Positions 1 to 64,000 of a stretch of DNA of 64,000 nucleotides are shown one piece after another. Within the stretch, counting starts at the first letter, position 1; each line of letters opens with the position of its first letter. The position numbers and the translations under genes are program-made. The notes beneath the pieces were generated by a model, which searched no databases, was not told the origin of the DNA, and saw only the letters and a list, made by a program, of their open reading frames with translations. Location: positions 124,001 through 188,000 of the forward strand of contig NZ_JANIBO010000002.1 in assembly GCF_024506395.1 (NCBI RefSeq), read 5' to 3'. Source of the stretch: Cetobacterium sp. NK01 (GTDB taxonomy: Bacteria; Fusobacteriota; Fusobacteriia; Fusobacteriales; Fusobacteriaceae).

Positions 1-912
1 CCACTCATTTACATCTATAAGCTCTAAAGATTTATCAATAGCTGCATCTGCACCACTTACAGTATATTCTCTAATAGGTTTATAATTTTCTAGAGGAATC
101 TCTTTTACTTTAGTAGAATTTTTTAAAATATCAACCACAAAAACTTTTTTATCAAATTTATTTTCAGTCACTCTATACTCAATAGGAGAACCACAATAAT
201 ATGCATTTTTACTAATAAAACTCATTGGTTTATGAACGTGACCTAATGCAATATATTCAGCATGAGGTAAATCACTTATAGCAATTGCTCTTGAACCACC
301 TAATTCTAAAGCGACTTCTCCCTCTCCCATAGAACCTGCTACGTATATATGAGTCATTAAAATTGTAGGTATATCTTCTTGATTATAACTTGCCCCTTCT
401 GCTAAAATCTCTCTTATTCTTACATTAAATTTTTTATTATCAAATGTTTCATTTAAAATTGCTTCACTTGGAAATGGAAGATTGTATATATATACTTTTT
501 CATTATTTTTCTCGATAAAAATTCCACCTGGAACAGAGCTATATATATTCATTGTCCCGTACTTGCCTACGGTAATCTGTTGAAATGCTTTATCATAGAT
601 AATAACTCCATAATCTTTAGCTAAATGAGAAATAGCTGTTAATCTTTGAGGATTATCGTGATTCCCAGGGATAATAATAATTCCAACATCTCCATTTAAA
701 GAAAGTTGTTTTATACTATCAAAAAATAATTTTTCAGCTTCTGCTGAAGGATTATAGGTATCATATATATCTCCTGCTAATAGAATCAAATCAATTTTTT
801 CATTTTTTACAGTTTTCTCTAAGGCATCAATAAATAATTTTTGTTCTAAAATTCTTGATTGACCTTCAAGTTTTTTACCTAAATGCCAATCAGATGTATG
901 AAGCACTCTCAT
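1..912 (-). CDS. sbcD: SbcD-like DNA exonuclease subunit (3' end outside window)
   Basis: This is the N-terminal 304 codons of a calcineurin-type metallophosphoesterase that runs off the left edge of the window. The start (MRVLHTSDWHLG) follows AGGAGG with good spacing. Metal-binding motifs are visible in family order: SDWHLG near the N-terminus, GDIYD, GNHD and GHVH. SbcD works with the SbcC ATPase as a double-strand exonuclease/endonuclease that opens hairpins and processes blocked DNA ends in the cytoplasm. The family is usually about 375-410 residues, so roughly 80-100 are missing. sbcC would be expected just beyond the edge, but that cannot be seen here. Confidence 0.92.
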   Translation of the reverse strand, partial: MRVLHTSDWHLGKKLEGQSRILEQKLFIDALEKTVKNEKIDLILLAGDIYDTYNPSAEAEKLFFDSIKQLSLNGDVGIIIIPGNHDNPQRLTAISHLAKDYGVIIYDKAFQQITVGKYGTMNIYSSVPGGIFIEKNNEKVYIYNLPFPSEAILNETFDNKKFNVRIREILAEGASYNQEDIPTILMTHIYVAGSMGEGEVALELGGSRAIAISDLPHAEYIALGHVHKPMSFISKNAYYCGSPIEYRVTENKFDKKVFVVDILKNSTKVKEIPLENYKPIREYTVSGADAAIDKSLELIDVNEW

Positions 913-993
913 AAAAGCCCCTCCTAAATTTATTTCTTCTTTATAATACAGTGTATCACTGAATTTCCTAAAATTCAAATTTTAAGCTAAAAT

Positions 994-1030
994 AAAAAAG
1001 GCTATCCATTAAGATAACCTTTTATTTTTA
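994..1030 (-). terminator. Rho-independent terminator of the NagE-like gene
   Basis: Arms AAAAGG.TATC and GATA.CCTTTT surround a six-base loop. T-rich flanks occur on both sides, so it can end transcription of the minus-strand PTS gene, which stops just before it. Confidence 0.75.
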
Positions 1031-1031
1031 A

Positions 1032-2489
1032 CTATTTTCCTGTCATTCTTTTTAAAGCATTAGCGACAAACTCAACTTGAGTTCCTACAATAACTTGAAC
1101 AGAAGTTTTACTTGGTTTTAGTACTCCTGCTACTCCTAACTTTTTGATCTCTGCATCATTTACTAAAGAACTATCTTTAACATCTAATCTTAATCTTGTA
1201 ATACAGTTATCAATAGTTACTAAATTATCTGTTCCTCCTAAAAGTGGTAACATTTTTTCAGCTAACTCATCATTTGTAGAAGCCTTCGATGATACATTTG
1301 CATCTTCTGAAGGATCAGCATCCTCTCTTCCAGGAGTTTTAAGATTAAATTTTGTGATAATGAAGTAGAAGATAAAGTAGTATAAGAAGAAGAATACAAT
1401 ACCTTGTATAACTAACATATACCATCCTGTAGCTAGTGGGTTTCTAGATGATAATAACATATCTATTAAACCAGCAGAGAATCCAAATCCAGCAATCCAG
1501 TGCATAGTTGCAGCTATAAATAAAGATATTCCTGTTAAAATAGCATGAACTAAGTATAATCCTGGTGCAACAAACATAAATGCAAATTCTAAAGGTTCTG
1601 TAACTCCTGTTAAGAAAGTTGCAAATCCAGCAGCAATCATAATAGATTTTATTTTATCTTTATTTTCTGGTTTAGCCGTTCTTACAAAAGCAACTGCGGC
1701 TCCTAAAAGACCAAACATCATAATTGGGAAGAATCCAGCTTGGTACATTCCTGTAACTCCTGGTATTCCAGTTCCATTTGCAATTGATTGAGCTCCACCT
1801 AAGAATTTAGGTATATCATTAATTCCAGCAACATCAAACCAGAAAACAGAGTTTAAAGCGTGATGTAATCCAACAGGAATTAAAAGTCTATTTAAGAATC
1901 CGTAAATTCCAGCTCCAACAGCTCCCATTCCACTGATTCCCTCTCCAAAGCTAACTAATCCATCATAAATTCCTGGCCATACATACATTAATAAAAATGC
2001 AACTATGATCATAACAAATGATGTTATAATTGGAACTAATCTTTTTCCACTGAAGAAAGATAAAGCTTTAGGTAACTCTACATCACTAAATCTGTTATAT
2101 AGAGCAGATGAGATAACTCCAACTAAAATACCTATGAATTGGTTATTTATTTTACTAAATCCAACAGGCACATTGTCTATTTTCATAATTTGACCTACAG
2201 CTCCAGGTGAAAGTAGCGTAGTGATTACTAAGAATCCTACTAAACCTGTTAAAGCAGCTGAACCATTTTTGTCTTTAGACATTCCAAAAGCAACACCAAC
2301 AGCAAACAATATAGGCATCTGATCTATTATTGCAGCTCCTGACTTAATAAAAAATGCAGCTAATGCACTATTTCCTCCCCAACCAGTTGGGTCTATAAAG
2401 TAACCTAATCCTAATAAAATTGCAGCAGCTGGTAAAACTGCAACAGGAACCATTAGTGCTTTACCTATTTTTTGTAAATAACTAAACAT
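1032..2489 (-). CDS. nagE: Glucose/N-acetylglucosamine-family PTS permease, EIICB
   Basis: The 485-residue membrane permease imports and phosphorylates a hexose or N-acetylhexosamine through the PEP phosphotransferase system. Residues about 1-375 form the multi-spanning EIIC domain, with GGKRLVPI, GLHHALN and GVTEPLEF segments closely matching E. coli NagE. A linker is followed by the EIIB domain, whose phosphorylated Cys is C429 in NCITRLRL. No EIIA domain is fused, so a separate glucose-type EIIA must donate phosphate. N-acetylglucosamine is the best substrate guess because of NagE similarity, but glucose or maltose permeases of the same family cannot be excluded. It appears monocistronic with its own promoter and terminator. 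Confidence 0.88.
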   Translation of the reverse strand: MFSYLQKIGKALMVPVAVLPAAAILLGLGYFIDPTGWGGNSALAAFFIKSGAAIIDQMPILFAVGVAFGMSKDKNGSAALTGLVGFLVITTLLSPGAVGQIMKIDNVPVGFSKINNQFIGILVGVISSALYNRFSDVELPKALSFFSGKRLVPIITSFVMIIVAFLLMYVWPGIYDGLVSFGEGISGMGAVGAGIYGFLNRLLIPVGLHHALNSVFWFDVAGINDIPKFLGGAQSIANGTGIPGVTGMYQAGFFPIMMFGLLGAAVAFVRTAKPENKDKIKSIMIAAGFATFLTGVTEPLEFAFMFVAPGLYLVHAILTGISLFIAATMHWIAGFGFSAGLIDMLLSSRNPLATGWYMLVIQGIVFFFLYYFIFYFIITKFNLKTPGREDADPSEDANVSSKASTNDELAEKMLPLLGGTDNLVTIDNCITRLRLDVKDSSLVNDAEIKKLGVAGVLKPSKTSVQVIVGTQVEFVANALKRMTGK

Positions 2490-2535
2490 TTTCCCCTCCT
2501 AAATATTTTTATTTTTGAAATTTTATTTCTAGCAT

Positions 2536-2564
2536 ATTTTATAATAAAAGAATTATTATGTCAA
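2536..2564 (-). promoter_or_regulatory. Sigma70-type promoter for the PTS permease gene
   Basis: Read on the minus strand, TTGACA (2559-2564) is separated by 17 bases from TAAAAT (2536-2541), about 47 bases upstream of the start codon at 2489. No operator was recognised. Confidence 0.6.
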
Positions 2565-2622
2565 GCACAATTCATATTTTTATAGAACACATTAGTTGTA
2601 TTGTATACATTTTATTTTTTGC

Positions 2623-2650
2623 TTTACTTTATGATTAAATATGATATAAT
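2623..2650 (+). promoter_or_regulatory. Promoter for the fluoride-riboswitch transcript
   Basis: A TATAAT -10 box lies at 2645-2650 with a weaker -35 candidate TTTACT at 2623-2628 (16-base spacer). Transcription would begin near 2657, a short distance before the aptamer. Confidence 0.55.
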
Positions 2651-2674
2651 AATATAGAATTAATATAATAAATA

Positions 2675-2740
2675 GGCGATGGAGTTCGCCATTAAACGCG
2701 AAAGCTAATGACTCCTACTCTTTTTAAGGGTAGGAGTCTT
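2675..2740 (+). ncRNA. Fluoride riboswitch (crcB motif) with intrinsic terminator
   Basis: The sequence has the fluoride aptamer pattern. Stem GGCGA/TCGCC (2675-2690) closes loop TGGAGT. This is followed by ATTAAACGC, a short GC-GAAA-GC hairpin, and TAATGACTCCTAC. Loop GGAGT (2681-2685) can pair with ACTCC (2711-2715), giving the family pseudoknot. The same ACTCCTAC segment is the 5' arm of a terminator (GACTCCTAC 2710-2718 with GTAGGAGTC 2730-2738, then T-rich). Pseudoknot and terminator are therefore mutually exclusive, so fluoride binding should switch transcription on. The next gene is a cation/proton antiporter, a class known among fluoride-riboswitch targets. Confidence 0.93.
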
Positions 2741-2762
2741 TTTTATTTCAAGGAGGAGAGAG

Positions 2763-3965
2763 ATGTATTATTTGTTTGTTTTACTTTTTTTTATTTTTTT
2801 AGCTATTTATTCTAATTTCATAGGAAAAATTTTTGAAAAAATAAAACTTCCATCTTTAATAGGGATGATGATAGCAGGGGTTTTAATAGGTCCATATTGT
2901 TTAAATAAAACTCCTGATTTGGCTTTAACATTAGCTCCTATTTTAAAAGACGTAGCTTTAATTATTGTTTTATTTATCGGTGGTCTCGGGATAGGAGCAG
3001 ATCAAATAAAAAAAATAGGTCGGCCTGCAATACTATTAAGTATAATACCAGCTACTTTAGAAGGATTTGCTATTGCTTACTTATCAACAATATTTTTAGA
3101 TTTTACTTTTATACAAGGAGCTATTTTAGGTTTTATTATAGCTGCCGTAAGTCCTGCTGTTTTAATTCCATCTATGGTAAATTTAATAGATAAAAATATA
3201 GGACAAAAAAAATCTATTCCACAGCTTCTATTAGTGGGAGCATCTGCTGATGATAGTATCGCTATAACTTTATTTACATCATTTTTAGCTATTTATTTTC
3301 AAAAATTAGATGGAGGAAGCTTTGATTTTAAATCTCAGTTATTTCTTATACCAATATCTATATTATTTAGCTTATTAACTGGATGGGGAATAGGATTTTT
3401 AGGAAAATATAGTTATCTAAAAATAAATAACAGTATTTTAAAAACATTTACAATTTTTATGATTTGTTTAATACTTAGATTTATAGAGAATAAATTTCAT
3501 TTTTCATTGTACAACTCTTTATTAACTATAATGTCACTAGGATTTTTCATTCGTCACTACGAAGGAGAAAAGTATAAAGCTATTCATAAATCAATGAGTG
3601 AGATTTGGAAATATGGAAAAATATATCTATTTACATTTGTAGGAATGGCAATTAATCCAGGATTAGTAGGCGGGTACTTCTTCATTGGATTAACTATTTT
3701 AACATACTCATTATCTATTAGATCAATTGGAGTTTTAATTGCATTAACTGGAACAAATCTTAATTTTAAAGAAAGATTATTTTGCGTTATTGCATATCTT
3801 CCTAAGGCTACTGTACAATCTGCAAAAGCAGGAATACCTCTTCAAATGGGAGTAGTAGGAGGAGAAGTTATGCAAGCCATAGCAATTTTAAGTGTCTTAA
3901 TAACTGCCCCTTTAGGAGCTATTGGAATTAATTCAACATATGAAAAATTATTAAAGAATTCTTAA
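2763..3965 (+). CDS. CPA2-type cation:proton antiporter under a fluoride riboswitch
   Basis: The 400-residue protein is almost entirely membrane-spanning, with about 11-13 predicted helices, and resembles the Na+/H+ exchanger (KefB/NapA-like) fold. It opens with an N-terminal GKIFEKIKLPSLIGMMIAGVLIGP segment typical of CPA2 proteins. An adjacent Asp pair (D163-D164 in SADDS) matches the DD ion-binding pair of electrogenic CPA2 antiporters. There is no C-terminal TrkA-N domain, so it is a minimal transporter. The start follows AAGGAGGAG. A fluoride riboswitch lies directly upstream, so expression should rise with fluoride. The transported ion (Na+, K+ or otherwise) is not shown by the sequence. 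It may help restore ion or pH balance during fluoride stress. Confidence 0.85.
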   Translation: MYYLFVLLFFIFLAIYSNFIGKIFEKIKLPSLIGMMIAGVLIGPYCLNKTPDLALTLAPILKDVALIIVLFIGGLGIGADQIKKIGRPAILLSIIPATLEGFAIAYLSTIFLDFTFIQGAILGFIIAAVSPAVLIPSMVNLIDKNIGQKKSIPQLLLVGASADDSIAITLFTSFLAIYFQKLDGGSFDFKSQLFLIPISILFSLLTGWGIGFLGKYSYLKINNSILKTFTIFMICLILRFIENKFHFSLYNSLLTIMSLGFFIRHYEGEKYKAIHKSMSEIWKYGKIYLFTFVGMAINPGLVGGYFFIGLTILTYSLSIRSIGVLIALTGTNLNFKERLFCVIAYLPKATVQSAKAGIPLQMGVVGGEVMQAIAILSVLITAPLGAIGINSTYEKLLKNS

Positions 3966-4051
3966 AAATAAAAAAAGGAAAAAAAAGATTTAGCAGTAAA
4001 GAGACGTAATCGGTTTTATTTTACAAAAATTTATATTTAGAGGTGGTTAAT

Positions 4052-5218
4052 ATGATTGAGTTTAAAAAAGTTACAAAATCTTATGATAAAAGAACACTTA
4101 TTTTAAAAAATATAGATTTCAAAATAAAAACTGGAGAGTTTGTCGTTTTAATTGGAGAATCCGGTTGTGGGAAAACAACAACAATGAAATTAATAAATAG
4201 ACTTATTGATCCATCTAGTGGTGTTGTACTTATAGATGGAGAAGATATTAGCAAAGTAGATCCCATAATTTTAAGAAGAAGAATTGGTTATGTTATACAA
4301 AAAGAGGGACTTATGCCTCATATGACAATAGGAGAAAATATTGAACTAGTTCCAAAACTTTTAAAGTGGGAAAAAGAAAAAAGAAAAGAACGAGCATTTG
4401 AACTGTTAAATCTTTTAAATCTTGATCCTGAAATATACTATGATAAATATCCTCATGAAGTGTCAGGAGGTCAAAAGCAAAGAGTTGGAATCGCTAGAGC
4501 TTTAGCTACAAACCCTGATATAATTTTGATGGATGAACCATTTTCTGCATTAGATCCTATAACTAGAGAAAGTATTCAAGATGAAGTTTTAAAACTACAA
4601 AAAGAGTTAGGAAAAACTATTATATTTGTTACTCATGATATGGATGAAGCTATTAAATTAGGAGAGAGAATAGCGTTTTTAAAAGATGGAGAGATTCTAC
4701 AATTTGATACTCCAGATGAGATTTTAAAAAGACCAGCTTCTGAGTATATAGAACAATTTATAGGAAAAGATAGAATTTGGAAAACTCCTAAAAAGTTACT
4801 TGTTTCAGATATAATGTCTAAACACTATTGGACAATTGAAAAAAGAAGTAATATCTCTAGAGCTTTTAATCTTTTAAAAACTCACGATACTGATTTTCTT
4901 ATTGTGACAGAAATAGAGGGTGGAAGATATAGTGAACCTCTAGGAATAATATTTAGAAAAAATTTAATATATGCAATGGAAAATAATATTTTAAGAGTTA
5001 GAGATATTATGGATAAAGAATTCACTACTATAGATAAAGATAGTAACCTACTAGATGTTTTAAATAAAATGTCTAGTATAAATGCTAAGGTTATACCTGT
5101 TGTTGATGATAAAAATAAATTAACAGGAGTTATAACTAACTTAGGATTGGTTAATGCTATTAGTAAAATAGCTCCAGCTCATGAAGATGAATCTTTAGAG
5201 ATAGGTGATGTGGTATGA
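4052..5218 (+). CDS. opuCA: Glycine betaine/choline-type ABC transporter ATPase with CBS domains
   Basis: The 388-residue ATPase energises quaternary-amine (osmolyte) import. The ABC domain has Walker A GESGCGKTT, signature SGGQKQRVGIARAL, Walker B IILMDEP and the H-loop THDMDEA. Two CBS domains follow (about residues 250-375), as in OpuCA/ProV-type proteins, where they may sense ionic strength. The ATG at 4052 is preferred to an in-frame GTG at 4043 because GAGGTGG lies at the right distance from the ATG and covers the GTG. It overlaps the next gene by four bases (ATGA), so the two are translationally coupled. No terminator separates it from the antiporter 86 bases upstream. Confidence 0.9.
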   Translation: MIEFKKVTKSYDKRTLILKNIDFKIKTGEFVVLIGESGCGKTTTMKLINRLIDPSSGVVLIDGEDISKVDPIILRRRIGYVIQKEGLMPHMTIGENIELVPKLLKWEKEKRKERAFELLNLLNLDPEIYYDKYPHEVSGGQKQRVGIARALATNPDIILMDEPFSALDPITRESIQDEVLKLQKELGKTIIFVTHDMDEAIKLGERIAFLKDGEILQFDTPDEILKRPASEYIEQFIGKDRIWKTPKKLLVSDIMSKHYWTIEKRSNISRAFNLLKTHDTDFLIVTEIEGGRYSEPLGIIFRKNLIYAMENNILRVRDIMDKEFTTIDKDSNLLDVLNKMSSINAKVIPVVDDKNKLTGVITNLGLVNAISKIAPAHEDESLEIGDVV

Positions 5219-6768
5219 ATTCCTTCATAAAATATTTTATCGAAAAATTACCTGAGGTTCACATTGCACTTATGCAACATATAGAGATAACAGGACTTGC
5301 TGTAGCTATTGCCATTATTATCGGGGTTCCAATAGGGATTTTTATAATTAGGAGTGAACGACTTTCTAAAGTAGTTTTAACTATAGCAGGTATATTTCAA
5401 ACAATACCTAGTTTAGCATTATTTGGTCTGATAATTCCTATTATGGGAATTGGAATAAAGCCTGCGGTGTTTGTACTTTTTTTATATTCATTATTACCAA
5501 TCATAACCAATACATATATTGGAATAAAAGGTGTAGATAAATCTACAATTCAAGCTGCTATAGGTATGGGAATGACTAACTTCCAAGTTTTAACTAAGGT
5601 TAAATTGCCAATTGCTGTAGCAGTTATAATGGGTGGAATTAGAATTTCAACTGTTGCTACAATAGGTACAGCTACAATTGCAGCACTAATTGGAGCTGGT
5701 GGATTAGGAGAACTTATATTTAGAGGAATCTCTACAAGTAATAATAATTTAGTTTTAACAGGAGCTATTCCAACTGCTATCTTAGCTTTTGTGGCAAACT
5801 ACTTTTTAGGAGTTTTGGAAAAAGTATTGACTCCTAGCGGGATGTTAACAAATCCTAGAGAGAAAAAGAAAAATATTAAAATTTTAAAAATAGTTATGGC
5901 TATTTTAATATTGGGAATCGGATTTAGAATATATGAAAATTCAAAAGATAGAAATACTCCTACTATAGTTGTAGGACATAAAAATTACAATGAACAAAGA
6001 ATCTTAGGGGTTATGATGTCTCAAATAATTGAAGCTAATACTCCGTATAAAGTAAAAACAGTTGAGCTTGGAACTGGAACTGTTATTTTTGAAGCTATTA
6101 AAAGCGGAGATATTGATGTATATCCTGAATATACAGGTGTAGCTTATGCTGCATATTTAGGAAAGAAAGAGAAGGCAGATGCTAAAACTGTATTTGATAT
6201 TATAAAATCTGAATATTTAGCAGATCACAATTTAGATATTAGAGAACCTATGGGATTTGAAAATACATATGCTTTTGCTATGAAACCAGAAGTAGCTCAA
6301 AAGTATGGAATAAAAACTATTAGTGATTTAAAAAGATATGCAAATAATATGGTTTTAAGTGGTCCTCATGAGTTTATGGAGAGAGAAGATGGACTTTTAG
6401 GAATACAAAAAGCTTACAACATAAAATTTAAAAGTATTCTATCTATGGATCAAGGATTGGTTATTAACTCTTTAGTTTCAGATAAGATTGAAGTTGCTTT
6501 AGTTTATTCTACAGATGGATTGATAGCTAAGCATAAGTTGCTTCTTTTAGAGGATGATTTAAAGTTTTTTCTACCTTACGAAGTTGTAGTTACAATGAGA
6601 AAGGGGTTTGAAAATACGAAAGGAGATGTTATTGAAGTATTAGATTCTCTTGTAGAGGCTTTAAATGAAGATGAGATGCAAGAGTTAAATCTTTTAGCAA
6701 TTGAAGGGAATGAACCTATCGAAAATATTATTAACAAGTTTCTCCAAAATAAAGGCATTATAAAATAA
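5215..6768 (+). CDS. opuCB: Osmolyte ABC transporter permease fused to substrate-binding domain
   Basis: The 517-residue fusion protein has an N-terminal permease (about residues 1-215, with the EAA-like segment AAIGMGMTNFQVLTKVKLP). A membrane anchor near 220-240 leads to a C-terminal choline/betaine-type binding domain (about 245-510: VGHKNYNEQRILGVMMSQI, IDVYPEYTGVAYA). This permease-binding fusion is known in OpuC-like and OsmF-like systems, and removes the need for a separate lipoprotein. With the preceding ATPase it forms a complete two-gene importer for a compatible solute such as glycine betaine, choline or carnitine. The exact ligand is not determined. A strong terminator follows. 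Confidence 0.9.
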   Translation: MNSFIKYFIEKLPEVHIALMQHIEITGLAVAIAIIIGVPIGIFIIRSERLSKVVLTIAGIFQTIPSLALFGLIIPIMGIGIKPAVFVLFLYSLLPIITNTYIGIKGVDKSTIQAAIGMGMTNFQVLTKVKLPIAVAVIMGGIRISTVATIGTATIAALIGAGGLGELIFRGISTSNNNLVLTGAIPTAILAFVANYFLGVLEKVLTPSGMLTNPREKKKNIKILKIVMAILILGIGFRIYENSKDRNTPTIVVGHKNYNEQRILGVMMSQIIEANTPYKVKTVELGTGTVIFEAIKSGDIDVYPEYTGVAYAAYLGKKEKADAKTVFDIIKSEYLADHNLDIREPMGFENTYAFAMKPEVAQKYGIKTISDLKRYANNMVLSGPHEFMEREDGLLGIQKAYNIKFKSILSMDQGLVINSLVSDKIEVALVYSTDGLIAKHKLLLLEDDLKFFLPYEVVVTMRKGFENTKGDVIEVLDSLVEALNEDEMQELNLLAIEGNEPIENIINKFLQNKGIIK

Positions 6769-6778
6769 TAAAAATAAA

Positions 6779-6820
6779 AGAAAGCTGAAGGTTTTTTAAC
6801 TCTTCAGCTTTTGTAATTTT
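6779..6820 (+). terminator. Terminator after the osmolyte transporter
   Basis: AAAGCTGAAG (6781-6790) pairs with CTTCAGCTTT (6802-6811), followed by a T-rich stretch. It may also serve the convergent purine permease gene. Confidence 0.85.
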
Positions 6821-6847
6821 ATTCAATCTGATATTTGATTAATTTTT

Positions 6848-8176
6848 TTATAAGAATATAAAATATCCTAATAGTGGTAGTGTTAAAATTAACACAGGTA
6901 TGTTTAACTCTTTATATCTTCCAGTTAATACCTTTATAATTACATGAGATATAATACCCATACTCATTCCAGATGCCATGTTATCTGTAAATACAGTAAA
7001 CATAATTGTAATTACAGCTGGAACAAATTCAGTCATATCGTCCATATCGATAAACTTCATACTTGTCATCATAAGGATACCTATAAAAATTAATGCTGGT
7101 GCTGTTGCAGCAGATGGAATTATATAAACAATTGGTGTTAAGAAAATTGTAAATATAAAGCAAATTCCTGTAGATATTGCAGTTAGACCTGTTCTTCCTC
7201 CCTCTTCAACTCCAGCTGCCGACTCTAAAAATGTTGTTATTGTTGTAGAACCAAATAATGCTCCAACAATAGTTGCTATAGAATCAACTAGGAAAGGTTT
7301 ATCTACTTCTGGTAAATTACCATTTTCATCTAAAAGTCCAGCTTGTGCTGAAACTCCTAATAAAGTTCCTAGAGTACAGAAGAAATCTCCTACGAAAAAT
7401 GTGAATATTAAAGGTAAAAATGCAAATTTTAATGCTCCCATTATATCAAGTTTAAAAGCTATACTAGATATTGATGGCGGCATAGAGAAAAAGCTCTCAG
7501 GTATTTGAGTTATTCCCATTGGAATTCCAAGCAGTGTAGTAATCACTATACCAATTAAAACTCCACCTCTAACTTTATTTAAAACAAGTGCAATTGTAAT
7601 AAAAAGTCCGATTAAAGATAATATAGTATTTGGATTATAAATACTTCCCATAGATATAGTTCCATTTGAAATTGTCATTATTTGACCATTTTTAAATCCT
7701 ACCATAGCTATAAAAAATCCAACAGCTACTCCTATAGCAAACTTTAAGTTTTTAGGAATCGCTTCTACAATAAGTCCTCTCAATCCGAAAACTGTAAGAA
7801 CTAAAAAACCTATTCCAGATAAAAATACCATTCCCATAGCTGTTTGCCAATTAACCATTCCTCCAGCGACTAGAGTATAAGCGAAAAATGCATTTCCCCC
7901 CATAGCTGGTGCCATAGCAAAAGGTCTATTTGTATAAAGACCCATAACGATAGAAAAGGCAGCTGATAGCAGAGCAGTTACAATAGTAACAGCTTTAACA
8001 TCCATTCCAGCAGCACTCATAAATAAAGGCTGAACTATTAAGATGTATGCCATCGTCATAAAAGTTGTAATTCCAGCAGTTATTTCTGTTGAAATCGTAG
8101 TGTTATAATGGCTAAGTTGAAAGTAAGAATCAATAGCCCTTAGCACACCATTATTCTTTTGTTTAATGTTTTCCAT
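6848..8176 (-). CDS. NCS2-family purine permease, predicted adenine transporter
   Basis: This 442-residue permease of the AzgA/PbuG/AdeQ branch of the NCS2 nucleobase transporters has about 12-14 membrane segments. Family segments include TAGITTFMTMAYILIVQP near the N-terminus, AMAPAMGGNAFFAYT, and TTFLESAAGVEEGGRTG. The family imports adenine, hypoxanthine or guanine by proton symport. The upstream purine aptamer has U at the specificity position, which favours adenine as both signal and substrate. The start codon sits behind AGGAGGAG, which touches the aptamer's closing stem. The gene stands alone with its own promoter. Confidence 0.9.
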   Translation of the reverse strand: MENIKQKNNGVLRAIDSYFQLSHYNTTISTEITAGITTFMTMAYILIVQPLFMSAAGMDVKAVTIVTALLSAAFSIVMGLYTNRPFAMAPAMGGNAFFAYTLVAGGMVNWQTAMGMVFLSGIGFLVLTVFGLRGLIVEAIPKNLKFAIGVAVGFFIAMVGFKNGQIMTISNGTISMGSIYNPNTILSLIGLFITIALVLNKVRGGVLIGIVITTLLGIPMGITQIPESFFSMPPSISSIAFKLDIMGALKFAFLPLIFTFFVGDFFCTLGTLLGVSAQAGLLDENGNLPEVDKPFLVDSIATIVGALFGSTTITTFLESAAGVEEGGRTGLTAISTGICFIFTIFLTPIVYIIPSAATAPALIFIGILMMTSMKFIDMDDMTEFVPAVITIMFTVFTDNMASGMSMGIISHVIIKVLTGRYKELNIPVLILTLPLLGYFIFL

Positions 8177-8184
8177 TACTCCTC

Positions 8185-8250
8185 CTAATAATAAGCCATT
8201 TACGGTGGCTTGTAGAAACTCCTGACCTTATTACAGGATTATATCAGTGA
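8185..8250 (-). ncRNA. Purine riboswitch, adenine-type (U74)
   Basis: On the minus strand the aptamer reads CTGATA (P1), TAAT, P2 arms CCTG/CAGG, then GTTTCTAC, P3 arms AAGCCA/TGGCTT around loop CCGTAAA, AT, and TATTAG (P1). L2 contains GG and L3 contains CC for the loop-loop contact. The base directly before the P1 3' strand (position 74 in xpt numbering, window position 8191) is U, as in adenine riboswitches, where guanine types have C. The P1 3' strand runs into the Shine-Dalgarno AGGAGGAG (8179-8186), and no terminator lies between aptamer and start. Control is therefore probably translational. For an importer, repression by adenine is expected (inference). Confidence 0.92.
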
Positions 8251-8264
8251 TAAAAATACAGACT

Positions 8265-8293
8265 ATTGTACTATATTTCACAAATTTTGTCAA
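8265..8293 (-). promoter_or_regulatory. Promoter for the adenine-riboswitch transcript
   Basis: On the minus strand TTGACA (8288-8293) and TACAAT (8265-8270) are separated by exactly 17 bases. The predicted start of transcription is about eight bases before the aptamer. Confidence 0.82.
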
Positions 8294-8494
8294 CTTTTTT
8301 GTTTTTGAGCGTCTCAAATATAAAACTAACGAATTATAGATAGCTATTTTATTTGTTTATTTTTTATTAAATTAATGATAAATAAAAATAATAATTACTC
8401 GTAATTATATATAGTTATAAAACTACATATAATGCCTCTTATCTGAAGTTTTATCAATTAAAAATAATTGTTATTTGGAATAATATTGAAAATA

Positions 8495-8523
8495 TTGTAA
8501 GTTTTTATAAAATATGAGATAAT
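8495..8523 (+). promoter_or_regulatory. Promoter for the small acidic protein gene
   Basis: TTGTAA (8495-8500) and GATAAT (8518-8523) are separated by 17 bases, about 38 bases before the chosen start codon. Confidence 0.6.
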
Positions 8524-8561
8524 AATATGATATAAAAAATATAACAAGGAGGTTTTTGGCT

Positions 8562-8975
8562 ATGTATAATGTTACAAGAGAGATGTTAATTGAAATTTTA
8601 GATGGTTATATTAAATTAGCAAAAAAATTAGATGGTGAATTAGTTGTACTAAATAAAGTTGACGACGAAGCTGATGAGTTTTTAATTGAAAATATAAAAG
8701 ATTTTAATCTTATAAAAACAAAGAAAAACGATTTACTAGAGATTACTATTTACGTTGATGACGAAGATGAGGTGTATGAAGAGTTTGTTATTGGTGATGG
8801 AAGTGATTACCAAAAAGTACAAAAAAATATTTACGAGAAATTCCCTAAGTACTTCAAAATAGGACCTCTTGAAAATAAGTCCGATTCAAAAAAATCAGGA
8901 AAAGAAAAAGAAAATATGATTAATAAAGATTCTCAAAGTAATCATTTTCAAAAATTCATGAAAAAAAATAAGTAA
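8562..8975 (+). CDS. Small acidic protein of unknown function
   Basis: I do not recognise this 137-residue protein. It lacks a signal peptide and membrane segments. Residues 1-105 look like a compact alpha/beta domain rich in Asp and Glu (DDEADEFLIE, VDDEDEVYEEF). The last 30 residues are a polar, Lys-rich and probably disordered tail. The ATG at 8562 is chosen because AAGGAGG lies nine bases upstream. An in-frame TTG at 8556 would be only three bases from it. It is monocistronic, with its own promoter and a shared bidirectional terminator. Confidence 0.7.
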   Translation: MYNVTREMLIEILDGYIKLAKKLDGELVVLNKVDDEADEFLIENIKDFNLIKTKKNDLLEITIYVDDEDEVYEEFVIGDGSDYQKVQKNIYEKFPKYFKIGPLENKSDSKKSGKEKENMINKDSQSNHFQKFMKKNK

Positions 8976-8982
8976 GTTTATA

Positions 8983-9029
8983 AAAAAGAGCAATCCCAAT
9001 ATTTTTTTATTTTGGAATTGCTCTTTTAT
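8983..9029. terminator. Bidirectional terminator between convergent genes
   Basis: AAAGAGCAAT.CCAA and TTGG.ATTGCTCTTT pair around a T-rich loop, with A/T tracts on both outer sides. It ends both the plus-strand gene at 8562 and the minus-strand Bat operon. Confidence 0.85.
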
Positions 9030-9063
9030 TTTTTTGTAATAATTATTTTTCTTAATTAATAAT

Positions 9064-10461
9064 TTATCTTTTTTTATGACTTTTATTTTTTTTTCTATCT
9101 AATACAAGATATATTATTACGATCAATTCTACTAAACATAACAAAGAAATAATTCCAAATGCCAATTTATAAATATTTTTAGCTGGAATTTTCTCTGTTT
9201 CAAGAAGTTTTATATTAACTTCTTGTAAATTATTAGTTAATTTTCCAGAAGAAGCAACTTCATCTTTATTTACCAAATTGTTATTTTCCATATTTTTTTG
9301 TATAGGTCTTTTGCTTTGTGGATTATCTATTTGAAGTTTTTCTCCTGTTACTTTTATTTCTTGTGATGGAATTATTAAATTTTCATATTTTTCTGTTTTA
9401 GTATTAAAATATGGAATAACTATTTCTGGAGTTTTTTCAATACCACCATTTTTAGGAATAAAAGCAACTTCAAAAGTTTTTTCATTATAATAGTTTTCCC
9501 CTTTGATTTCTTCACTATAATTTTTAACACTTTGGAAAACATTAAAATCATTTTGGTTTTCAATAGGTAAATTTTCGAGTAAAGCTAAATTTCCACTACC
9601 AGATAGAGTTAAATTTAAAGTAATAGCTTGTCCTACATTAACATCTTTATTTTTCCAGTTTTCTTTATAATTAAGAGTTCCAACAATATCTTTAAAATTC
9701 TTAGGAGCATCTACAGGAAGTGGCCTAATATCTATTTTCAAATTCTCTCCACCTACTAAAGTTGTATTTTCATAGAAAAAGTCTCTTGTCGGTTCCCCAA
9801 CTTTTACTTCACTTGTTGTAATATTTTTCTCGCCACTACTATTAGCTTGTAATATCCCCTTAAAGATATTAAGTTCAATTGCCTGCTTTCCATTATAATC
9901 TATTTGACTTTGTATATAACTATTGTTATTATATTTAGTTACATCTTTTACTGAAAAATCTTGAAAATTTGGTGCTTTAACTTGGGAAAATGAACTAATA
10001 TTAACAGTACTTATAAAATTTTCTTGAAACGGTATTTTTTCACCAAAATAATAAACCTTTTTTGGAATATTAGCTTTTAAAGTAAATCTATCTTGCATAA
10101 TTTCATCTAACTGTTTATTTTCCTTCACATCTATTAAAATACTTTTTTCATTACCTTTTTCAGTGATTACTTTTAATATAAACTCTCCATCTTTCTTTGG
10201 TTTTAATCTGTATACATCACTTTTAATTGATGTTGTTTTTCCATTAATAACATTATAACTATTGCTAGATCCTTTAGATAGAACATCAAAATTATCAATT
10301 CCATCTATTTTGTATCTTTCTTTGTCTTCATTTACAAAAGAAACTTCTAAATTAAAAACCTCATACTTTGAAGGAGATAAATCAGAAGAATTTAATATTA
10401 ATTCAGAAAAAGTCAACTTACAAAGCATTAACATAATTAAAAATAAATTAATTTTTTTCAT
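9064..10461 (-). CDS. batD: BatD-like membrane-anchored protein
   Basis: The 465-residue exported protein closes the Bat operon. A signal peptide (MKKINLFLIMLMLCKLTFS) is followed by a long beta-rich extracytoplasmic region of repeated immunoglobulin-like segments. A single membrane helix lies near residues 430-455, and the tail is basic (RKKNKSHKKR). This is the architecture of BatD (oxygen-tolerance protein family). The ATG at 10461 is preferred over one at 10479 because AGAGGAGAG precedes it and a signal peptide then begins at residue 1. BatD proteins are thought to scaffold the VWA proteins BatA and BatB at the membrane; the molecular function is not established. Confidence 0.8.
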   Translation of the reverse strand: MKKINLFLIMLMLCKLTFSELILNSSDLSPSKYEVFNLEVSFVNEDKERYKIDGIDNFDVLSKGSSNSYNVINGKTTSIKSDVYRLKPKKDGEFILKVITEKGNEKSILIDVKENKQLDEIMQDRFTLKANIPKKVYYFGEKIPFQENFISTVNISSFSQVKAPNFQDFSVKDVTKYNNNSYIQSQIDYNGKQAIELNIFKGILQANSSGEKNITTSEVKVGEPTRDFFYENTTLVGGENLKIDIRPLPVDAPKNFKDIVGTLNYKENWKNKDVNVGQAITLNLTLSGSGNLALLENLPIENQNDFNVFQSVKNYSEEIKGENYYNEKTFEVAFIPKNGGIEKTPEIVIPYFNTKTEKYENLIIPSQEIKVTGEKLQIDNPQSKRPIQKNMENNNLVNKDEVASSGKLTNNLQEVNIKLLETEKIPAKNIYKLAFGIISLLCLVELIVIIYLVLDRKKNKSHKKR

Positions 10462-10472
10462 TCTACTCTCCT

Positions 10473-11213
10473 CTACCATCTATTTTCACTATTTTTATTT
10501 TCAGTTGTGTTTAAAACTCTCTCATTATTTTTAAAAGCCTGCTTTTCATTTCCTTCAAGTCTTTGCATAATACTTCTCAACTCTTCTTCTTTTTGTTTCA
10601 TAGCTTTTTCTTCCTGAGTTAATTCTTTTGGAGCACTACCACCCTTTTGCTCTTGGTTTTGTTGTTTTTTATTTTGTTCGCTATTATTTTGTTGATTATC
10701 TTTATTTTCTTGCTGGTCCTGATGGTTATTTTGTTGACTCTGTTGATTGTTTTCTTTATTATTTTGGTTTTCATCTTGCTTTTGATCACTCTGTTGATCA
10801 TTTTTTTTCTCTTGATTATTTTCTTCATTTTGTTGATTATTGTTTTGAGAATCTTTTTTATTTTCTTGATTATTTTGCTGGTCTTGATTGCTTTGTTGAT
10901 CTTGATTATTTTGCTGATCTTGTTGCTGTTTATCATTTTTTTGTTCTTTATTTTTCTGATCCTGCTTTTTCTGTTGATCGACTTTATTCTTTATAATTTC
11001 AAAATTCTTTTTAATATTTATATCTTCATTAGTATTCATAGCTAGTTTATATTCTTCTAAAGCCTCTTCATTTTTATTCTCTTTTACTAAAGAATTACCT
11101 TGGATAAACTTTAAATATCCAGATTCCTCAATAGACCTTTCTTTTTTCAATTTTAAAATACCAAAAATAATTAGTGCAATCCCAAGAAGAAGAATTAATA
11201 TTTTTTTAAACAT
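10473..11213 (-). CDS. batC: BatC-like protein with giant Gln/Asn-rich tract
   Basis: This 246-residue protein has an N-terminal membrane helix (MFKKILILLLGIALIIFGIL). A short TPR-like segment follows (about 30-70: FIQGNSLVKENKNEEALEEY). Residues about 77-195 are almost entirely Gln, Asn, Lys, Asp and Glu. The C-terminal segment (about 195-246) is a charged helix with LTQEEKAMKQKEEELRSIMQRLEGNEKQAF. The TPR-like unit, the position between batB and batD, and the C-terminal helix fit the BatC/TPR family. The low-complexity tract is unusual and is encoded by CAA/AAC/AAT-type repeats, which may be prone to length change. It overlaps batB by eight bases. Confidence 0.72.
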   Translation of the reverse strand: MFKKILILLLGIALIIFGILKLKKERSIEESGYLKFIQGNSLVKENKNEEALEEYKLAMNTNEDINIKKNFEIIKNKVDQQKKQDQKNKEQKNDKQQQDQQNNQDQQSNQDQQNNQENKKDSQNNNQQNEENNQEKKNDQQSDQKQDENQNNKENNQQSQQNNHQDQQENKDNQQNNSEQNKKQQNQEQKGGSAPKELTQEEKAMKQKEEELRSIMQRLEGNEKQAFKNNERVLNTTENKNSENRW

Positions 11214-12168
11214 ACTCCCCCTCCTTCTCTTTTTTTCTTAAAAAATATCCTATAAGTATTAATAATAAACCAACTCCCAAAGGATACTGATAATAATGCT
11301 CATAAACATTTAATTTTTCATCTCTTTGAGATGTTTTATCTAATTTACCGATATCTTCTATTAACTTTTTATAATTACTTGTATTTAAATTATTTAAAGA
11401 ATAATACTGTCCTCCACTCTCTTTAGCTAATTCTTTTAAAAAACTATCGTTTAATTTAGATACAACTATATTTCCTTTATCATCCTTTATAAATCCATTA
11501 TCTATTGGAATTACACTACCTTCATCTGTTCCTACCCCGAATATAAAAGTTTTTATATGATTCTCTTTAACATATTTTAAAATTTCAGGATTTTTTTCAC
11601 CACCATCTGAAAAAATAATTACATTTTTATCTTTTGCATCTGTTTTTTCAAAAGAACTGTTAGCCAGTTTTAAAGCTTCTAAAAGTTCTGTTCCACCACC
11701 TGATATAAGTTTACTATCAATTGCGTCAATATAATTTATAGCCATAAAATAATCATCAGTTAAAGGCATTTGAACATATGCACTATCAGAAAACGGAATA
11801 ATCCCTATTCTATCTCCTTTTAAATTATTTAAAATATCTTTAAGTTCTTTTTTGCTTATCTCTAATCTATTTGGATAAGTATCTTCGGCTAACATAGATT
11901 TAGATATATCCATAAGGATATATAAATCGCTTCCTTGAACCTCTATTTTCTCCTCTTCTTTTAATTTTTGAGGTGAAAGTAATGCTAAAAATACTAAAAT
12001 TGCACCAATGGAAATAAAAAAAGTTTTAATAATCATTATTAAAGTATCTTTCTTCCACCCTATTTTTTTTAGTATTTTCTCTCTTTTTATTACTCCTAAT
12101 ATTAAAAATAAAATAGTTAAAATAGGGATAACTACAAATTTAATACTAGATATGTTTCCAAATTCCAT
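11206..12168 (-). CDS. batB: BatB-like von Willebrand factor A membrane protein
   Basis: The 320-residue protein has two N-terminal membrane helices (about 8-25 and 48-68), a VWA domain (about 80-270) and a C-terminal helix (about 295-312). The metal-ion-dependent adhesion site is intact: DISKSM (DxSxS), with the Thr in the SGGGTELLEAL region and SDGGEKN. BatA and BatB are paired VWA proteins in aerotolerance operons, probably acting as metal-dependent protein-interaction platforms at the cytoplasmic membrane. It follows GGAGGGATAGTT spacing and sits 11 bases after batA. Confidence 0.85.
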   Translation of the reverse strand: MEFGNISSIKFVVIPILTILFLILGVIKREKILKKIGWKKDTLIMIIKTFFISIGAILVFLALLSPQKLKEEEKIEVQGSDLYILMDISKSMLAEDTYPNRLEISKKELKDILNNLKGDRIGIIPFSDSAYVQMPLTDDYFMAINYIDAIDSKLISGGGTELLEALKLANSSFEKTDAKDKNVIIFSDGGEKNPEILKYVKENHIKTFIFGVGTDEGSVIPIDNGFIKDDKGNIVVSKLNDSFLKELAKESGGQYYSLNNLNTSNYKKLIEDIGKLDKTSQRDEKLNVYEHYYQYPLGVGLLLILIGYFLRKKEKEGEYV

Positions 12169-12179
12169 AACTATCCCTC

Positions 12180-13139
12180 CTAAGGTATTCTTATATATTT
12201 AAAATATTCGAAAAATATACCTAATAATAATAAAGCTAAAGCAATTTTTAACAATTCTTCGAAATATTCTGTTATATCATAAATACTTCTGCTATCAATT
12301 TTACTTTTCTCCAAGTTATTAATTTCATTAAATATATTTTGAAACTCTTTAGAATCACTCGCTCTAAAATATTTTCCATTTGTTTTTTCTGCAATAGTAT
12401 TTAACAAATTTTCATCAAGTTCTTTATTTTCAATATAAGATGTTCCAAAAAATCCAGCTACTGGAATCTCTCTTGCTCCTATTCCTATTGTATAAACTTT
12501 TATCCCAAGGTCTTTTGCAACTTCTGCAGCACCTATTGGGCTCATCTCTCCTGAATTATTTTCTCCATCTGTCATCAATATAACAACTTTAGATTTTGAA
12601 TCAGAGTCTTTTAATCTATTTAAAGCTACTCCTAATCCCATACCTATGGCTGTTCTATTATTACTAGTTATATCATCTGTTGTTATATTAGAGATCATAT
12701 TTTTCAATACGCTATGATCAAAAGTTAAAGGAACCTTAGTATACGCTTCTCCTCCAAATACAACTAAGGAAAGTCTATCATTAGGTCTTTTATCAATAAA
12801 CTCCTTTAACAATTCTTTGGATTTTTCTAATCTATTGGGATTGAAATCTTTAGCTTCCATGGATTTAGAAAGATCTAAGGCTATTGCTATATCTATTCCA
12901 TCTTTTTTTACAACTTTTCCCTCTGTTGTTAGCTGAGGTCTTGCTAGAGCTAAAATCATAAATATAGCTGAAAGATATATAAACATTCTTCCTAATAGAT
13001 GTTTTTTACTTCCTTTTGAATATTTTTTTATAATTTGTATTCCTGGAACCTTGATAGCACCCTGAGATCTTTTTCTAAAAAAAAGATAGGTAACTATAGG
13101 AATCAGTATTAATATATATGGCATCTTAAAGTTATACAC
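12180..13139 (-). CDS. batA: BatA-like von Willebrand factor A membrane protein
   Basis: This 319-residue paralogue of the next gene has an N-terminal membrane hairpin (about 5-20 and 50-70), a VWA domain with the MIDAS motif DLSKSM and TDGENNSG, and a C-terminal helix near 295-315. It starts with GTG at 13139, preceded by AGGAGA, and overlaps the upstream gene by eight bases. An in-frame ATG at 13124 lacks a ribosome binding site. It is likely an interaction partner of the MoxR ATPase and BatB, as in other MoxR-DUF58-BatAB operons. Confidence 0.85.
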   Translation of the reverse strand: MYNFKMPYILILIPIVTYLFFRKRSQGAIKVPGIQIIKKYSKGSKKHLLGRMFIYLSAIFMILALARPQLTTEGKVVKKDGIDIAIALDLSKSMEAKDFNPNRLEKSKELLKEFIDKRPNDRLSLVVFGGEAYTKVPLTFDHSVLKNMISNITTDDITSNNRTAIGMGLGVALNRLKDSDSKSKVVILMTDGENNSGEMSPIGAAEVAKDLGIKVYTIGIGAREIPVAGFFGTSYIENKELDENLLNTIAEKTNGKYFRASDSKEFQNIFNEINNLEKSKIDSRSIYDITEYFEELLKIALALLLLGIFFEYFKYIRIP

Positions 13140-13839
13140 TGTTCTTTTTCTCCTTTCTTAATCTCTCTACTATTTCAAAGGCTCTTCTTTTATATTCTAA
13201 ATAATCTCCACCTCTATTTGGAGAAAATTTTAAATAATCCATATCTTTAACAAACATTACATCTTCTTGTGTCAATGGTGAAATAACAGTGTATTCTCCA
13301 CCTAAAAAATTAGTTCCATACATATTATCTATGTATTTTCTAAGTTCTAAACTAATTTTCTCTCTCCAATTATCATCATTAACTTTTGACATTCCTTTTT
13401 TAAATATTATATAAGGATTTTTAGATCTATCAACTAAATGCATAAAAAAAGCTGTTATAATTGCTATAGCACCAGCTATAGTCGCTAAAATTCCCATATG
13501 AGGATAATCCTTTTCAATATAGATATTATTTGGATTTGAAAGCGCTTCATATATCTCTTTTTCAGAGGGCTCTATCGTTGAAACTACATCGATTTTTAAC
13601 TTTTTATTTCCAAGTTGAATCTCATTTTCTCCGACCTTATATGTTGTAAATGTTACAATATAATCTCCTTTTTTATCCTTAGATAATGAATCTATTTTAT
13701 AATCTTCTAAAGATTTTTCAATATCATTTTTGCTAATATCTCCCTCTATTTTCAAAGTTATTTTATCACCTATATTATATGTTTTACTAAAAGCCAGGAG
13801 AGAAACTAAAAGAAAAATACTAAAAATTATTTTTTTCAT
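13132..13839 (-). CDS. Exported membrane protein in the MoxR/Bat operon, function unknown
   Basis: The 235-residue protein has a signal peptide (MKKIIFSIFLLVSLLAFS), a beta-rich periplasmic segment (about 19-110) and one membrane helix (about 115-138). It ends in a cytoplasmic domain of about 95 residues with a conserved-looking DYLKFSPNRGGDYLEYKRRAFEIVERLRKE end. Position between DUF58 and BatA matches the small membrane gene often found there in Bat operons. I cannot assign a biochemical role. It overlaps the DUF58 gene by four bases (ATGA) and batA by eight, so translation is tightly coupled. Confidence 0.72.
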   Translation of the reverse strand: MKKIIFSIFLLVSLLAFSKTYNIGDKITLKIEGDISKNDIEKSLEDYKIDSLSKDKKGDYIVTFTTYKVGENEIQLGNKKLKIDVVSTIEPSEKEIYEALSNPNNIYIEKDYPHMGILATIAGAIAIITAFFMHLVDRSKNPYIIFKKGMSKVNDDNWREKISLELRKYIDNMYGTNFLGGEYTVISPLTQEDVMFVKDMDYLKFSPNRGGDYLEYKRRAFEIVERLRKEKKNSV

Positions 13840-14666
13840 CGCACTCTACCTCTATTAAAAAATTTTGATATCTCCTTTACGTAATCTTCTCCAACGTATA
13901 GATTTATCCCATTATAAATATTATTAATATTTATATCACTACTATTTTCTTTGTAGTTTTCAACCACTATCTGTTCTCCTGTCTCTGCATCTTCTAGAGT
14001 AAAAATAGCTCCTATTGGAAGAGACTCATATTTTTTATCTCCTATTCTAACTGGTATAATTTCATGCCTTTGAGAAAGTATTTTTAACTCTTTTTCATAA
14101 TTTTCATCTAAAAAATCTGATATTAAAAATATAATAGATCGTCTTTTAAAAACTTTTCCAAAATATCTCAAAGCCATTGATATATCAGTTTTATCTCCTT
14201 TAGGATTAATTGTAAGAAGATTTTCAATTATAGAAAGGGTATGTTTCTTTCCTTTTTTTAAAGGTATCACTCTTTCTATTTCGTTTGAAAAAAATAAAGC
14301 ACCTACTCTATCTCCATTTTTATTAGCACTAAATGCCAAACTTCCAACAAGTTCTGTTATAAGATCCAACTTCTCCTTAAATCTATTAGAAGCTGATATA
14401 TCTACTAATAAGAAAACTGATAATTCTCTCTCCTCAACAAACTCTTTTACATATGCTTTTCTCTGCTTTGCTGTAACCTTCCAATCAATTTTTTTTACAT
14501 CATCTCCTGGAGCATATCTTCTAATATCAGAGAACTCCATACCATTTCCTTTTAAACAAGATTGGTATTGTCCTGCAAAAATATTATCAGATAAAATAGT
14601 AGCTTTTATTTCGATATTCTTTATCTTTTTTAAAAGTTCTTTTTTACTCTCTAATTTATTATCCAT
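13836..14666 (-). CDS. DUF58 domain protein of the MoxR operon
   Basis: The 276-residue soluble protein carries the DUF58 signature at about residues 42-80 (FSDIRRYAPGDDVKKIDW, then ARKRKAYVKEFVEERE-like sequence) followed by a VWA-like region (LLVDISASN). DUF58 proteins are regular neighbours of MoxR ATPases and are probably their substrates or adaptors. There is no membrane segment. It begins nine bases after moxR ends and overlaps the following gene by four bases. Confidence 0.87.
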   Translation of the reverse strand: MDNKLESKKELLKKIKNIEIKATILSDNIFAGQYQSCLKGNGMEFSDIRRYAPGDDVKKIDWKVTAKQRKAYVKEFVEERELSVFLLVDISASNRFKEKLDLITELVGSLAFSANKNGDRVGALFFSNEIERVIPLKKGKKHTLSIIENLLTINPKGDKTDISMALRYFGKVFKRRSIIFLISDFLDENYEKELKILSQRHEIIPVRIGDKKYESLPIGAIFTLEDAETGEQIVVENYKENSSDININNIYNGINLYVGEDYVKEISKFFNRGRVR

Positions 14667-14675
14667 AGTCTCTCC

Positions 14676-15605
14676 TTATGGTAAAATAACTGTTTTTAAT
14701 ATATCATCTATTATGTCTTCCACTTTTTTATCCTCAGCTTCAGCTTCATATGTTAAAATAAGTCTATGACGTAAAACATCATAAATAACTTTCTTTATAT
14801 CTTGTGGCATTACAAAGTCCCTACCTTCCAAAAATGCCGCTGCTTTAGAAGCTATAACTAAACTTATACTTGCTCTAGGGGAAGCCCCACATGCTATATA
14901 ATCAGAGTGCTCTCTAGTTTTAAAAACTATATCTAAGATATATTTTTTTAGTTTTGAATCTATGCTAACTTTTTTTATTGTTTCTTTTATCTCTTCTAAA
15001 TCTTCTAAAGTAACTATTGTTTCAATAGATATATCTGAAAACTCTTTCTCACCCGTTAATAAATCTAAGATCTCCATCTCCTCTTCATAAGTTGGATATT
15101 CAATTTTTACTTTCATTAAAAATCTATCTTGTTGTGCTTCTGGTAGAGGATATGTACCATCTTGTTCAATAGGATTTTGTGTAGCAAGCACTATAAATGG
15201 TTTATCTAATTTAAATGTTTCATTCGCTATTGTAACTTGCTTTTCTTGCATTGCTTCTAAAAGTGCTGATTGAACCTTTGCAGGAGCTCTATTTATTTCA
15301 TCTGCAAGAACAATATTGGCAAATATCGGACCTTTTTTTACACTAAATTCTCCTGTTTTTTCATTATACATCTCTGTACCTATAATGTCACTAGGTAGTA
15401 AATCTGGAGTGAACTGAATTCTTGAAAAACTTAGTCCTAGAGTTTCAGATATAGTGTTTACTGTTAATGACTTTGCCAATCCAGGAAGTCCTTCTAATAA
15501 AATATGATTTCCTGTTAAAATTCCAATTAGAATTTTCTCTACCATATCTTTCTGTCCAATTACCTTTTTAGAAATCTCATTTTTTAAAGTATTAATTCTT
15601 TCCAT
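14676..15605 (-). CDS. moxR: MoxR-family AAA+ ATPase
   Basis: This 309-residue ATPase is first in the seven-gene operon. Walker A is GLPGLAKS, Walker B is VLADEINRAPAKVQSALLEAMQE, and sensor 1 lies in LATQNPIEQDGTYPLPEAQQDRF. The C-terminal lid domain spans about 215-305. MoxR AAA+ proteins act as chaperone-like machines that activate or insert metal into VWA-domain partners, here presumably DUF58, BatA and BatB. The start ATG follows AGGAGG. Confidence 0.93.
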   Translation of the reverse strand: MERINTLKNEISKKVIGQKDMVEKILIGILTGNHILLEGLPGLAKSLTVNTISETLGLSFSRIQFTPDLLPSDIIGTEMYNEKTGEFSVKKGPIFANIVLADEINRAPAKVQSALLEAMQEKQVTIANETFKLDKPFIVLATQNPIEQDGTYPLPEAQQDRFLMKVKIEYPTYEEEMEILDLLTGEKEFSDISIETIVTLEDLEEIKETIKKVSIDSKLKKYILDIVFKTREHSDYIACGASPRASISLVIASKAAAFLEGRDFVMPQDIKKVIYDVLRHRLILTYEAEAEDKKVEDIIDDILKTVILP

Positions 15606-15696
15606 ACTTTCCTCCTAATTTTTATTTAAATATATATTATTATACGACATCTTTTATAAAGTCTTTTATAAAATCCCTAAATTTTTTGACGAAAAA

Positions 15697-15728
15697 AAAA
15701 GAGCAAAAGTTTTAGACTATCACTCTGA
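15697..15728 (-). terminator. Probable terminator after the GGDEF/EAL gene
   Basis: Read on the minus strand, AGAG...CTCT closes an imperfect hairpin followed by nine T residues. The stem is weak. Confidence 0.4.
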
Positions 15729-15740
15729 TTTTTATTTTTT

Positions 15741-18092
15741 TTATAATATTGTTTCTTCTATTACATGTCTAGGAAGTGGTTTTGAAAATAAATACCCTTG
15801 AATAAAATCAGCTTTCATATATTTTAATAAACCTAAATCCTCTTCTGTTTCAACACCCTCTGCAACTACTTTTAAATTTAAAGCATGAGCTGTATCTATA
15901 CATAATTTAACTAATGTTCGATATTCTTCACTGTCTTTCATTCCCCAAATAAAACTCTTATCAATTTTAATATTTGATAAAGGGATCTTGACTAAATAAC
16001 TAAAGGATGAGTACCCTGTTCCAAAGTCATCTAAAGATATTTTGATTCCAATATCTTTAAGTTCTTTTATTTTCAAGATATTCTCTCCCATATTTTGAAG
16101 CAATACAGTTTCTGTTATTTCAATTCCTACATTTTTAGGATCTACCCCTGTCTCTTCAATAACTTTTTTTACAGTTCTAACAAAACTATGCTTCATTATT
16201 TGAACTGCAGATATATTAACAGAAACAATAACTTTTCTCTGTCTATTTTGATTTATTTTTTTAGCAAATGAGAATGCACTTTTTATTATAAATTTTCCAA
16301 TTTCATCAATTAAAGTTGATTTCTCCATAATATTTATAATGTCTACAATAGGTACTTTTCTATACTTATCATTGTTCCATCTAAGAAGAGCCTCTAATCC
16401 CACAAGTTCTTTATTGCATGTGTATTGCGGTTGATAATGAAGCTCTAATTCATCTTTATCAAGAGCGTTTCTCAGATCTTGTTCTATCTCTTCATTTAAA
16501 CATCTTTTTTTATCTAAATCTCTATTATAAAATACATATTGATTTTTCCCTTGATCTTTAGCTTTATAAAGAGCTAGATCACCTTTAGTTAAAAAGTTAT
16601 CTATAGTTTCCTCTCCTGTATTTCCTGTAACAATACCAATACTTGCTGATAATTTATTAAATTTTCTTGTTTTTCCATTTAAAAGATTCAAGATTTTCTC
16701 TGCCATTTCTGTAGCAAACTCCTTGCTCATCTTTCCTTCCCATACAATAACAAATTCATCTCCACCTATTCTAGAGACAAATCCATTTTTACATATCACT
16801 TGAAGTTCCTCTCCAAATTCAATTAAAATCTGATCTCCATGCTGATGACCAAAGCTATCATTCAAAGACTTAAAATTATCTAAATCCATAAACATAATTG
16901 TAGCATCTGAATCTTTCTTTACAAGATGATTTTCTACGTAGTCGTACAATCCTCTTCTATTAGCAAGACCTGTTAAAGAATCTGTATATGCCATTTTTTT
17001 TATTCTAGCTTCTTGGCTTTTTACCTCAGTAACATCTCTCATTGTACAAACTATGCCAATAACTTCTCCTGAAATATCTATAATTGGCGATTTAAACACT
17101 TCTACTATTTTTTCACCATTTTTAGTTTTTAAAGTTCTTACTAAAGCTATATTACTTTTATTATATATAACATCTTTGTCTTCTATTTCAATACTTTCTT
17201 TATGTTCTTCTCCTAAAAAATCTTCCTCTTTTAGTGCAATATATAAAAATCTATTAATATCTGTCAGCTTATAGAAAGTTGAATTATTTTGGATAATATC
17301 TCCTTTTCTATTTTTAGTAAATACTGCAAACGGCATATTTTCTAAAAGAATATCAAATTTAACATCTTTATTTTTAAGATCTGTTATGTCTTTAGCTATT
17401 CCCATTGTTCCTAAAATATTATCTTTTCTATCAACAACAGGAACTTTATATATATTAAATTGCTTATATCCTTTTTTACCTGGAATTATCTCATCAAAAA
17501 CTAATCTTTTTCTTTCATTCATAACTCTCAAATCATATTGACGACAATTTTCCCCAATCATGCCATCCCATACAAATTGATCCCCTTTTCCTCTAATTGT
17601 ATCAAAATCCTTACCACAGTGTTCTTTAAATTCATTATTTACAATCATATATTCACTATTTTTATTTTTGAACCAAGCCATATAAGGAATGTTATCTAAT
17701 AAGGTATAAAACTTCAGTTTATTTTCTTCAGCTTCTTCTTTAATTAAAATATTTTCTTTTAATTGATCTAAAACTAACCTAATCTCTTTTAAAGAATACG
17801 GTTTTAAAAGAAAATTTTGAGCTCCTCTTTTTATATAATCTGAAGGTCTTTCCTCCTTTAAAATATTAACAGAAACTATTATTCTATCTAATTTTTCTTT
17901 GAAATTTTCAAAAACATAGTCATTATAGCTATCGAATATTATAAAATCATAGCTTTTAAAATCCGTTTTAAAATAATCTATGACATTAGAAAAGTCAAAA
18001 TCGTAATCTTGTAGTAGATGTAATCCTAACTCTTCAAGGGATATTTTTGTGCTTTCACTTTCATGTAAAATTAAAACCTTTGATTTTTTCAT
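15741..18092 (-). CDS. REC-like/PAS/PAS/GGDEF/EAL cyclic-di-GMP protein
   Basis: The 783-residue cytoplasmic signalling protein starts with a receiver-like domain (1-120). It keeps a candidate phospho-Asp (D54) and the KP motif, but has HES where the acidic pair normally is. Two PAS domains follow (about 130-240 and 245-365). The diguanylate cyclase domain has an intact GGDEF (443-447) with no RxxD inhibitory site five residues upstream. The phosphodiesterase domain has EALLRW (567-572), DDFGTGYSS and EGVE. Both catalytic signatures look intact, so it could make or degrade c-di-GMP depending on its PAS signals. It appears to be transcribed alone. Confidence 0.9.
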   Translation of the reverse strand: MKKSKVLILHESESTKISLEELGLHLLQDYDFDFSNVIDYFKTDFKSYDFIIFDSYNDYVFENFKEKLDRIIVSVNILKEERPSDYIKRGAQNFLLKPYSLKEIRLVLDQLKENILIKEEAEENKLKFYTLLDNIPYMAWFKNKNSEYMIVNNEFKEHCGKDFDTIRGKGDQFVWDGMIGENCRQYDLRVMNERKRLVFDEIIPGKKGYKQFNIYKVPVVDRKDNILGTMGIAKDITDLKNKDVKFDILLENMPFAVFTKNRKGDIIQNNSTFYKLTDINRFLYIALKEEDFLGEEHKESIEIEDKDVIYNKSNIALVRTLKTKNGEKIVEVFKSPIIDISGEVIGIVCTMRDVTEVKSQEARIKKMAYTDSLTGLANRRGLYDYVENHLVKKDSDATIMFMDLDNFKSLNDSFGHQHGDQILIEFGEELQVICKNGFVSRIGGDEFVIVWEGKMSKEFATEMAEKILNLLNGKTRKFNKLSASIGIVTGNTGEETIDNFLTKGDLALYKAKDQGKNQYVFYNRDLDKKRCLNEEIEQDLRNALDKDELELHYQPQYTCNKELVGLEALLRWNNDKYRKVPIVDIINIMEKSTLIDEIGKFIIKSAFSFAKKINQNRQRKVIVSVNISAVQIMKHSFVRTVKKVIEETGVDPKNVGIEITETVLLQNMGENILKIKELKDIGIKISLDDFGTGYSSFSYLVKIPLSNIKIDKSFIWGMKDSEEYRTLVKLCIDTAHALNLKVVAEGVETEEDLGLLKYMKADFIQGYLFSKPLPRHVIEETIL

Positions 18093-18179
18093 TTAACTTC
18101 CTTTACTCCTGATTTTTTACGTTGTAACACTTGTTTTATAATATTTTAACATATTTTATAATTATTGAAAATATTAATA

Positions 18180-18208
18180 TTGAAATTCTAATCTTTTGAG
18201 ACTATAAT
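18180..18208 (+). promoter_or_regulatory. Promoter for the HAD hydrolase gene
   Basis: TTGAAA (18180-18185) and TATAAT (18203-18208) are separated by exactly 17 bases. The start codon lies about 28 bases further on. Confidence 0.75.
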
Positions 18209-18236
18209 AATTATAAAAACAATTTAGGGGGAGTAT

Positions 18237-19031
18237 ATGTATAAATTAATAGTTTCAGATTTAGATGGAACTTTAGTTGATAGTAATAAAAATGTTTCTG
18301 AGTATACAAAAGATATTGTAAATTTATTAAAACAAAAAGGGATCGAATTTATTATTGCAACAGGAAGGAGTTATAAAGGTGCTAAGCATGTATACGATAC
18401 CTTGAAATTGGATACTGAGATTATCTGCAATAATGGAACAACTATTTATAATAGTAACGGAGACCTTATCTTTCAAAGAACTATTGATCCTAAAATTACA
18501 CTTGAAGTTTTCAAAAAATCTTTAGAAGAAAACTGTATATTTTTTGCTACATACGGTGTACAAGTTTTTATAGGAGAGGGAACTATTGAAGAAGCTAATA
18601 CTTTTTTATATAATCCTCTAGATAATCCAATTGAAATTAATTTAGACAATATAAATCAATACATATTTGAAAAAATTGTTTTAATGGATAAAAATGGTAA
18701 TAAATTGAAATATCTTTCAAATTTTTTCAATCAGTACGATGAAATCAATGCCTTTATATCGCAAGAAGACTATTTAGATATTGTCCATTTTGAAACTTCT
18801 AAAGGACAAGCTGTAAAAACTTTAGCAAATTTAAAAAATATAGATTTAAAAAATGTTATAGCTTTTGGAGATGCTTTTAATGATTATGAAATGTTAAAAG
18901 TAGCCGGAAAAGGACTTGTTATGGGAAATGCTTTTGAAGATTTGAAAAAAGAGTTTGAAACTATAGGTTTTACAAATGATGAAAGTGGTGTTGCTAAGTA
19001 TTTAGCAAATTTATTTTTGTTGAACAAATAA
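18237..19031 (+). CDS. Cof-type HAD-superfamily phosphatase
   Basis: The 264-residue cytoplasmic hydrolase belongs to the Cof/class IIB HAD family. Motif I is DLDGTLVDS with the nucleophile Asp at residue 8, motif II lies in IIATGRSY, and motif IV is AFGDAFNDYEML near the C-terminus. Members dephosphorylate sugar phosphates, pyridoxal phosphate or flavin mononucleotide; the substrate cannot be told from sequence. It is monocistronic, with a GGGGGAG ribosome binding site and a strong shared terminator. Confidence 0.9.
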   Translation: MYKLIVSDLDGTLVDSNKNVSEYTKDIVNLLKQKGIEFIIATGRSYKGAKHVYDTLKLDTEIICNNGTTIYNSNGDLIFQRTIDPKITLEVFKKSLEENCIFFATYGVQVFIGEGTIEEANTFLYNPLDNPIEINLDNINQYIFEKIVLMDKNGNKLKYLSNFFNQYDEINAFISQEDYLDIVHFETSKGQAVKTLANLKNIDLKNVIAFGDAFNDYEMLKVAGKGLVMGNAFEDLKKEFETIGFTNDESGVAKYLANLFLLNK

Positions 19032-19068
19032 AACAAAAGGGAACTTAAATAAGTTCCCTTTTGTTTTA
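19031..19068. terminator. Bidirectional terminator
   Basis: AACAAAAGGGAACTTA and TAAGTTCCCTTTTGTT form a long perfect stem with A/T tracts outside. It ends both the HAD gene and the convergent outer-membrane protein gene. Confidence 0.92.
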
Positions 19069-19073
19069 TAGAC

Positions 19074-19577
19074 TTAGAAAAAGTTATATCCTAATGTAAA
19101 GCTAACTTGCTCTAATTTATCATTTCCTCTTCTATCTCCATCAATTTCAGTAATAGAGTATAAAACTTCTCCTTGTAATGCAAAAATATCCATTCCTATT
19201 CCTGCACCATAAAAATATTTACCATCTGGTTTAGAATTAGAAACACTATCTCTAGTGTATAATACCTTACCTACTTTACCAACTAAATATGGTTTTACAC
19301 CCATTGGAAATAAATTCATTTTTACAAGACCATAAGCTGGTACTGTTTCAATATCTGTTCCAGATGTTTTTCCATTATAAGCAATTCCCACACCTACATC
19401 TGCTAAAAGTAAAGTTTGAGTCACTTCTAATCCTATTGTTGGAGCATAACTTTCAAAACTTTTATCCTCTTTATTATAAGATTTTGTATTTGTTATTGCT
19501 CCTAATCTTAAATGTGCATCTACTGCAAATGATGTCACACTTGCTGCTAAAAATAACGCTATTAATCCCTTTTTCAT
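19074..19577 (-). CDS. Small outer-membrane beta-barrel protein
   Basis: This 167-residue protein has a signal peptide (MKKGLIALFLAASVTSFA). About eight alternating hydrophobic/polar strands follow, ending in FTLGYNFF. The terminal aromatic residue is the usual BAM recognition signal of outer-membrane proteins. The size suits an eight-stranded barrel of the OmpA/OmpW-like type. No function can be assigned. It is further evidence for a double-membrane organism. Confidence 0.75.
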   Translation of the reverse strand: MKKGLIALFLAASVTSFAVDAHLRLGAITNTKSYNKEDKSFESYAPTIGLEVTQTLLLADVGVGIAYNGKTSGTDIETVPAYGLVKMNLFPMGVKPYLVGKVGKVLYTRDSVSNSKPDGKYFYGAGIGMDIFALQGEVLYSITEIDGDRRGNDKLEQVSFTLGYNFF

Positions 19578-19642
19578 CTCTTCTCCTTAAATATAACTAG
19601 TATTGTGTATATTGTATAATATTTTTTAAAGAAGTTCTATAT

Positions 19643-20914
19643 TTATTTTTTTATTTTACTTAAAATTAAATTAATAACTCTATTTATAGTAGATATCTTT
19701 AAACTACTTCCTTCAAAGATAGGTTTATAATGTGTAAAAGTATCAAAAGAATACTTTCCATGATATTGTCCTAATCCACTATTACCTATACCACCAAACG
19801 GCACCTTTCTATCTAAAATTTGTAGCATTGTTCCATTAATACAAACTCCTCCTGCTTTTATTCCTCTTGTAGATATATTTCCTTTTTCGCTTCTAAATAT
19901 ATACAAGGCTAAAGGTGAAGGCTTTCCTCTTAAATCCCAATACACTTTATCTAGACTCTCATATTCAATTAGCGGTAGTATTGGACCAAAAATTTCTTCT
20001 TCTAAAATAGGATCTGTATCTTTTGGATTTAAAGTTATTGTAAATGGAAAAACTCCTTTATCCTTACTATCTTCATCAATTTTTCCATTTTGATATATTA
20101 TATTTTGATTTTCTAAAAGTTTATTTAATCTATCAAAATGTATATCATTTATTATTTTTCCTCCAACATCTCCATTTTTTCTTATATAAGCTCTTGCTAG
20201 CTCTACAAATTTTTCACTTGTTCCTTTTGGTAAATAAATATAGTCTGGAGCTATACATGTTTGTCCTCTATTAAAAAATTTACCCCAAATTATTTTTTCT
20301 ACCGCTTCATCTAAACAGTGCTCATCTTCTATTATTACTGGAGATTTCCCGCCAAGTTCTAATGTTACTGGAGTTAGATTTTCTGCAGCCTTTAAATAAA
20401 TTTCTTTACCAACTTTACTACTTCCTGTAAAAAATATATAGTCAAATTTAGAATCTAAGATTTTTTTTGTTTCTTCTAAGTCTCCTAAAACTACTTCGAT
20501 ATCCTCTAGTGCACTGTCTTCAATTATTTTTTTTATTATATCACTAGAATTTTTTGAATATTCTGAGGGTTTTAGTACAACTTCATTTCCTGCTGCTATT
20601 GCTCCAATCAATGGTAAAAATGTTAGATTAAAGGGATAGTTCCAAGGTGATATAATTAAAACTTTCCCATAAGGTTCTGGTTGTAAAACTGTTCCACAAC
20701 CTATAAAATTAAAAAAGCTTCTTATTTTCTCAGGCTCACTCCACTTTTCTAAATTTTTTATAAAATAATCAAATTCTGACATTACAGGATAATATTCTGT
20801 TAATCTACTTTCTTCAAAATTTTTCCCTAAATCCTTATATAATGCATCTGCTATTAAATTTTTATTTTTTTCAAAAGATTTTTTTAACTTCTCTATTTTA
20901 TCTATATTTTTCAT
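19643..20914 (-). CDS. NAD(P)-dependent aldehyde dehydrogenase (class 3-like)
   Basis: The 423-residue oxidoreductase converts an aldehyde to the acid. Visible motifs are SPWNYPFNL and KPSEYS (cofactor binding), FFTGSSKVGKEI, the catalytic Glu motif LELGGKSP, and catalytic C220 in GQTCIAPDY. Length and lack of an N-terminal extension fit the short ALDH3/CalB-type group active on medium- or long-chain aldehydes. The C-terminus (SLKISTINRVINLILSKIKK) is hydrophobic and basic, suggesting membrane association. It has no clear operon partner. The substrate is not defined. Confidence 0.9.
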   Translation of the reverse strand: MKNIDKIEKLKKSFEKNKNLIADALYKDLGKNFEESRLTEYYPVMSEFDYFIKNLEKWSEPEKIRSFFNFIGCGTVLQPEPYGKVLIISPWNYPFNLTFLPLIGAIAAGNEVVLKPSEYSKNSSDIIKKIIEDSALEDIEVVLGDLEETKKILDSKFDYIFFTGSSKVGKEIYLKAAENLTPVTLELGGKSPVIIEDEHCLDEAVEKIIWGKFFNRGQTCIAPDYIYLPKGTSEKFVELARAYIRKNGDVGGKIINDIHFDRLNKLLENQNIIYQNGKIDEDSKDKGVFPFTITLNPKDTDPILEEEIFGPILPLIEYESLDKVYWDLRGKPSPLALYIFRSEKGNISTRGIKAGGVCINGTMLQILDRKVPFGGIGNSGLGQYHGKYSFDTFTHYKPIFEGSSLKISTINRVINLILSKIKK

Positions 20915-20988
20915 TTTATACCCCCTTTGAAAAAACCTTTTTTGTTTCTATACTGTTTTTTTTATTTTTTCCTTTAAAAATTTTTTTA

Positions 20989-21017
20989 TTGATCAACTTC
21001 ATAATTTCCTCTATAAT
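20989..21017 (+). promoter_or_regulatory. Promoter for the M3 peptidase gene
   Basis: TTGATC (20989-20994) and TATAAT (21012-21017) are separated by 17 bases, 32 bases before the start codon. Confidence 0.72.
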
Positions 21018-21048
21018 ATAGATATTTTAAAATAAAAAGGAGGAGTTT

Positions 21049-22734
21049 ATGAAATTTAAAGATTTTAAATACGAAAGACCTATCTATGATTCTACTAAGG
21101 AAAAGATAAATAATTTAATAGGAACTTTAAAAAACTCTAAAGATATTCAAGAACAAAAAAATATAGTTAATGAAATAAATCATATTAGAAATCATGTTTC
21201 GTCAATGTCTAGTATAGCTCATATTAGACATACAATAAATACTGAAGATGAATTTTATGATAAAGAAAATGAATACTGGGATGAAATCTCACCACTATAT
21301 CAAGAGCTAGATTCTAATTTTTATGAAGTTATGGTTAATCATTCAAATAAAAGTGAATTAGTTAAAGTGTTTGGAGAACAACTTTTTAAACTTATGGAAA
21401 ATAGTTTAAAAACATTTTCTACTGAAATTATAGAGGATTTACAAGAAGAGAATAAAGAAGTTTCTAAATATGTTAAACTTTTAGCCTCTGCTAAAATTTT
21501 ATTTGATGGAAAAGAAAGAAATCTATCAGGTATGACACCCTATATTCTATCTAAAGATAGGACAATTAGAAAAGCTGCCCAAGAAGCAAAATCAACTTTT
21601 TTTATAAATAATGAAAAGAAATTTGATGATATTTTTAATAATCTTGTTAATATAAGAGTTAAGATAGCTCATAAACTTGGTTTTAAAAATTTTATTGAAT
21701 TAGGATATTTAAGAATGAATAGAATTGACTATAACTCTGAAATGGTTGACTCTTTTAGAAAACAAGTTTTAGAAAGTATAGTACCTATAGCTTCTAATCT
21801 CTATGAAAAACAAAAGGAAAGATTAAATCTAGATACTCTTAAGTATTATGATGAAAAATTTGAATTTAATGATGGAAATCCTACCCCTAAAGGAGATTCT
21901 AACTGGATTATCGAACAAGGTAAAAAGATGTATCACGAACTTTCTCCTGAAACAGGAGAATTTATTGATTTTATGATTAATAACGATCTAATGGATTTGA
22001 CAACTAAAAAAGGTAAGGCTGGAGGGGGATACTGTACTTTTATTCCTGATTATAAATCTCCTTTTATTTTTTCAAACTTTAATGGAACAAGTGGAGATAT
22101 TGATGTATTAACTCATGAGGCAGGACATGCTTTTCAAGTTTATAGATCTAGTTGGATTGAAATTCCTGAACTTCTTTGGGCTACATATGAAAGTTCAGAA
22201 ATTCATTCAATGAGTATGGAATTTTTTACTTGGAATTGGATGGAAAACTTTTTCAAAGAAGATACTAATAAATATAAATATCTTCACCTAAGCAGCGCTA
22301 TTAAATTTATTCCATATGGTGTATTAGTCGATCATTTTCAACATAAAATTTATGAAAATCCAAATTTAACACCTTCTGAAAGAAAAACCATTTGGAGAGA
22401 ACTAGAAAAGGTATATAAACCTCATAGCGATTATTCTGAAAATCCGTTTTTAAATAAAGGAACTTGGTGGTTCCAGCAAGCTCATATATTTGAGGTTCCT
22501 TTTTATTATATCGATTATACTTTAGCTCAAATTTGTGCTTTACAGTTTTGGCAAAAAATGAACAAAGATTATAAAAATTCTTGGAAAGACTATCTAGACC
22601 TTTGTCACGAAGGTGGAACTAAATCTTTTTTAAATCTTTTAAAAGTGGCAAAATTACAATCTCCATTTGAGGATAAATGTGTAGAAAATATAATGATTGA
22701 TGTTAAAGAATTTTTAAATAATTTTCATTTTTAA
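21049..22734 (+). CDS. M3-family oligoendopeptidase
   Basis: This 561-residue zinc metallopeptidase cleaves short peptides in the cytoplasm. The zinc motif HEAGH lies at 356-360 (LTHEAGHAFQVY), with the third-ligand Glu region in ESSEIHSMSMEFF about 25 residues later. The length and KAGGGYCTFI and GTWWFQQAHIFEVPFYYIDY segments match the oligoendopeptidase F branch. No signal peptide is present. It stands alone between a strong promoter and terminator and probably finishes degradation of imported peptides. Confidence 0.92.
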   Translation: MKFKDFKYERPIYDSTKEKINNLIGTLKNSKDIQEQKNIVNEINHIRNHVSSMSSIAHIRHTINTEDEFYDKENEYWDEISPLYQELDSNFYEVMVNHSNKSELVKVFGEQLFKLMENSLKTFSTEIIEDLQEENKEVSKYVKLLASAKILFDGKERNLSGMTPYILSKDRTIRKAAQEAKSTFFINNEKKFDDIFNNLVNIRVKIAHKLGFKNFIELGYLRMNRIDYNSEMVDSFRKQVLESIVPIASNLYEKQKERLNLDTLKYYDEKFEFNDGNPTPKGDSNWIIEQGKKMYHELSPETGEFIDFMINNDLMDLTTKKGKAGGGYCTFIPDYKSPFIFSNFNGTSGDIDVLTHEAGHAFQVYRSSWIEIPELLWATYESSEIHSMSMEFFTWNWMENFFKEDTNKYKYLHLSSAIKFIPYGVLVDHFQHKIYENPNLTPSERKTIWRELEKVYKPHSDYSENPFLNKGTWWFQQAHIFEVPFYYIDYTLAQICALQFWQKMNKDYKNSWKDYLDLCHEGGTKSFLNLLKVAKLQSPFEDKCVENIMIDVKEFLNNFHF

Positions 22735-22757
22735 AGGATTATAGGCAATAAATCAGT

Positions 22758-22788
22758 AAAAGAAGTATTTTATATACTTCTTTTTTTA
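22758..22788 (+). terminator. Terminator after the M3 peptidase
   Basis: AGAAGTAT (22761-22768) pairs with ATACTTCT (22774-22781), followed by seven T residues. Confidence 0.85.
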
Positions 22789-22812
22789 TTTTACAAAAGG
22801 ATTTTTTTACTT

Positions 22813-22839
22813 TTGACAGAATATGATTAGTGATACAAT
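22813..22839 (+). promoter_or_regulatory. Probable promoter of the RND efflux operon
   Basis: TTGACA (22813-22818) and TACAAT (22834-22839) are separated by 15 bases, a shorter spacer than usual. They lie about 20 bases before the start codon at 22861. No regulator gene is adjacent. Confidence 0.5.
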
Positions 22840-22860
22840 TAATTTTCAGGGAGGGTCCTT

Positions 22861-25041
22861 ATGGGAAAAATCTTTTTTTTACTTTTAATTTTTAATTTTT
22901 CTTTGTTTGCTAAAACACTAGATGTTGGAGTTATTTTAGAAAATCACTCTGAATGCTCACAAAATGCTTTAGATATTCTTAAAGATGAATTAAATAAAAA
23001 TTTTGCAGGTACAAATTTTTCACCTAAAATTACCGAAAAATATTACCTAACTAATCACAATATTCAAGATGGAATAAATAAACTTAATGCCAATTCTAAA
23101 ATTGACGCTGTTTTTATTTTAACTTGTGCTCCTCTAGAGAACATAACTAATTTAAAAAACAATAAATTCTATTCTGTTCCTCTAGGTTTTGGAGACAAGG
23201 GATACAATGTTCCAAAAAATTTAAATTATATTTATAGTAATCTTAATTTAAACGATTACTTAATGCCATTTAAAGATTTAAATGGTATTACAGAAATAGA
23301 TGTTCTTATTTCTAATATGAATTCAAATAATTTAAATTATCTTGCTAAACATACAAATATTCCTGGAATTAAAGTTAATGTACTTAGAGCTACAAAAGAT
23401 AATCTTTTAAATGCTATTGATAAAAAAATACCATCATTTCTAATAGATTTTAATGAAGAATTAAAACCTTATGCTTATTCTGGATTAAATTTAGAAAAAG
23501 AGTTTAGAAAAAGATTAAGAGCTGCATCTTTAAATTACATGTTTTTTAAAACACAAAAAGATATAAGTCAAATAGTTGAAGTAAATCCACCAATTAAAGA
23601 TATATACTTAAATTCTGATGTTGCTTCTAAAATTGATGTATATCCTAATTTAATTTTCTTACAAAGTTTATCTCAAGTTAATTTTTCTCAAACAAACTAT
23701 CCTAAGTTATCATTAAAGTTTGCTATTAAAAGAGCATTAGATTCTAACTTAGACTTATTACAAGTTAAACAAAATGTATTTTCTAACTTCTATAATGTTA
23801 AAGTTACTAACTCTAAGAGATTACCTCAACTTTCTGCTAACATGGATTATGCCGCTTTAGATGATAGATCACCTTCTTTTAAACAAGGTTCTCCTACTAA
23901 CAGTGTAAACTCTTACTTAGAACTTTCACAAGTAATATTTAGTGATCAAATAAACGCTAGTGTTTTCATTGAAAAATTAGCATTAGATTCTAGTAGGAAA
24001 GCATATGATCAACAAAAATTAGATACTATATATTACGTTGCTTCTACTTACGTTAATATTTTACAGCTGAAAGCACAATTTGAAATACAAATGAGTAACT
24101 ATAATCTATTGAGAGAAACATTAAATATAGCTCAAATTAACTACAACGTTGGAGCTGGCGGTTTACAAGATGTTTATAGATTACAATCTGACGTTGCAGG
24201 AGCTCTTTCTGACATTTCAAATATTCAAGGAGAAATAAGAGCACAAGAGATCTATTTAAATAACTTACTTAACTATCCTCAAGGAAATAGCTATACTTAT
24301 GAAAATTTAGATGAAGTATCTTCATATTTTTTACTTAATCAAAACTTAGGTAAAAACTTTACTTTCGGTTCTGACAAAGCTAAAAGAATTGAGAATTTCT
24401 TAGTACATGGTGCTATTAATAATTCTAACTCTTTAAAACAAATTGATAACAACATTAAAAGTAAAGAAAGAGAATATGTAGCTAATAAAAGAGAGAGATA
24501 TTTACCTACTGTTACTGCAGCTGGTAATTACTATAAAAATAATGTTGTTACTCCTTGGGGACAAAACTCTAACAAAGATTTCCCTGATGAATATTGGCAA
24601 GCTGGTATTAATGTTTCTTTACCTCTTATAAGTGGAGGAGAGATTTACTATAATGGAAAAGTTATTCAAAGCGAATTACAGGCTCTTGAATACAATAAGC
24701 TTTCTGCACAAAGCCAATTATCTAAACAAGTTTTACAAACATATACTACATTATTATCTAACTTTGTTCAAAGTTATACTACTAAGATTTCATCTGATGT
24801 AGCTAAAAAAAATCTAGACATTGTAAAAAATCTTTATGCTGAAGGTACTATTACAATTACTGATTTTCTATCTGCACAAAATAACACTTTAAGTCAAGAG
24901 CTAAATCATGTTATTGAAAACTTTAACTTAATTAACTCTACTTTAAAACTTGAAAATCTTTATGGAAAATCATCTCTAACAATGAGCGATGCCGAAAGAA
25001 AAAGCTTACTTTTAGAACTTCAAAAAGAGTTAGGAAATTAG
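22861..25041 (+). CDS. TolC-family outer-membrane efflux protein with extra N-terminal periplasmic domain
   Basis: The 726-residue exported protein has a signal peptide (MGKIFFLLLIFNFSLFA) followed by about 260 residues that TolC proteins normally lack. This segment has alternating beta/alpha character (LDVGVILENH, KIDAVFILTC, EIDVLISNMN, IPSFLIDFNEE) resembling a periplasmic binding-protein fold. The TolC/OEP domain spans about 285-720, with paired coiled-coil repeats (NYNVGAGGLQDVYRLQSDVAG and NLYAEGTITITDFLSAQN). It should form the trimeric outer-membrane channel of the pump encoded by the next two genes. Adaptor and transporter follow by 12 and 2 bases, so all three are one operon. Confidence 0.85.
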   Translation: MGKIFFLLLIFNFSLFAKTLDVGVILENHSECSQNALDILKDELNKNFAGTNFSPKITEKYYLTNHNIQDGINKLNANSKIDAVFILTCAPLENITNLKNNKFYSVPLGFGDKGYNVPKNLNYIYSNLNLNDYLMPFKDLNGITEIDVLISNMNSNNLNYLAKHTNIPGIKVNVLRATKDNLLNAIDKKIPSFLIDFNEELKPYAYSGLNLEKEFRKRLRAASLNYMFFKTQKDISQIVEVNPPIKDIYLNSDVASKIDVYPNLIFLQSLSQVNFSQTNYPKLSLKFAIKRALDSNLDLLQVKQNVFSNFYNVKVTNSKRLPQLSANMDYAALDDRSPSFKQGSPTNSVNSYLELSQVIFSDQINASVFIEKLALDSSRKAYDQQKLDTIYYVASTYVNILQLKAQFEIQMSNYNLLRETLNIAQINYNVGAGGLQDVYRLQSDVAGALSDISNIQGEIRAQEIYLNNLLNYPQGNSYTYENLDEVSSYFLLNQNLGKNFTFGSDKAKRIENFLVHGAINNSNSLKQIDNNIKSKEREYVANKRERYLPTVTAAGNYYKNNVVTPWGQNSNKDFPDEYWQAGINVSLPLISGGEIYYNGKVIQSELQALEYNKLSAQSQLSKQVLQTYTTLLSNFVQSYTTKISSDVAKKNLDIVKNLYAEGTITITDFLSAQNNTLSQELNHVIENFNLINSTLKLENLYGKSSLTMSDAERKSLLLELQKELGN

Positions 25042-25053
25042 GAGGGAACAATT

Positions 25054-26142
25054 ATGAAAAATAAATTACTTATATGCACGCTTTTAGTTTTACTTTTAGC
25101 ATGTGGAAAAGATAAAAATGAAGACAATGCAGGTGACGTTAAATCTGTTGTTTATGAAAAAGTTGAGAAAAAAGATTATGATGTGAAAAGATCATATTCA
25201 GGTACCGTTAATACTGAGGCTTTATCTGATTTAAGTTTCAGAGTTTCAGGAACTATAAATAATCGTATTGCACAACTTGGTGACGTTGTGAAAAAAGGAC
25301 AAATTTTAGCGACATTAGATCCTATTGAATACCAACTTAGTTATCAGCAATCTTTATCTGATTTAGATAAAGGAAATGCAAATCTAGCTGAATCAACAGC
25401 TAATTTTAAAAGATCTGAAGCACTATATTTAGAAAATAGTATTTCTAAAGCTTCTTATGATAGCGCAACTGCAAATTATAAGTCTGCTATTTCATCTGTT
25501 AAAGCTTTAGAAGATGCTGTAAATTTAGCTAAAGTTAAACTTGATTACACTATGCTTGTTGCTCCAAGCGATGGATCTATTGGAGAGGTAAAAAGTGAGG
25601 TTAACCAAACTGTATCTCCAAACACTGTTGTTTTTGTTCTAAATACTTTTGGTGAAAGATATGTGGAGTTCAATGTTTCTCAATCTGTAGTTGGTGATTT
25701 AAATTTAGGAGAGGAAGTAGAAATCGAAATAATTTCTCTTAATAATTTAAAAATTAAAGGAACTATTACAAATATCGGTACTCTTTCTGTTGGATATGGT
25801 GGTACTTACCCTATAAAAGCTAAAATTATAGATCCATTAGATAATGTAAAAGTTGGTATGACAGCTAAAGTTATTGTAACAATAAACAAACCTGAAAAAA
25901 TCATTGCAGTTCCTTTAACTGCTATTTTAACTGCACCAAATGGAGAAAAGTATGTATATGTAGTTCAAAACCTTGAAAATAATGTAGGTGTTGTAAAAAA
26001 GAGAGTTGTTACACTAGGTGATACAACTGAAATCGGTGTTGAAATTTTAAGTGGACTTGAAAATAATGATGTTGTCGTTACAAAAGGAAGTAGCGTTCTT
26101 TTAGAGGATCAAAAGGTTTCTCTTTTAAAAGGGGCTGAATAG
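25054..26142 (+). CDS. RND efflux periplasmic adaptor lipoprotein
   Basis: The 362-residue membrane-fusion protein is a lipoprotein: the N-terminus MKNKLLICTLLVLLLACGKD has lipobox LLAC with acylated Cys at 17. Domain order is typical: barrel-sandwich (FRVSGTINNRIAQLGDVVKKGQILATLDP), alpha-hairpin coiled coil (about 90-155), second lipoyl half (LDYTMLVAPSDGSIGEV), beta-barrel, and membrane-proximal domain (VAVPLTAILTAPNGEKYVYVV-like). It links the RND pump to TolC and is probably anchored in the outer leaflet of the inner membrane. Confidence 0.92.
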   Translation: MKNKLLICTLLVLLLACGKDKNEDNAGDVKSVVYEKVEKKDYDVKRSYSGTVNTEALSDLSFRVSGTINNRIAQLGDVVKKGQILATLDPIEYQLSYQQSLSDLDKGNANLAESTANFKRSEALYLENSISKASYDSATANYKSAISSVKALEDAVNLAKVKLDYTMLVAPSDGSIGEVKSEVNQTVSPNTVVFVLNTFGERYVEFNVSQSVVGDLNLGEEVEIEIISLNNLKIKGTITNIGTLSVGYGGTYPIKAKIIDPLDNVKVGMTAKVIVTINKPEKIIAVPLTAILTAPNGEKYVYVVQNLENNVGVVKKRVVTLGDTTEIGVEILSGLENNDVVVTKGSSVLLEDQKVSLLKGAE

Positions 26143-26144
26143 TT

Positions 26145-29100
26145 ATGAAGTTAACCGAATTAGCAATTAAGAATAAAGTTACTACCTATTTTTTAATAGT
26201 AATCCTGCTTATTGGTGGATATCTATCTTACGACAAATCAGAGAAAGCTCAAGATCCTGGTTTTACAATAAAAGTAGCTCTTATTACAACAAATTGGCCT
26301 GGTGCTACAGCTAAGCAGATGGCTGATTTAGTTAGTAAAAGAATTGCCGACCAAGTTCAAAATATGGATTCGTTATGGTATGTTAATTCCACTAATACAG
26401 ATGGACAATCTAATGTGTATGTTAATATCAAAGCTGAATATAAAGATATTCAGCCTGTTTGGACAGAGCTGAGAAATAGAATTAATACATTTGTTGTTCC
26501 AAATCTTCCTCAAGGAGTTCAGGCTCCTCAAATAAACACCTTCTATGGTGATATTTATGGAACTCTTCTTGCTATTGGGGGAGATGGATACACTTATGAG
26601 GAGCTTTATAAAACTGCATACCAATTAAAAGAAGTTTTATTGTTTAATGTTCCTCAAATTGGAAGTATTGATATTTCTGGTATTCAAAACGAAACTATCT
26701 ATATTGATGTAGATAACAAACTTTTATCTCAATCTGGTATAACTTTAGAAAATATAATAAATACTTTAAATAAATCTAATGTTATTATTAAGGGTGGTAA
26801 TATTGTTATTGAAGATAATAGACTTAAAGTTTCTCCAAGTGGTAACTTTAAAAGTATTGATGACATTAAAAATACTATTATTACTAGTCCTAATGGAAAT
26901 TCAAGTATTTATTTAAGTGAGATAGCTAATGTCTATAAAGGCTACCAAGAACCATCTCCTTACTCTATTGATTTTAATGGTAATAAATCTTTAGTTTTAG
27001 GAATATCTTTAGGAGCTGGAGAAGACGTTTTATTAATGGGAAAAGGAATTCAAAAAACTCTAAAAGAGTATAGAGATGCTTTACCAATAGGTTTAGAAGT
27101 TGGAGAGATCTATTATCTTCCAGATTTAGTTCAAACAAATGTAACTGCATTTATTGTTAACCTTTTCCAAGCTGTTACTACAATTATTTTAGTTATGCTT
27201 ATTTTCTTAGGGTTACGTTCTGGATTAATTGTTGCTGCTTTAACACCTACTTCTATAGCCTTTACACTTATTGGACTTTATTGGTTCGGCTATGGAATAA
27301 ACCAAATAACTCTAGCAGGACTTATAATTGCTTTAGGAATGCTTGTTGACAACGCTGTTGTTATGTCTGAAAATATAACTGTATTATTAGAAGAGGGACA
27401 AAGTAGAATGGATGCTTGTTTAGAGTCTTCTAAAACACTTGCAATTCCATTATTTGTAAGTTCTCTTACAACAATTATGGCATTCTCACCTATAATTTTA
27501 AATAAACAAAATATGGGTGAATATGTTGGACCACTTACTATTGTTGTTATGTTTGCTCTTATGAGTTCATGGTTAATAAACCAAACGTTTATTCCTTTAC
27601 TATGTTATGATTTTATAAAATTAAAACCTGGTGAAAAACAAAATTTAAATAGTAAACCTTATACAATGTATAGAGAAATTTTAATATTAGTTTTAAAACA
27701 TAAAAAAGTTACTGTTATTGGAACAGCCATATCTTTTATCTTTGGGCTTTGGTTACTTGGTCTTGCACCGGCTAACTTTATGCCAGCTTCAACTGACCCA
27801 GTTATGTCAACATATATAAGTTTACCTAAGGGAACTGATATTAATTACACAAGAGAGGTTGTTGAAGATTTAAATAAATTTATTGCAAAGAATTACAGTA
27901 CTGGTCCTCAAGAACCACTTCCACCTGGACTTTGGGATTATCTTACAACTGGTGGAACAACAAAAACATATGAAAAAGCCGGTGTTTTAAGCTGGGGGTC
28001 ATTTATTGGAGGAGGTGCTCCTAGATTCTCTACTGGATATTCACCACAGACTCAACTACCTGAATATGCTTACATTATGTATAATCTAACAGATTATAAA
28101 TTAATACCAAAATTAAGCAAAGAGATTAACGAGTATCTTTTAAATAAGTATCCTGATATGGACGTTGTATCTAAAGGATTAGGAAGTGGAGTATCTCTTG
28201 CTAAAGATTTAGGATATGTTTTTGCATCTCGTGATATAGATCTGTTAAAAAAAGTTTCTGAAGAAGTAAAAACTAAATTAACCTCTTTAAAAGGAGCTTA
28301 TGCTGTTTCAGACAACTGGGGTATTGAAGTTCCTGAAATTTTTATAGAAGTTAATACTGAAAAAGCTCAAATGGCAGGATTTAACAATGAAACTGTTGGA
28401 ACTTATTTACAATATGTTCTTCAAGGTTATAACGCAAGTGTTTATAGAAACTTTGAAGCTCCACCACAAAGTACAATTATTCCAATAGTTTTAAGAGCTA
28501 CTAATGAGTATAAAAATGATTTAAATTCAATTGAATCAATTGAATTAATTAACTCACAAGGCCAAGCAGTTCCTTTAAAACAAATTGCAAACATAACACT
28601 AAATTATTCTAATAGTCTAGTTGCTACAAGAAATATGGCATATTCAATTGAAATTGATGCTGCAATTAGAGACTTTACTACTCCATTAGAAGTTAATAAA
28701 CAATTTATGCCTTGGTTAAATGAAAAATTAAAAGAATGGGGTCCAAGTGTTAAATATTATTCATCTGGTATTATGCAAACATCTGATGAGAACCAACAAG
28801 CTTTATTCCAACAAGTTCCAATAGCAATTTTAGGTATGTTTTTCCTTGTAGTTGCTCAGTTTAACTCTATGAAAAAAGGACTTACTATTATGTTAGTAAT
28901 TCCACTTTCTATATTAGGAGTTGCAATTGGTTTACTAATTACAAATACAGATCTTGGATTTATGGCAATGATTGGTATTATATCTCTTGCTGGAGTTGTT
29001 CTTAACCATGCTATCATTCTGGTCGATAAGATGACCATTGAAAAAGATGTTTTAAAACGTACAGATCAAGATGCAGTTGTGTTTGGTTGTCAATCAAGAC

Positions 29101-29345
29101 TTAGACCTATTTTCCTAACTGTTGCAACAACATTAGTTGGTCTATTACCTCTATACTTCTTCGGTGGACCATTATTCCAACCAGTTGCTGTTGTTCTTAT
29201 ATTTGGTCTTGTTACAGATACAGTTTTAGCTCTTGGAGTTATTCCTGTTATATATGCACTTTTCTATAAAATAAACTTCTCTGATTACACATATGATGAG
29301 CGTCGTTTAATAGAAAATACTCCAAGTGATACGAAAAATAATTAA
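26145..29345 (+). CDS. RND-family multidrug efflux transporter
   Basis: This 1066-residue inner-membrane pump has duplicated six-helix halves and two large periplasmic loops. It contains the conserved TM4 motif ALGMLVDNAVVMSENI, which carries one Asp plus Asn where AcrB has Asp-Asp. The TM10 counterpart is IISLAGVVLNHAIILVDKM, without the AcrB Lys. This DN arrangement recurs in RND pumps outside the AcrB group, so proton coupling is probably intact but organised differently. With the upstream adaptor and TolC protein it forms a complete tripartite exporter. Substrates cannot be predicted. A strong terminator follows. Confidence 0.93.
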   Translation: MKLTELAIKNKVTTYFLIVILLIGGYLSYDKSEKAQDPGFTIKVALITTNWPGATAKQMADLVSKRIADQVQNMDSLWYVNSTNTDGQSNVYVNIKAEYKDIQPVWTELRNRINTFVVPNLPQGVQAPQINTFYGDIYGTLLAIGGDGYTYEELYKTAYQLKEVLLFNVPQIGSIDISGIQNETIYIDVDNKLLSQSGITLENIINTLNKSNVIIKGGNIVIEDNRLKVSPSGNFKSIDDIKNTIITSPNGNSSIYLSEIANVYKGYQEPSPYSIDFNGNKSLVLGISLGAGEDVLLMGKGIQKTLKEYRDALPIGLEVGEIYYLPDLVQTNVTAFIVNLFQAVTTIILVMLIFLGLRSGLIVAALTPTSIAFTLIGLYWFGYGINQITLAGLIIALGMLVDNAVVMSENITVLLEEGQSRMDACLESSKTLAIPLFVSSLTTIMAFSPIILNKQNMGEYVGPLTIVVMFALMSSWLINQTFIPLLCYDFIKLKPGEKQNLNSKPYTMYREILILVLKHKKVTVIGTAISFIFGLWLLGLAPANFMPASTDPVMSTYISLPKGTDINYTREVVEDLNKFIAKNYSTGPQEPLPPGLWDYLTTGGTTKTYEKAGVLSWGSFIGGGAPRFSTGYSPQTQLPEYAYIMYNLTDYKLIPKLSKEINEYLLNKYPDMDVVSKGLGSGVSLAKDLGYVFASRDIDLLKKVSEEVKTKLTSLKGAYAVSDNWGIEVPEIFIEVNTEKAQMAGFNNETVGTYLQYVLQGYNASVYRNFEAPPQSTIIPIVLRATNEYKNDLNSIESIELINSQGQAVPLKQIANITLNYSNSLVATRNMAYSIEIDAAIRDFTTPLEVNKQFMPWLNEKLKEWGPSVKYYSSGIMQTSDENQQALFQQVPIAILGMFFLVVAQFNSMKKGLTIMLVIPLSILGVAIGLLITNTDLGFMAMIGIISLAGVVLNHAIILVDKMTIEKDVLKRTDQDAVVFGCQSRLRPIFLTVATTLVGLLPLYFFGGPLFQPVAVVLIFGLVTDTVLALGVIPVIYALFYKINFSDYTYDERRLIENTPSDTKNN

Positions 29346-29352
29346 AAAAAAG

Positions 29353-29383
29353 GTCCAGTTTAAGCTAAACTGGACTTTTTTTT
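29353..29383 (+). terminator. Terminator of the RND efflux operon
   Basis: GTCCAGTTTA (29353-29362) pairs with TAAACTGGAC (29366-29375) around AGC, followed by eight T residues. Confidence 0.92.
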
Positions 29384-29480
29384 ATCCAAAATATTTTTTG
29401 CTCCAAATTAATCTTTACTATATTAAATCTTTAGTGTAGGATTTAATCTGTTTTATAACTTTAATTTTAAGGAGGATTTA

Positions 29481-30467
29481 ATGAAGCTAATTTGTTTTGG
29501 AGTTAGAAAAGTGGAACGTGATTTTTTCATAAATTTAAATAGATTTGGGTATGAATTAACTTTAGTTGAAGAGTTATTAAATGATGATAATATAAATTTA
29601 GTAGAGAATCATGAAGCAATAATGTTAAGAGCAAATTGTCCTGCTAATAAAAAAAATTTAGAACTCTTCAAAAAATATGGAATCAAATATATTTTAACTA
29701 GAACTGTAGGTTATAATCATATTGACTTAGATGCATCTAGAGAACTGGGATTTAAAGTGGCTAGAGTTCCCACATACTCACCAAACGCTATTGGAGAACT
29801 AGTGATTACCTTTGCTATGAATTTAGTTAGAAAAGGGGTTTATATGATTAATAGAAGCTTACAGAAGAATTTTATAGTGGATGAGTTTATGTTTAGTAGA
29901 GAAATACGAAATTTAACTGTTGGTATAATTGGTACTGGTAAAATTGGTCTTACGACTGCTAAACTTTTTAAAGGTCTTGGATCTAATATTATTGCATATG
30001 ATGTTTATAAAAATGAATCTGCCAAAGAATTTTTAGAATATGTTTCATTAGATGAATTAATTAAAACTTCTGATATTATAAGCTTACATTGTCCATATAT
30101 AAAAGGTGTTAACGACAATTTAATTGATGATGATTTTATTAATAAAGCTAAAGATGATGTTATCATAATAAATACTGCTAGAGGAGAGCTTCAAGATGTC
30201 GAAGCTGTTATAAGAGGATTAGAAAATGGTAAAGTCGGTGGCTTTGCAACAGATGTGTTCTCTAATGAAAAAGAGTTTTTCTTTAAAGATATGAGAAATA
30301 AAACAATTGATGAAAATATTGAGAAGCTTTTAAACCTTTATCCAAAAGTATTGATTACACCTCATATAGGCTCTTACACTGATGAAGCATTAACAAATAT
30401 GATTGAAATTTCTTATGAAAATCTTAAAGAGTTTATTGAAACAGGCTTTTGTGAAAATCAACTTTAA
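29481..30467 (+). CDS. D-lactate dehydrogenase-like D-2-hydroxyacid dehydrogenase
   Basis: The 328-residue NAD-dependent enzyme interconverts a 2-oxoacid and D-2-hydroxyacid, most likely pyruvate and D-lactate. It has the Rossmann motif GTGKIG, the substrate Arg in NTARGELQDVE, an acid-base His in TPHIGSYTDEA, and the VGYNHIDLDAS segment typical of the LdhA/HicDH group. The expected length for the family is about 330. It is monocistronic, with AAGGAGG before the ATG. Alternative substrates such as 2-oxoisocaproate are possible. Confidence 0.87.
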   Translation: MKLICFGVRKVERDFFINLNRFGYELTLVEELLNDDNINLVENHEAIMLRANCPANKKNLELFKKYGIKYILTRTVGYNHIDLDASRELGFKVARVPTYSPNAIGELVITFAMNLVRKGVYMINRSLQKNFIVDEFMFSREIRNLTVGIIGTGKIGLTTAKLFKGLGSNIIAYDVYKNESAKEFLEYVSLDELIKTSDIISLHCPYIKGVNDNLIDDDFINKAKDDVIIINTARGELQDVEAVIRGLENGKVGGFATDVFSNEKEFFFKDMRNKTIDENIEKLLNLYPKVLITPHIGSYTDEALTNMIEISYENLKEFIETGFCENQL

Positions 30468-30477
30468 TAAATTAATA

Positions 30478-30509
30478 ATAAAAGCTACGAAAATTCGTAG
30501 CTTTTGTTT
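30478..30509. terminator. Bidirectional terminator
   Basis: AAAAGCTACGA and TCGTAGCTTTT form a perfect stem with A/T-rich flanks. It lies between the convergent dehydrogenase and PBP4 genes. Confidence 0.9.
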
Positions 30510-31989
30510 AAAATATACTATTTAAAAGATTTTCCATTTTTTTTCTCAATTGACTTCTTTCCCCATTCCAATGATTTACCACAATTGCAAAAGCATAAGT
30601 TTTTCCATTCTTTTCTACATATCCCGCATATGATTGAATTCCACTCATACTTCCACTTTTTACTTTAACTTTTCCTTCCAATGGAGTATTTTTTAAAAAT
30701 ACTGCCACTGTTCCATCTTTTCCAGCTACAGGCAACAGTCCTTCTAAATTATTCTTAGAGTAAACTAAAATATCTACTAGAAGCTTGGATGAAATAGTAT
30801 TTCCTCTTGATAATCCACTTCCATCTCTCAATGTTAGTGAATGTATATCTATTCCTTTTTCTTCCCAGAATTTCTCTATATTTATACCTTTTGTTTTTTC
30901 TATTAATTGGTATAAATGCTCTGTATAATGGTTATCACTTCTTGTTAATAAAATTTTTACAATTTCAGCTATAGTAGGGGATTTAGTTATAGCTATTATT
31001 TTGGGATTTTGTGGTCTTTGTGCTGTTAATCTTGCTGTTTTTACAGTTCCATTAAGTTTTATATTATCTCTTTTTAGATAGTATGAAAAGTATTGTCCTA
31101 AAAACAATCCTGGATCTGGAATATCACTTTGAATTGTTAGACCATTTTTACTTTGGGGAACTACACCAAAAATTCTTCTTTTATTTTCTAAAGGAACTCC
31201 TCTTACATAAATATCTTTTTTTCCACCTGGCATCACTAAACTCTGATTATCAAAAACTAAGTCTTTTATTTCAGGTTTAGTTTTTATTACTTCAGGTTTT
31301 TTACCTGAAACCCCTGTATTTAAATATAAAGTATATATATTGTCAAATACACTTATTCCATAAGTTCCTTGACCATAGTTAGTCCCCATATCTTCCCAAA
31401 GCCATTTTCCTGATATACCTTCATAACCAAATAGATCATCTAAAACAATTATATCTCCATTTATAGATTTTATACCTGCTTTTTTTACTTTTTCTGTCCA
31501 ATCTCTTAAAAATTCTTCTCTATTTATAGAAATTCCATCAGAACCTAAAGTAGGGTCCCCTCCCCCTTGGATATATATATTTCCTGTTAAAACACCATTG
31601 ACAATTTTTCCATCATATAAAACTTTTGTTTCTAAAACTGTATCTACTCCTAATACCTCTAATGCAGTAGCCGAAGTCAATATTTTTAAAACAGATGCTG
31701 GAACCAGTGCACTTTCCTCTCTATAACTATCAATAACCTTACCTGTTTGAGTATCTATTGCATAAAAACTTAGGTTTCCATGCTCTAAAACTTTTGAGTT
31801 TACAAATTCGTCAATAGCTTTAGATTTTTTATTTGTTGAGATTACTATAGGAATAATTGGTTCTTGTTCATCTTTTTCAACTGAAGTTATTTTAACTTGA
31901 TGGACTTCTTTATTATTTATCTCTTCTACATTACTACAACTTATCAATAAAGTTGTAGCTAATAATAAACAAATATATTTTCTTTTCAT
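30508..31989 (-). CDS. dacB: D-alanyl-D-alanine carboxypeptidase/endopeptidase, PBP4-type lipoprotein
   Basis: The 493-residue class C penicillin-binding protein trims or cleaves peptidoglycan crosslinks in the periplasm. The N-terminus (MKRKYICLLLATTLLISCSN) has a lipobox LISC, so it is probably a lipoprotein, unlike soluble E. coli DacB. Active-site motifs are SVLK (SxxK, with the nucleophile Ser in PASVLKILTSA), SDN in TRSDNHYTEHL, and KSGS where KTG is usual. The ATG at 31989 is chosen over a GTG one codon upstream. Either start keeps GAGGTGG as ribosome binding site. It is monocistronic. Confidence 0.88.
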   Translation of the reverse strand: MKRKYICLLLATTLLISCSNVEEINNKEVHQVKITSVEKDEQEPIIPIVISTNKKSKAIDEFVNSKVLEHGNLSFYAIDTQTGKVIDSYREESALVPASVLKILTSATALEVLGVDTVLETKVLYDGKIVNGVLTGNIYIQGGGDPTLGSDGISINREEFLRDWTEKVKKAGIKSINGDIIVLDDLFGYEGISGKWLWEDMGTNYGQGTYGISVFDNIYTLYLNTGVSGKKPEVIKTKPEIKDLVFDNQSLVMPGGKKDIYVRGVPLENKRRIFGVVPQSKNGLTIQSDIPDPGLFLGQYFSYYLKRDNIKLNGTVKTARLTAQRPQNPKIIAITKSPTIAEIVKILLTRSDNHYTEHLYQLIEKTKGINIEKFWEEKGIDIHSLTLRDGSGLSRGNTISSKLLVDILVYSKNNLEGLLPVAGKDGTVAVFLKNTPLEGKVKVKSGSMSGIQSYAGYVEKNGKTYAFAIVVNHWNGERSQLRKKMENLLNSIF

Positions 31990-32082
31990 CACACCACCTC
32001 TTATAAGACTTTTTTATATCCTACATCATTTAAAGATTTTTTTAAAGTTTTTTTCTAATTAATTATTTTTTTGAACAACATA

Positions 32083-32118
32083 AAAAAAGCTTAGAAAAAA
32101 TCTAAGCTTTTGATTTTA
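32083..32118 (-). terminator. Terminator of sstT
   Basis: AAAAGCTTAGA and TCTAAGCTTTT pair around a six-base A-rich loop. Read on the minus strand the stem is followed by a T tract. Confidence 0.87.
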
Positions 32119-33351
32119 TACTTTGCTAACCTCTACTTCTCTTCCCTCTTTTCTCCACTGTGAATATTCTGCAATACTTGTAAATAAAACATCTGTAGAT
32201 GAGTTTAAAGCTGTTTCACACGAATCTTGAAGAACTCCTATAACAAACCCTACTCCAACAACTTGCATTGCAACATCATTAGATATCCCAAACAAGCTAC
32301 ATGCTAGTGGAATTAAGAGTAATGATCCTCCAGCTACACCTGAAGCTCCACAAGCACTTACAGCTGAAAGAACACTTAGAACAATTGCTGAAAAGAAATC
32401 TACTTGAATTCCTAAAGTATGTGCTGCACTTAAAGCAAAGACAGATATTGTAACTGCTGCTCCTGCCATATTTATTGTTGCTCCAAGAGGAATAGAAACT
32501 GAATACATATCCTTTTCTAAACCTAGCTTCTCACAAAGATTCATATTTACCGGAATATTCGCTGCTGAACTTCTTGTAAAAAATGCAGTTAATCCACTTT
32601 CTTTCAAACATGTAAATACTAATGGATATGGATTTTTTTGAATCATTATAAAAGCTATTATTGGATTAATTATAAGAGCTACTGTTGCCATGCATCCTAG
32701 AAGTAAAAGTAAAATCTTTCCATATGATAGTAATCCACTTCCACCACTAGCTTCTATTGAACTAAATATTAATCCCATAACACCAAATGGAGTAAACTCT
32801 ATAATAAGTTTTACAACTTTTAAAAGAGCTTTAGAAATATCAACTACTACCTCTTTTGTTTCTTCTTTAGCTTCTTTCAAAAAGATACCAAATAATGAAC
32901 TCCAAAATAAGATTCCTATATAATTTCCATTAAAAAGGGCTTTTACTGGATTATCTATTAAATTTAAAAGTAAAGTTTTTAAAACTCCAACTATATTTTG
33001 TGGGGCTGACTCCATATTTACATTAGATACAAGGGATAGGGTAACTGGAAATAAAAAACTTCCTATTACTGCAACTAAACTAGCTAAAAAAGTTCCCAAT
33101 AAATATAATATCACTATTGATTTTATATTTGTTTTCTGACCTTTTTTATGCTGAACAATCGCAGATATAACTAGGAAAAATACCAATATTGGAGCAACCG
33201 CTTTTAGAGCACCTACAAATAAATCTCCAAAAATTGTTATCCAACTCATACTATTAGGAGCAATATATGCTAAAGCTACTCCAAATAATAATCCTATAAA
33301 AATTCGTTTTACCAGGCCTAAGCCACACCATACTTTAAATACTTTCTCCAT
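32116..33351 (-). CDS. sstT: Serine/threonine:Na+ symporter SstT
   Basis: The 411-residue dicarboxylate/amino-acid:cation symporter is very close to E. coli SstT over its whole length. Shared segments include [57 protein letters not shown] and [15 protein letters not shown]. It imports L-serine and L-threonine with sodium, fuels commonly fermented by fusobacteria. The ATG at 33351 is preferred to 33360, because the ribosome binding site GGGAG abuts the upstream ATG but is about nine bases from the chosen one. Confidence 0.95.
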
Positions 33352-33379
33352 TTTTACCATCTCCCTGTCTTCGTTTTAG

Positions 33380-33391
33380 AAACATATGTTT
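33380..33391. promoter_or_regulatory. 12-bp palindrome downstream of the sstT promoter
   Basis: AAACATATGTTT is a perfect palindrome between the predicted sstT transcription start and the start codon. It could be an operator, but 12-base AT palindromes are common in such sequence. Confidence 0.3.
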
Positions 33392-33404
33392 GTGTATAGG
33401 AGAC

Positions 33405-33433
33405 AATATAGCATATTATTTTTTATAATACAA
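33405..33433 (-). promoter_or_regulatory. Promoter of sstT
   Basis: On the minus strand TTGTAT (33428-33433) and TATATT (33405-33410) are separated by 17 bases. Confidence 0.62.
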
Positions 33434-33505
33434 GTTTTTTTTATAGACATATTTTTTTTTTAAAGTTATACTATCTACAAATGTATATAAATTGGGAGGT
33501 TACAA

Positions 33506-33943
33506 ATGAATGGAAAATTTTTGGTTGTAGACAAATCTATCCTTCCAGATTATCTGGAGAAAGTTATTGAGGTTAGAAACTTACTAGCTGAAGGCAAAGT
33601 CCAAAATGTTAGTGATGCTGTTAAAATTGTTGGAATAAGTCGAAGTACTTATTATAAATATAAAGATTTTGTATTTTTACCATCTGATAATGCTTTGGGA
33701 AAAAAAGCTTTAATATCTCTTATGTTAGAACATGAAAAAGGCGCTTTATCTGAAGTTTTAAATTTTTTATCATCGGTTAATTGTAATATAATTACTATTA
33801 ATCAAAATATTCCAATTAATAACGTCGCTTCTGTAGTTATATCTTTTGAGATATCTTCAACTTCTCTTCCTCCAGAAGATGTTGTTCATGAACTAAAAAA
33901 AATTAAATATGTTAAAATGTCTAGACTTCTAGCATTTGAGTAA
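33506..33943 (+). CDS. ACT domain-containing protein, UPF0735/PheB-like
   Basis: This 145-residue protein has a short helical N-terminus with a helix-turn-helix-like region (SDAVKIVGISRSTYYKYKDFVF, about 31-52). An ACT domain (about 68-143: SLMLEHEKGALSEVLNFLSSVNCNIITINQNIPI) follows. The whole chain matches the UPF0735 family, whose ACT domain probably binds an amino acid. It is divergent from sstT, which might hint at serine/threonine sensing, but the function of this family is unknown. A GGGAGG ribosome binding site precedes the ATG. Confidence 0.85.
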   Translation: MNGKFLVVDKSILPDYLEKVIEVRNLLAEGKVQNVSDAVKIVGISRSTYYKYKDFVFLPSDNALGKKALISLMLEHEKGALSEVLNFLSSVNCNIITINQNIPINNVASVVISFEISSTSLPPEDVVHELKKIKYVKMSRLLAFE

Positions 33944-33949
33944 AAACTA

Positions 33950-33990
33950 AAATGTCAACTTTAAGAGAATAATAAAGTTGACATTTTTTC
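33950..33990 (+). terminator. Terminator after the ACT-domain gene
   Basis: AAATGTCAACTTTA and TAAAGTTGACATTT form a 14-bp perfect stem followed by T residues. Its right arm contains the TTGACA used by the next promoter. Confidence 0.9.
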
Positions 33991-34006
33991 AATTCTGTAA
34001 TAATAT
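33978..34006 (+). promoter_or_regulatory. birA promoter overlapping the upstream terminator
   Basis: TTGACA (33978-33983) and TAATAT (34001-34006) are separated by exactly 17 bases. The -35 box is embedded in the 3' arm of the preceding terminator hairpin. No convincing BirA operator was found next to it. Confidence 0.75.
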
Positions 34007-34038
34007 ATATTGAATACTGTATACAATCAGGAGGAAAA

Positions 34039-35001
34039 ATGACTACTAAAGAAAAGATTATCTCTATATTAGAAGAAAATAAAGGTTCTTATCTTTCAGG
34101 AGAAGATATTGGAAACCAATTGAATATCTCTCGTGCAGCAGTTTCAAAAGCTATTAAAGAACTAAAAAATAATGGTTATACAATTGACTCTGTAAATAAA
34201 AAAGGTCACTGTATTCCTCACAAAAGTAATACTTTATCCTTAATAGAAATCAAAAAAAATCTTAAATACAATAATGATATTATTATAATAGATTCTGTTT
34301 TCTCTACTAATTCAGAAGGAAAAAATTATTTAGTAAATAATCCAAAGCATGGAACTGTTATAGTTGCTAATGAGCAAACAAATGGTAGAGGACGAAAAGG
34401 ACGAAGTTTTTTTTCACCTAAAAATACTGGAATATATATGAGTATTATTTTAAAGCCAGAAACTTTACTTTTGGAAAACTCTTTTAAGATAACGATTGCT
34501 GCAGCAGTTGCTGTTTCTAATGCAATTGATGAAATCTGTAATAAAGATACTCAAATAAAATGGGTTAATGATATTTTCTTAAATAATAAAAAAATATGTG
34601 GAATCTTAACAGAAGCTATAACAGATTTTGAAAGTGGCTCTATTGAAAATATCGTTTTAGGAATTGGAGTAAACTTTAATACTTTAAACTTTCCAGAGGA
34701 TCTTTTTCACACTGCTGGATCAATTTTTCTAGAGGATATTACTCCTATTAATAGAAATCAATTAATTTCAAAAATAATAAATAATCTTATGGAGATTATA
34801 GAAAATTTAGATGATTCAGAAATTATTAAAATCTATCGTAAAAAATCATTTTTAATTGGTAGAAATATTATTTATTATGAAAAAAACAGTCCTATTCAAG
34901 GTATTGTTATTGATATTGATGATAATGGACATCTTGTTGTTCAAGATTCCAATAAAATTATAAAATTTTTAAAATCAGGGGAGGTTAATTTTAAATGGTA
35001 G
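34039..35001 (+). CDS. birA: Bifunctional biotin--protein ligase/repressor BirA
   Basis: The 320-residue enzyme activates biotin as biotinyl-AMP and attaches it to carboxylase or decarboxylase subunits. An N-terminal winged helix (about 1-60, with NISRAAVSKAIKELKNNGY) makes it a candidate transcriptional repressor. The catalytic domain has GRGRKG (116-121), IKWVNDIFLNNKKICGILTE and a C-terminal SH3-like domain. The stop codon overlaps the start of the next gene by seven bases, so the symporter is translationally coupled to it. Confidence 0.93.
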   Translation: MTTKEKIISILEENKGSYLSGEDIGNQLNISRAAVSKAIKELKNNGYTIDSVNKKGHCIPHKSNTLSLIEIKKNLKYNNDIIIIDSVFSTNSEGKNYLVNNPKHGTVIVANEQTNGRGRKGRSFFSPKNTGIYMSIILKPETLLLENSFKITIAAAVAVSNAIDEICNKDTQIKWVNDIFLNNKKICGILTEAITDFESGSIENIVLGIGVNFNTLNFPEDLFHTAGSIFLEDITPINRNQLISKIINNLMEIIENLDDSEIIKIYRKKSFLIGRNIIYYEKNSPIQGIVIDIDDNGHLVVQDSNKIIKFLKSGEVNFKW

Positions 35002-36305
35002 AAAATTTATTTTTAAATTTATATTTTCTAGGTATTTTAGCAATTGGGTATAACTCATTTAAAAAAATTAAGGATAGTTCACATTTTTTTATAGCGAACA
35101 AAGAGGCTGGTGTCTTCCAAGTTACAGGTAGTTTATTAGCTACAGTTTTAGGAAGTTCAGCTATACTAGGAAATGTTGCGGCTACTTATTCTATTGGATG
35201 GGCTGGAATTTGGCTTCTTTTTTGTGCTGCATTTGGTCTTTTTGCCCTTTTGCCTTTACTTAAAAAATTTGAAAAATTTAAAGGTTATAATCTTCCTGAA
35301 CTCTTAGGAAGTTTTTATGGAGATGAGGTTCGAATTTTAAGTTCTTTTATTATTTCCATAGCTTGGATTGGAATTGTTGCCGCTCAAATTATGGGAGCTG
35401 CTCAAATTATGGAGATTATAAGTAATTTTTCTTATTTTCAAAGTGTTATTATAAGTGGAGTGGTTTTTATTATATATACGATACTAGGTGGACAACTTTC
35501 AATTATAAAAACAGATTGTTTTCAATTAATTTTTATTTTATTAGGTATTGTTCTATGTTTTTTATTTTTACCAAACATAGAAACAACTTACGTAGTACCT
35601 CAACTAATCAACGAAAAATTTAGTTACATCGATTTATTAATTTTAGTACTAACATATTCATCTACATTTTTAGTTGGCCCTGATATTTACTCTAGAATTT
35701 TTTGTGCAAAAGATAGTACTGTTGCTAAAAAATCTATTATTATTAGTATTATTATTTTAATACCTTTAGCTTTTATTTTAACTAAAATAGGTATATTTGC
35801 TGCGGGAGCTTATCCAAATTTAACTAATGGTCAATCTCCATTACTACATGTTGCAGCTAACACTTTACCTAAACCTATAAGTCTTCTTTTATACTTTGGT
35901 TTACTTTCTGCTATAATTTCTACTGCTGATACTTGTTTGTTAACTGGATCATCTATATTTACAGAGATTTTTACTAAAAATTTAAAAAATATAAGATCAA
36001 TTAAACTCACAAGAGTTTTCATTGGAGTATTTGGATTATTTAGTATCTTAGTTGCTCTTAAACTCAAGTTTATATTAAGTTCTCTATTATTAGCTTTATC
36101 TGTTTATTCAGGAGCACTTATAATTCCATGCTTTGCTGGGATTTTAGGATATAGATTTAAAAAGTTCTATGTTTTAAGTGCAATTATAATGGGAGGAGCT
36201 ATAGCTTTATTTGGAAAAATCTATGGTGGTAATCATTCAAATTATATTTTAATTCTTGCATTTTGCATCAATGCTATAATTTTAACAATTGGCAGAAAAA
36301 AATAA
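34995..36305 (+). CDS. SSS-family sodium:solute symporter coupled to birA
   Basis: This 436-residue transporter has about 12-13 helices of the sodium:solute symporter family. It has the GSLLATVLGSSAILGNVAATYSIGWAG segment near the N-terminus and LLSAIISTADTCLLTGSSIF in the C-terminal half, containing the family's Na+-site Ser/Thr residues. Its start lies inside birA and its ribosome binding site (GGGGAGG) lies within the last birA codons. The coupling suggests a role linked to biotin. Biotin/pantothenate uptake is known for the SSS-family SMVT in animals, but no bacterial precedent is visible in this sequence. Substrate therefore remains a guess. Confidence 0.85.
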   Translation: MVENLFLNLYFLGILAIGYNSFKKIKDSSHFFIANKEAGVFQVTGSLLATVLGSSAILGNVAATYSIGWAGIWLLFCAAFGLFALLPLLKKFEKFKGYNLPELLGSFYGDEVRILSSFIISIAWIGIVAAQIMGAAQIMEIISNFSYFQSVIISGVVFIIYTILGGQLSIIKTDCFQLIFILLGIVLCFLFLPNIETTYVVPQLINEKFSYIDLLILVLTYSSTFLVGPDIYSRIFCAKDSTVAKKSIIISIIILIPLAFILTKIGIFAAGAYPNLTNGQSPLLHVAANTLPKPISLLLYFGLLSAIISTADTCLLTGSSIFTEIFTKNLKNIRSIKLTRVFIGVFGLFSILVALKLKFILSSLLLALSVYSGALIIPCFAGILGYRFKKFYVLSAIIMGGAIALFGKIYGGNHSNYILILAFCINAIILTIGRKK

Positions 36306-36388
36306 AAAATATATTTTAGTTTTTTATTTACAGAAAAACTTTATGTTGGTACCAATGCTGAGTTTCTCCATACGAATATTTAAAATCT

Positions 36389-36532
36389 ATGAAAACTCTA
36401 AAAATACTGAATAAAATTACAGATAATTATCCAGGTGCATCTATCGCTTTAAAGAAGGGAAGCTTAGAAAAAGTTGAAAAAATTAATAAGATTTTAGAAA
36501 ATAAAAAAACACTCATGAGTATAATAATTTAG
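36389..36532 (+). pseudogene. Possible gene remnant, 47 codons
   Basis: The frame MKTLKILNKITDNYPGASIA continues to a Lys/Asn-rich end with stop TAG. It has no ribosome binding site. The same frame remains protein-like upstream of the ATG (CCATACGAATATTTAAAATC reads PYEYLK) but is interrupted by TGA near 36359. This pattern suggests the tail of a decayed gene, perhaps once longer on the 5' side. I cannot name its family, and it could equally be chance coding in AT-rich DNA. Confidence 0.3.
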
Positions 36533-36572
36533 TGATTAAATATTTTCCTGAAAAAAATAATTAATTTTTTTA

Positions 36573-36601
36573 TTGACATTTGATTTTTTTTTATTTATAC
36601 T
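36573..36601 (+). promoter_or_regulatory. Consensus sigma70 promoter for the small membrane peptide
   Basis: TTGACA (36573-36578) and TATACT (36596-36601) are separated by exactly 17 bases. The start codon of the 57-residue peptide is 34 bases downstream. Confidence 0.82.
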
Positions 36602-36634
36602 TAACAAAATAAAAAATTTAAGGGAGGTTACAAA

Positions 36635-36808
36635 ATGACATTATTTATATTTAGCTTTAGTTTATATCTATTTCTACTGCTGCTAGTATTTATTTTTATA
36701 TTGGATAAAAACTATATTTTCAATTGGCTAAATATAAATTCACAAGTTAACTCTTTTAAAAAATTAAAAATGAATACTATTTATTTTCATAGTCTTCTCT
36801 TTCTCTAA
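36635..36808 (+). CDS. 57-residue single-pass membrane peptide
   Basis: The peptide starts MTLFIFSFSLYLFLLLLVFI and has one strongly hydrophobic helix (about residues 3-23). A polar segment (DKNYIFNWLNINSQVNSFKK) follows, and the short C-terminus is more hydrophobic. AGGGAGG lies nine bases before the ATG, a near-perfect promoter lies upstream, and a strong terminator (36841-36867) follows. It therefore looks like a dedicated small transcript or a leader that precedes the peptide-binding protein gene. No family is recognised; toxin-like or transporter-accessory roles are possible but unsupported. Confidence 0.6.
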   Translation: MTLFIFSFSLYLFLLLLVFIFILDKNYIFNWLNINSQVNSFKKLKMNTIYFHSLLFL

Positions 36809-36840
36809 TTTTTGATTTAATTTAAAATAGTTGTGTTTAT

Positions 36841-36867
36841 AACAGCCAGAAATGGCTGTTTTTTTTA
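36841..36867 (+). terminator. Terminator between the small peptide and the binding-protein gene
   Basis: AACAGCCA and TGGCTGTT pair around GAAA, followed by T residues. Only about 25 bases separate it from the next start codon, so it may also act as an attenuator. Confidence 0.87.
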
Positions 36868-36892
36868 TATAAAATTTTAAGGAGATGATTCT

Positions 36893-38404
36893 ATGAAAAA
36901 TATTTGGTTTATTTTTACTATTTACCTTTCTCTATTCTCTACTAATACTTTCAGTAAGGTAGAGAATCAATTTAAGGACACCCTTGTTATTGCACAAAGA
37001 TCTGATGTGAAAACTTTAGATCCTCAAAAAAGTATTGATACTGTTTCAAATAAAGTGATAAACCTTATGTTTGAATCTCTTCTTACTTTAGATGAAAATT
37101 TAAATATAACACCACAAATTGCTACAAGTTGGGAGCAAACTGATGATCTAAATACTATTTTCCATCTAAGGGAAGATGTTACTTTTCATAATGGAGAAAA
37201 CTTAACATCTGAAGACGTAGTATTTTCATTAAACCGAGCTAAAGCTTCTGCACAAGTTGGATATAATTTTACACCCATTATAAATGTTCAAGCTATTGAT
37301 AAGTATACAGTACAAATAACAACTGATAAACCTTTTGGTGCTATGCTTAAATATTTAAGTAGTGTGGGAGGAGCTATTGTTAGCAAGAAAGCTGTAGATG
37401 AGCTAGGATCTAATTTCTCACAAAATCCTATTGGAAGTGGTCCATATAAATTTAAAGAGTGGATTCCAGGAGATAAAATTATCGTGGAAGCGTTTAATAA
37501 TTATTACGGTGAAATTCCTAAAAATAAAACTCTTATTGTTAGAAGTATTCCTGAAGTTACAAATAGAACCATCGCTCTTGAAACTGGCGAAGTTGATATT
37601 GCCTTTGATATTGGAATCATGGATAGAGAAACTATTAAAGATAGTAGTGATTTGGAATTGCTTGAAGTAGAGGCTCCATCTACTCTTTACCTAGGCTTTG
37701 ACAATACAAATCCATTATTTCAAAATAAAAAACTTAGAGAAGCTATTGCTTATGCAATTGATAACGAATCTTTAGCTGAATTTGTTTTTAGAGGAGCTGC
37801 TCTTTCTGGAGACTCCCCTATTCCTCCAGTTATAGATGTTTATAATCCAAATGTTAAAAAGTATCCACAAGACATAACTTTAGCTAAACAACTTATGAAA
37901 GAAGCTGGATTTGAAAATGGACTTAGCATTGAACTTTGGACATCAGCACAATCAACATGGATAGATATGTGTACTATTATTCAAGATCAATTAAAAGAGA
38001 TTGGAATAACTGCTGAAATTAAAATTTTCGAGTGGAGTACATATGTAACTATAACTTCCCAGCCAAACAAAGCTTTATATCTTCTTTCTTGGAACATCTC
38101 CTCTGTTGACGGAGATCCTGCTTTATACCCACTTTTCCATTCAAAGGAAAAAGGAATGTCTGGAAATAGAAGTTTTTATGACAATAAAGAGATCGATTCT
38201 TTATTGTTAGAAGCTAGAACTACTGTTGATCAAAACAAAAGAAAAGATCTTTATTTTAAAGCACAAGAGATAATTCAAAATGAATTGCCACACTATACAT
38301 TAGTATACCCTCATTATAATTTAGGGGCTAGAAAAGCTGTTAAAAACTTAGTTTTACAAAAGAATGGTTTCACTGACTTAGCAAAAACATACGTATTAAA
38401 ATAA
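36893..38404 (+). CDS. Peptide-type ABC transporter substrate-binding protein (SBP family 5)
   Basis: The 503-residue periplasmic binding protein is of the DppA/OppA type. A signal peptide (about 1-21, ending TNTFSK) is followed by the family pattern DTLVIAQRSDVKTLDPQKS, then LREDVTFHNGENLTSEDVVFSLNRAK and NPIGSGPYKFKEW. There is no lipobox Cys, so it is soluble. No permease or ATPase genes are adjacent, so it must share a transporter encoded elsewhere. The next gene, 18 bases away, is an M20 amidohydrolase. The pair probably takes up and hydrolyses an N-acylated amino acid or dipeptide. Confidence 0.9.
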   Translation: MKNIWFIFTIYLSLFSTNTFSKVENQFKDTLVIAQRSDVKTLDPQKSIDTVSNKVINLMFESLLTLDENLNITPQIATSWEQTDDLNTIFHLREDVTFHNGENLTSEDVVFSLNRAKASAQVGYNFTPIINVQAIDKYTVQITTDKPFGAMLKYLSSVGGAIVSKKAVDELGSNFSQNPIGSGPYKFKEWIPGDKIIVEAFNNYYGEIPKNKTLIVRSIPEVTNRTIALETGEVDIAFDIGIMDRETIKDSSDLELLEVEAPSTLYLGFDNTNPLFQNKKLREAIAYAIDNESLAEFVFRGAALSGDSPIPPVIDVYNPNVKKYPQDITLAKQLMKEAGFENGLSIELWTSAQSTWIDMCTIIQDQLKEIGITAEIKIFEWSTYVTITSQPNKALYLLSWNISSVDGDPALYPLFHSKEKGMSGNRSFYDNKEIDSLLLEARTTVDQNKRKDLYFKAQEIIQNELPHYTLVYPHYNLGARKAVKNLVLQKNGFTDLAKTYVLK

Positions 38405-38422
38405 ATTTATTGGGAGGTTTTT

Positions 38423-39586
38423 ATGAAAACAAAGGAGTTGGCTAAAAAATATAAAGATTATGTTATCTCTATGAGAAGGGAGTTTCATAGGTTTCCAGAA
38501 GCTAGTCTTGAAGAGTATCGAACATCTAAAAGAATTAAAGAGGAGCTTGAAAAATTTGGTATTGCAGCTGAAATTATAGGGGACACTGGGGTAGTTGCAA
38601 CTATTTCTGGTAAAAATAATGGTAAAACTGTGGCATTAAGAGGTGATATTGATGCTCTGTCCGTAACAGAGGCAACAAACACCTCGTATAGCTCTGAAAC
38701 TCCTGGACTTATGCATGCATGTGGTCATGATACTCACGCTGCAATGCTTCTAGGAGCTGCTAAAATTTTAAAAAATATGGAAAATGAGTTAAATGGAAAT
38801 GTTAAACTAATTTTTCAACCAGGAGAGGAAGTCGCTCGTGGAGCTTTAAAAATGGTAAACTGTGGTGTTTTAAACAATGTTGATAATATCTTTGGAATGC
38901 ATATATCTTCTGACCTCCCAGCTGGAAGTGTTTCGGCTGATGCTGGTCCTAGATGTGCATCTGCTGATATTTTTTCCATAAAAATTACAGGAAAAGGTGG
39001 TCATGGAGCTCGTCCTGATCAGTGTGTCGATGCTGTTGTTGTGGCTTCTGCAATTGTTATGAATCTACAATCTATTGTAAGTAGAGAATTCTCTCCTTTA
39101 GAACCTGTGGTTCTTACTGTTGGATCAATTGTTTCTGGAAGCCGTTTCAATGTTATCGCTCAAACTGCGACTTTAGAAGGAACAACTAGATGTTATAACC
39201 TTTCAATCAGAGAAAATTTCCCTAAGATAATTGAAAGAATAGCTAAAAGCACTGCTGAAGCATATCGAGCAACTGTTGAAGTTACTTATACTCTTGGTGT
39301 TGGGCCTACAATTAATAATTCAACATACTCAGATTTAGCTAAAGCTTCTGCTGCAAAATTAGTTGGAGAATCTAATGTAATTTATAGACCTCCTTCAACT
39401 GGTGGGGAGGACTTTTCAGAATTTGCAAACAGAGTTCCTGGAGTTATGGTAAATCTTGGAGCTAGAAATGAAGAAAAAGGTATTATCTATCCACATCATC
39501 ATGAAAAATTTGATGTAGATGAAGATGTTTTTGAAATTGGAAGTGCTTTATATGCTCAATATGCAATTGATTATCTAAATCAGTAA
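38423..39586 (+). CDS. M20-family amidohydrolase (N-acyl-amino-acid hydrolase type)
   Basis: This 387-residue cytoplasmic enzyme is of the IAA-amino-acid/hippurate hydrolase subgroup. Metal-binding motifs include HACGHDTHAAMLLGAAKIL and QPGEE, with HGARPDQCVD in the dimerisation lid. A late His lies in YPHHHEKFDVDE. It cleaves the amide of N-acyl amino acids or certain dipeptides. It is co-transcribed with the upstream binding protein and ends at a shared terminator. The substrate is not known. Confidence 0.9.
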   Translation: MKTKELAKKYKDYVISMRREFHRFPEASLEEYRTSKRIKEELEKFGIAAEIIGDTGVVATISGKNNGKTVALRGDIDALSVTEATNTSYSSETPGLMHACGHDTHAAMLLGAAKILKNMENELNGNVKLIFQPGEEVARGALKMVNCGVLNNVDNIFGMHISSDLPAGSVSADAGPRCASADIFSIKITGKGGHGARPDQCVDAVVVASAIVMNLQSIVSREFSPLEPVVLTVGSIVSGSRFNVIAQTATLEGTTRCYNLSIRENFPKIIERIAKSTAEAYRATVEVTYTLGVGPTINNSTYSDLAKASAAKLVGESNVIYRPPSTGGEDFSEFANRVPGVMVNLGARNEEKGIIYPHHHEKFDVDEDVFEIGSALYAQYAIDYLNQ

Positions 39587-39588
39587 AA

Positions 39589-39625
39589 AAAAATCCCTTC
39601 TTAATTTTTATAGAAGGGATTTTAA
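39589..39625. terminator. Bidirectional terminator
   Basis: AAATCCCTTCT (39591-39601) pairs with AGAAGGGATTT (39612-39622), with A and T tracts outside. It separates the amidohydrolase from the convergent PRD regulator. Confidence 0.88.
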
Positions 39626-41679
39626 TTTATATCTCTATTTTTTCCTAAATTTGATAGAAACTCATATTTTTTTATAATATCGATTACTTTCTTTTTACTT
39701 GGATTATTTTCTAATTTTTCTAGAAACTTATAATTACTAACTAAATCTAGAAAATTAGATAGTGCATCTAAATGCCCGTTTTCGTCTTGAGAAGTAAAAG
39801 TTAGCATAGTTTTCACAGGGGTTTCCTCTGGAAAAAGTATATCATTTCTAAAATTCATTAAAACCATCTTACTTTTAAAGACATTTCCATTATTTTTACT
39901 ATGTGGGAGAGCTACTTTATTACTCATTACCATATAGGGACCAAATTCTTTTACTCTTTCTATTATATTTTCAATATACGTTATATCGCAAATTTCATTT
40001 TCAATCATTATCTTTCCAGCCATTTTGATAGCTTCTTCCCAACTTCCACACTCTACGTCTAAAATGACATCTTCTAACATCTCTGATAGCTTTGGCTCAT
40101 CTTCATGAATGTCATTTATTAAAATCTCATTCATCAATAGAGACAAATCTTTTATCAAGATATTTTCATTTTTTATTACTCCACTTCTTTTAAAAGTTTC
40201 TAGTAGATCTGATAAAAAAATTCTACTTTTTCTTTTACTTAATCCAATATTTTCAAGTAATACAATATCCTCTTTTGATAATATTGTATTTATAGTTATA
40301 CAGGGTTTTTTGAGGTCAACTTCATCCATATTTATTGTTCCTACAATAAGATCTATGCTATCTAAACTATAATCTTTTAATCTATAAAATGGAATAACTT
40401 CTACAATATTTACTGAAAAGTTTTCATTTATTTGCTGCGATAATAATTTTGATGTTCCGTATCCTGAACTACAAACTACTAGTATGTTATTTTTTCTATT
40501 TTCAAGTTTACTTGTTCTATCTAGAGCAGCTTTAAAGTGAATAGCTAAAAAAGCAATTTCATCTTCAGTTATCTCTAAATTTATAAAATCTTTTAATGGT
40601 TTAATAGATTTTTTAGTTCCCATAAATATTGGTTTGTATAGTTTTAAAAAATCTTTTAAAATACTATTTTCTAAAATTTGTTTATTTTTTAATCTATGAA
40701 TAGTTGGTTTCAAGTGATTAATAATTCCTTTTAATAGCACTTTATCTTTTGATAGATTCACACCCATATTTTCAGAAAAAATTTTAATTATTTTTTTAGC
40801 TATTATATCAATCTCTATCCAAAATTTATAACTACTATTTTCAGCTGAATAACAATGACTTCCTAAAAAATAATCTGTTAATCGCACCTTTTCATTTAAA
40901 TTAACTTTTATTTTATATTCCTTCTCTAAAATATCTAAAAATTTATTTATTACTTTATACTCTTTTAATCCTTGAAAAAAAACTTGATTTTCAACTTCTA
41001 ATATAGATTTTCCTTTTTTTAATCTATCTATCATTATTAAAATATAATAATAAAGATTTGTATATGGTTCATCTGATATTATCTGTTTTGTGTTGTCAAT
41101 TATTAAATTTAAAAACTTCTCTATTTTTTCTCTATCTATTTCTGCGTAATATTTTTCAATAATATTTGAAAAATAAATCTCTTTTGAATAGGTTAATATA
41201 AATTTCAATTGAGTCTTTCTAATATTCTCCTCAGTTCCAACTAAGATTAAACCTTTTTGTATTTCAATCTCTAATTTCAATTCATTTAATTTTAATTTTT
41301 CTTTAACTACTTTTAAAATATTTTTAACACTAGTTCTACTAACTCCAAGTTCATCTTCTATATTTTTTAAATTTATTCTTTCTAAAAATAAAACTTTAAA
41401 CAATATAATTTCATCTTTATACTCTGTTAAATCTATACACCTTATAAATTTATCGATTACTATAGGTAAAATATCTAAGTTTTTATATTCAACTTGACCC
41501 TTTTCCACTTTTTCAATTTGAGGATAGTTATTACTTTTTAATATTTCATTTATTTTATCTATATCATATCTGATACTTCTTTCATTTATGCATAAAAATT
41601 CTGAAAGGAGTTTATAACTGATTTTTCCATTATATTTTATAAAATACTTAAGAATTTCTAACTCTCTTTTAGTCATCAT
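39622..41679 (-). CDS. PRD-containing PTS-responsive transcriptional activator
   Basis: The 685-residue regulator is of the MtlR/ManR/LicR type. It has an N-terminal winged helix (about 1-65: ISYKLLSEFLCINERSIRYDIDKI) and a second helix-turn-helix (about 100-130). Two PTS regulation domains follow, then an EIIB-like domain (NILVVCSSGYGTSKLL, with the phospho-Cys). The C-terminal EIIA domain of the fructose/mannitol family has its active His in VALPHSKN. Such proteins activate a PTS operon when phosphorylation signals low sugar availability. The gene is divergent from a fructose-family PTS permease, its likely target. Confidence 0.9.
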   Translation of the reverse strand: MMTKRELEILKYFIKYNGKISYKLLSEFLCINERSIRYDIDKINEILKSNNYPQIEKVEKGQVEYKNLDILPIVIDKFIRCIDLTEYKDEIILFKVLFLERINLKNIEDELGVSRTSVKNILKVVKEKLKLNELKLEIEIQKGLILVGTEENIRKTQLKFILTYSKEIYFSNIIEKYYAEIDREKIEKFLNLIIDNTKQIISDEPYTNLYYYILIMIDRLKKGKSILEVENQVFFQGLKEYKVINKFLDILEKEYKIKVNLNEKVRLTDYFLGSHCYSAENSSYKFWIEIDIIAKKIIKIFSENMGVNLSKDKVLLKGIINHLKPTIHRLKNKQILENSILKDFLKLYKPIFMGTKKSIKPLKDFINLEITEDEIAFLAIHFKAALDRTSKLENRKNNILVVCSSGYGTSKLLSQQINENFSVNIVEVIPFYRLKDYSLDSIDLIVGTINMDEVDLKKPCITINTILSKEDIVLLENIGLSKRKSRIFLSDLLETFKRSGVIKNENILIKDLSLLMNEILINDIHEDEPKLSEMLEDVILDVECGSWEEAIKMAGKIMIENEICDITYIENIIERVKEFGPYMVMSNKVALPHSKNNGNVFKSKMVLMNFRNDILFPEETPVKTMLTFTSQDENGHLDALSNFLDLVSNYKFLEKLENNPSKKKVIDIIKKYEFLSNLGKNRDIN

Positions 41680-41845
41680 TACTCCTCCCCTTTATTTTTT
41701 TTAATTTTATCATAATTTCTACATTTTTTCTAATTTTAAAACATATGTGGGCAAAAAAAATCATTTTTTTTTGAAAAAATATGATTCTATTCTTTTTATT
41801 TTCAATCTGTTATTATAAAAGAAAAATAAAACTTAGGAGGTTTTT

Positions 41846-43744
41846 ATGAATTTTAGTAATTTAATCGACAAAAATTTAATTGTTTTAGATTTAGATTCTT
41901 TAAACAAAAATGAAGTTATTGAAAAATTAGTGGATTTACTTGATGAAAATGGTGCTCTTATCAATAAAAATGAGTTTCTTGAAGCTGTTTTACTTAGAGA
42001 AACAAAATCTCCAACTGGATTAGAGGATGGCTTAGCTATTCCCCACGGGAAGTCTCCTTCTGTTAAAACTCCTAAAATTGCTGCTGCAAGATTAAAAAAT
42101 AAAATTAAAGATTGGGAGTCTGTAGACGAAAGTAATGAAGTAGATCTTATTTTTTTAATAGCTATTCCTGATGCTGAAAAGGGAACAACACACATTGAAG
42201 TTCTTTCAAATCTTACAACTCTTTTCATGGAGGATGGATTTATCGAATCTCTTAGAGGCGCTAAAAATAAAGATGAATTTTTAAATATCATTTTAAAAAA
42301 TGATAAATCAGCACCTTTAAAAACTGAAACTATAAATAAAAAAGAAAAATCATTTGAAAAATCAACTGAGGAGAATAAATCATTTAAGTTTCACTTAAAT
42401 AAACTAAAAGAACATCTTCTTTTTGGAACTTCACATATGATTCCATTCATTGTTGCTGGAGGAGTTTTACTATCTCTTGCTGTAATGTTATCTGGAAAAG
42501 GTGCTGTACCTGAAACTGGATTTTTAAAAGATATGGCTGATATGGGAATAGCTGGACTTACTCTTTTTACAGCTGTTCTTGGTGGATATATTGCTTACTC
42601 TATTGCTGATAAACCAGGTTTAGCACCAGGTATGATCGGTTCATGGATAGCAGTTCAAAATTATAAAACTGGATTCTTAGGAGCTATTATCGTTGGATTT
42701 ATAGCTGGTTTCATTATCAACCTTCTTAAAAAAATCAAGCTTCCTGATAGCATGAAATCTTTGGGATCTATATTTATTTATCCTTTAATTGGAACATTTA
42801 TAGTTTGTGGTATTGTAATGTGGGGAATAGGTATTCCAATAGCCGCTATGATGACAAGTATGAATACTTGGCTTGCTAGTATGGCTGGTAGTGGTAAAGT
42901 TGCTCTCGGAGCTATTCTTGGTGGAATGACAGCCTTTGATATGGGTGGACCTATTAATAAAGTTGCTACACTTTTTGCTCAAACTCAAGTTGATACACAA
43001 CCTTGGTTAATGGGTGGAGTTGGAATAGCGATTTGCACTCCACCTCTTGGAATGGCTTTAGCTACTTTCTTATCTCCTAAAAAATATACAAAAGATGAAA
43101 AAGAAGCTGGAAAGGCTGCTGCTATAATGGGATTAATTGGAATTAGTGAAGGGGCAATTCCTTTTGCTGCTGCTGATCCTATGAGAGTTTTACCTGCTAT
43201 AGTTGCTGGTGGAATTGTTGGAAATATTATTGGATTTTTAATGAACTGTATCAATCACGCTCCTTGGGGAGGGTGGATTGTTTTACCAGTAGTTGAAGGT
43301 AAGTTTGGATATGTACTTGGAACTATTTTAGGAGCATTAACTACAGCTCTAATTGTGAATACTTTAAAACCTGTCGCTCCTGAAACTTTAGAAGAAGAGA
43401 TGGAAGAGTTAAATTATGAGGGTGTAGTAGATGAAGGTGAAGCTGATGTTTTAGCTATAACATCTTGTCCATCTGGAGTTGCTCATACATTCTTAGCTGC
43501 TAAAGCTTTAGAAAAAACAGCTGCTAAGATAGGTATTAAAATAAAAGTTGAAACTCAAGGAGCTAACGGTATTGTAAACAGAATTACTCAAAAAGATATA
43601 GAAAATGCTAAAGTTGTAATCTTTGCACATGACGTAGCTATAAAAGAACCTCAAAGATTTAAAAATATAAAAACATTGGATGTTAAAACAAAAGTAGCAA
43701 TTCAAGACCCTAAAAAATTAATTGAAGATAGTTTAAGTATTTAA
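41846..43744 (+). CDS. Fructose-family PTS permease, EIIA-EIIC-EIIB fusion
   Basis: This 632-residue complete Enzyme II has domains in an uncommon order. EIIA comes first (about 1-150, active His in GLAIPHGKSPSV), then a charged linker. EIIC (about 190-510) follows, with GTSHMIPFIVAGG, GGMTAFDMGGPINKVATLF and GISEGAIPFAAADP. EIIB is last (about 532-630, phospho-Cys in ITSCPSGVAHTFLAAKAL). The family transports fructose, mannose-related sugars or mannosylglycerate, delivering a sugar phosphate. No phosphofructokinase gene (fruK) is adjacent, so the substrate need not be fructose. Control is probably by the divergent PRD activator. Confidence 0.9.
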   Translation: MNFSNLIDKNLIVLDLDSLNKNEVIEKLVDLLDENGALINKNEFLEAVLLRETKSPTGLEDGLAIPHGKSPSVKTPKIAAARLKNKIKDWESVDESNEVDLIFLIAIPDAEKGTTHIEVLSNLTTLFMEDGFIESLRGAKNKDEFLNIILKNDKSAPLKTETINKKEKSFEKSTEENKSFKFHLNKLKEHLLFGTSHMIPFIVAGGVLLSLAVMLSGKGAVPETGFLKDMADMGIAGLTLFTAVLGGYIAYSIADKPGLAPGMIGSWIAVQNYKTGFLGAIIVGFIAGFIINLLKKIKLPDSMKSLGSIFIYPLIGTFIVCGIVMWGIGIPIAAMMTSMNTWLASMAGSGKVALGAILGGMTAFDMGGPINKVATLFAQTQVDTQPWLMGGVGIAICTPPLGMALATFLSPKKYTKDEKEAGKAAAIMGLIGISEGAIPFAAADPMRVLPAIVAGGIVGNIIGFLMNCINHAPWGGWIVLPVVEGKFGYVLGTILGALTTALIVNTLKPVAPETLEEEMEELNYEGVVDEGEADVLAITSCPSGVAHTFLAAKALEKTAAKIGIKIKVETQGANGIVNRITQKDIENAKVVIFAHDVAIKEPQRFKNIKTLDVKTKVAIQDPKKLIEDSLSI

Positions 43745-43747
43745 TTT

Positions 43748-43787
43748 AAAAGAAGCCAACTAGAAAAATTTTTAGTTGGCTTCTTTA
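43748..43787. terminator. Bidirectional terminator
   Basis: AAAGAAGCCAACTA and TAGTTGGCTTCTTT form a long perfect stem. It lies between the convergent PTS and SSS symporter genes. Confidence 0.92.
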
Positions 43788-43791
43788 TATT

Positions 43792-45522
43792 TTATATATT
43801 ATTCTTTTCTAAAGATACTTGATCGTTTTCATTCACATTATTTTTAACTGATGATCTTGATTTCATTATTATAAAAACTCCACCAGCTGCAAGAATAAAG
43901 TATACAACATTAATTACTGTTAAAGAGTTTCCACCTGCTAATCCAACTTTTGATAAAATCGTATATACATATGCTAATCCTAACATTAAAATATATGATA
44001 CTGGAATAGCATATTTCCAATTTGATAAATCTACATGAGATTTATTTTCTTTTGGTAGCTCATAAGGAACCTTTCTTTTCATAAAACTACCTAATATAAT
44101 CATAAGAATTATATCAAATACAAATAATCCACCCATTACATGAACAAAGTTAAGATTTATTTTAAATATCCAAACTAAAGAAAAATACAGTGTTACATGA
44201 GCTATTACTGTTATTCTTGCTGCTAAACCATTTATTGTTTTGTTTAAAAAACCAACTGCTACAAGAGCTATTATAGGAATATTAAAGAATCCAGCAAATC
44301 TTTTTAAAAGTAAAAATAATCCGTCTGATCCAGATTGTAACATAGGAGCAATAATCATTGATATAATAGCTATTACTGTTCCTGATATTTTAGCAACTCT
44401 TATTAAATCATCATCTGAAATATTCTTTTTAAATATAGGTTTATAAAAATCATAGCAGAATAAAGTTGCTGCACTATTTAAGAAAGAATTAAAAGTACTT
44501 AATATTGCCCCAAATAAACATGCCGTAAAAAATCCTAATAGTGGCTTTGGTAAAACTTCTCTTACAAGAGTTGGGTATGCTAAATCAATATTATTTAAAG
44601 AGTTTCCAAATATATGAAACGATACTAACCCTGGTAAATTTAACATAAATGGTAGTGTTAATAAAAATACTCCTGCTATCAAAATACCTTTTTGTCCTTC
44701 AGCTAAACTTTTTGCTCCTAAAGCTCTTTGAATAATTGCTTGATTTGTAGCCCAGTAAAAAAAGTTAACAATCATTATTCCTGTGAAAATAGTCGTCCAA
44801 GGAACTGGATCAGTTGCTGCTCCCCAAGCGTTTAATTTATCATAGTGAGTTGTTGTTATTTTAGTAACTCCATCTAAAATACTTCCATCTCCTAAGTATT
44901 TTAAAGCAAAGAATGGAATCATTGCTCCACCTATAATTAAAGCTAATCCATTTAATGTATCTGACACTGCTACCGCTTTTAAACCACCAAATATAGCATA
45001 TATTCCTCCAATTATTCCTATTAGCCATACAATAACCCAAATAGACATATTAAAACTTATATTAAAAAGCCCTGGAATATCAAACATCTGTGAAAAAGCT
45101 ATTGCTCCTGAATATAATGCTCCTGGAATTAAAATAAATGTATAGCCAACCATAAAAAGAAATGACATCATCTGCCTTGTCTGTCTATCATACCTAGCTT
45201 CAAAAAATTCTGGAATTGTTGTAAACCCACCTTTTAAATATCTTGGTAAAAGATAAAGTGCTAAAACACATAGTGGAATAACTGATTGAACAGTCCATGC
45301 CATAATTGAAAAGTTACTAATATAAGCTGACGCATTCGTTCCTATTAGTTGCTCTGTTGATAAACTTGTTAAAACCATTGAAAATCCAATAACTACTCCT
45401 GACAGTCCCCTACCTGCCAAAAAATATCCTTGTGCTGAGTGTTCTTCATCCTTAGTTTTTAAATAAGATATGAAACCAATTAATGCTGTGACAAATACAA
45501 AACTTAAAATTGTCATTAACAT
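43792..45522 (-). CDS. SSS-family sodium:sugar symporter (SGLT-like)
   Basis: The 576-residue transporter has about 14 helices, the size of the SGLT branch. Typical segments are [29 protein letters not shown] near the N-terminus, [20 protein letters not shown] in the middle, and [22 protein letters not shown] with the Na+-site residues. The ATG at 45522 is preferred over one at 45537 because GGGAGG lies between them, seven bases before the chosen ATG. It is divergent from a GntR regulator and a sulfatase. The likely cargo is therefore a sulfated sugar or similar ester, imported intact for cytoplasmic desulfation (inference from neighbours). Confidence 0.87.
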
Positions 45523-45667
45523 ATTTACACCTCCCATTTTTTATTACTTTATTTATACATTTTTTTTGAAAAACAAACAATATCTTAATTTTAACCACTA
45601 TTTTTTTCTAAAAAATGTAATACTCCAAACTTTATACTAAATAGATACTTCTTATAAAGTTGTTATA

Positions 45668-45740
45668 TTTGTTATGTTTATAAAAGACAAATAATTCTTG
45701 AAAAAAAATCATTTATATGATAAAAAATGAGCATAACAAA
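45668..45740. promoter_or_regulatory. Inverted repeat TTTGTTATG/CATAACAAA, candidate GntR operator
   Basis: A perfect 9-base inverted repeat (45668-45676 and 45732-45740) lies in the divergent intergenic region. The left copy is preceded by a direct near-repeat TTGTTATA. The half-site resembles nothing I can name, but the location between regulator and target genes suits an operator. Confidence 0.4.
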
Positions 45741-45763
45741 TAATACAAATTTTAATACTCGAG

Positions 45764-46483
45764 GTGAGTAAAATAAAGAAAAACAATAGTAATTACGAAA
45801 GAATTTATAAAGAACTCAAAAAAAGTATCGAAAAGGGAAAGATAAAAGAGTTTGAAAAACTTCCTACTGAGATGCAATTATGTGAAAACTACGACGTAAG
45901 CAGAATAACTATTCGTAAGGCCCTGGAAAAACTTGAGCAGGATAATCTTATACAAAAGATTAGAGGAAAAGGTACATTTGTTACACCAATGCCTATTGTT
46001 CAAAACAAGTCAGGTTTAAATAAACTTTTTGATGATATCAAAAAATCTGGTAAAACACCATACTCTAAAATTTTATCTATTGGAATTTTTTCTCCAACAG
46101 AGGAGATACAAGAGAAAATGGAGATTACAACTGAAAATGTTCTTATTATTGAATGGGTTAGATACGCTGATAATGAACCCATACTTTATGAAAAAATACA
46201 TTTTTTAGCAGAAAAACTTCAAGGGTTAGAAAAAATGGACTTATCTGACAAAAAGCTTTATGATATTTTAGAAAAAAAATATGGAATAATTTTTGAAAAA
46301 GGAGTTGAAAAATTTAGACCTTGTATATTAAATGAGGATTTACAAAAACTCATGAAAACTAAAAACTATAATTTAGGAATGGAAATTGAAAAAAAATTAT
46401 GGTTTAATAATAAAATTTTTGAGTATACTTTAGCATACATAAGAGGGGATAGATTTATATATACAACAGAATATAAAAAATAA
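45764..46483 (+). CDS. GntR-family (HutC/UTRA) transcriptional regulator
   Basis: This 239-residue regulator has an N-terminal winged helix (about 9-72: LPTEMQLCENYDVSRITIRKALEKLEQDNLIQKIRGKGTFV) and a UTRA ligand-binding domain (about 95-235). It probably senses the substrate of the adjacent sulfatase and symporter. The start is uncertain. The only in-frame common start codon near the 5' end is a GTG at 45764 that lies inside the sequence GAGGTGAG, itself a good Shine-Dalgarno. A start at the ATA codon 45773 would give normal spacing but is non-standard. The sulfatase follows by 19 bases in the same operon. Confidence 0.88.
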   Translation: MSKIKKNNSNYERIYKELKKSIEKGKIKEFEKLPTEMQLCENYDVSRITIRKALEKLEQDNLIQKIRGKGTFVTPMPIVQNKSGLNKLFDDIKKSGKTPYSKILSIGIFSPTEEIQEKMEITTENVLIIEWVRYADNEPILYEKIHFLAEKLQGLEKMDLSDKKLYDILEKKYGIIFEKGVEKFRPCILNEDLQKLMKTKNYNLGMEIEKKLWFNNKIFEYTLAYIRGDRFIYTTEYKK

Positions 46484-46502
46484 ATTTTGGGAGGAATAAT
46501 AG

Positions 46503-47954
46503 ATGGAAAATATAGCAATTATTTTACTAGATCAAATTCGTACTGATATGTTAGGGTGTTATGGGCATAATATTGTCAAAACACCTAATATGAATAAATT
46601 AGCTGATGAGGGAGTTATTTTTGATAGAGCTTATACTCCTGCATCTGTTTGTTGTCCAGCAAGAACATCACTTTTCACAGGACAAATGCCAACAAATCAT
46701 AAGATAATTAGAAATGTTGAAAAAGCTGAGGTACAAGATCCTAGCTTAAACAATCCAAATATAATTTCAGATTTAAAAGACCATAAAAAAATATATATTG
46801 GAAAGTGGCATGTTGGAGGAAATATTTTACCTAAAGATTTTGGATTTATTGGTCACAATTTTGATGGATATGGATATCCTGGAAGTAATGTTTATGAGAA
46901 TATGGTTTTTGATCAAGGTCCTAAAAAAGAGGATAGATATGTAAAATGGTTAGAAGAAAAAGGATTTGAAACTCCTAAAGTTACAGATGAATATTTCGGA
47001 GAAAACCCTCATCTTAGAGTTCAAGAACTTTGTGGAAAACTTCATTGTCCTAAAGAAGCCACTCTACCATTCTTTGTAATTGACGAAGCTAAAAAGGAGA
47101 TTTTACAAGCTAAAAAAGAGGGAAGACCATTTTTTATTTGGATGAATTTCTGGGGACCTCATACTCCATGTGTAGTTCCAGAACCTTATTACTCTATGTA
47201 TAATCCTAATGATGTAATCCTTGATAAAAGTTTCTATGAACCTTTAAAAAATAAACCAAACCACTATAAAAACATCTCTCAAATGTGGGGAATGTGGGAT
47301 GCTAGTGAAGATAGATGGAAAGAGGTTATAACTAAATTCTGGGGATATATAACTCTTATTGATGATGCTCTTGGAGAGTTCTTCCAATTCCTAAAAAATG
47401 AAGGACTTTATGATGATATATTTTTGACAGTTACTGCTGATCATGGAGATGCTATGGGAGCTCATAAGATGATTGAAAAAGGTGAGTTTATGTTTGAAAC
47501 TACCTATAGAATCCCAATGATTATAAAAGATCCTAAATCTCCTAGAAAGGGAGAGAGAGAAAATGCCATGGTTTATTTACATGATTTAACTCCTTCATGT
47601 AGTGATCTTATCAATGGTAATTATTCTGACTTCTTTGATGGAAAATCTCTTCTTCCATTACTAAGAAACGAAGCATATGATAAAAGAAATGGAATTTTAG
47701 GACAACTTTCTGGTCATTTCGTATCTTTTGAACAAAGAATGTGGAGAAATGAAAGATATAAAATTGTTTTTAATGCAACTGATCTTTGTGAGCTTTATGA
47801 TTTAGAAAAAGATCCTGAAGAGATTAATAACGTATTCTATGATGAGCAATTTAAAGATCTTAAAAAACAAATGTTAAAAGAACTTTATTGTGAAATGGTT
47901 GAAATTAAAGATCCCCTAGCAAATTGGCTTTATAGAATCATTAACTATCTATAA
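46503..47954 (+). CDS. Cytoplasmic Cys-type sulfatase
   Basis: The 483-residue arylsulfatase-family hydrolase removes sulfate esters. The formylglycine motif C-x-P-x-R is C50-C51-P52-A53-R54 in SVCCPARTSLFTGQ. Calcium-site residues include D10 and TADHGD in the second half. The Cys must be converted to formylglycine; under anaerobic conditions this is done by a radical-SAM anSME enzyme, which is not in this window. There is no signal peptide, so the enzyme acts inside the cell. That fits import of a sulfated substrate by the divergent SSS symporter. The exact substrate is open. Confidence 0.9.
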   Translation: MENIAIILLDQIRTDMLGCYGHNIVKTPNMNKLADEGVIFDRAYTPASVCCPARTSLFTGQMPTNHKIIRNVEKAEVQDPSLNNPNIISDLKDHKKIYIGKWHVGGNILPKDFGFIGHNFDGYGYPGSNVYENMVFDQGPKKEDRYVKWLEEKGFETPKVTDEYFGENPHLRVQELCGKLHCPKEATLPFFVIDEAKKEILQAKKEGRPFFIWMNFWGPHTPCVVPEPYYSMYNPNDVILDKSFYEPLKNKPNHYKNISQMWGMWDASEDRWKEVITKFWGYITLIDDALGEFFQFLKNEGLYDDIFLTVTADHGDAMGAHKMIEKGEFMFETTYRIPMIIKDPKSPRKGERENAMVYLHDLTPSCSDLINGNYSDFFDGKSLLPLLRNEAYDKRNGILGQLSGHFVSFEQRMWRNERYKIVFNATDLCELYDLEKDPEEINNVFYDEQFKDLKKQMLKELYCEMVEIKDPLANWLYRIINYL

Positions 47955-47964
47955 AATAATTTTT

Positions 47965-47995
47965 AGAAGAGTTTTTAAAGCTCTTCTTTTTTTAT
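47965..47995 (+). terminator. Terminator after the sulfatase gene
   Basis: AGAAGAG (47965-47971) pairs with CTCTTCT (47981-47987), followed by seven T residues. Confidence 0.82.
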
Positions 47996-48065
47996 TTAAA
48001 AATATCTTGATTTTCAAAATATTTTATTATATAATCATACCAACAATAATTAAGGAGGTTTATTT

Positions 48066-48542
48066 ATGAATATTGGTGTATTTTATGGAAGTACTACTGG
48101 AGTTACTGAACAAGTTGCTGAAAAATTAGGAAGTTTATTAGATGCAAAAGTATTTCACGCAGGTGATATCGAGAAGATTTTAGAATTTGATACTGCTATA
48201 TTAGCAACATCTACTTGGGGAATAGGAGATATACAAGATGATTGGATTGGACCTTTGGAAAAATTAAAAAGCTTAAATTTAACTGGAAAAAAAATTGGAA
48301 TTGTTGGAGTTGGAGATCAAGAAGCTTTCTCTTCTAGTTTTGTTAATGGAATGAGAGATTTATATGTTGCTGCAACTGAGGCTAACGCAACTATTGTTGG
48401 ATCAACTTCAACTGATGGATACTCTTTTGATGAGTCAACAGCTATTGAAAATGGTAAGTTTATTGGTTTAGTTATTGATGAATCAAATCAAAGTAATTTA
48501 ACAAATGAGAGAATTGAAAAGTGGGTTGTTAATTTTAAATAA
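48066..48542 (+). CDS. Flavodoxin
   Basis: The 158-residue electron carrier binds FMN. The phosphate loop GSTTGVTE lies at about residues 9-16, and the isoalloxazine-binding loops are in STWGIGDIQDDW and GVGDQEAFSSSF. The size is near that of short/long-chain boundary flavodoxins (KTIGVFYGST-like family). It probably replaces ferredoxin in reactions such as radical-SAM enzyme or pyruvate oxidoreductase electron transfer. AAGGAGG precedes the ATG. A small open frame follows by 18 bases. Confidence 0.93.
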   Translation: MNIGVFYGSTTGVTEQVAEKLGSLLDAKVFHAGDIEKILEFDTAILATSTWGIGDIQDDWIGPLEKLKSLNLTGKKIGIVGVGDQEAFSSSFVNGMRDLYVAATEANATIVGSTSTDGYSFDESTAIENGKFIGLVIDESNQSNLTNERIEKWVVNFK

Positions 48543-48560
48543 TTTATGGGGAGTGATTAC

Positions 48561-48689
48561 ATGTCAAAAAATAGATTTATTGAACTTTTGAATAAAGAAG
48601 CATCTTCTGTAACAGATGATGAAAAAAATGAACTTCAAGAGTTTTTAAAAGAGATGAAAAAAAGTAGTTTTAAAGGGTCAAGTAATTAA
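48561..48689 (+). CDS. 42-residue charged peptide downstream of flavodoxin
   Basis: The peptide begins MSKNRFIELLNKEASSVTDD and ends in a Lys/Ser-rich tail. It is predicted to be helical and soluble. GGGGAGTGATTAC gives a reasonable ribosome binding site. It lies between the flavodoxin gene and a terminator, so it is probably co-transcribed. No family is recognised. Confidence 0.55.
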   Translation: MSKNRFIELLNKEASSVTDDEKNELQEFLKEMKKSSFKGSSN

Positions 48690-48691
48690 TA

Positions 48692-48725
48692 TAAAATGGC
48701 GTGAATATCCACGCCATTTCTGTAT
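48692..48725. terminator. Terminator shared by the flavodoxin and eut transcripts
   Basis: AAATGGCGTG (48694-48703) pairs with CACGCCATTT (48710-48719). T-rich sequence follows better on the minus strand, where it would end the eut operon. Confidence 0.8.
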
Positions 48726-49843
48726 TATTCTCCAAAATAAATTTTCAATAAAAGTTTTATATAATCCTCATCAGTCAATCTATTGGGATTATACTCTGTG
48801 CATATATCTCCTTTTATATCTTCTAATATCTCTGGAATTTTAATTTTGAACTCTTCAAAATTTATACCTAAATCTTTCAAAGATTTTTCTATTCCTAAAT
48901 TTTCCTTTAGTTTTTTTACAAATCCATTAAATAGATTTTTTCCATTTTCGTCATCAGTTGGATTAAAATCTAAAAGCTTTGCAAGTTCGCTATATTTCTT
49001 CCAAGCTTTTGTATTAACTTCAATTATATATGGCATTATTATAGCGTTAGCTCTTCCATGAGATATATGAAACTTTGCTCCAATAGAATGTGCTACACTA
49101 TGGTTAATACCTAAAGATGAATTATTAAAAGCTATCCCAGCCATACAAGAAGCATACTGCACATTTTCTCTTGGAAGCAATAACTGTGGATTATTAAAAT
49201 GATTTACTAAATTATCTTTAATAATTTTTATGGCTTCTTTAGCTGATGAGTCTGTAAATGGTGTTGCTATTGTGGAAACATAAGCCTCTAGTGCATGAGT
49301 TAAAACATCCATACCTGTATCTGCAATTATCTTAGATGGAAGTGTTTTCATAAACTCTGGATTTAATATTGCTAAATCTGGTAACATCTCCTCATTAGCC
49401 AGTGCAATTTTTTTATCCCCTTTAGTTATAACACTATATGATGTAACTTCTGATCCTGTTCCACTTGTTGTTGGTATTGCAATAAAGTATGGCTTCTCTC
49501 TTTTTATTTTCAGTTCGTCTTCTATTTTCAAATTAAAATATAAAATACCTTTACAAGCATCTATTGGCGAACCGCCACCTAAACCAATTACACACTGAGG
49601 AGAAAAATAAACAATCTCTTTTAATCCTCTTTCAACTATTTCTACCGTTGGATTAGGAGTTACATCTTTAAATATTTTTACTTTTGAGTCTTTAGGTAAT
49701 TTCTCTAAAATTTTATCCACTATTTTTAAATCTACCATAGCTTTATCTGTTACTATAAGGTAACTTGAATATTTTAATGTTTTTAAACAGTCTAAAGAAT
49801 CTTCACCTGATTTTATTTTTGGTTTTATGAAATATTCTCTCAT
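48725..49843 (-). CDS. eutG: Iron-containing alcohol dehydrogenase of the eut operon
   Basis: This 372-residue group III alcohol dehydrogenase reduces acetaldehyde to ethanol and regenerates NAD+ inside the microcompartment. It contains GLGGGSPIDACKG and IPTTSGTGSEVTSYSVI (nucleotide binding). The iron-ligand region is GINHSVAHSIGAKFHISHGRAN. It is the last gene of the eut operon, eight bases after eutQ. No obvious encapsulation helix is present at its N-terminus. PduQ-like function is equivalent. Confidence 0.9.
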   Translation of the reverse strand: MREYFIKPKIKSGEDSLDCLKTLKYSSYLIVTDKAMVDLKIVDKILEKLPKDSKVKIFKDVTPNPTVEIVERGLKEIVYFSPQCVIGLGGGSPIDACKGILYFNLKIEDELKIKREKPYFIAIPTTSGTGSEVTSYSVITKGDKKIALANEEMLPDLAILNPEFMKTLPSKIIADTGMDVLTHALEAYVSTIATPFTDSSAKEAIKIIKDNLVNHFNNPQLLLPRENVQYASCMAGIAFNNSSLGINHSVAHSIGAKFHISHGRANAIIMPYIIEVNTKAWKKYSELAKLLDFNPTDDENGKNLFNGFVKKLKENLGIEKSLKDLGINFEEFKIKIPEILEDIKGDICTEYNPNRLTDEDYIKLLLKIYFGE

Positions 49844-49851
49844 AACCCCAC

Positions 49852-50298
49852 CTACTTCTGTTCCATCCAGTTAGCTGGATAGACAACATAGATAAATTTA
49901 GCATATTCTGTAGCTTTAAACTTTATACTTGATCCCTTTGGAATTAAAAGGACATCTCCTTTTTCACCTGTAATTGTTCTTCCATCTATTACAATTTCTA
50001 ATTTACCCTCTATTACATAATCAATCTCATCATAATTTAATGTCCAATCGAAAGTACTTTTTGTCATCTCCATCATACCCGCACCAATTCTAGGGCTTTC
50101 TTCTAAAGAGAATAAATCTGTTACATAAACTTGATCTTGAGGATTTCCTGTATCAAACTTAACTTTTTCTATCTTTTCAGCTTTTACGACAGCTACACCA
50201 GATGGATCTACATACTTTATACTTTTTTCTCCTCTTAACTCTTTCTCTATAACTTTTCTAATTATTTTTTCTAGTTCTAACTCATCTATATTTATCAT
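49852..50298 (-). CDS. eutQ: EutQ-like cupin protein, short form
   Basis: The 148-residue protein consists of an N-terminal amphipathic helix (DELELEKIIRKVIEKELRG) joined to a single cupin domain (about 45-145: VIEGKLEIVIDGRTITGEKGDVLLIPKGS). Salmonella EutQ is about 229 residues and starts with an extra domain of about 95 residues. Here that part is missing, and a similar sequence is encoded separately at 51373-51639. The helix resembles microcompartment encapsulation peptides. EutQ from Salmonella has reported acetate kinase activity; whether this form keeps it is unknown. It overlaps eutH by four bases. Confidence 0.87.
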   Translation of the reverse strand: MINIDELELEKIIRKVIEKELRGEKSIKYVDPSGVAVVKAEKIEKVKFDTGNPQDQVYVTDLFSLEESPRIGAGMMEMTKSTFDWTLNYDEIDYVIEGKLEIVIDGRTITGEKGDVLLIPKGSSIKFKATEYAKFIYVVYPANWMEQK

Positions 50299-51383
50299 TT
50301 TGCTTCACCCTCTATATTTCTGAACATAAATTTTGCTAAAATAACTGCTGTTACTCCACCAACTAACTTTCCAACAACCATTGGGAATATCATTTGTGAA
50401 TCTACTCCTGCAGTAAACCCTAAGTGATCTCCAAATACGAAAGCCGCACTTACAGCAAATGCTACGTTTATTACTTTACCTTTTTTATCCATCTCTTTCA
50501 TCAATCCAAACATTGGGATATTGTTAGCAAGTGTTGCTACTAATCCTGCTGCTGCTTTTTCATTCATTCCCAATGATTCTCCAAGTTTTGTAAGTGGTTT
50601 GTTTAAAACTTTAGTTAAGAATAATACTAATGGGAATGCACCAGCTAATGTAATTGCAATGCTTCCTACAATTTCAATACCATCTGTTATCGGAGCCATT
50701 CCTGGGATAACAACGATTCCTGTTAATGTTTCAATTATCGATGCAGCTAATCCAATTGTTATAACAATAACTACTCCTTTTCCAAAAATTGTGAATCCAC
50801 TAGTCATCTTTTCAGGCATTTTCCAAAGACCTAAAGATATTAATGCTGAGAATATTATTATTGGTAGTATATTTGAAAGTACTAACTCTAACGAGAATCC
50901 CGCTGTTAATCCACCAGCTAAACAACCAATTGGAATTGTAATCATACCTGCTAATATACCTTTTGCTAAGTATGGTCTATCCTCTTTTTCAATTATTCCA
51001 AGTGCTACTGGAATTGTGAAAACAAGAGTTGGTCCCATCATTGCCCCTAGTATTAGCCCTGCAAATTTTCCAGCTTCAGGTGAAAGTGCTAGCTCCATTG
51101 CTAGTGGATATCCACCCATATCATTTGCCAATAATGTCGTAGCAAACATTGCTGGGTCCGCCCCAAGCATTGTATAAGCTGGAGAAATTATTGGACGAAG
51201 TATCTTGGCTAATACTGGAGCAAGTGATATTACTCCAACCATTGCTAGAGCTAGAGCACCCATTGCCATAATTCCCTCTTCAAACTTCTCACCATAACCA
51301 AATTTATTTCCTAAACACTTATCAATTGCTCCAATTACCATAAATAAGACCATTATATAAATGATAATCTCATTAATACCCAT
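50295..51383 (-). CDS. eutH: Ethanolamine permease EutH
   Basis: This 362-residue integral membrane protein has about ten helices and the EutH signature segments ANDMGGYPLAMELA, GAMMGPTLVFTIPVALG and LANNIPMFGLMKEMDKKGKVINVAFAVSAAFVFGDHLGF. It facilitates ethanolamine entry, especially when it is scarce or protonated at low pH. It overlaps the upstream small gene by 11 bases and eutQ by four, indicating coupled translation. Confidence 0.95.
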   Translation of the reverse strand: MGINEIIIYIMVLFMVIGAIDKCLGNKFGYGEKFEEGIMAMGALALAMVGVISLAPVLAKILRPIISPAYTMLGADPAMFATTLLANDMGGYPLAMELALSPEAGKFAGLILGAMMGPTLVFTIPVALGIIEKEDRPYLAKGILAGMITIPIGCLAGGLTAGFSLELVLSNILPIIIFSALISLGLWKMPEKMTSGFTIFGKGVVIVITIGLAASIIETLTGIVVIPGMAPITDGIEIVGSIAITLAGAFPLVLFLTKVLNKPLTKLGESLGMNEKAAAGLVATLANNIPMFGLMKEMDKKGKVINVAFAVSAAFVFGDHLGFTAGVDSQMIFPMVVGKLVGGVTAVILAKFMFRNIEGEAK

Positions 51384-51639
51384 TATTTATACCCCCTTTA
51401 ACTTTTTTTAAGACTTCACCGATTACTCTTTCATCTGATATATTAAAATCTTTAGTCAAAATCAGTTTAATTCTTTCTTCTAAACTTTTGCAACTATCAG
51501 ATACATATCTAATTTTTACCCCTTTGTTTTTTAAATAATCATTTACTTTAGGAAGAAGAATCATATCTTTTGACATATTTAATTCATCTCCTACTATAAA
51601 CTCCTCTACATTTTCCAAGGTAATAAGTTTCTTTTTCAT
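51373..51639 (-). CDS. Stand-alone EutQ N-terminal-like protein
   Basis: The 88-residue soluble protein begins MKKKLITLENVEEFIVGDEL and continues to LLPKVNDYLKNKGVKIRYV. That pattern (LIT-x-x-x-V near the start, then a hydrophobic-TP-like strand, helix and KGI-x-I) matches the N-terminal domain of long EutQ proteins and the start of EutT. The full-length gene for EutQ here lacks this region, so EutQ seems split into two genes separated by eutH. Its stop overlaps the eutH start. The role of the domain is unknown. Confidence 0.65.
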   Translation of the reverse strand: MKKKLITLENVEEFIVGDELNMSKDMILLPKVNDYLKNKGVKIRYVSDSCKSLEERIKLILTKDFNISDERVIGEVLKKVKGGINNGY

Positions 51640-51891
51640 CTATTCACCTTCCTCAAATCCATCTATAATACCAATTGTTACTGCATCAATTGGTATACTT
51701 TCATTTTCTAAAACTTTTCTTGCTCCACTTCCTTTTGTTATAAGAACCATATCTCCTGTTCCAGCCCCAATATAATCACATACAACTATTTTTTCTCCGT
51801 TTTCAAGTTGAGCTATCATAAATTTCAAACCATTTAAAGATTCATCTTTTCTTGTTGCCCAAACATTTCCAATAATCTTTCCTATAACCAT
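51640..51891 (-). CDS. eutN: EutN/CcmL-type microcompartment vertex protein
   Basis: This 83-residue pentamer-forming shell protein caps the vertices of the polyhedral compartment. It matches the BMV family throughout: MVIGKIIGNVWATRKDESLNG, then VVCDYIGAGTGDMVLITKGSGAR and DAVTIGIID. It has an ATGATTTT-adjacent ribosome binding site and is directly followed, without a gap, by the EutQ-N-like gene. Confidence 0.93.
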   Translation of the reverse strand: MVIGKIIGNVWATRKDESLNGLKFMIAQLENGEKIVVCDYIGAGTGDMVLITKGSGARKVLENESIPIDAVTIGIIDGFEEGE

Positions 51892-51895
51892 AAAA

Positions 51896-52492
51896 TCACC
51901 CTTTTTTTATTTCTAAAGCTGAATTTTTTAAATATTCTTTGGCTGAATCTGTTATAAAGATTTTATCTGAAATAACTATTTCATCTGCTGCTTCTCTTTC
52001 AATCTCTTTAACATCTTTTAAAGTCATCACTTTTTTATCAAAATATTTTTTCCTTTTAGTATTATCCAAATGATCAAGAACTTCCATTTTTTTTATAATT
52101 TTTATTCCCATCTCTTTCAGTTCTTTTTCATAATTTAAATACTTATCGGCTATTTTTTTAACTTCACAACTGTAACTTCGCCAAGATATTCCCTCCTCTA
52201 TTAAATATATATTTTTATTTTTCAATAGAGATTTTATTATCAACTCTGTTTTTGGATTTATATATGTTGCATTTGAAATGGAAAATAACTCATCAATTTC
52301 CAATGAAAAAACCACTATTTTATCGCTTTCATTTGAAATCTCAAATCTTTTTTCTAACTCCTCTTTAAGTATTAAATCCTCTCCTAAAAGAGTTATTTTT
52401 TCTTTTATGTTTTGTTCTTGTGAACTATTTTTTTCTCTTATATACTTCTCTATCTCTTTTCTTATAATATCTAGTAAATCATTTTCATTCAT
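51896..52492 (-). CDS. Eut-operon protein of unknown function with encapsulation-type helix
   Basis: The 198-residue protein starts with an amphipathic helix (NENDLLDIIRKEIEKYIREK) like the cargo-targeting peptides of microcompartment enzymes. A Rossmann-like segment follows (VVFSLEIDELFSISNA, KNIYLIEEGISWRSY). The C-terminal part (IVISDKIFITDSAKEYLKNSALEIKKG) shares the hydrophobic-T-x-x-A-x-x-[FY]-L pattern with EutT. I cannot give it a reaction. Related hypothetical genes are known in eut operons of Firmicutes and fusobacteria (recalled, not checked). The ATG at 52492 is chosen because GGAGAG lies just before it; one at 52504 lacks this. Confidence 0.72.
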   Translation of the reverse strand: MNENDLLDIIRKEIEKYIREKNSSQEQNIKEKITLLGEDLILKEELEKRFEISNESDKIVVFSLEIDELFSISNATYINPKTELIIKSLLKNKNIYLIEEGISWRSYSCEVKKIADKYLNYEKELKEMGIKIIKKMEVLDHLDNTKRKKYFDKKVMTLKDVKEIEREAADEIVISDKIFITDSAKEYLKNSALEIKKG

Positions 52493-53132
52493 AAATCTCT
52501 CCATAAGAGTCTTTAGTTAAAAAACAAGCATTAGCTTCATCATAGTCTATATGCATATTTAGAGAAAATCTATTATTCACTCTCACAACAACATCTTCAA
52601 AAATCATTGGTCTTAAACTACCACAAATTTTTACTTTTACCTTATCCTTATCTTTTAAGTTTAACCTTCTTGAGTCTTCTTCTGTCATATGAATATGATT
52701 TTTAGCTACTATTACTCCCTCTTTTAACTTTAAGTATCTATCACCATTTGTTATTAAAATTCCTGGAGTATCCTTTGTACTTCCTGATTCTCTTAAAACA
52801 GGAGTTACACCTAAAGTTCTAGCATCTGTTAAGGAAAGCTCAACTTGAGTACTTCCTCTAAACGGTCCTAAAACTATTACTCCTTCTATTACTCCTTTTG
52901 GACCAACTAATCTAACTCTTTCCTTACAAGCATATTGTCCAGGTTGAGATAGATCCTTCACTTTATTAAATTGATATCTCTCTCCAAATAAAACCTCTGC
53001 ATCCTCCTCTGAAAGGTGAATATGTCTACCTGAAGCTTCTATTGGAATTCTTTTCATATTTTTATACTCTTTTTGATTCAACTCTTTTTCTACAGCATCC
53101 TTTACTAATTTTACAATCTCATCGATTTCCAT
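52485..53132 (-). CDS. PduL-type phosphotransacetylase (EutD function)
   Basis: This 215-residue enzyme exchanges CoA and phosphate on acetyl-CoA, giving acetyl phosphate and recycling CoA inside the shell. It has the duplicated PduL zinc motifs: ASGRHIHLSEEDAEVLFG near residue 35 and KNHIHMTEEDSRRLNL near 145. An N-terminal amphipathic helix (MEIDEIVKLVKDAVEKELNQ) is the expected encapsulation peptide. It overlaps eutT upstream by 14 bases and the next gene by eight. Confidence 0.93.
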   Translation of the reverse strand: MEIDEIVKLVKDAVEKELNQKEYKNMKRIPIEASGRHIHLSEEDAEVLFGERYQFNKVKDLSQPGQYACKERVRLVGPKGVIEGVIVLGPFRGSTQVELSLTDARTLGVTPVLRESGSTKDTPGILITNGDRYLKLKEGVIVAKNHIHMTEEDSRRLNLKDKDKVKVKICGSLRPMIFEDVVVRVNNRFSLNMHIDYDEANACFLTKDSYGEIYE

Positions 53133-53877
53133 ACTCTCCTGTCACCCCTCTTAACATCATTATATAGATAGCACTACTTAATCTATTTAGTGCTAATAGG
53201 ATGTCTCTTCTTTCAATTGTTCCATTCTCTTTAACAAAAGCTTCCACACCTTTAATCTCTAACTCTCTAGATAGTGCTCTCATCTCATTTAATTTTATAA
53301 CTGGATAACTATCCTTTGAACATATTCCAAAGAGATGCTCTCTATTAAAATATTTTTTAGGATTATGAGAGATATCTCTAATCTCATCTAAACTTTTTTC
53401 TAAAACCTTTATATCAACTAATGCCTCTCCTATAACCTCTGAAACTAAAATGTTTTTTATAAATTTTTCAATACTTTCTAAATCTTTTTGGAGCTTAACA
53501 TTTTTAATCTCTTCTAAATCTTTCATTAAAACTAGCCAACGACTTTGAAAAGAATCTATTACACCTCTAAAAATTATCCTTTTATCATCTTTTTTTACTA
53601 AAATATTTCCATATATTTGAGTCATATACTCTGGTTTTTCAACGTAAAGCTCTCCTAATATTCCTTTGTACTTAGGTTTTGATTCTTCATTTCTTATCTC
53701 TTTAAACTCTCTAGCCTCTTCGGTTTTTCCAGCTATTTTATCAACTACTTTTATATCTTTATCTATTAAAAATTGTCTTGCTGAAGGAGTTAAAATTGTT
53801 CCTTTTTCTAAAGAAATCTCTTTCATATTTTCATCTTTTTTATAAAGAGATCTTAATTTTTCCTCTGTTAGAACCAT
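53119..53877 (-). CDS. eutT: Cobalamin adenosyltransferase EutT
   Basis: The 252-residue enzyme makes adenosylcobalamin for ethanolamine ammonia-lyase. The N-terminal LTPSARQFLIDKDIKVV segment matches the EutT family start. The rest is helical with the adenosyltransferase features RDISHNPKKYFNREHLFGICSKD and a C-terminal LLALNRLSSAIYIMMLRGV. No cysteine-rich HxCxxC segment is seen, so a metal site like that of Salmonella EutT is not evident. It is placed between eutE and the pduL-type gene. Confidence 0.85.
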   Translation of the reverse strand: MVLTEEKLRSLYKKDENMKEISLEKGTILTPSARQFLIDKDIKVVDKIAGKTEEAREFKEIRNEESKPKYKGILGELYVEKPEYMTQIYGNILVKKDDKRIIFRGVIDSFQSRWLVLMKDLEEIKNVKLQKDLESIEKFIKNILVSEVIGEALVDIKVLEKSLDEIRDISHNPKKYFNREHLFGICSKDSYPVIKLNEMRALSRELEIKGVEAFVKENGTIERRDILLALNRLSSAIYIMMLRGVTGEYGNR

Positions 53878-53888
53878 AAGTACCTCTC

Positions 53889-55325
53889 CTATCTATTTAA
53901 TATATCTGCTACTATTTTCTTTACCATCTCTTCTAGTTTATCTTGTGATGTTTCACAGCTTTTCTTTTCTCCTTTTATATCCTCTAGCTCTCTAACTCCC
54001 CAAGCCACTCTTCTTATATTTATAAGATTTAATGGTGTTATATTATCAGAAGTTGAACTTCCTCCAACTGCACCACATCCTAGAGTTAGTGCTGGAGCAA
54101 GATTAGTTGTTCCACCAATTCCACCTAAAGCACCTGGTGTATTAACTAAAAGTCTTGAAACTGGTTTTTTTAGAGCAAACTCTCTTATAACCATCTCATT
54201 CTCAGAGTGAATAACCATAGTATGTCCTTTTCCTTCTACATTTAATATCTCAATAGATCTTTCACACGCTTCTTCCCAACTATTTTCAACATAAAATGCT
54301 AAAATTGGAGCTAATTTCTCTCTAGAGTATGGATTTCTTTTTGAAACTTCACACTCTTCTGAAATTAAAACTTTAGTGTCACATGGAACATTTATTCCTG
54401 CCATCTGTGCTAGTCTTAAAGCATTTTTACCTACAATTTGTGGATTCATAGTTCCATTACTTCTTAAAATGAAATTAGCAAGTTTTTTAGATTCTTCTGG
54501 ATTTAAGAAATATCCACCTTGAGCTAATAACTCCTCTTTCACTTGTTCTCTTATCACTTTTTCTACAATTATAGATTGCTCAGAAGCACATATAACACCA
54601 TTATCAAAAGTTTTACTGTCTAAAATTCTCTTTACAGCTAATTTTATATTTGCACTTTTCTCTATAAATGCTGGTCCATTTCCTGGTCCAACTCCTATGG
54701 CTGGATTTCCTGAACTATATGCAGCTTTTACCATAGCCTCTCCACCAGTAGCTAAAATCAGTGCTGTATCTTCATGTTTCATTAATTCTTCTGTTGCATC
54801 CATAGTTATTGTCTTTACTACACCTATTAGTCCTTCAGGTGCTCCAGCTTTTTCTGCAATCTCTATTAATAGATTAGCTGTTTCAATTATACAATTTTTA
54901 GCATTTGGATGAGGACTTACTACTATTCCATTTCCAGCTTTTAATGATATTAATGTTTTATAAATTGTTGTAGATGTTGGATTTGTTGATGGAATTAATC
55001 CAGCTATAACACCTAGAGGAACACCAATCTCTAAAACTCCATTTTCATTTTTTAACTCACCAACAGTTTTCATATTTTTTATATACTCATATACATATTC
55101 TGAAGCAAACTTGTTTTTTAAAACTTTATCTTGCCAATTTCCAAAACCAGTTTCTTCAACAGCCATCTTAGCTAATTTTTCACTGTATCCTTTTATTCCC
55201 TCTACCATAGAACATATAATACTATCTATTTTTTCTTGAGAAAATGTAGCATATATTTTCTGAGCTTCCTTTGATTTTCTTATTAAATCTCTTACCTCTT
55301 GTCTTGACATTAAATCTCTATCCAT
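53889..55325 (-). CDS. eutE: CoA-acylating acetaldehyde dehydrogenase EutE
   Basis: This 478-residue enzyme oxidises acetaldehyde to acetyl-CoA with NAD+. The catalytic Cys lies in FDNGVICASEQSIIVE, and cofactor segments include IPSTNPTSTTIYK and ATGGEAMVKAAYSSGNPAIGVGPGN. Salmonella EutE carries its encapsulation helix at the N-terminus. Here the amphipathic helix is at the C-terminus instead (DKLEEMVKKIVADILNR), while the N-terminus (MSRQEVRDLIRKSKEAQ) begins close to the catalytic fold. Confidence 0.95.
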   Translation of the reverse strand: MDRDLMSRQEVRDLIRKSKEAQKIYATFSQEKIDSIICSMVEGIKGYSEKLAKMAVEETGFGNWQDKVLKNKFASEYVYEYIKNMKTVGELKNENGVLEIGVPLGVIAGLIPSTNPTSTTIYKTLISLKAGNGIVVSPHPNAKNCIIETANLLIEIAEKAGAPEGLIGVVKTITMDATEELMKHEDTALILATGGEAMVKAAYSSGNPAIGVGPGNGPAFIEKSANIKLAVKRILDSKTFDNGVICASEQSIIVEKVIREQVKEELLAQGGYFLNPEESKKLANFILRSNGTMNPQIVGKNALRLAQMAGINVPCDTKVLISEECEVSKRNPYSREKLAPILAFYVENSWEEACERSIEILNVEGKGHTMVIHSENEMVIREFALKKPVSRLLVNTPGALGGIGGTTNLAPALTLGCGAVGGSSTSDNITPLNLINIRRVAWGVRELEDIKGEKKSCETSQDKLEEMVKKIVADILNR

Positions 55326-55344
55326 TTTGCCTCCCTATTAAAAC

Positions 55345-55863
55345 TTAAATATAATCAAGTATATTTTCAACTGGGTTATTTATTTTACTAATATCCATAT
55401 ATTTATAAGATGATCCTGTAACTAAAACTATTGCCTCATCTATAGAACTCGTTTCTCCTCCTACAACAAAATAACATTTTCCTGCTAGTGTCCATCCTAA
55501 AACTAATTTAACTACATCTACATCAACACTTTTAATCACATGATCTAAAACTTTAACACCATCAGCTATATTCAAAAATTCAACTACACCTATTGCTTTA
55601 AATTTTTTATCTTCTCTTTTTCTATTTAATGCTTCTAAAAGCTTTTCACTTACTCCAGAAATAACTTGTTTACAACGTTCCCCTGTTAAATCTTTTAATC
55701 CATCTTTAACTGAAGAGTTATCTCCATAAACTATAAAATAATATTTTCCAGGACAAGTTACTCCAGCCTTATATATTTTTAATTCATTAAATTTTATAAT
55801 TTTATCTAATTCCTCAATTCCCTTTGGAATACTATTGAATTCAACTATACCTAACGCTTTCAT
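55345..55863 (-). CDS. PduT-like tandem-BMC shell protein with Fe-S Cys
   Basis: The 172-residue shell protein consists of two BMC domains (KALGIVEFNSIPKG..., then KAIGVVEFLNIADG...), the BMC-T architecture that forms pseudohexameric trimers. It resembles PduT, including the motif TCPGKY at about residues 36-41. In PduT the equivalent Cys coordinates a [4Fe-4S] cluster at the pore. Such a protein could move electrons or a cluster across the shell. The ATG at 55863 is preferred to 55878 because AAAGGAGAAGAG precedes it. It is not one of the classical EutSMNLK proteins. Confidence 0.85.
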   Translation of the reverse strand: MKALGIVEFNSIPKGIEELDKIIKFNELKIYKAGVTCPGKYYFIVYGDNSSVKDGLKDLTGERCKQVISGVSEKLLEALNRKREDKKFKAIGVVEFLNIADGVKVLDHVIKSVDVDVVKLVLGWTLAGKCYFVVGGETSSIDEAIVLVTGSSYKYMDISKINNPVENILDYI

Positions 55864-55922
55864 CTCTTCTCCTTTCATTTTTTTTAGGGAGTGACTAGCA
55901 TGTCACTCCCTAATATATTTTA

Positions 55923-56207
55923 CTACTTTGCTTCTTTTGGTAAAATTGCCTCTACATCTGAGTGTGGTCTTGGAATTACGTGAACAGAGATTAACTCTCC
56001 AATTCTATCTGCAGCTGCTGCTCCAGCATCTGTTGCCGCTTTTACAGCTCCAACGTCTCCTCTAACTAAAACACTCACAAGTCCTCCTCCAACAATCTCT
56101 TTTCCTATTAAAGTTACGTTTGCTGCTTTCACCATTGCGTCTGCTGCCTCTATCGCTGCTACTAATCCTCTTGTTTCTACCATTCCTAATGCATTTAAAG
56201 TTGCCAT
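55923..56207 (-). CDS. eutM: BMC-H shell protein EutM
   Basis: This 94-residue hexameric shell protein forms the facets of the compartment. It matches EutM/Pdu[28 protein letters not shown], with the pore-loop region [20 protein letters not shown] and the C-terminal [11 protein letters not shown]. It is the shortest and most canonical shell gene in the operon. Shell hexamers of this type usually pass ethanolamine and other small polar molecules. Confidence 0.95.
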
Positions 56208-56224
56208 AAATATCCTCTCCTTAT

Positions 56225-56629
56225 CTATTTTTTAGTTTTATCTCTTCTATTTACTACTGGTTTTGCTTCTACTTCATCTACTATTTCTTCTACTATAACT
56301 TCGTTTTCTTCTGGAAGCTCTACAATTATCTCTTCCTTGACTACCTTTTCTGTTGGAACCTCTTTTTTTTCTAATATATTGTATACTTCTTCAGTTGGTC
56401 TTGGGATTACATGACTTCCCATATAAACTCCTAATCTTTTAACTGCTTCAGCTGCTGCTTCTACTGCAACTTTTACAGCTCCAACGTCACCAACTATTTC
56501 AACTGTCACTATTCCACCTTTTACAAGATGTCTATTTAGCACCTCTACATCTGCCGTTTTACACGCCACATCTACAGCCTCTATCGCTCCAACCATTCCT
56601 CTTGTTTCAATCATTCCTAATGCTTTCAT
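56225..56629 (-). CDS. BMC-H shell protein with long charged C-terminal extension
   Basis: The 134-residue protein begins with a complete BMC domain ([27 protein letters not shown] ... [14 protein letters not shown], about 1-88). A 45-residue tail follows, first acidic ([23 protein letters not shown]) and then basic (NRRDKTKK). EutK of enterobacteria also extends a BMC domain, but with a helix-turn-helix, which I do not see here. The tail may bind cargo on the lumen side or pair with basic partners. Confidence 0.87.
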
Positions 56630-56646
56630 AATTTAAACAACTCCTT

Positions 56647-57300
56647 TTAGAACTTTAATGGATTTTGAGCAACATATTTCACAGCATCAGCAAAAGCATC
56701 ACATGCTGCTTTACATGCTGATTGACTTCCTGTTAAAAGTCCTCCTCCAAAGTTAGTTTCTGATGGTGGTCCAAAGAAAGCTGCTAATCTTACATCTGCT
56801 GCTTTTAATGCTACATCAAGTGCATACATAGCTTCTAAAGGTGGTGCTATTAAATACGCTAAAGCTTCTCCCTCTGGTACTCCTGCAGTTTTTGACAGAT
56901 AAGTTCCTGTTCTTGAAACACAGTGAGCATAGTATGCAATTGTATCATCGTCATTAGCACTATAGAAACATGCTTCATTTTCTATAAAATCTACTATTGC
57001 ATTTAATCCACTTTTTACTTCAGCAGGTGTAGGTCCAGCTATTATTCCAATAACTTCTCCAGCTAATTTTGTATTTGCATTTGCTGCTCCACCATAAAAT
57101 GATCTACCATAAACTACTTCAACTTCTGACATTTTTGTTGCATAATCTAATGCTGTATATGTTACATCATCACAATCTGCTGTAACTATTCCAATACTCT
57201 TATACCCTTTTGGAAGTTTGAACTCTTCCGCCATTTTATCATCTACATTTGGTATTAGCTTAACTGCTAAAACACTTGGTTTTATAGGATCGTTTGTCAT
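56647..57300 (-). CDS. eutL: BMC-T shell protein EutL
   Basis: This 217-residue tandem-BMC shell protein is of the EutL family. Its opening (DPIKPSVLAVKLIPNVDDKMAEEFKLP) and FGPPSETNFGGGLLTGSQSACKAACDAF near the end are characteristic. EutL trimers have a large central pore that can open or close and bind ethanolamine. It follows eutC by 10 bases. Confidence 0.95.
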   Translation of the reverse strand: MTNDPIKPSVLAVKLIPNVDDKMAEEFKLPKGYKSIGIVTADCDDVTYTALDYATKMSEVEVVYGRSFYGGAANANTKLAGEVIGIIAGPTPAEVKSGLNAIVDFIENEACFYSANDDDTIAYYAHCVSRTGTYLSKTAGVPEGEALAYLIAPPLEAMYALDVALKAADVRLAAFFGPPSETNFGGGLLTGSQSACKAACDAFADAVKYVAQNPLKF

Positions 57301-57310
57301 TTTTTCCTCC

Positions 57311-58189
57311 TTATAATTTTAAATCTTGTCCGCTTGCTTTAGCGTCTAATATTTTCTTAATTATATGTGCCACATGTGCTCCTGCTTCCACTGCTGGAGT
57401 TCCTTTTTCATGTATATTTGATACAACTGTTCTCTTAGCTTCTGGTATTCCTACATATCCTTTATATGTTATATATGCACTCATACTTTCTGCAGTTGCT
57501 AGCCCTGGTCTCTCTCCAATTAATACACAAGTTACTGTTGCACCAAGTGTTTCAGCTACGTCATCTGAAGCAGCAACTCTTCCATATTTCAAGAAAAATG
57601 GTGTTCCTGTATCTATTCCATAAGCTTTTAATCCATTTAATAGTGCTGGAAGTATATTTTCAACATTTGCTTCTACTGCTGTTGAACTAAGACCATCTGA
57701 AACATAAACTTGAACTGTTGGATTTTGTTTACATCTCTCTTTTAAAACCTTTACAGCTTCATCTGATAATCTTCTTCCTAAATCTGGTCTTGTTATATAT
57801 TCATCTTTAGAGTTACATCTTGTTTGAACTGTAAATAGATTATTTTTAGCTAATACTTCATCTGAAACATCAGTAAATACAGCATCTTGTGCTGAAGCGT
57901 GGTCAGCTCTAAATCTTAACATTGTTGATGTTGTATATCTTGTTCCAGCTCTTCCAATTCCAACTCTTGCTGGAGTTTTTCTTTTATACTTTAATAACTC
58001 CTCTCTATTTTTTGGATTCGCGACATCTATAACTTCTCTTAAATCAATTTTAGTTATGTCCTCTACCTCTTCCAAATTAGAAAGTGTTTTTTCAACTCTC
58101 TCTTTTACTTTTTCTAAAGCCTTCCCCTCTCCATCCATCTCTTTTAAAACTTGTGATATTATATCTTTCAACTCTTTTTCAGAAATCAT
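57311..58189 (-). CDS. eutC: Ethanolamine ammonia-lyase small subunit EutC
   Basis: The 292-residue subunit helps bind adenosylcobalamin in the (EutBC)6 enzyme. It starts with an amphipathic helix (SEKELKDIISQVLKEMDGE), the expected encapsulation signal. A variable linker follows, then the conserved core (RVGIGRAGTRYTTSTMLRFRADHASAQDAVF, VYVSDGLSSTAVEANV, GERPGLATAESMSAYITY). It is 12 bases after eutB. Confidence 0.96.
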   Translation of the reverse strand: MISEKELKDIISQVLKEMDGEGKALEKVKERVEKTLSNLEEVEDITKIDLREVIDVANPKNREELLKYKRKTPARVGIGRAGTRYTTSTMLRFRADHASAQDAVFTDVSDEVLAKNNLFTVQTRCNSKDEYITRPDLGRRLSDEAVKVLKERCKQNPTVQVYVSDGLSSTAVEANVENILPALLNGLKAYGIDTGTPFFLKYGRVAASDDVAETLGATVTCVLIGERPGLATAESMSAYITYKGYVGIPEAKRTVVSNIHEKGTPAVEAGAHVAHIIKKILDAKASGQDLKL

Positions 58190-58201
58190 TATTCTCTCCT
58201 C

Positions 58202-59575
58202 CTATAAAAATAGTGATGCATCTCCTGCAAGATTAGTTAAATTTCCATCCTCATCTCTGATACCTACTTTTTCTAGCCACTCCTCAAACTCTTTTATAGG
58301 TTTAACATTTAATGTTTCTCTTAAAGTTTGAATATCATGATATCCTGTAGTTTGGTAGTTTAACATAATATCATCTCCAGCTGGAACTCCCATAAAATAG
58401 TTACATCCAGCTGCTGTTAATAAAACAGCTAAGTTTTCAATATCGTTTTGGTCTGCCTTCATATGGTTTGTATAACAAACGTCAACTCCCATAGATAATC
58501 CATGAAGTTTTCCCATAAAGTGGTCTTCTAATCCAGCTCTTGTAACTTGTTTACTATCGTAAAGATACTCTGGACCTATAAATCCAACTACGGTATTAAC
58601 TATAAATGGATCGTACTTTTTAGCAAATCCATAACATCTTGCTTCCATTGTTAATTGATCCACACCATTATGTCCATCTGAAGAAAGTTCAGACCCTTGT
58701 CCTGTTTCGAAATACATTACATTTGGTCCAGCTGCTGTTCCATGAGTTAAAGCTAACTGTCTTGCTTCCTCTATCATATCTCCTGTTATTCCAAAAGCTT
58801 CATTTGATTTTTGTGATCCAGCTATACTTTGGAATATTAAATCTGTAGGAGCTCCTTTTCTTATAGCTTCCATTTGAGTAGTTACGTGAGCTAGTACACA
58901 TATTTGTGTTGGTATATTAAATTTTTTCTTTATCTCATCAAATCTTTGTAAAACTCTAACAACACTATCTACAGTATCATCAACTGGGTTTAATCCTATT
59001 AAAGCATCTCCAACTCCATAGCTTAATCCTTCTAGTAGTGAAATCATTATTCCATCTGGATCATCTGTTGTATGATTAGGTTGCAGTCTAGCTGCTAGAA
59101 TCCCTTTTCCTCCAATTGTTGTGTTACAATGTTTTTTTACTTGAATTTTACTCGCCGCTCTAATCAAATCTAAATTTGACATTAACTTTGTAACTGCTGA
59201 TATCATCTCTGAAGTTAATCCTCTTCTTATCCACTGAATCTCTCTATCTCCATTTTCAGTAGCTAATAACCACTCTCTTAATTCACCAACAGTCCATTCT
59301 TTTATCTCTTCATATACCTTTAAGTTTAGAGCGTCTATTATAATTCTTGTAACCTCATCTTGATCATAAGGAACTGCAGGATTCTCTTTAAACTCTTTAA
59401 GTTTTATATTAGATAATACCTCTTTTGCTGCCACTCTTTCCTTTGTACTTCTTGCTGCTATTCCAGCTAACTCATCACCTGATTTTTCTTCATTTGCTTT
59501 AGCCATAACATCATATAAATTTTCAAATACATAGTCTTGGCCAAAAAGTCTTGTGTGTAATCTCATCAAACTCAC
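58202..59575 (-). CDS. eutB: Ethanolamine ammonia-lyase large subunit EutB
   Basis: This 457-residue catalytic subunit splits ethanolamine to acetaldehyde and ammonia by a B12-dependent radical mechanism. It is a TIM barrel with the conserved segments ARLQPNHTTDDPDGIMISLLEGLSYGVGDALIGLNPVDD, FETGQGSELSSDGHNGVDQLT and GVPAGDDIMLNYQTTGYHD. Length is normal for the family. It directly follows eutA, its reactivating factor. Confidence 0.97.
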   Translation of the reverse strand: MSLMRLHTRLFGQDYVFENLYDVMAKANEEKSGDELAGIAARSTKERVAAKEVLSNIKLKEFKENPAVPYDQDEVTRIIIDALNLKVYEEIKEWTVGELREWLLATENGDREIQWIRRGLTSEMISAVTKLMSNLDLIRAASKIQVKKHCNTTIGGKGILAARLQPNHTTDDPDGIMISLLEGLSYGVGDALIGLNPVDDTVDSVVRVLQRFDEIKKKFNIPTQICVLAHVTTQMEAIRKGAPTDLIFQSIAGSQKSNEAFGITGDMIEEARQLALTHGTAAGPNVMYFETGQGSELSSDGHNGVDQLTMEARCYGFAKKYDPFIVNTVVGFIGPEYLYDSKQVTRAGLEDHFMGKLHGLSMGVDVCYTNHMKADQNDIENLAVLLTAAGCNYFMGVPAGDDIMLNYQTTGYHDIQTLRETLNVKPIKEFEEWLEKVGIRDEDGNLTNLAGDASLFL

Positions 59576-59593
59576 CCCAATCTATTTTTTTAT

Positions 59594-61024
59594 TTAATAA
59601 CTTAAAACTAATGTCTTTACAATTACTGGTAATACACTTCCACTTCCAAGAGGAAGTCCAATATCTACAAAGTCACCATCATTAACCTTTATACTGTCTA
59701 TACAAACTATTGGAATCCTATTTTCTGATTCTAATATTAAGCACTGTCCTAAAACTTTTCCTATGTCTTCCTCTACTATAATCACTAGTCTTTTAAATCT
59801 TTTCATCACCTCATAAATATTTTTAGACATCTCTTGTATATCTTTATATTTAAGTCCTTTTCTACCACTTAATCCAATGGCTACATCTTGATATCCATCA
59901 TCTGCTTTAAACCATTCTAATTTTTTTTCTAAAACTTTTACTAAATCTTTATAATCAAAATTTTTATCTGCATCATTTATTTTCAATATAGGAAGATTTT
60001 TTATTGGAAGAACCTCTTTAGCATAACTTATTGTACTTCCACTTATCTCAGTTGTATGAGAACCTGCTCCTACAACTGTAGCTCTTATAGTTTCTCCTAA
60101 TCTCACTATACTTATTTTTTCTTTTCCAAATTTTCTTTTTATACAAACTCCTAAAAGTGGACCGATATCATCATAGGTATAGTAATCTTTCTTTTCAGGT
60201 TCAGTGTAAATAAAATCAGCTACACCTCCTGAGAAACTAATAAACTCACCTTTCAATGGAGTTCTATAGTCTTTATCTGTTATTAGTAATCTGTAATCTT
60301 CACTTTTAAATTGAGTATTTCTTACTGCTTCTAAAAGAATTTCAGCTATTTTATCACATAAAATTTCTAAATCTCTTTCACTAGCAATCTCTCCAACTTT
60401 TAAACTTCTTAAATTCAATCTTTCAATAAGCTTTTCATATTTTTTAAAAATATATGTTATCTTTAAACTATTTTTTTCAAACTTTATTAATCTACCACCT
60501 ATATCTAAACAAGTTGTGTCTTCAACTTCACCCTTATCAAATAAAGAGATATTTGTTGTTCCACCACCTATATCTAAATTATAGATACTTGTATTATTCT
60601 CCTCTGAAAACTTCATAGCTCCTGAGCCTTTTCCAGATATTATACTTTCTAAATCTGGTCCAGCTGTTGCTACAACAAAATCTCCAGCCATTCCACTTAA
60701 AGCCTTTAGTACCTCTCTAGCATTACTTTTTCTAGCTGTTTCTCCAGTTATTATCACAGCTCCTGTACTTATCTTATCTCTAGGAACTTTAGAAGCTTCA
60801 TACTCATCTTTTAAAATTTTTTTTAAAGCTTCTATATCAATTTCGTAAGAATTTACAAGTGGTGTTGTATAGATTTTACTTCTGTAAAAAATCTCTTTGT
60901 CCACAATTTTTATTTGAGGAACTCTTGCTCCAGAAGATAGATTTTCTAAAGTTATTTTCGAAAAAACTAACTGAGTTGTAGATGTTCCAATATCAATTCC
61001 CACACTTATAATCTCTTCCTTCAC
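59594..61024 (-). CDS. eutA: Ethanolamine ammonia-lyase reactivating protein EutA
   Basis: The 476-residue protein of the ASKHA (actin-like) fold removes damaged cobalamin from EutBC using ATP. It has phosphate-1 [30 protein letters not shown] and [16 protein letters not shown]. The start is a GTG at 61024 with AGGAGG eight bases upstream, so the gene depends on a strong Shine-Dalgarno. It is the first gene after the ANTAR antiterminator and therefore the first one controlled by EutVW. Confidence 0.93.
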
Positions 61025-61045
61025 TAAATTTACCTCCTAATTAGA

Positions 61046-61127
61046 ACAAAAAAAGCTAAAGAAATATAGTTACCCACTATATTCTTTAGCTTCTTTGCTA
61101 TTTTAAAATATACAACCTTGTATATTT
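61046..61127 (-). ncRNA. EutV (ANTAR) dual-hairpin antiterminator with overlapping terminator
   Basis: On the minus strand hairpin P1 is AAATATAC-AAGGTT-GTATATTT (61106-61127), and P2 is TAGC-AAAGAA-GCTA (61087-61100). Both have hexaloops with A at position 1 and G at position 4, the ANTAR binding signature, and a short linker joins them. The 3' arm of P2 (GCTA) is the 5' arm of a long terminator (AAGCTAAAGAA...TTCTTTAGCTT, 61053-61092) followed by a T tract. Phosphorylated EutV binding P1/P2 would stop the terminator from forming and allow eutA and downstream genes to be transcribed. Confidence 0.93.
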
Positions 61128-62520
61128 AATATTCATTTTTTATTTCAAACTTGACTGTTGTACCTTTTCCTACTTCACTACTAATTTCAAAACTACCTTT
61201 TAACTGCTCTTTTATTATTTTTTCAACTATCATTAATCCTAAACCAGAAGATGATATCTTTTCTTTAGGAATTCCGACCCCATTGTCAGAAATTGTAATT
61301 CTTGAAAAGAAGTGATCTTTCTGAATAAGTATTTTTACCTTTCCAGCTACATCGTCTGGAAAAGCGTAATCTACTATATTTTGGATAATTTCATTTATAA
61401 CTAAAGCAATCGCTGTAGCTTTCTCAGATGAGATATTAAAGTTATCTCCAATAATAGTAAACTCTATTTTTTCCTTTTTGTCAATAGTTTTTGTTGAATA
61501 ATTTTTGTATATTAAGTCAACTATTTCTCTGATATTAAGATTATCGAATCCTTTTTCGGACAAAACCTCATGTGTTATAGCTATACTTAAAATTCTGCTG
61601 ATGGTTTCATCTAAGATTTTTTTTACCTCTTTATTTTCAGATCTTCTACTCTGAATTCTTAATAAACTTGCAATTGTTTGCAAATTATTTTTCACTCTGT
61701 GATGTATCTCTTTTATGGCTACAGATTTTAAAATTATCTCTTGCTCTTTACTTTTCTCTTGAGTTATATCTCTAACTATCATAATCACATTTTGCCTTTT
61801 TTTGTTTTCCAGCGTTGCAAAATAACTAACTGATAAAACCATATCTAAAATACTTATTTCAACTACATCTATTTTTTTATTTTGCAATATATTATTAAAT
61901 TCTACGCTGTTAATGACTATATTTTCAAATGTTTCTCCCACTATATCTCTTCCAAATCCCATTTTTTCATAAATAGATTTAGCTACTCCATTAGCATAGG
62001 TTACAACTTCATTATTATTAAATATAACTACTCCATCTTTTACAAGTTCTGGTATTGTATATCTAGTTTCTAAAAAACTACTCATTAACTCCTCTGGAGT
62101 TTCTACATCCCCTATTTTTAAAAGAGTTTTCTTTTTATCAGAATGTTCTAATATTAAAACACCAATTATTTCATTACTCTCATTTTTTATAGCAATTACA
62201 TTTTGTAAAACTGTTTCTCCCTCTTGAGTTATAGCTTTATAGTTTTTAGATGGCATTCCTGTTTGCAAAGTTCTTAAAACAGCCGGTTCATTTTTATAAA
62301 GAGCCACTTCACCTGCTATATTTTTAGAATAAATACTTCCTACTTCCGGTTTAGAATGATGTACAACTAAAGCTTTTTCTCCATCTTTTGTAGGGCAATC
62401 TATAAAGGTATCTACTCCCAAAACATTACTTAAAATTATAGCTGTTTCTTCTAATTTTTCTATTTTATCTATATCCTGCGCTGTTAGAGTAGCACACATT
62501 TTACAATAAGTTTTTATCAT
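61126..62520 (-). CDS. eutW: Ethanolamine sensor histidine kinase EutW
   Basis: This 464-residue cytoplasmic histidine kinase has an N-terminal sensing domain (about 1-150, GAF-like: FIDCPTKDGEKALVVHHSKPEVGSIYSKNIAGE). A PAS domain follows (about 155-265). Next are a HisKA_2 dimerisation domain with the phospho-His in IKEIHHRVKNNLQTIASLLRIQ and an HATPase domain (NEIIQNIVDYAF, DNGVGIP, GLGLMIVE). It phosphorylates EutV in response to ethanolamine, as shown for the Enterococcus pair. No membrane helix is seen. It overlaps eutV by four bases. Confidence 0.93.
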   Translation of the reverse strand: MIKTYCKMCATLTAQDIDKIEKLEETAIILSNVLGVDTFIDCPTKDGEKALVVHHSKPEVGSIYSKNIAGEVALYKNEPAVLRTLQTGMPSKNYKAITQEGETVLQNVIAIKNESNEIIGVLILEHSDKKKTLLKIGDVETPEELMSSFLETRYTIPELVKDGVVIFNNNEVVTYANGVAKSIYEKMGFGRDIVGETFENIVINSVEFNNILQNKKIDVVEISILDMVLSVSYFATLENKKRQNVIMIVRDITQEKSKEQEIILKSVAIKEIHHRVKNNLQTIASLLRIQSRRSENKEVKKILDETISRILSIAITHEVLSEKGFDNLNIREIVDLIYKNYSTKTIDKKEKIEFTIIGDNFNISSEKATAIALVINEIIQNIVDYAFPDDVAGKVKILIQKDHFFSRITISDNGVGIPKEKISSSGLGLMIVEKIIKEQLKGSFEISSEVGKGTTVKFEIKNEY

Positions 62521-63095
62521 AAAAGCTCTCCAGTAGTATTTATAATTTCAGAAAGTTGAGAAATTGTTATTCTCTTTTCCATGCTTATTTTTCTTATTTT
62601 AGTATATGCTTCATCTTCAGTTAAAGAGTATTTATACATTAAAATACCCTTTGCTTTTTCTAATATTTTTCTTTCTCTTAATTTTCTCTCACTTATTTCT
62701 AAGGCATTTTTTAGTTTTATTTTTTCGCTATAATTTTTATATAATAAATCCATCTGAGATAGTAGAATTTTTTCATCTAATGGCTTTATTAAATATCCTG
62801 ACACATCATATTCTGTAGCTTCTTTTATATAATTTTCCATGCTATAAGCTGTTAGCATAATTATGCAATTTTTGTACTCCTTTTCTTTTAAAATCTTTGC
62901 TACATTCGTTCCTAAAAGAAATGGCATTTTTAAATCTAAAAGTAAAATATCTGGCGTATGTCTTAGAGCTAATTCTACAGCTTCTAATCCATCTTTAGCC
63001 TCTCCAAGAACATCATATTCGTTTTCCTTTAATATTTCCACAAGGTCCATTCTTATTAACGAATCATCCTCTGCCACAACAACTGTTTTTCTCAT
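62517..63095 (-). CDS. eutV: ANTAR-domain response regulator EutV
   Basis: The 192-residue antiterminator has a receiver domain (about 1-120, phospho-Asp in DILLLDLKMPF, Lys in YLIKPLDE). A coiled-coil linker leads to an ANTAR RNA-binding domain (about 130-190: LRERKILEKAKGILMYKYSLTEDEAYTKIRKISMEKRITISQLSEII). It binds paired AxxGxx hexaloop hairpins in RNA. Such a pair lies upstream of eutA in this window. It is the only visible binding site in the operon. Confidence 0.95.
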   Translation of the reverse strand: MRKTVVVAEDDSLIRMDLVEILKENEYDVLGEAKDGLEAVELALRHTPDILLLDLKMPFLLGTNVAKILKEKEYKNCIIMLTAYSMENYIKEATEYDVSGYLIKPLDEKILLSQMDLLYKNYSEKIKLKNALEISERKLRERKILEKAKGILMYKYSLTEDEAYTKIRKISMEKRITISQLSEIINTTGELL

Positions 63096-63099
63096 TAAC

Positions 63100-63519
63100 T
63101 CACCTCAAAAAAGTTTTTAAGCACTCCACTCCCTTTAAACTTTTCAAGTCTAAATGAAAGATTTTTTCGACTCCAGCATTTTCTAGTACATCTTCTGCAC
63201 CCTTATAATTTTCTTCTAAATCAATTTTAGTTATAACTCCTAAAACTTTTTTTCCTAAAAACATACTTGCAAAATTTGGTGGATATAGATTTTCCTCATC
63301 CGCTGCTGATTGAATTAATATTATAATATCTGCATCTATAGAAACAACATTTAGAGCTTTATAATATACTTTATTTTCTAAGTACTCTCCTGGTGTATCA
63401 ATTATTTTTCCAATATAATCTACCATTTGTGTTTTTTTATACTCAACTTTTTGATTATTTAAAATTTGAGTCAATGTTGTTTTTCCACTTCCAGTTTTTC
63501 CTATTAACATTATTTTCAT
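63100..63519 (-). CDS. eutP: EutP small GTPase-like protein
   Basis: This 139-residue P-loop protein begins MKIMLIGKTGSGKTTLTQIL (Walker A). It has a switch-like DTPGEYLENK and a G4-like ITKIDLEE. EutP of Salmonella has a reported acetate kinase activity, so it may make ATP from the acetyl phosphate produced in the compartment. Family length is normal (about 140-160). It lies three bases after eutS and four before eutV. Confidence 0.92.
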   Translation of the reverse strand: MKIMLIGKTGSGKTTLTQILNNQKVEYKKTQMVDYIGKIIDTPGEYLENKVYYKALNVVSIDADIIILIQSAADEENLYPPNFASMFLGKKVLGVITKIDLEENYKGAEDVLENAGVEKIFHLDLKSLKGVECLKTFLR

Positions 63520-63522
63520 ATT

Positions 63523-63864
63523 TTAAGACCTCGAAATATTTGTAATTGAAAAATTTAAGGATGCTTTTAAATACTCCATAATTGCTTCTAAAGAACTTTC
63601 TATACTAGAAACATCTCCTGTTATTACTAAAGTTCCACTAAATCTATCTAAAAAACCAATCTCTATGGCTCCTGATTTAGTTGCAATATCTGCTGCTATT
63701 ATTGCCGCTTCTCCTGGTGTAATTGTCAATATTCCAATAGCATTTTTATTTTCTACATTTAATCCCATTTTTTTATAAATATCTAAATTTGGGTGAGCTA
63801 TTAAGTGTGCTAACGTTACTTGCTTTCCTGGTACATATTCCTGAATCATTCTAACTTTTTCCAT
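63523..63864 (-). CDS. eutS: BMC-H shell protein EutS
   Basis: The 113-residue shell protein is of the circularly permuted BMC type that forms bent hexamers (EutS/PduU). The sequence opens with [35 protein letters not shown], followed by the BMC core ([42 protein letters not shown]). It is the first gene of the operon, behind GAGGT and a consensus-like promoter. Confidence 0.95.
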
Positions 63865-64000
63865 GGTTATACCTCTTTTGTTTTTATTTTACTTCATTTG
63901 TTTATAATTAAATCACAAAGAACACATTTTTTCAAGAGCAAAAAAATACACTCTCTATAAAATTACACTTAATACAGTTTTATAAGTTTATATTTTTGTT
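63865..64000. other. Upstream region of the eut operon to the window edge
   Basis: These 136 AT-rich bases contain the eut promoter. I see no other gene or structured RNA in the part visible here. Confidence 0.6.
63907..63935 (-). promoter_or_regulatory. Promoter of the eut operon
   Basis: On the minus strand TTGAAA (63930-63935) and TTTAAT (63907-63912) are separated by 17 bases, about 43 bases before eutS. No ANTAR hairpin pair, B12 riboswitch or terminator is seen between it and eutS, so eutS-P-V-W should be expressed without antitermination. Confidence 0.6.

Follow-up and report, generated by a model that had tools for sequence, protein, structure and literature searches.

The NCS2 permease gene in the window (the whole 64-kb stretch of DNA that was analysed, from Cetobacterium, a bacterium of the fish gut) is preceded by an adenine-type purine riboswitch that is probably a translational OFF switch of the direct-occlusion kind, controlling an importer of a purine, probably adenine. 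We infer adenine as the ligand, the OFF direction and the import of adenine from the anatomy of the leader, its orthologs and the relatives of the permease, as set out below. To the wider view that the P1 helix itself is the ribosome gate, without an expression platform, and that the genus holds two opposite adenine sensors (importer OFF at translation, add ON at transcription), we give roughly even chances.

Architecture of the permease leader

The cmscan search of the 64-kb window returned a single purine riboswitch (RF00167, E 4.1e-8; Table 1). An earlier note on this DNA had described a complete purine-aptamer core with a U at the specificity position, and both descriptions hold: J1/2 (UAUAAU) and J2/3 (GUUUCUAC) are canonical, the GG of L2 faces the CC of L3, and position 74 is U, J3/1 being AU (8192-8191) against AC in the Rfam consensus. 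U74 is the mark of adenine-type purine riboswitches, and it is found in the leader of the window as in 11/11 leaders. P1 consists of six pairs formed by CUGAUA (8247-8242) with UAUUAG (8190-8185); its 5' strand can be extended by UC (8250-8249) across a bulged A8248, and beyond the core the Rfam alignment shows two further non-standard pairs. The proposed overlap of the P1 3' strand with the start of the Shine-Dalgarno (SD) sequence was confirmed, as UAUUAG and AGGAGG share an AG that places two of the six SD bases inside core P1. The SD is followed by the spacer AGUA (8180-8177) and the AUG at 8176, with 8 nt separating G8185 at the end of P1 from A8176 of the start codon.

No terminator-like site was detected between 7600 and 10200 of the window, in agreement with the absence of a terminator that had been noted before, and the downstream gene indeed encodes an NCS2 permease. 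A -10 element is present upstream of the orthologs too. The transcription start inferred from consensus lies at 8257-8259, 6-8 bases past the -10 box, which puts P1 about 10-12 bases away instead of the approximately eight bases given in the earlier note. Two Cetobacterium somerae records (705 and 664 kb) match the 107 bases around the aptamer without a difference, and the remaining two matches of the plasmid search with this 107-base query are of the C74 type.

The permease adjoins a gene cluster for BatD, VWA, DUF58 and MoxR ATPase proteins (9064-15605, minus strand; names from the C. somerae record). Elsewhere in the window, a fluoride riboswitch (RF01734, 2666-2724, plus strand, 56.6 bits) precedes a cation/proton antiporter gene (2763-3965, PF00999); a terminator-like repeat and a T run come immediately after the riboswitch.

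Table 1 Features of the permease locus, in window coordinates.
Feature	Position	Strand	Evidence
Promoter-like site TTGACA-17-TACAAT	8265..8293	-	Consensus scan, 11/12 matches
Purine riboswitch aptamer, RF00167 match including flanks	8169..8266	-	61.0 bits vs gathering 37
P1 5' strand CUGAUA	8242..8247	-	Rfam alignment; 6 core pairs standard in 9/9 distinct leaders
P2 stem-loop, L2 GG = 8227-8226 (loop-loop contact)	8220..8238	-	Two P2 pairs with two-sided changes
P3 stem-loop, L3 CC = 8205-8204	8193..8211	-	Three P3 pairs with two-sided changes
Specificity base U74, J3/1	8191	-	U vs Rfam consensus C; column invariant in 11/11 leaders
P1 3' strand UAUUAG; final AG = first AG of SD	8185..8190	-	Sequence; invariant in 11/11 leaders
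Shine-Dalgarno AGGAGG	8181..8186	-	Sequence; invariant in 11/11 leaders
NCS2-family permease, 442 aa	6848..8176	-	PF00860, 118 bits, cut-off 27; C. somerae record 'NCS2 family permease'

Conservation and covariation of the leader

A search of 61 genomes found near-full-length orthologs of the permease (at least 78% identity) in 12, counting that of the window, namely ten Cetobacterium genomes and two of the sister genus g10; one additional Cetobacterium genome holds only a permease fragment whose start lies off the contig. All but one of the 12 full orthologs (11/12) have the fused arrangement of U74 aptamer and SD. The resulting 11 leaders, nine of which are distinct, agree without exception in UUAUUAUUAGGAGGA; sequence variation is seen ahead of P1, after the SD and around the AUG.

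Standard pairs occupy 97.5% of the cells in the nine distinct leaders, and the loop GG/CC pairs are invariant. Five pairs changed on both sides, compared to a mean of 2.0 in shuffled alignments (0/500 as high) and 0-1 when the pairing was slid, in statistics that treat the nine distinct leaders without regard to relatedness. All five of these pairs fall in P2 and P3. The P1 core shows a change from G-U to A-U in one leader, and two of the eight pairs of the extended P1 vary, on one side only, and the outermost pair is broken in one leader; as five of the eight are invariant, covariation tests P1 weakly.

Predicted control of translation by P1

In the proposed mechanism, the six-pair, A/U-rich P1 would be marginally stable in the ligand-free RNA, leaving AGGAGG reachable by the 30S subunit. 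Adenine filling the three-way junction would clamp P1, with the first two SD bases paired and the remaining SD abutting the helix; in most leaders the rest of the SD could additionally pair with a pyrimidine-rich 5' end, a stretch that is missing in L057. Initiation would then fall and adenine would cut importer synthesis, with no terminator, antiterminator or separate sequestor required.

This mechanism was compared to folding computations, which omit tertiary contacts and the ligand. When P1 was enforced, mean SD openness decreased in 10/10 leaders folded with 30 nt of coding sequence and in 8/10 with 60 nt, several of the falls being small. The P1-formed ensembles were 0.2-3.5 kcal/mol above the full ensemble, suggesting that P1 is within reach of the energy of ligand binding. 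The predicted ligand-free openness of all six SD bases was only 0.003-0.66, so that the computed contrast is modest. Openness of the AUG moved with the opposite sign and rose in 9/10 leaders with 30 nt and in 8/10 with 60 nt.

The rise in AUG openness is caused in part by a start-codon hairpin, UUAUUAUU-AGGAGG-AGUAAUGG, on which an alternative explanation can be built: in an adenine ON switch, the ligand-free P1 3' strand would pair with the start-codon region, and adenine would form P1 and free the AUG. The hairpin excludes P1 and amounts to -1.9 to -2.2 kcal/mol in 6/9 distinct leaders, and the known add switch is described as ON in the available text of PMC8191784. We nevertheless consider this explanation unlikely. 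The hairpin is lost in 3/9 distinct leaders (L052, L056 and L059; 0.0 or -0.1 kcal/mol), whereas P1 and the SD are kept in all; it shows no compensatory change, it holds the AUG in its stem and displays the SD in its loop instead of hiding it, and ON logic for an importer would amount to positive feedback. As this hairpin was the sole candidate, no structure shared by the nine distinct leaders was found that would sequester SD and AUG without ligand, and no terminator competing with the aptamer, as in ON switches of the add/pbuE type, was found in 7600-10200. Another hairpin at the coding start (UAAUG/CAUUA) was discarded because, by inspection, it is not present in all orthologs.

The single ortholog that lacks the fused arrangement offers a natural comparison. 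L058, from genome G031 of the sister genus, encodes a permease 80% identical to that of the window and branches outside the remaining target clade (98/82). Its short leader contains TTGACA, TACAAT and AGGAGG, and the riboswitch scan listed no aptamer match in it. That a close ortholog carries a bare SD suggests that the aptamer acts as an additional brake and not as an activator that the gene requires, and the same promoter boxes and AGGAGG without an aptamer suggest that an activating partner is not needed. Taken together with the loss of the start-codon hairpin in leaders that keep P1 and SD, and with the importer context, this favours the OFF direction, and the ON switch ranks below it.

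A second alternative is that the aptamer binds adenine and that most of the control comes from mRNA decay or from termination by Rho once translation is blocked or slowed. Such additions are noted for direct-occlusion switches in the accessible part of PMC10907184, and no intrinsic terminator was found at the locus (7600-10200), yet decay or Rho would add to SD occlusion and not replace it, and we regard this as distinctly improbable as the main route. Least likely is a relic aptamer, or one for a different purine, with the U74/adenine assignment failing, since compensatory changes preserve the structure and U74 is invariant across 11 genomes, although the ligand is predicted from sequence and J1/2 is altered to UAUAGU in L056.

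The permease and its relatives

The phylogeny, built from 43 NCS2 proteins, pairs the target clade (100/100) with a sister group of permeases from the genomes G006, G009 and G017, which are 52-54% identical. The sister permeases of G006 and G017 are encoded directly behind ade (adenine deaminase), with TIGR01178 over its cut-off in both; a frame is also present upstream of the G009 permease, the scan having covered G006 and G017 only. Both Escherichia coli pairs, AdeP/AdeQ and GhxP/GhxQ, are placed outside, so it is the gene neighbourhood alone that points to adenine as the substrate. A substrate assignment from these four proteins was dropped because the tree does not decide it. Judged by its sequence and surroundings, the permease is probably a purine importer, with adenine as the likely substrate. 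Ten other permeases in the tree are led by aptamers; all ten are C74 and outside the target clade, in line with the earlier statement that permease riboswitches are mostly guanine-type.

Purine riboswitches across Fusobacteriota

An exact pattern comprising J2/3, L3 and a nearby GGAG, which would miss other loop letters, gave hits in 19 of the 98 Fusobacteriota genomes, and eleven of these matches are the target permease. Within the 98 genomes and for this exact pattern, no fused U74 arrangement was found beyond the target permease. The matches L090, L091, L092, L094 and L096 were rejected as C74 aptamers that have another SD and gene start beyond them, L095 proved not to be an aptamer, and L078 and L093 were set aside on the printed match alone. 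A wider U74 pattern, which skips the target leader itself and is no census, had among its matches U74 at add in G005 and a U74 aptamer (L160, G092:C116:326-363) that lies ahead of a purL-like frame, with a terminator-like stretch.

The 3.1-Mb genome of the window contains 11 purine riboswitches, and up to 17 were counted in one relative. Two of the 11 carry U74, the target and that of add (L008), and the other nine carry C74. Downstream of eight of these nine, a candidate terminator and its U run can be made out by eye (weak in L040). In the C74 aptamer L010 (G000:C1:398498-398595), located before a nucleosidase-like gene, no terminator was seen by eye; AGTTTTG and CAAAACT could pair around its SD, and it is perhaps also translational. 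L002 (G000:C2:28767-28864) is a C74 riboswitch closely resembling the ade riboswitches of G002 and G006; no ade lies downstream within 3.1 kb, and it is possibly orphaned.

The Cetobacterium gene add (adenosine deaminase) is present in 7/12 genomes and has a U74 aptamer in 7/7 (L008, L153-L159), with J2/3 and L3 letters that depart from the consensus. In all seven leaders, the 3' strands of the aptamer are built into a hairpin of roughly -30 to -33 kcal/mol, and a U run comes after it. The add riboswitch is thus predicted to be an ON switch like pbuE, in which ligand binding should prevent the terminator. Judging from this anatomy, with add ON and the importer OFF, adenine would increase expression of the deaminase and decrease that of the importer.

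Comparison with known systems

Both the Vibrio vulnificus add and the Bacillus subtilis pbuE riboswitches carry U74. Direct translation attenuation was defined by Barrick and Breaker, with the start codon at most 15 nt from the end of the aptamer core, in a paper (PMC2258182, available in part) that places the ribosome-binding site (RBS) of SAM-I in the 3' side of P1 and counts switches by mechanism in a figure. For the Tte preQ1-I switch, a single RBS base in the aptamer can suffice, according to the available sections of a 2024 review (PMC10907184), whose list of direct-occlusion classes, in those sections, does not include purine. A P1 of at least 4 bp is needed for efficient binding, as cited in the accessible text of the add study (PMC8191784). 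Within the literature searched, mostly outside subscription journals and partly available, we found no purine-class direct-occlusion switch. The mechanism is a known one, direct translation attenuation; what may be new is its occurrence in the purine class, and an earlier example is possible given the partial coverage of these sources.

Why direct control through an RBS within the aptamer is not commoner in other classes is a puzzle raised by Barrick and Breaker (PMC2258182, in the part available). The present locus offers a natural case of about 90 nucleotides whose switch bases do not vary and whose aptamer fold is among the best studied, and adds to it a natural aptamer-less sister and a U74 partner of opposite logic within the genus. 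Its simplicity makes it suitable for determining to what extent the closing of P1, by itself, governs ribosome access.

The closest systems by ligand are V. vulnificus add (translational ON; PMC8191784, seen in excerpt) and B. subtilis pbuE (transcriptional ON; PMC12268651, likewise). They belong to the same aptamer class as the target, and add shares translational control with it; however, both switch ON by means of a separate sequestor or terminator, whereas the target has no conserved element of this sort, its P1 continues into the SD, its gene encodes an importer and OFF is predicted. The direct-occlusion switches (SAM-I, TPP, preQ1-I/II, SAM-II and SAM-III) resemble the target in having the RBS inside or against the aptamer, and the 8 nt measured here are within their limit of 15 nt to the start codon, but they have other aptamer folds and ligands, and in the parts available neither PMC2258182 nor PMC10907184 names the purine class among them. 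The C74 riboswitches of NCS2 permeases (L007/L110 of the window's genome among them) share the fold and the protein family; unlike in the target, where L3 is 22-23 bases from the start codon, this distance is 83-161 bases, a terminator follows in L007 and the permeases lie outside the target clade. The riboswitch of Cetobacterium add shares U74 and the genus with the target and differs from it by the strong terminator on the 3' strands of its aptamer and by its predicted ON direction.

Follow-up and report, generated by a model that had tools for sequence, protein, structure and literature searches.

A TolC-type outer-membrane channel of Cetobacterium with an N-terminal domain related to periplasmic binding proteins

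The fused gene and its operon

The 64,000-nt stretch of Cetobacterium sp. NK01 DNA analysed here (the window) contained a three-gene operon in which an outer-membrane factor with an additional N-terminal domain was followed by a lipoprotein adaptor and an RND permease. The genes and the parts of the fused protein were located as follows.

21049–22734: pepF, upstream of the operon
22813–22839, + strand: possible promoter, TTGACA-15-TACAAT, weak and read by eye
22861–25041, + strand: open reading frame of the fused channel (726 residues)
22861–22911, + strand: signal peptide, residues 1–17 (MGKIFFLLLIFNFSLFA), without a lipobox cysteine; by inspection, it looks cleavable
22912–23670, + strand: periplasmic-binding-protein domain of the PF04392 type (TrpX-like, class I), residues ~18–270
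23389–23394, + strand: site in lobe 2 (residues ~177/178) at which the VPTDN β–α unit of relatives (~24 residues) is missing, placed by alignments and matched to the CD0873 loop
23671–23706, + strand: short linker to the channel, residues ~271–282
23707–25041, + strand: TolC-type channel with two OEP repeats, residues ~283–726
25054–26142, + strand: RND periplasmic adaptor, a lipoprotein by inspection (LLAC)
26145–29345, + strand: RND permease
29481–30467: dehydrogenase-like gene, downstream of the operon

The possible promoter was not listed by a consensus scan, owing to its 15-nt spacer. An extra domain between the signal peptide and the TolC part had been proposed at residues 18–285 by the sequence-only reading, in agreement with the domain and linker found here. 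The description of the locus as a standard adaptor–RND operon without a regulator was also borne out, as pepF and the dehydrogenase-like gene flanked the operon and no regulator gene adjoined it in the window.

The channel part was a member of the TolC/OprM outer-membrane factors (PF02321), both in its domain and in its operon place with an adaptor and an RND permease. The Pfam OEP model matched in two stretches from residue 286 with 160.2 bits (gathering score 22). The full-length AlphaFold2 model, a monomer with a pTM of 0.66, contained both the N-terminal domain and the TolC channel, and matched TolC (PDB code 1ek9) in Foldseek with an E-value of 7.8e-17 and a TM-score to the target of 0.80. 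Both helical-hairpin tips of the channel, VGAGGLQDVYR and EGTITITDFLSAQ, had the usual form. Unlike the NK01 protein, the matched TolC and OprM chains had no such N-terminal domain, consistent with the earlier statement that most TolC proteins lack one; the N-terminus of OprM is a lipid anchor (PMC8277102).

A paralogue of the fused channel, 57% identical, was located on a 118-kb contig of NK01 (G000:C5). In Cetobacterium somerae, a 705-kb replicon designated as a plasmid carried the orthologue, and a 128-kb plasmid carried the counterpart of the paralogue. The 610-kb NK01 contig of the fused operon (G000:C2) may likewise be a megaplasmid.

Identity and ligand site of the N-terminal domain

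No Pfam or NCBIfam model matched residues 18–283 of the NK01 protein. PF04392 gave no match even at an E-value of 10, and the domain thus fell below its gathering cut-off; weak matches to Glyco_transf_99, Rv2949c-like and T4SS_LegC2C7 models were all far below the cut-offs and were rejected.

The AlphaFold2 model of the domain alone, from an alignment of 29 sequences, was a confident alternating β/α fold with a mean pLDDT of 90 and a pTM of 0.88. The top five PDB matches of this model in Foldseek were all PF04392-type proteins, namely 3lft with L-Trp (two chains, E-value of 1.9e-8), 3lkv (5.6e-8), and 6hnj/6hni (6.3e-7 for 6hnj), with TM-scores to the query of 0.58–0.66. The same type of structure was found with the full-length model, ranked behind TolC structures. 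The binding-protein-like β/α pattern read from the sequence was therefore confirmed, and neither a disordered segment nor a TolC-type coiled coil was predicted in its place.

A sequence profile built from the fused N-terminal domains (A2) reached stand-alone PF04392 proteins in Leptotrichia-like genomes, with E-values of 4.5e-6 to 3.1e-5 per genome. An hhalign comparison of the fused-domain profile with a Cetobacterium PF04392 protein gave an E-value of 1.8e-4 with a probability of only 49%. Relatives with the fusion in other phyla scored 33.5, 40.1, 38.6, and 27.7 bits with PF04392, above its cut-off (25.9 bits). The NK01 domain also showed the family's C-terminal signature (N-x-x-[TV]-A-x-x-[IL]-G), as NSDVASKID. 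No significant match was obtained when the PDB was searched directly with A2, so the fold match depends on Foldseek. Based on the matched folds, the reach of A2, and the fused relatives above the cut-off, descent of the domain from PF04392-type (TrpX/CD0873) amino-acid-binding proteins is secure, although the NK01 copy itself scores below the PF04392 cut-off.

Several other A2 matches were rejected. Weak matches occurred in Fusobacteriaceae open reading frames of ~500 residues, and the one inspected (G023) was an unrelated enzyme, cobyric-acid-synthase-like by eye. A 360-residue match in G046 looked like a sugar-binding protein, and a match in G100 was an unrelated 578-residue protein.

The known PF04392 (ABC_sub_bind) proteins include SP1069 of S. 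pneumoniae (TrpX-like, 3lft), VC_1101 of V. cholerae (3lkv), and CD0873 of C. difficile (6hni). Their ligands are Trp, Phe or Tyr, and they are regarded as the substrate-binding components of ABC importers (PMC6816091). The NK01 domain shares their fold, their C-terminal signature and profile-level homology, but is part of an outer-membrane channel and has no VPTDN loop. Importer permease and ATPase genes were absent beside the fused gene, whose adjoining operon genes encode the adaptor and the RND permease.

In CD0873, Glu263 binds the hydroxyl group of the Tyr ligand directly, Val235 and Pro236 do so via a water molecule, and residue 279 restricts the size of the ligand (PMC6816091). These residues mapped to YLPTDN, GAEA, and GVSYYE of a Leptotrichia-like protein in an alignment to 6hni. 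The loops for an aromatic amino acid (HPALD, GVSD, VPTDN, and the Tyr279 region, in CD0873 numbering) were not kept in the NK01 domain. The VPTDN loop and its ~24-residue β–α unit were absent from 11 of 11 Cetobacterium-type sequences (Cetobacterium and g4 relatives) and the loop was replaced in the remaining fused sequences, while the HPALD and GVSD motifs were replaced in every fused sequence. The suggestion that the domain senses a ligand was thus not upheld for the NK01 copy. These three motifs were also missing from several stand-alone PF04392 proteins; therefore, what has been lost is the aromatic-amino-acid site, which need not mean all ligand binding. In the fused domains of other phyla, the loops had kept their lengths and a G-x-x-[AS]-[ST] loop was often present, as in stand-alone binding proteins. 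The ancestral domain may therefore have bound a ligand, and the Cetobacterium copies may retain another cleft. Sensing by the fused proteins of other phyla is still conceivable.

The dN/dS ratio of the N-terminal domain was 0.05–0.11 in nine informative pairs, against 0.03–0.11 for the channel, with synonymous sites near saturation in some pairs; one near-identical pair gave 0.20. The domain evolved faster than the channel in most pairs. Orthologues at 21–93% identity had the domain, and together with the low ratios they argue that it is real and not a chance reading. Judged from these ratios, its fold is under purifying selection.

Spread and origin of the fusion

Of the 98 Fusobacteriota genomes, at least 34 contained the fusion. 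This count comprised 26 genomes from the first search, four (G054, G058, G059, and G060) added by A2, and four (G045, G046, G055, and G097) added by a channel profile; for the last four, the domain was seen in loci L200, L201, and L198, and in G045 as a cut fragment. It was not found among the sampled genomes of Fusobacteriota family f4. At least three other phyla contained the fusion: it was present in 4 of 44 genomes of the phylum of G184, in G154 (the sole sampled genome of its phylum), in 8 of 192 genomes of the phylum of G213, and also in G268, G537, and G570. A survey across phyla, as called for by the sequence-only reading, thus recovered the architecture well beyond Cetobacterium, including on plasmid pSULKU01 of Sulfuricurvum kujiense; a contig search with one protein as the query had given matches in Cetobacterium only. 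In the copy of G154 analysed (contig C1, L096), the 3′ part of the fused gene reads N (masked), and the channel is incomplete.

Two long open reading frames with channels were of a different architecture. The 812-residue outer-membrane channel of G184:C71 (L204, 4971–7406, − strand) had an N-terminal region of ~200 residues that differed from the binding-protein domain. In G253:C27 (L203, 4212–6944, − strand), which is truncated by the contig end, the C-terminal half of an RND permease was fused in frame to an outer-membrane channel (PF00873 and PF02321).

The order of fused channel, adaptor and RND permease was constant in the fetched Fusobacteriaceae loci and recurred in other phyla where the contig permitted, and an adaptor gene directly followed the fused gene in nearly all loci. 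In one Cetobacterium metagenome-assembled genome (L036, 8171–12846), the adaptor and RND genes were each split into two open reading frames beside an intact fused channel, which could reflect decay or an assembly error. In G213, the adaptor gene was followed by the contig end, and no pump gene was recognised beside the fused channel in G154, G268, and G537.

Two loci had other engines. The Sulfuricurvum protein WP_041667226.1 shares the PF04392 and OEP architecture of the NK01 protein; unlike the latter, it bears the sole annotation 'ABC transporter substrate binding protein', is preceded by a TetR regulator, and is followed by adaptor and ABC-2 exporter genes. In G097:C58, the genes beside the channel encoded an adaptor and an MFS transporter. 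The fused channel subfamily therefore occurs with at least two kinds of engine, and probably three (RND, ABC-2, and MFS). These exceptions indicate that the N-terminal domain is not tied to RND transport, and they weaken the earlier idea that it delivers substrate to the RND pump.

In a tree of the channel parts, 40 fused and 17 unfused sequences, several of both kinds from the same genomes, were split by one branch with 100% SH-aLRT support; the tree was of a quick kind, and the unfused sequences had been picked as good OEP matches rather than as nearest neighbours of the fused ones. When 389 genomes were searched with the channel-only profile, the best 46 matches (E-values up to 3e-55) were all in open reading frames of at least 706 residues except one, of 557 residues, which was cut by the contig start; the binding-protein match of the extension was checked in most members of this group. 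The next matches (E-values from 5e-46) were ordinary channels of ~420–480 residues. This gap indicates that the extension and the channel subfamily go together, and no loss of the extension was seen among the sampled members of the group in the 389 genomes. The L199 protein (G097:C58, 6073–8292, − strand) belongs to the same channel clade, with an N-terminal domain that is almost unrecognisable (match E-value of only 0.06).

Apparently, the sequences represent one old fusion that was kept with its channel subfamily. This single event would predate the divergence, or the transfer, of the fused channels in the sampled phyla. Pfam already assigns both domains in some relatives, and the architecture can therefore be seen in databases; the present analysis adds its identification in Fusobacteriota, data pointing to one origin, and a view of how far it has spread. 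No open-licence paper was found that describes an outer-membrane factor joined to a binding-protein domain.

Placement on the channel and possible roles

Residue 296 of the NK01 protein aligned with residue 14 of TolC, which placed the attachment of the N-terminal domain about where mature TolC begins (~residue 1). The N-terminal helix of TolC begins at the equatorial domain and reaches up to the membrane (PMC13082787), and the equatorial domain forms a belt around mid-channel (PMC8277102). The alignment thus suggests that the domain joins the channel at this belt and not at the adaptor-binding tip, which departs from the earlier placement on the periplasmic end. The coiled-coil helices pivot about the equatorial domain when TolC opens, and YbjP sits there on E. 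coli TolC in a 3:3 ratio (PMC13095208). With its predicted position, the N-terminal domain would resemble YbjP as a globular unit at the belt, three per trimer, by an analogy of place only. Unlike the domain, YbjP is a lipidated protein in its own right; it contains a DUF3828 domain, and its function is linked to some Enterobacterales (PMC13082787).

Within a tripartite efflux pump, the product of the NK01 gene would be the outer-membrane factor, with an N-terminal domain derived from a PF04392-type amino-acid-binding protein. The fold, homology, fusion, deletion, selection, spread and operon are computed results; from the attachment point, we infer that each channel trimer displays three of these domains, ringed around the equatorial belt at roughly the position of YbjP on TolC. 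In Cetobacterium, the ligand loop would have been deleted and the other tested loops changed while purifying selection kept the fold. Because of the belt position, the lost loop and the retained fold, the best-supported reading is that the domain acts as a structural or allosteric equatorial collar, which we give about an even chance. Such a collar may hold the channel in position, or stabilise the belt about which the helices swing and so tune opening, as YbjP may on TolC. A binding-protein fold is more than a purely structural brace would require, and YbjP is dispensable for efflux under standard conditions (PMC13082787); both points, and the loops kept by the fused domains of other phyla, count against the collar, and two functional rivals stand beside it.

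One rival, which we regard as unlikely, is a ligand-responsive channel, in which a small molecule is still bound by the domain, whose closure is relayed through the belt so that the channel opens or the pump is recruited. The retained binding-protein fold, the loop lengths and motifs of the fused domains in other phyla, and the role of the belt as the pivot of opening (PMC13095208) are consistent with it. However, the VPTDN loop is deleted and the other contact motifs are replaced in Cetobacterium, a single channel subfamily serves RND, ABC-2, and MFS engines, and no conserved adjacent uptake gene was present at the fetched fused loci.

A docking module has a similarly low probability. The domain would bind the lipoprotein adaptor or peptidoglycan and set which pumps dock, as might be expected from the adjacent adaptor gene and from the way the equatorial domain differs from channel to channel, probably in step with the adaptors (PMC8277102). 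The tips of adaptors, however, meet the channel at its periplasmic end, well away from the attachment point, and the hairpin-tip motifs of the NK01 channel are of the usual form.

Somewhat less probable still is that such proteins are widespread solute-gated efflux channels, whose N-terminal domain would sense a periplasmic small molecule and control opening, with the Cetobacterium copies responding to another ligand or fixed in one state. A passive leftover, kept since the channel needs some N-terminal fold for export or folding, is quite improbable, since the faster evolution of the domain and its strong divergence in L199 are outweighed by its low dN/dS ratios and by the lack of loss among the sampled members.

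The common view of TolC-type channels is that of exit ducts which their adaptors open. The N-terminal domain described here is hidden from annotation, as database records name these proteins TolC family protein or ABC substrate-binding protein. A binding-protein domain that has been kept near the opening pivot, in several phyla and with at least two and probably three engine types, makes it possible to ask in a natural setting whether accessory domains at the equatorial belt govern where the channel is placed or how it opens.
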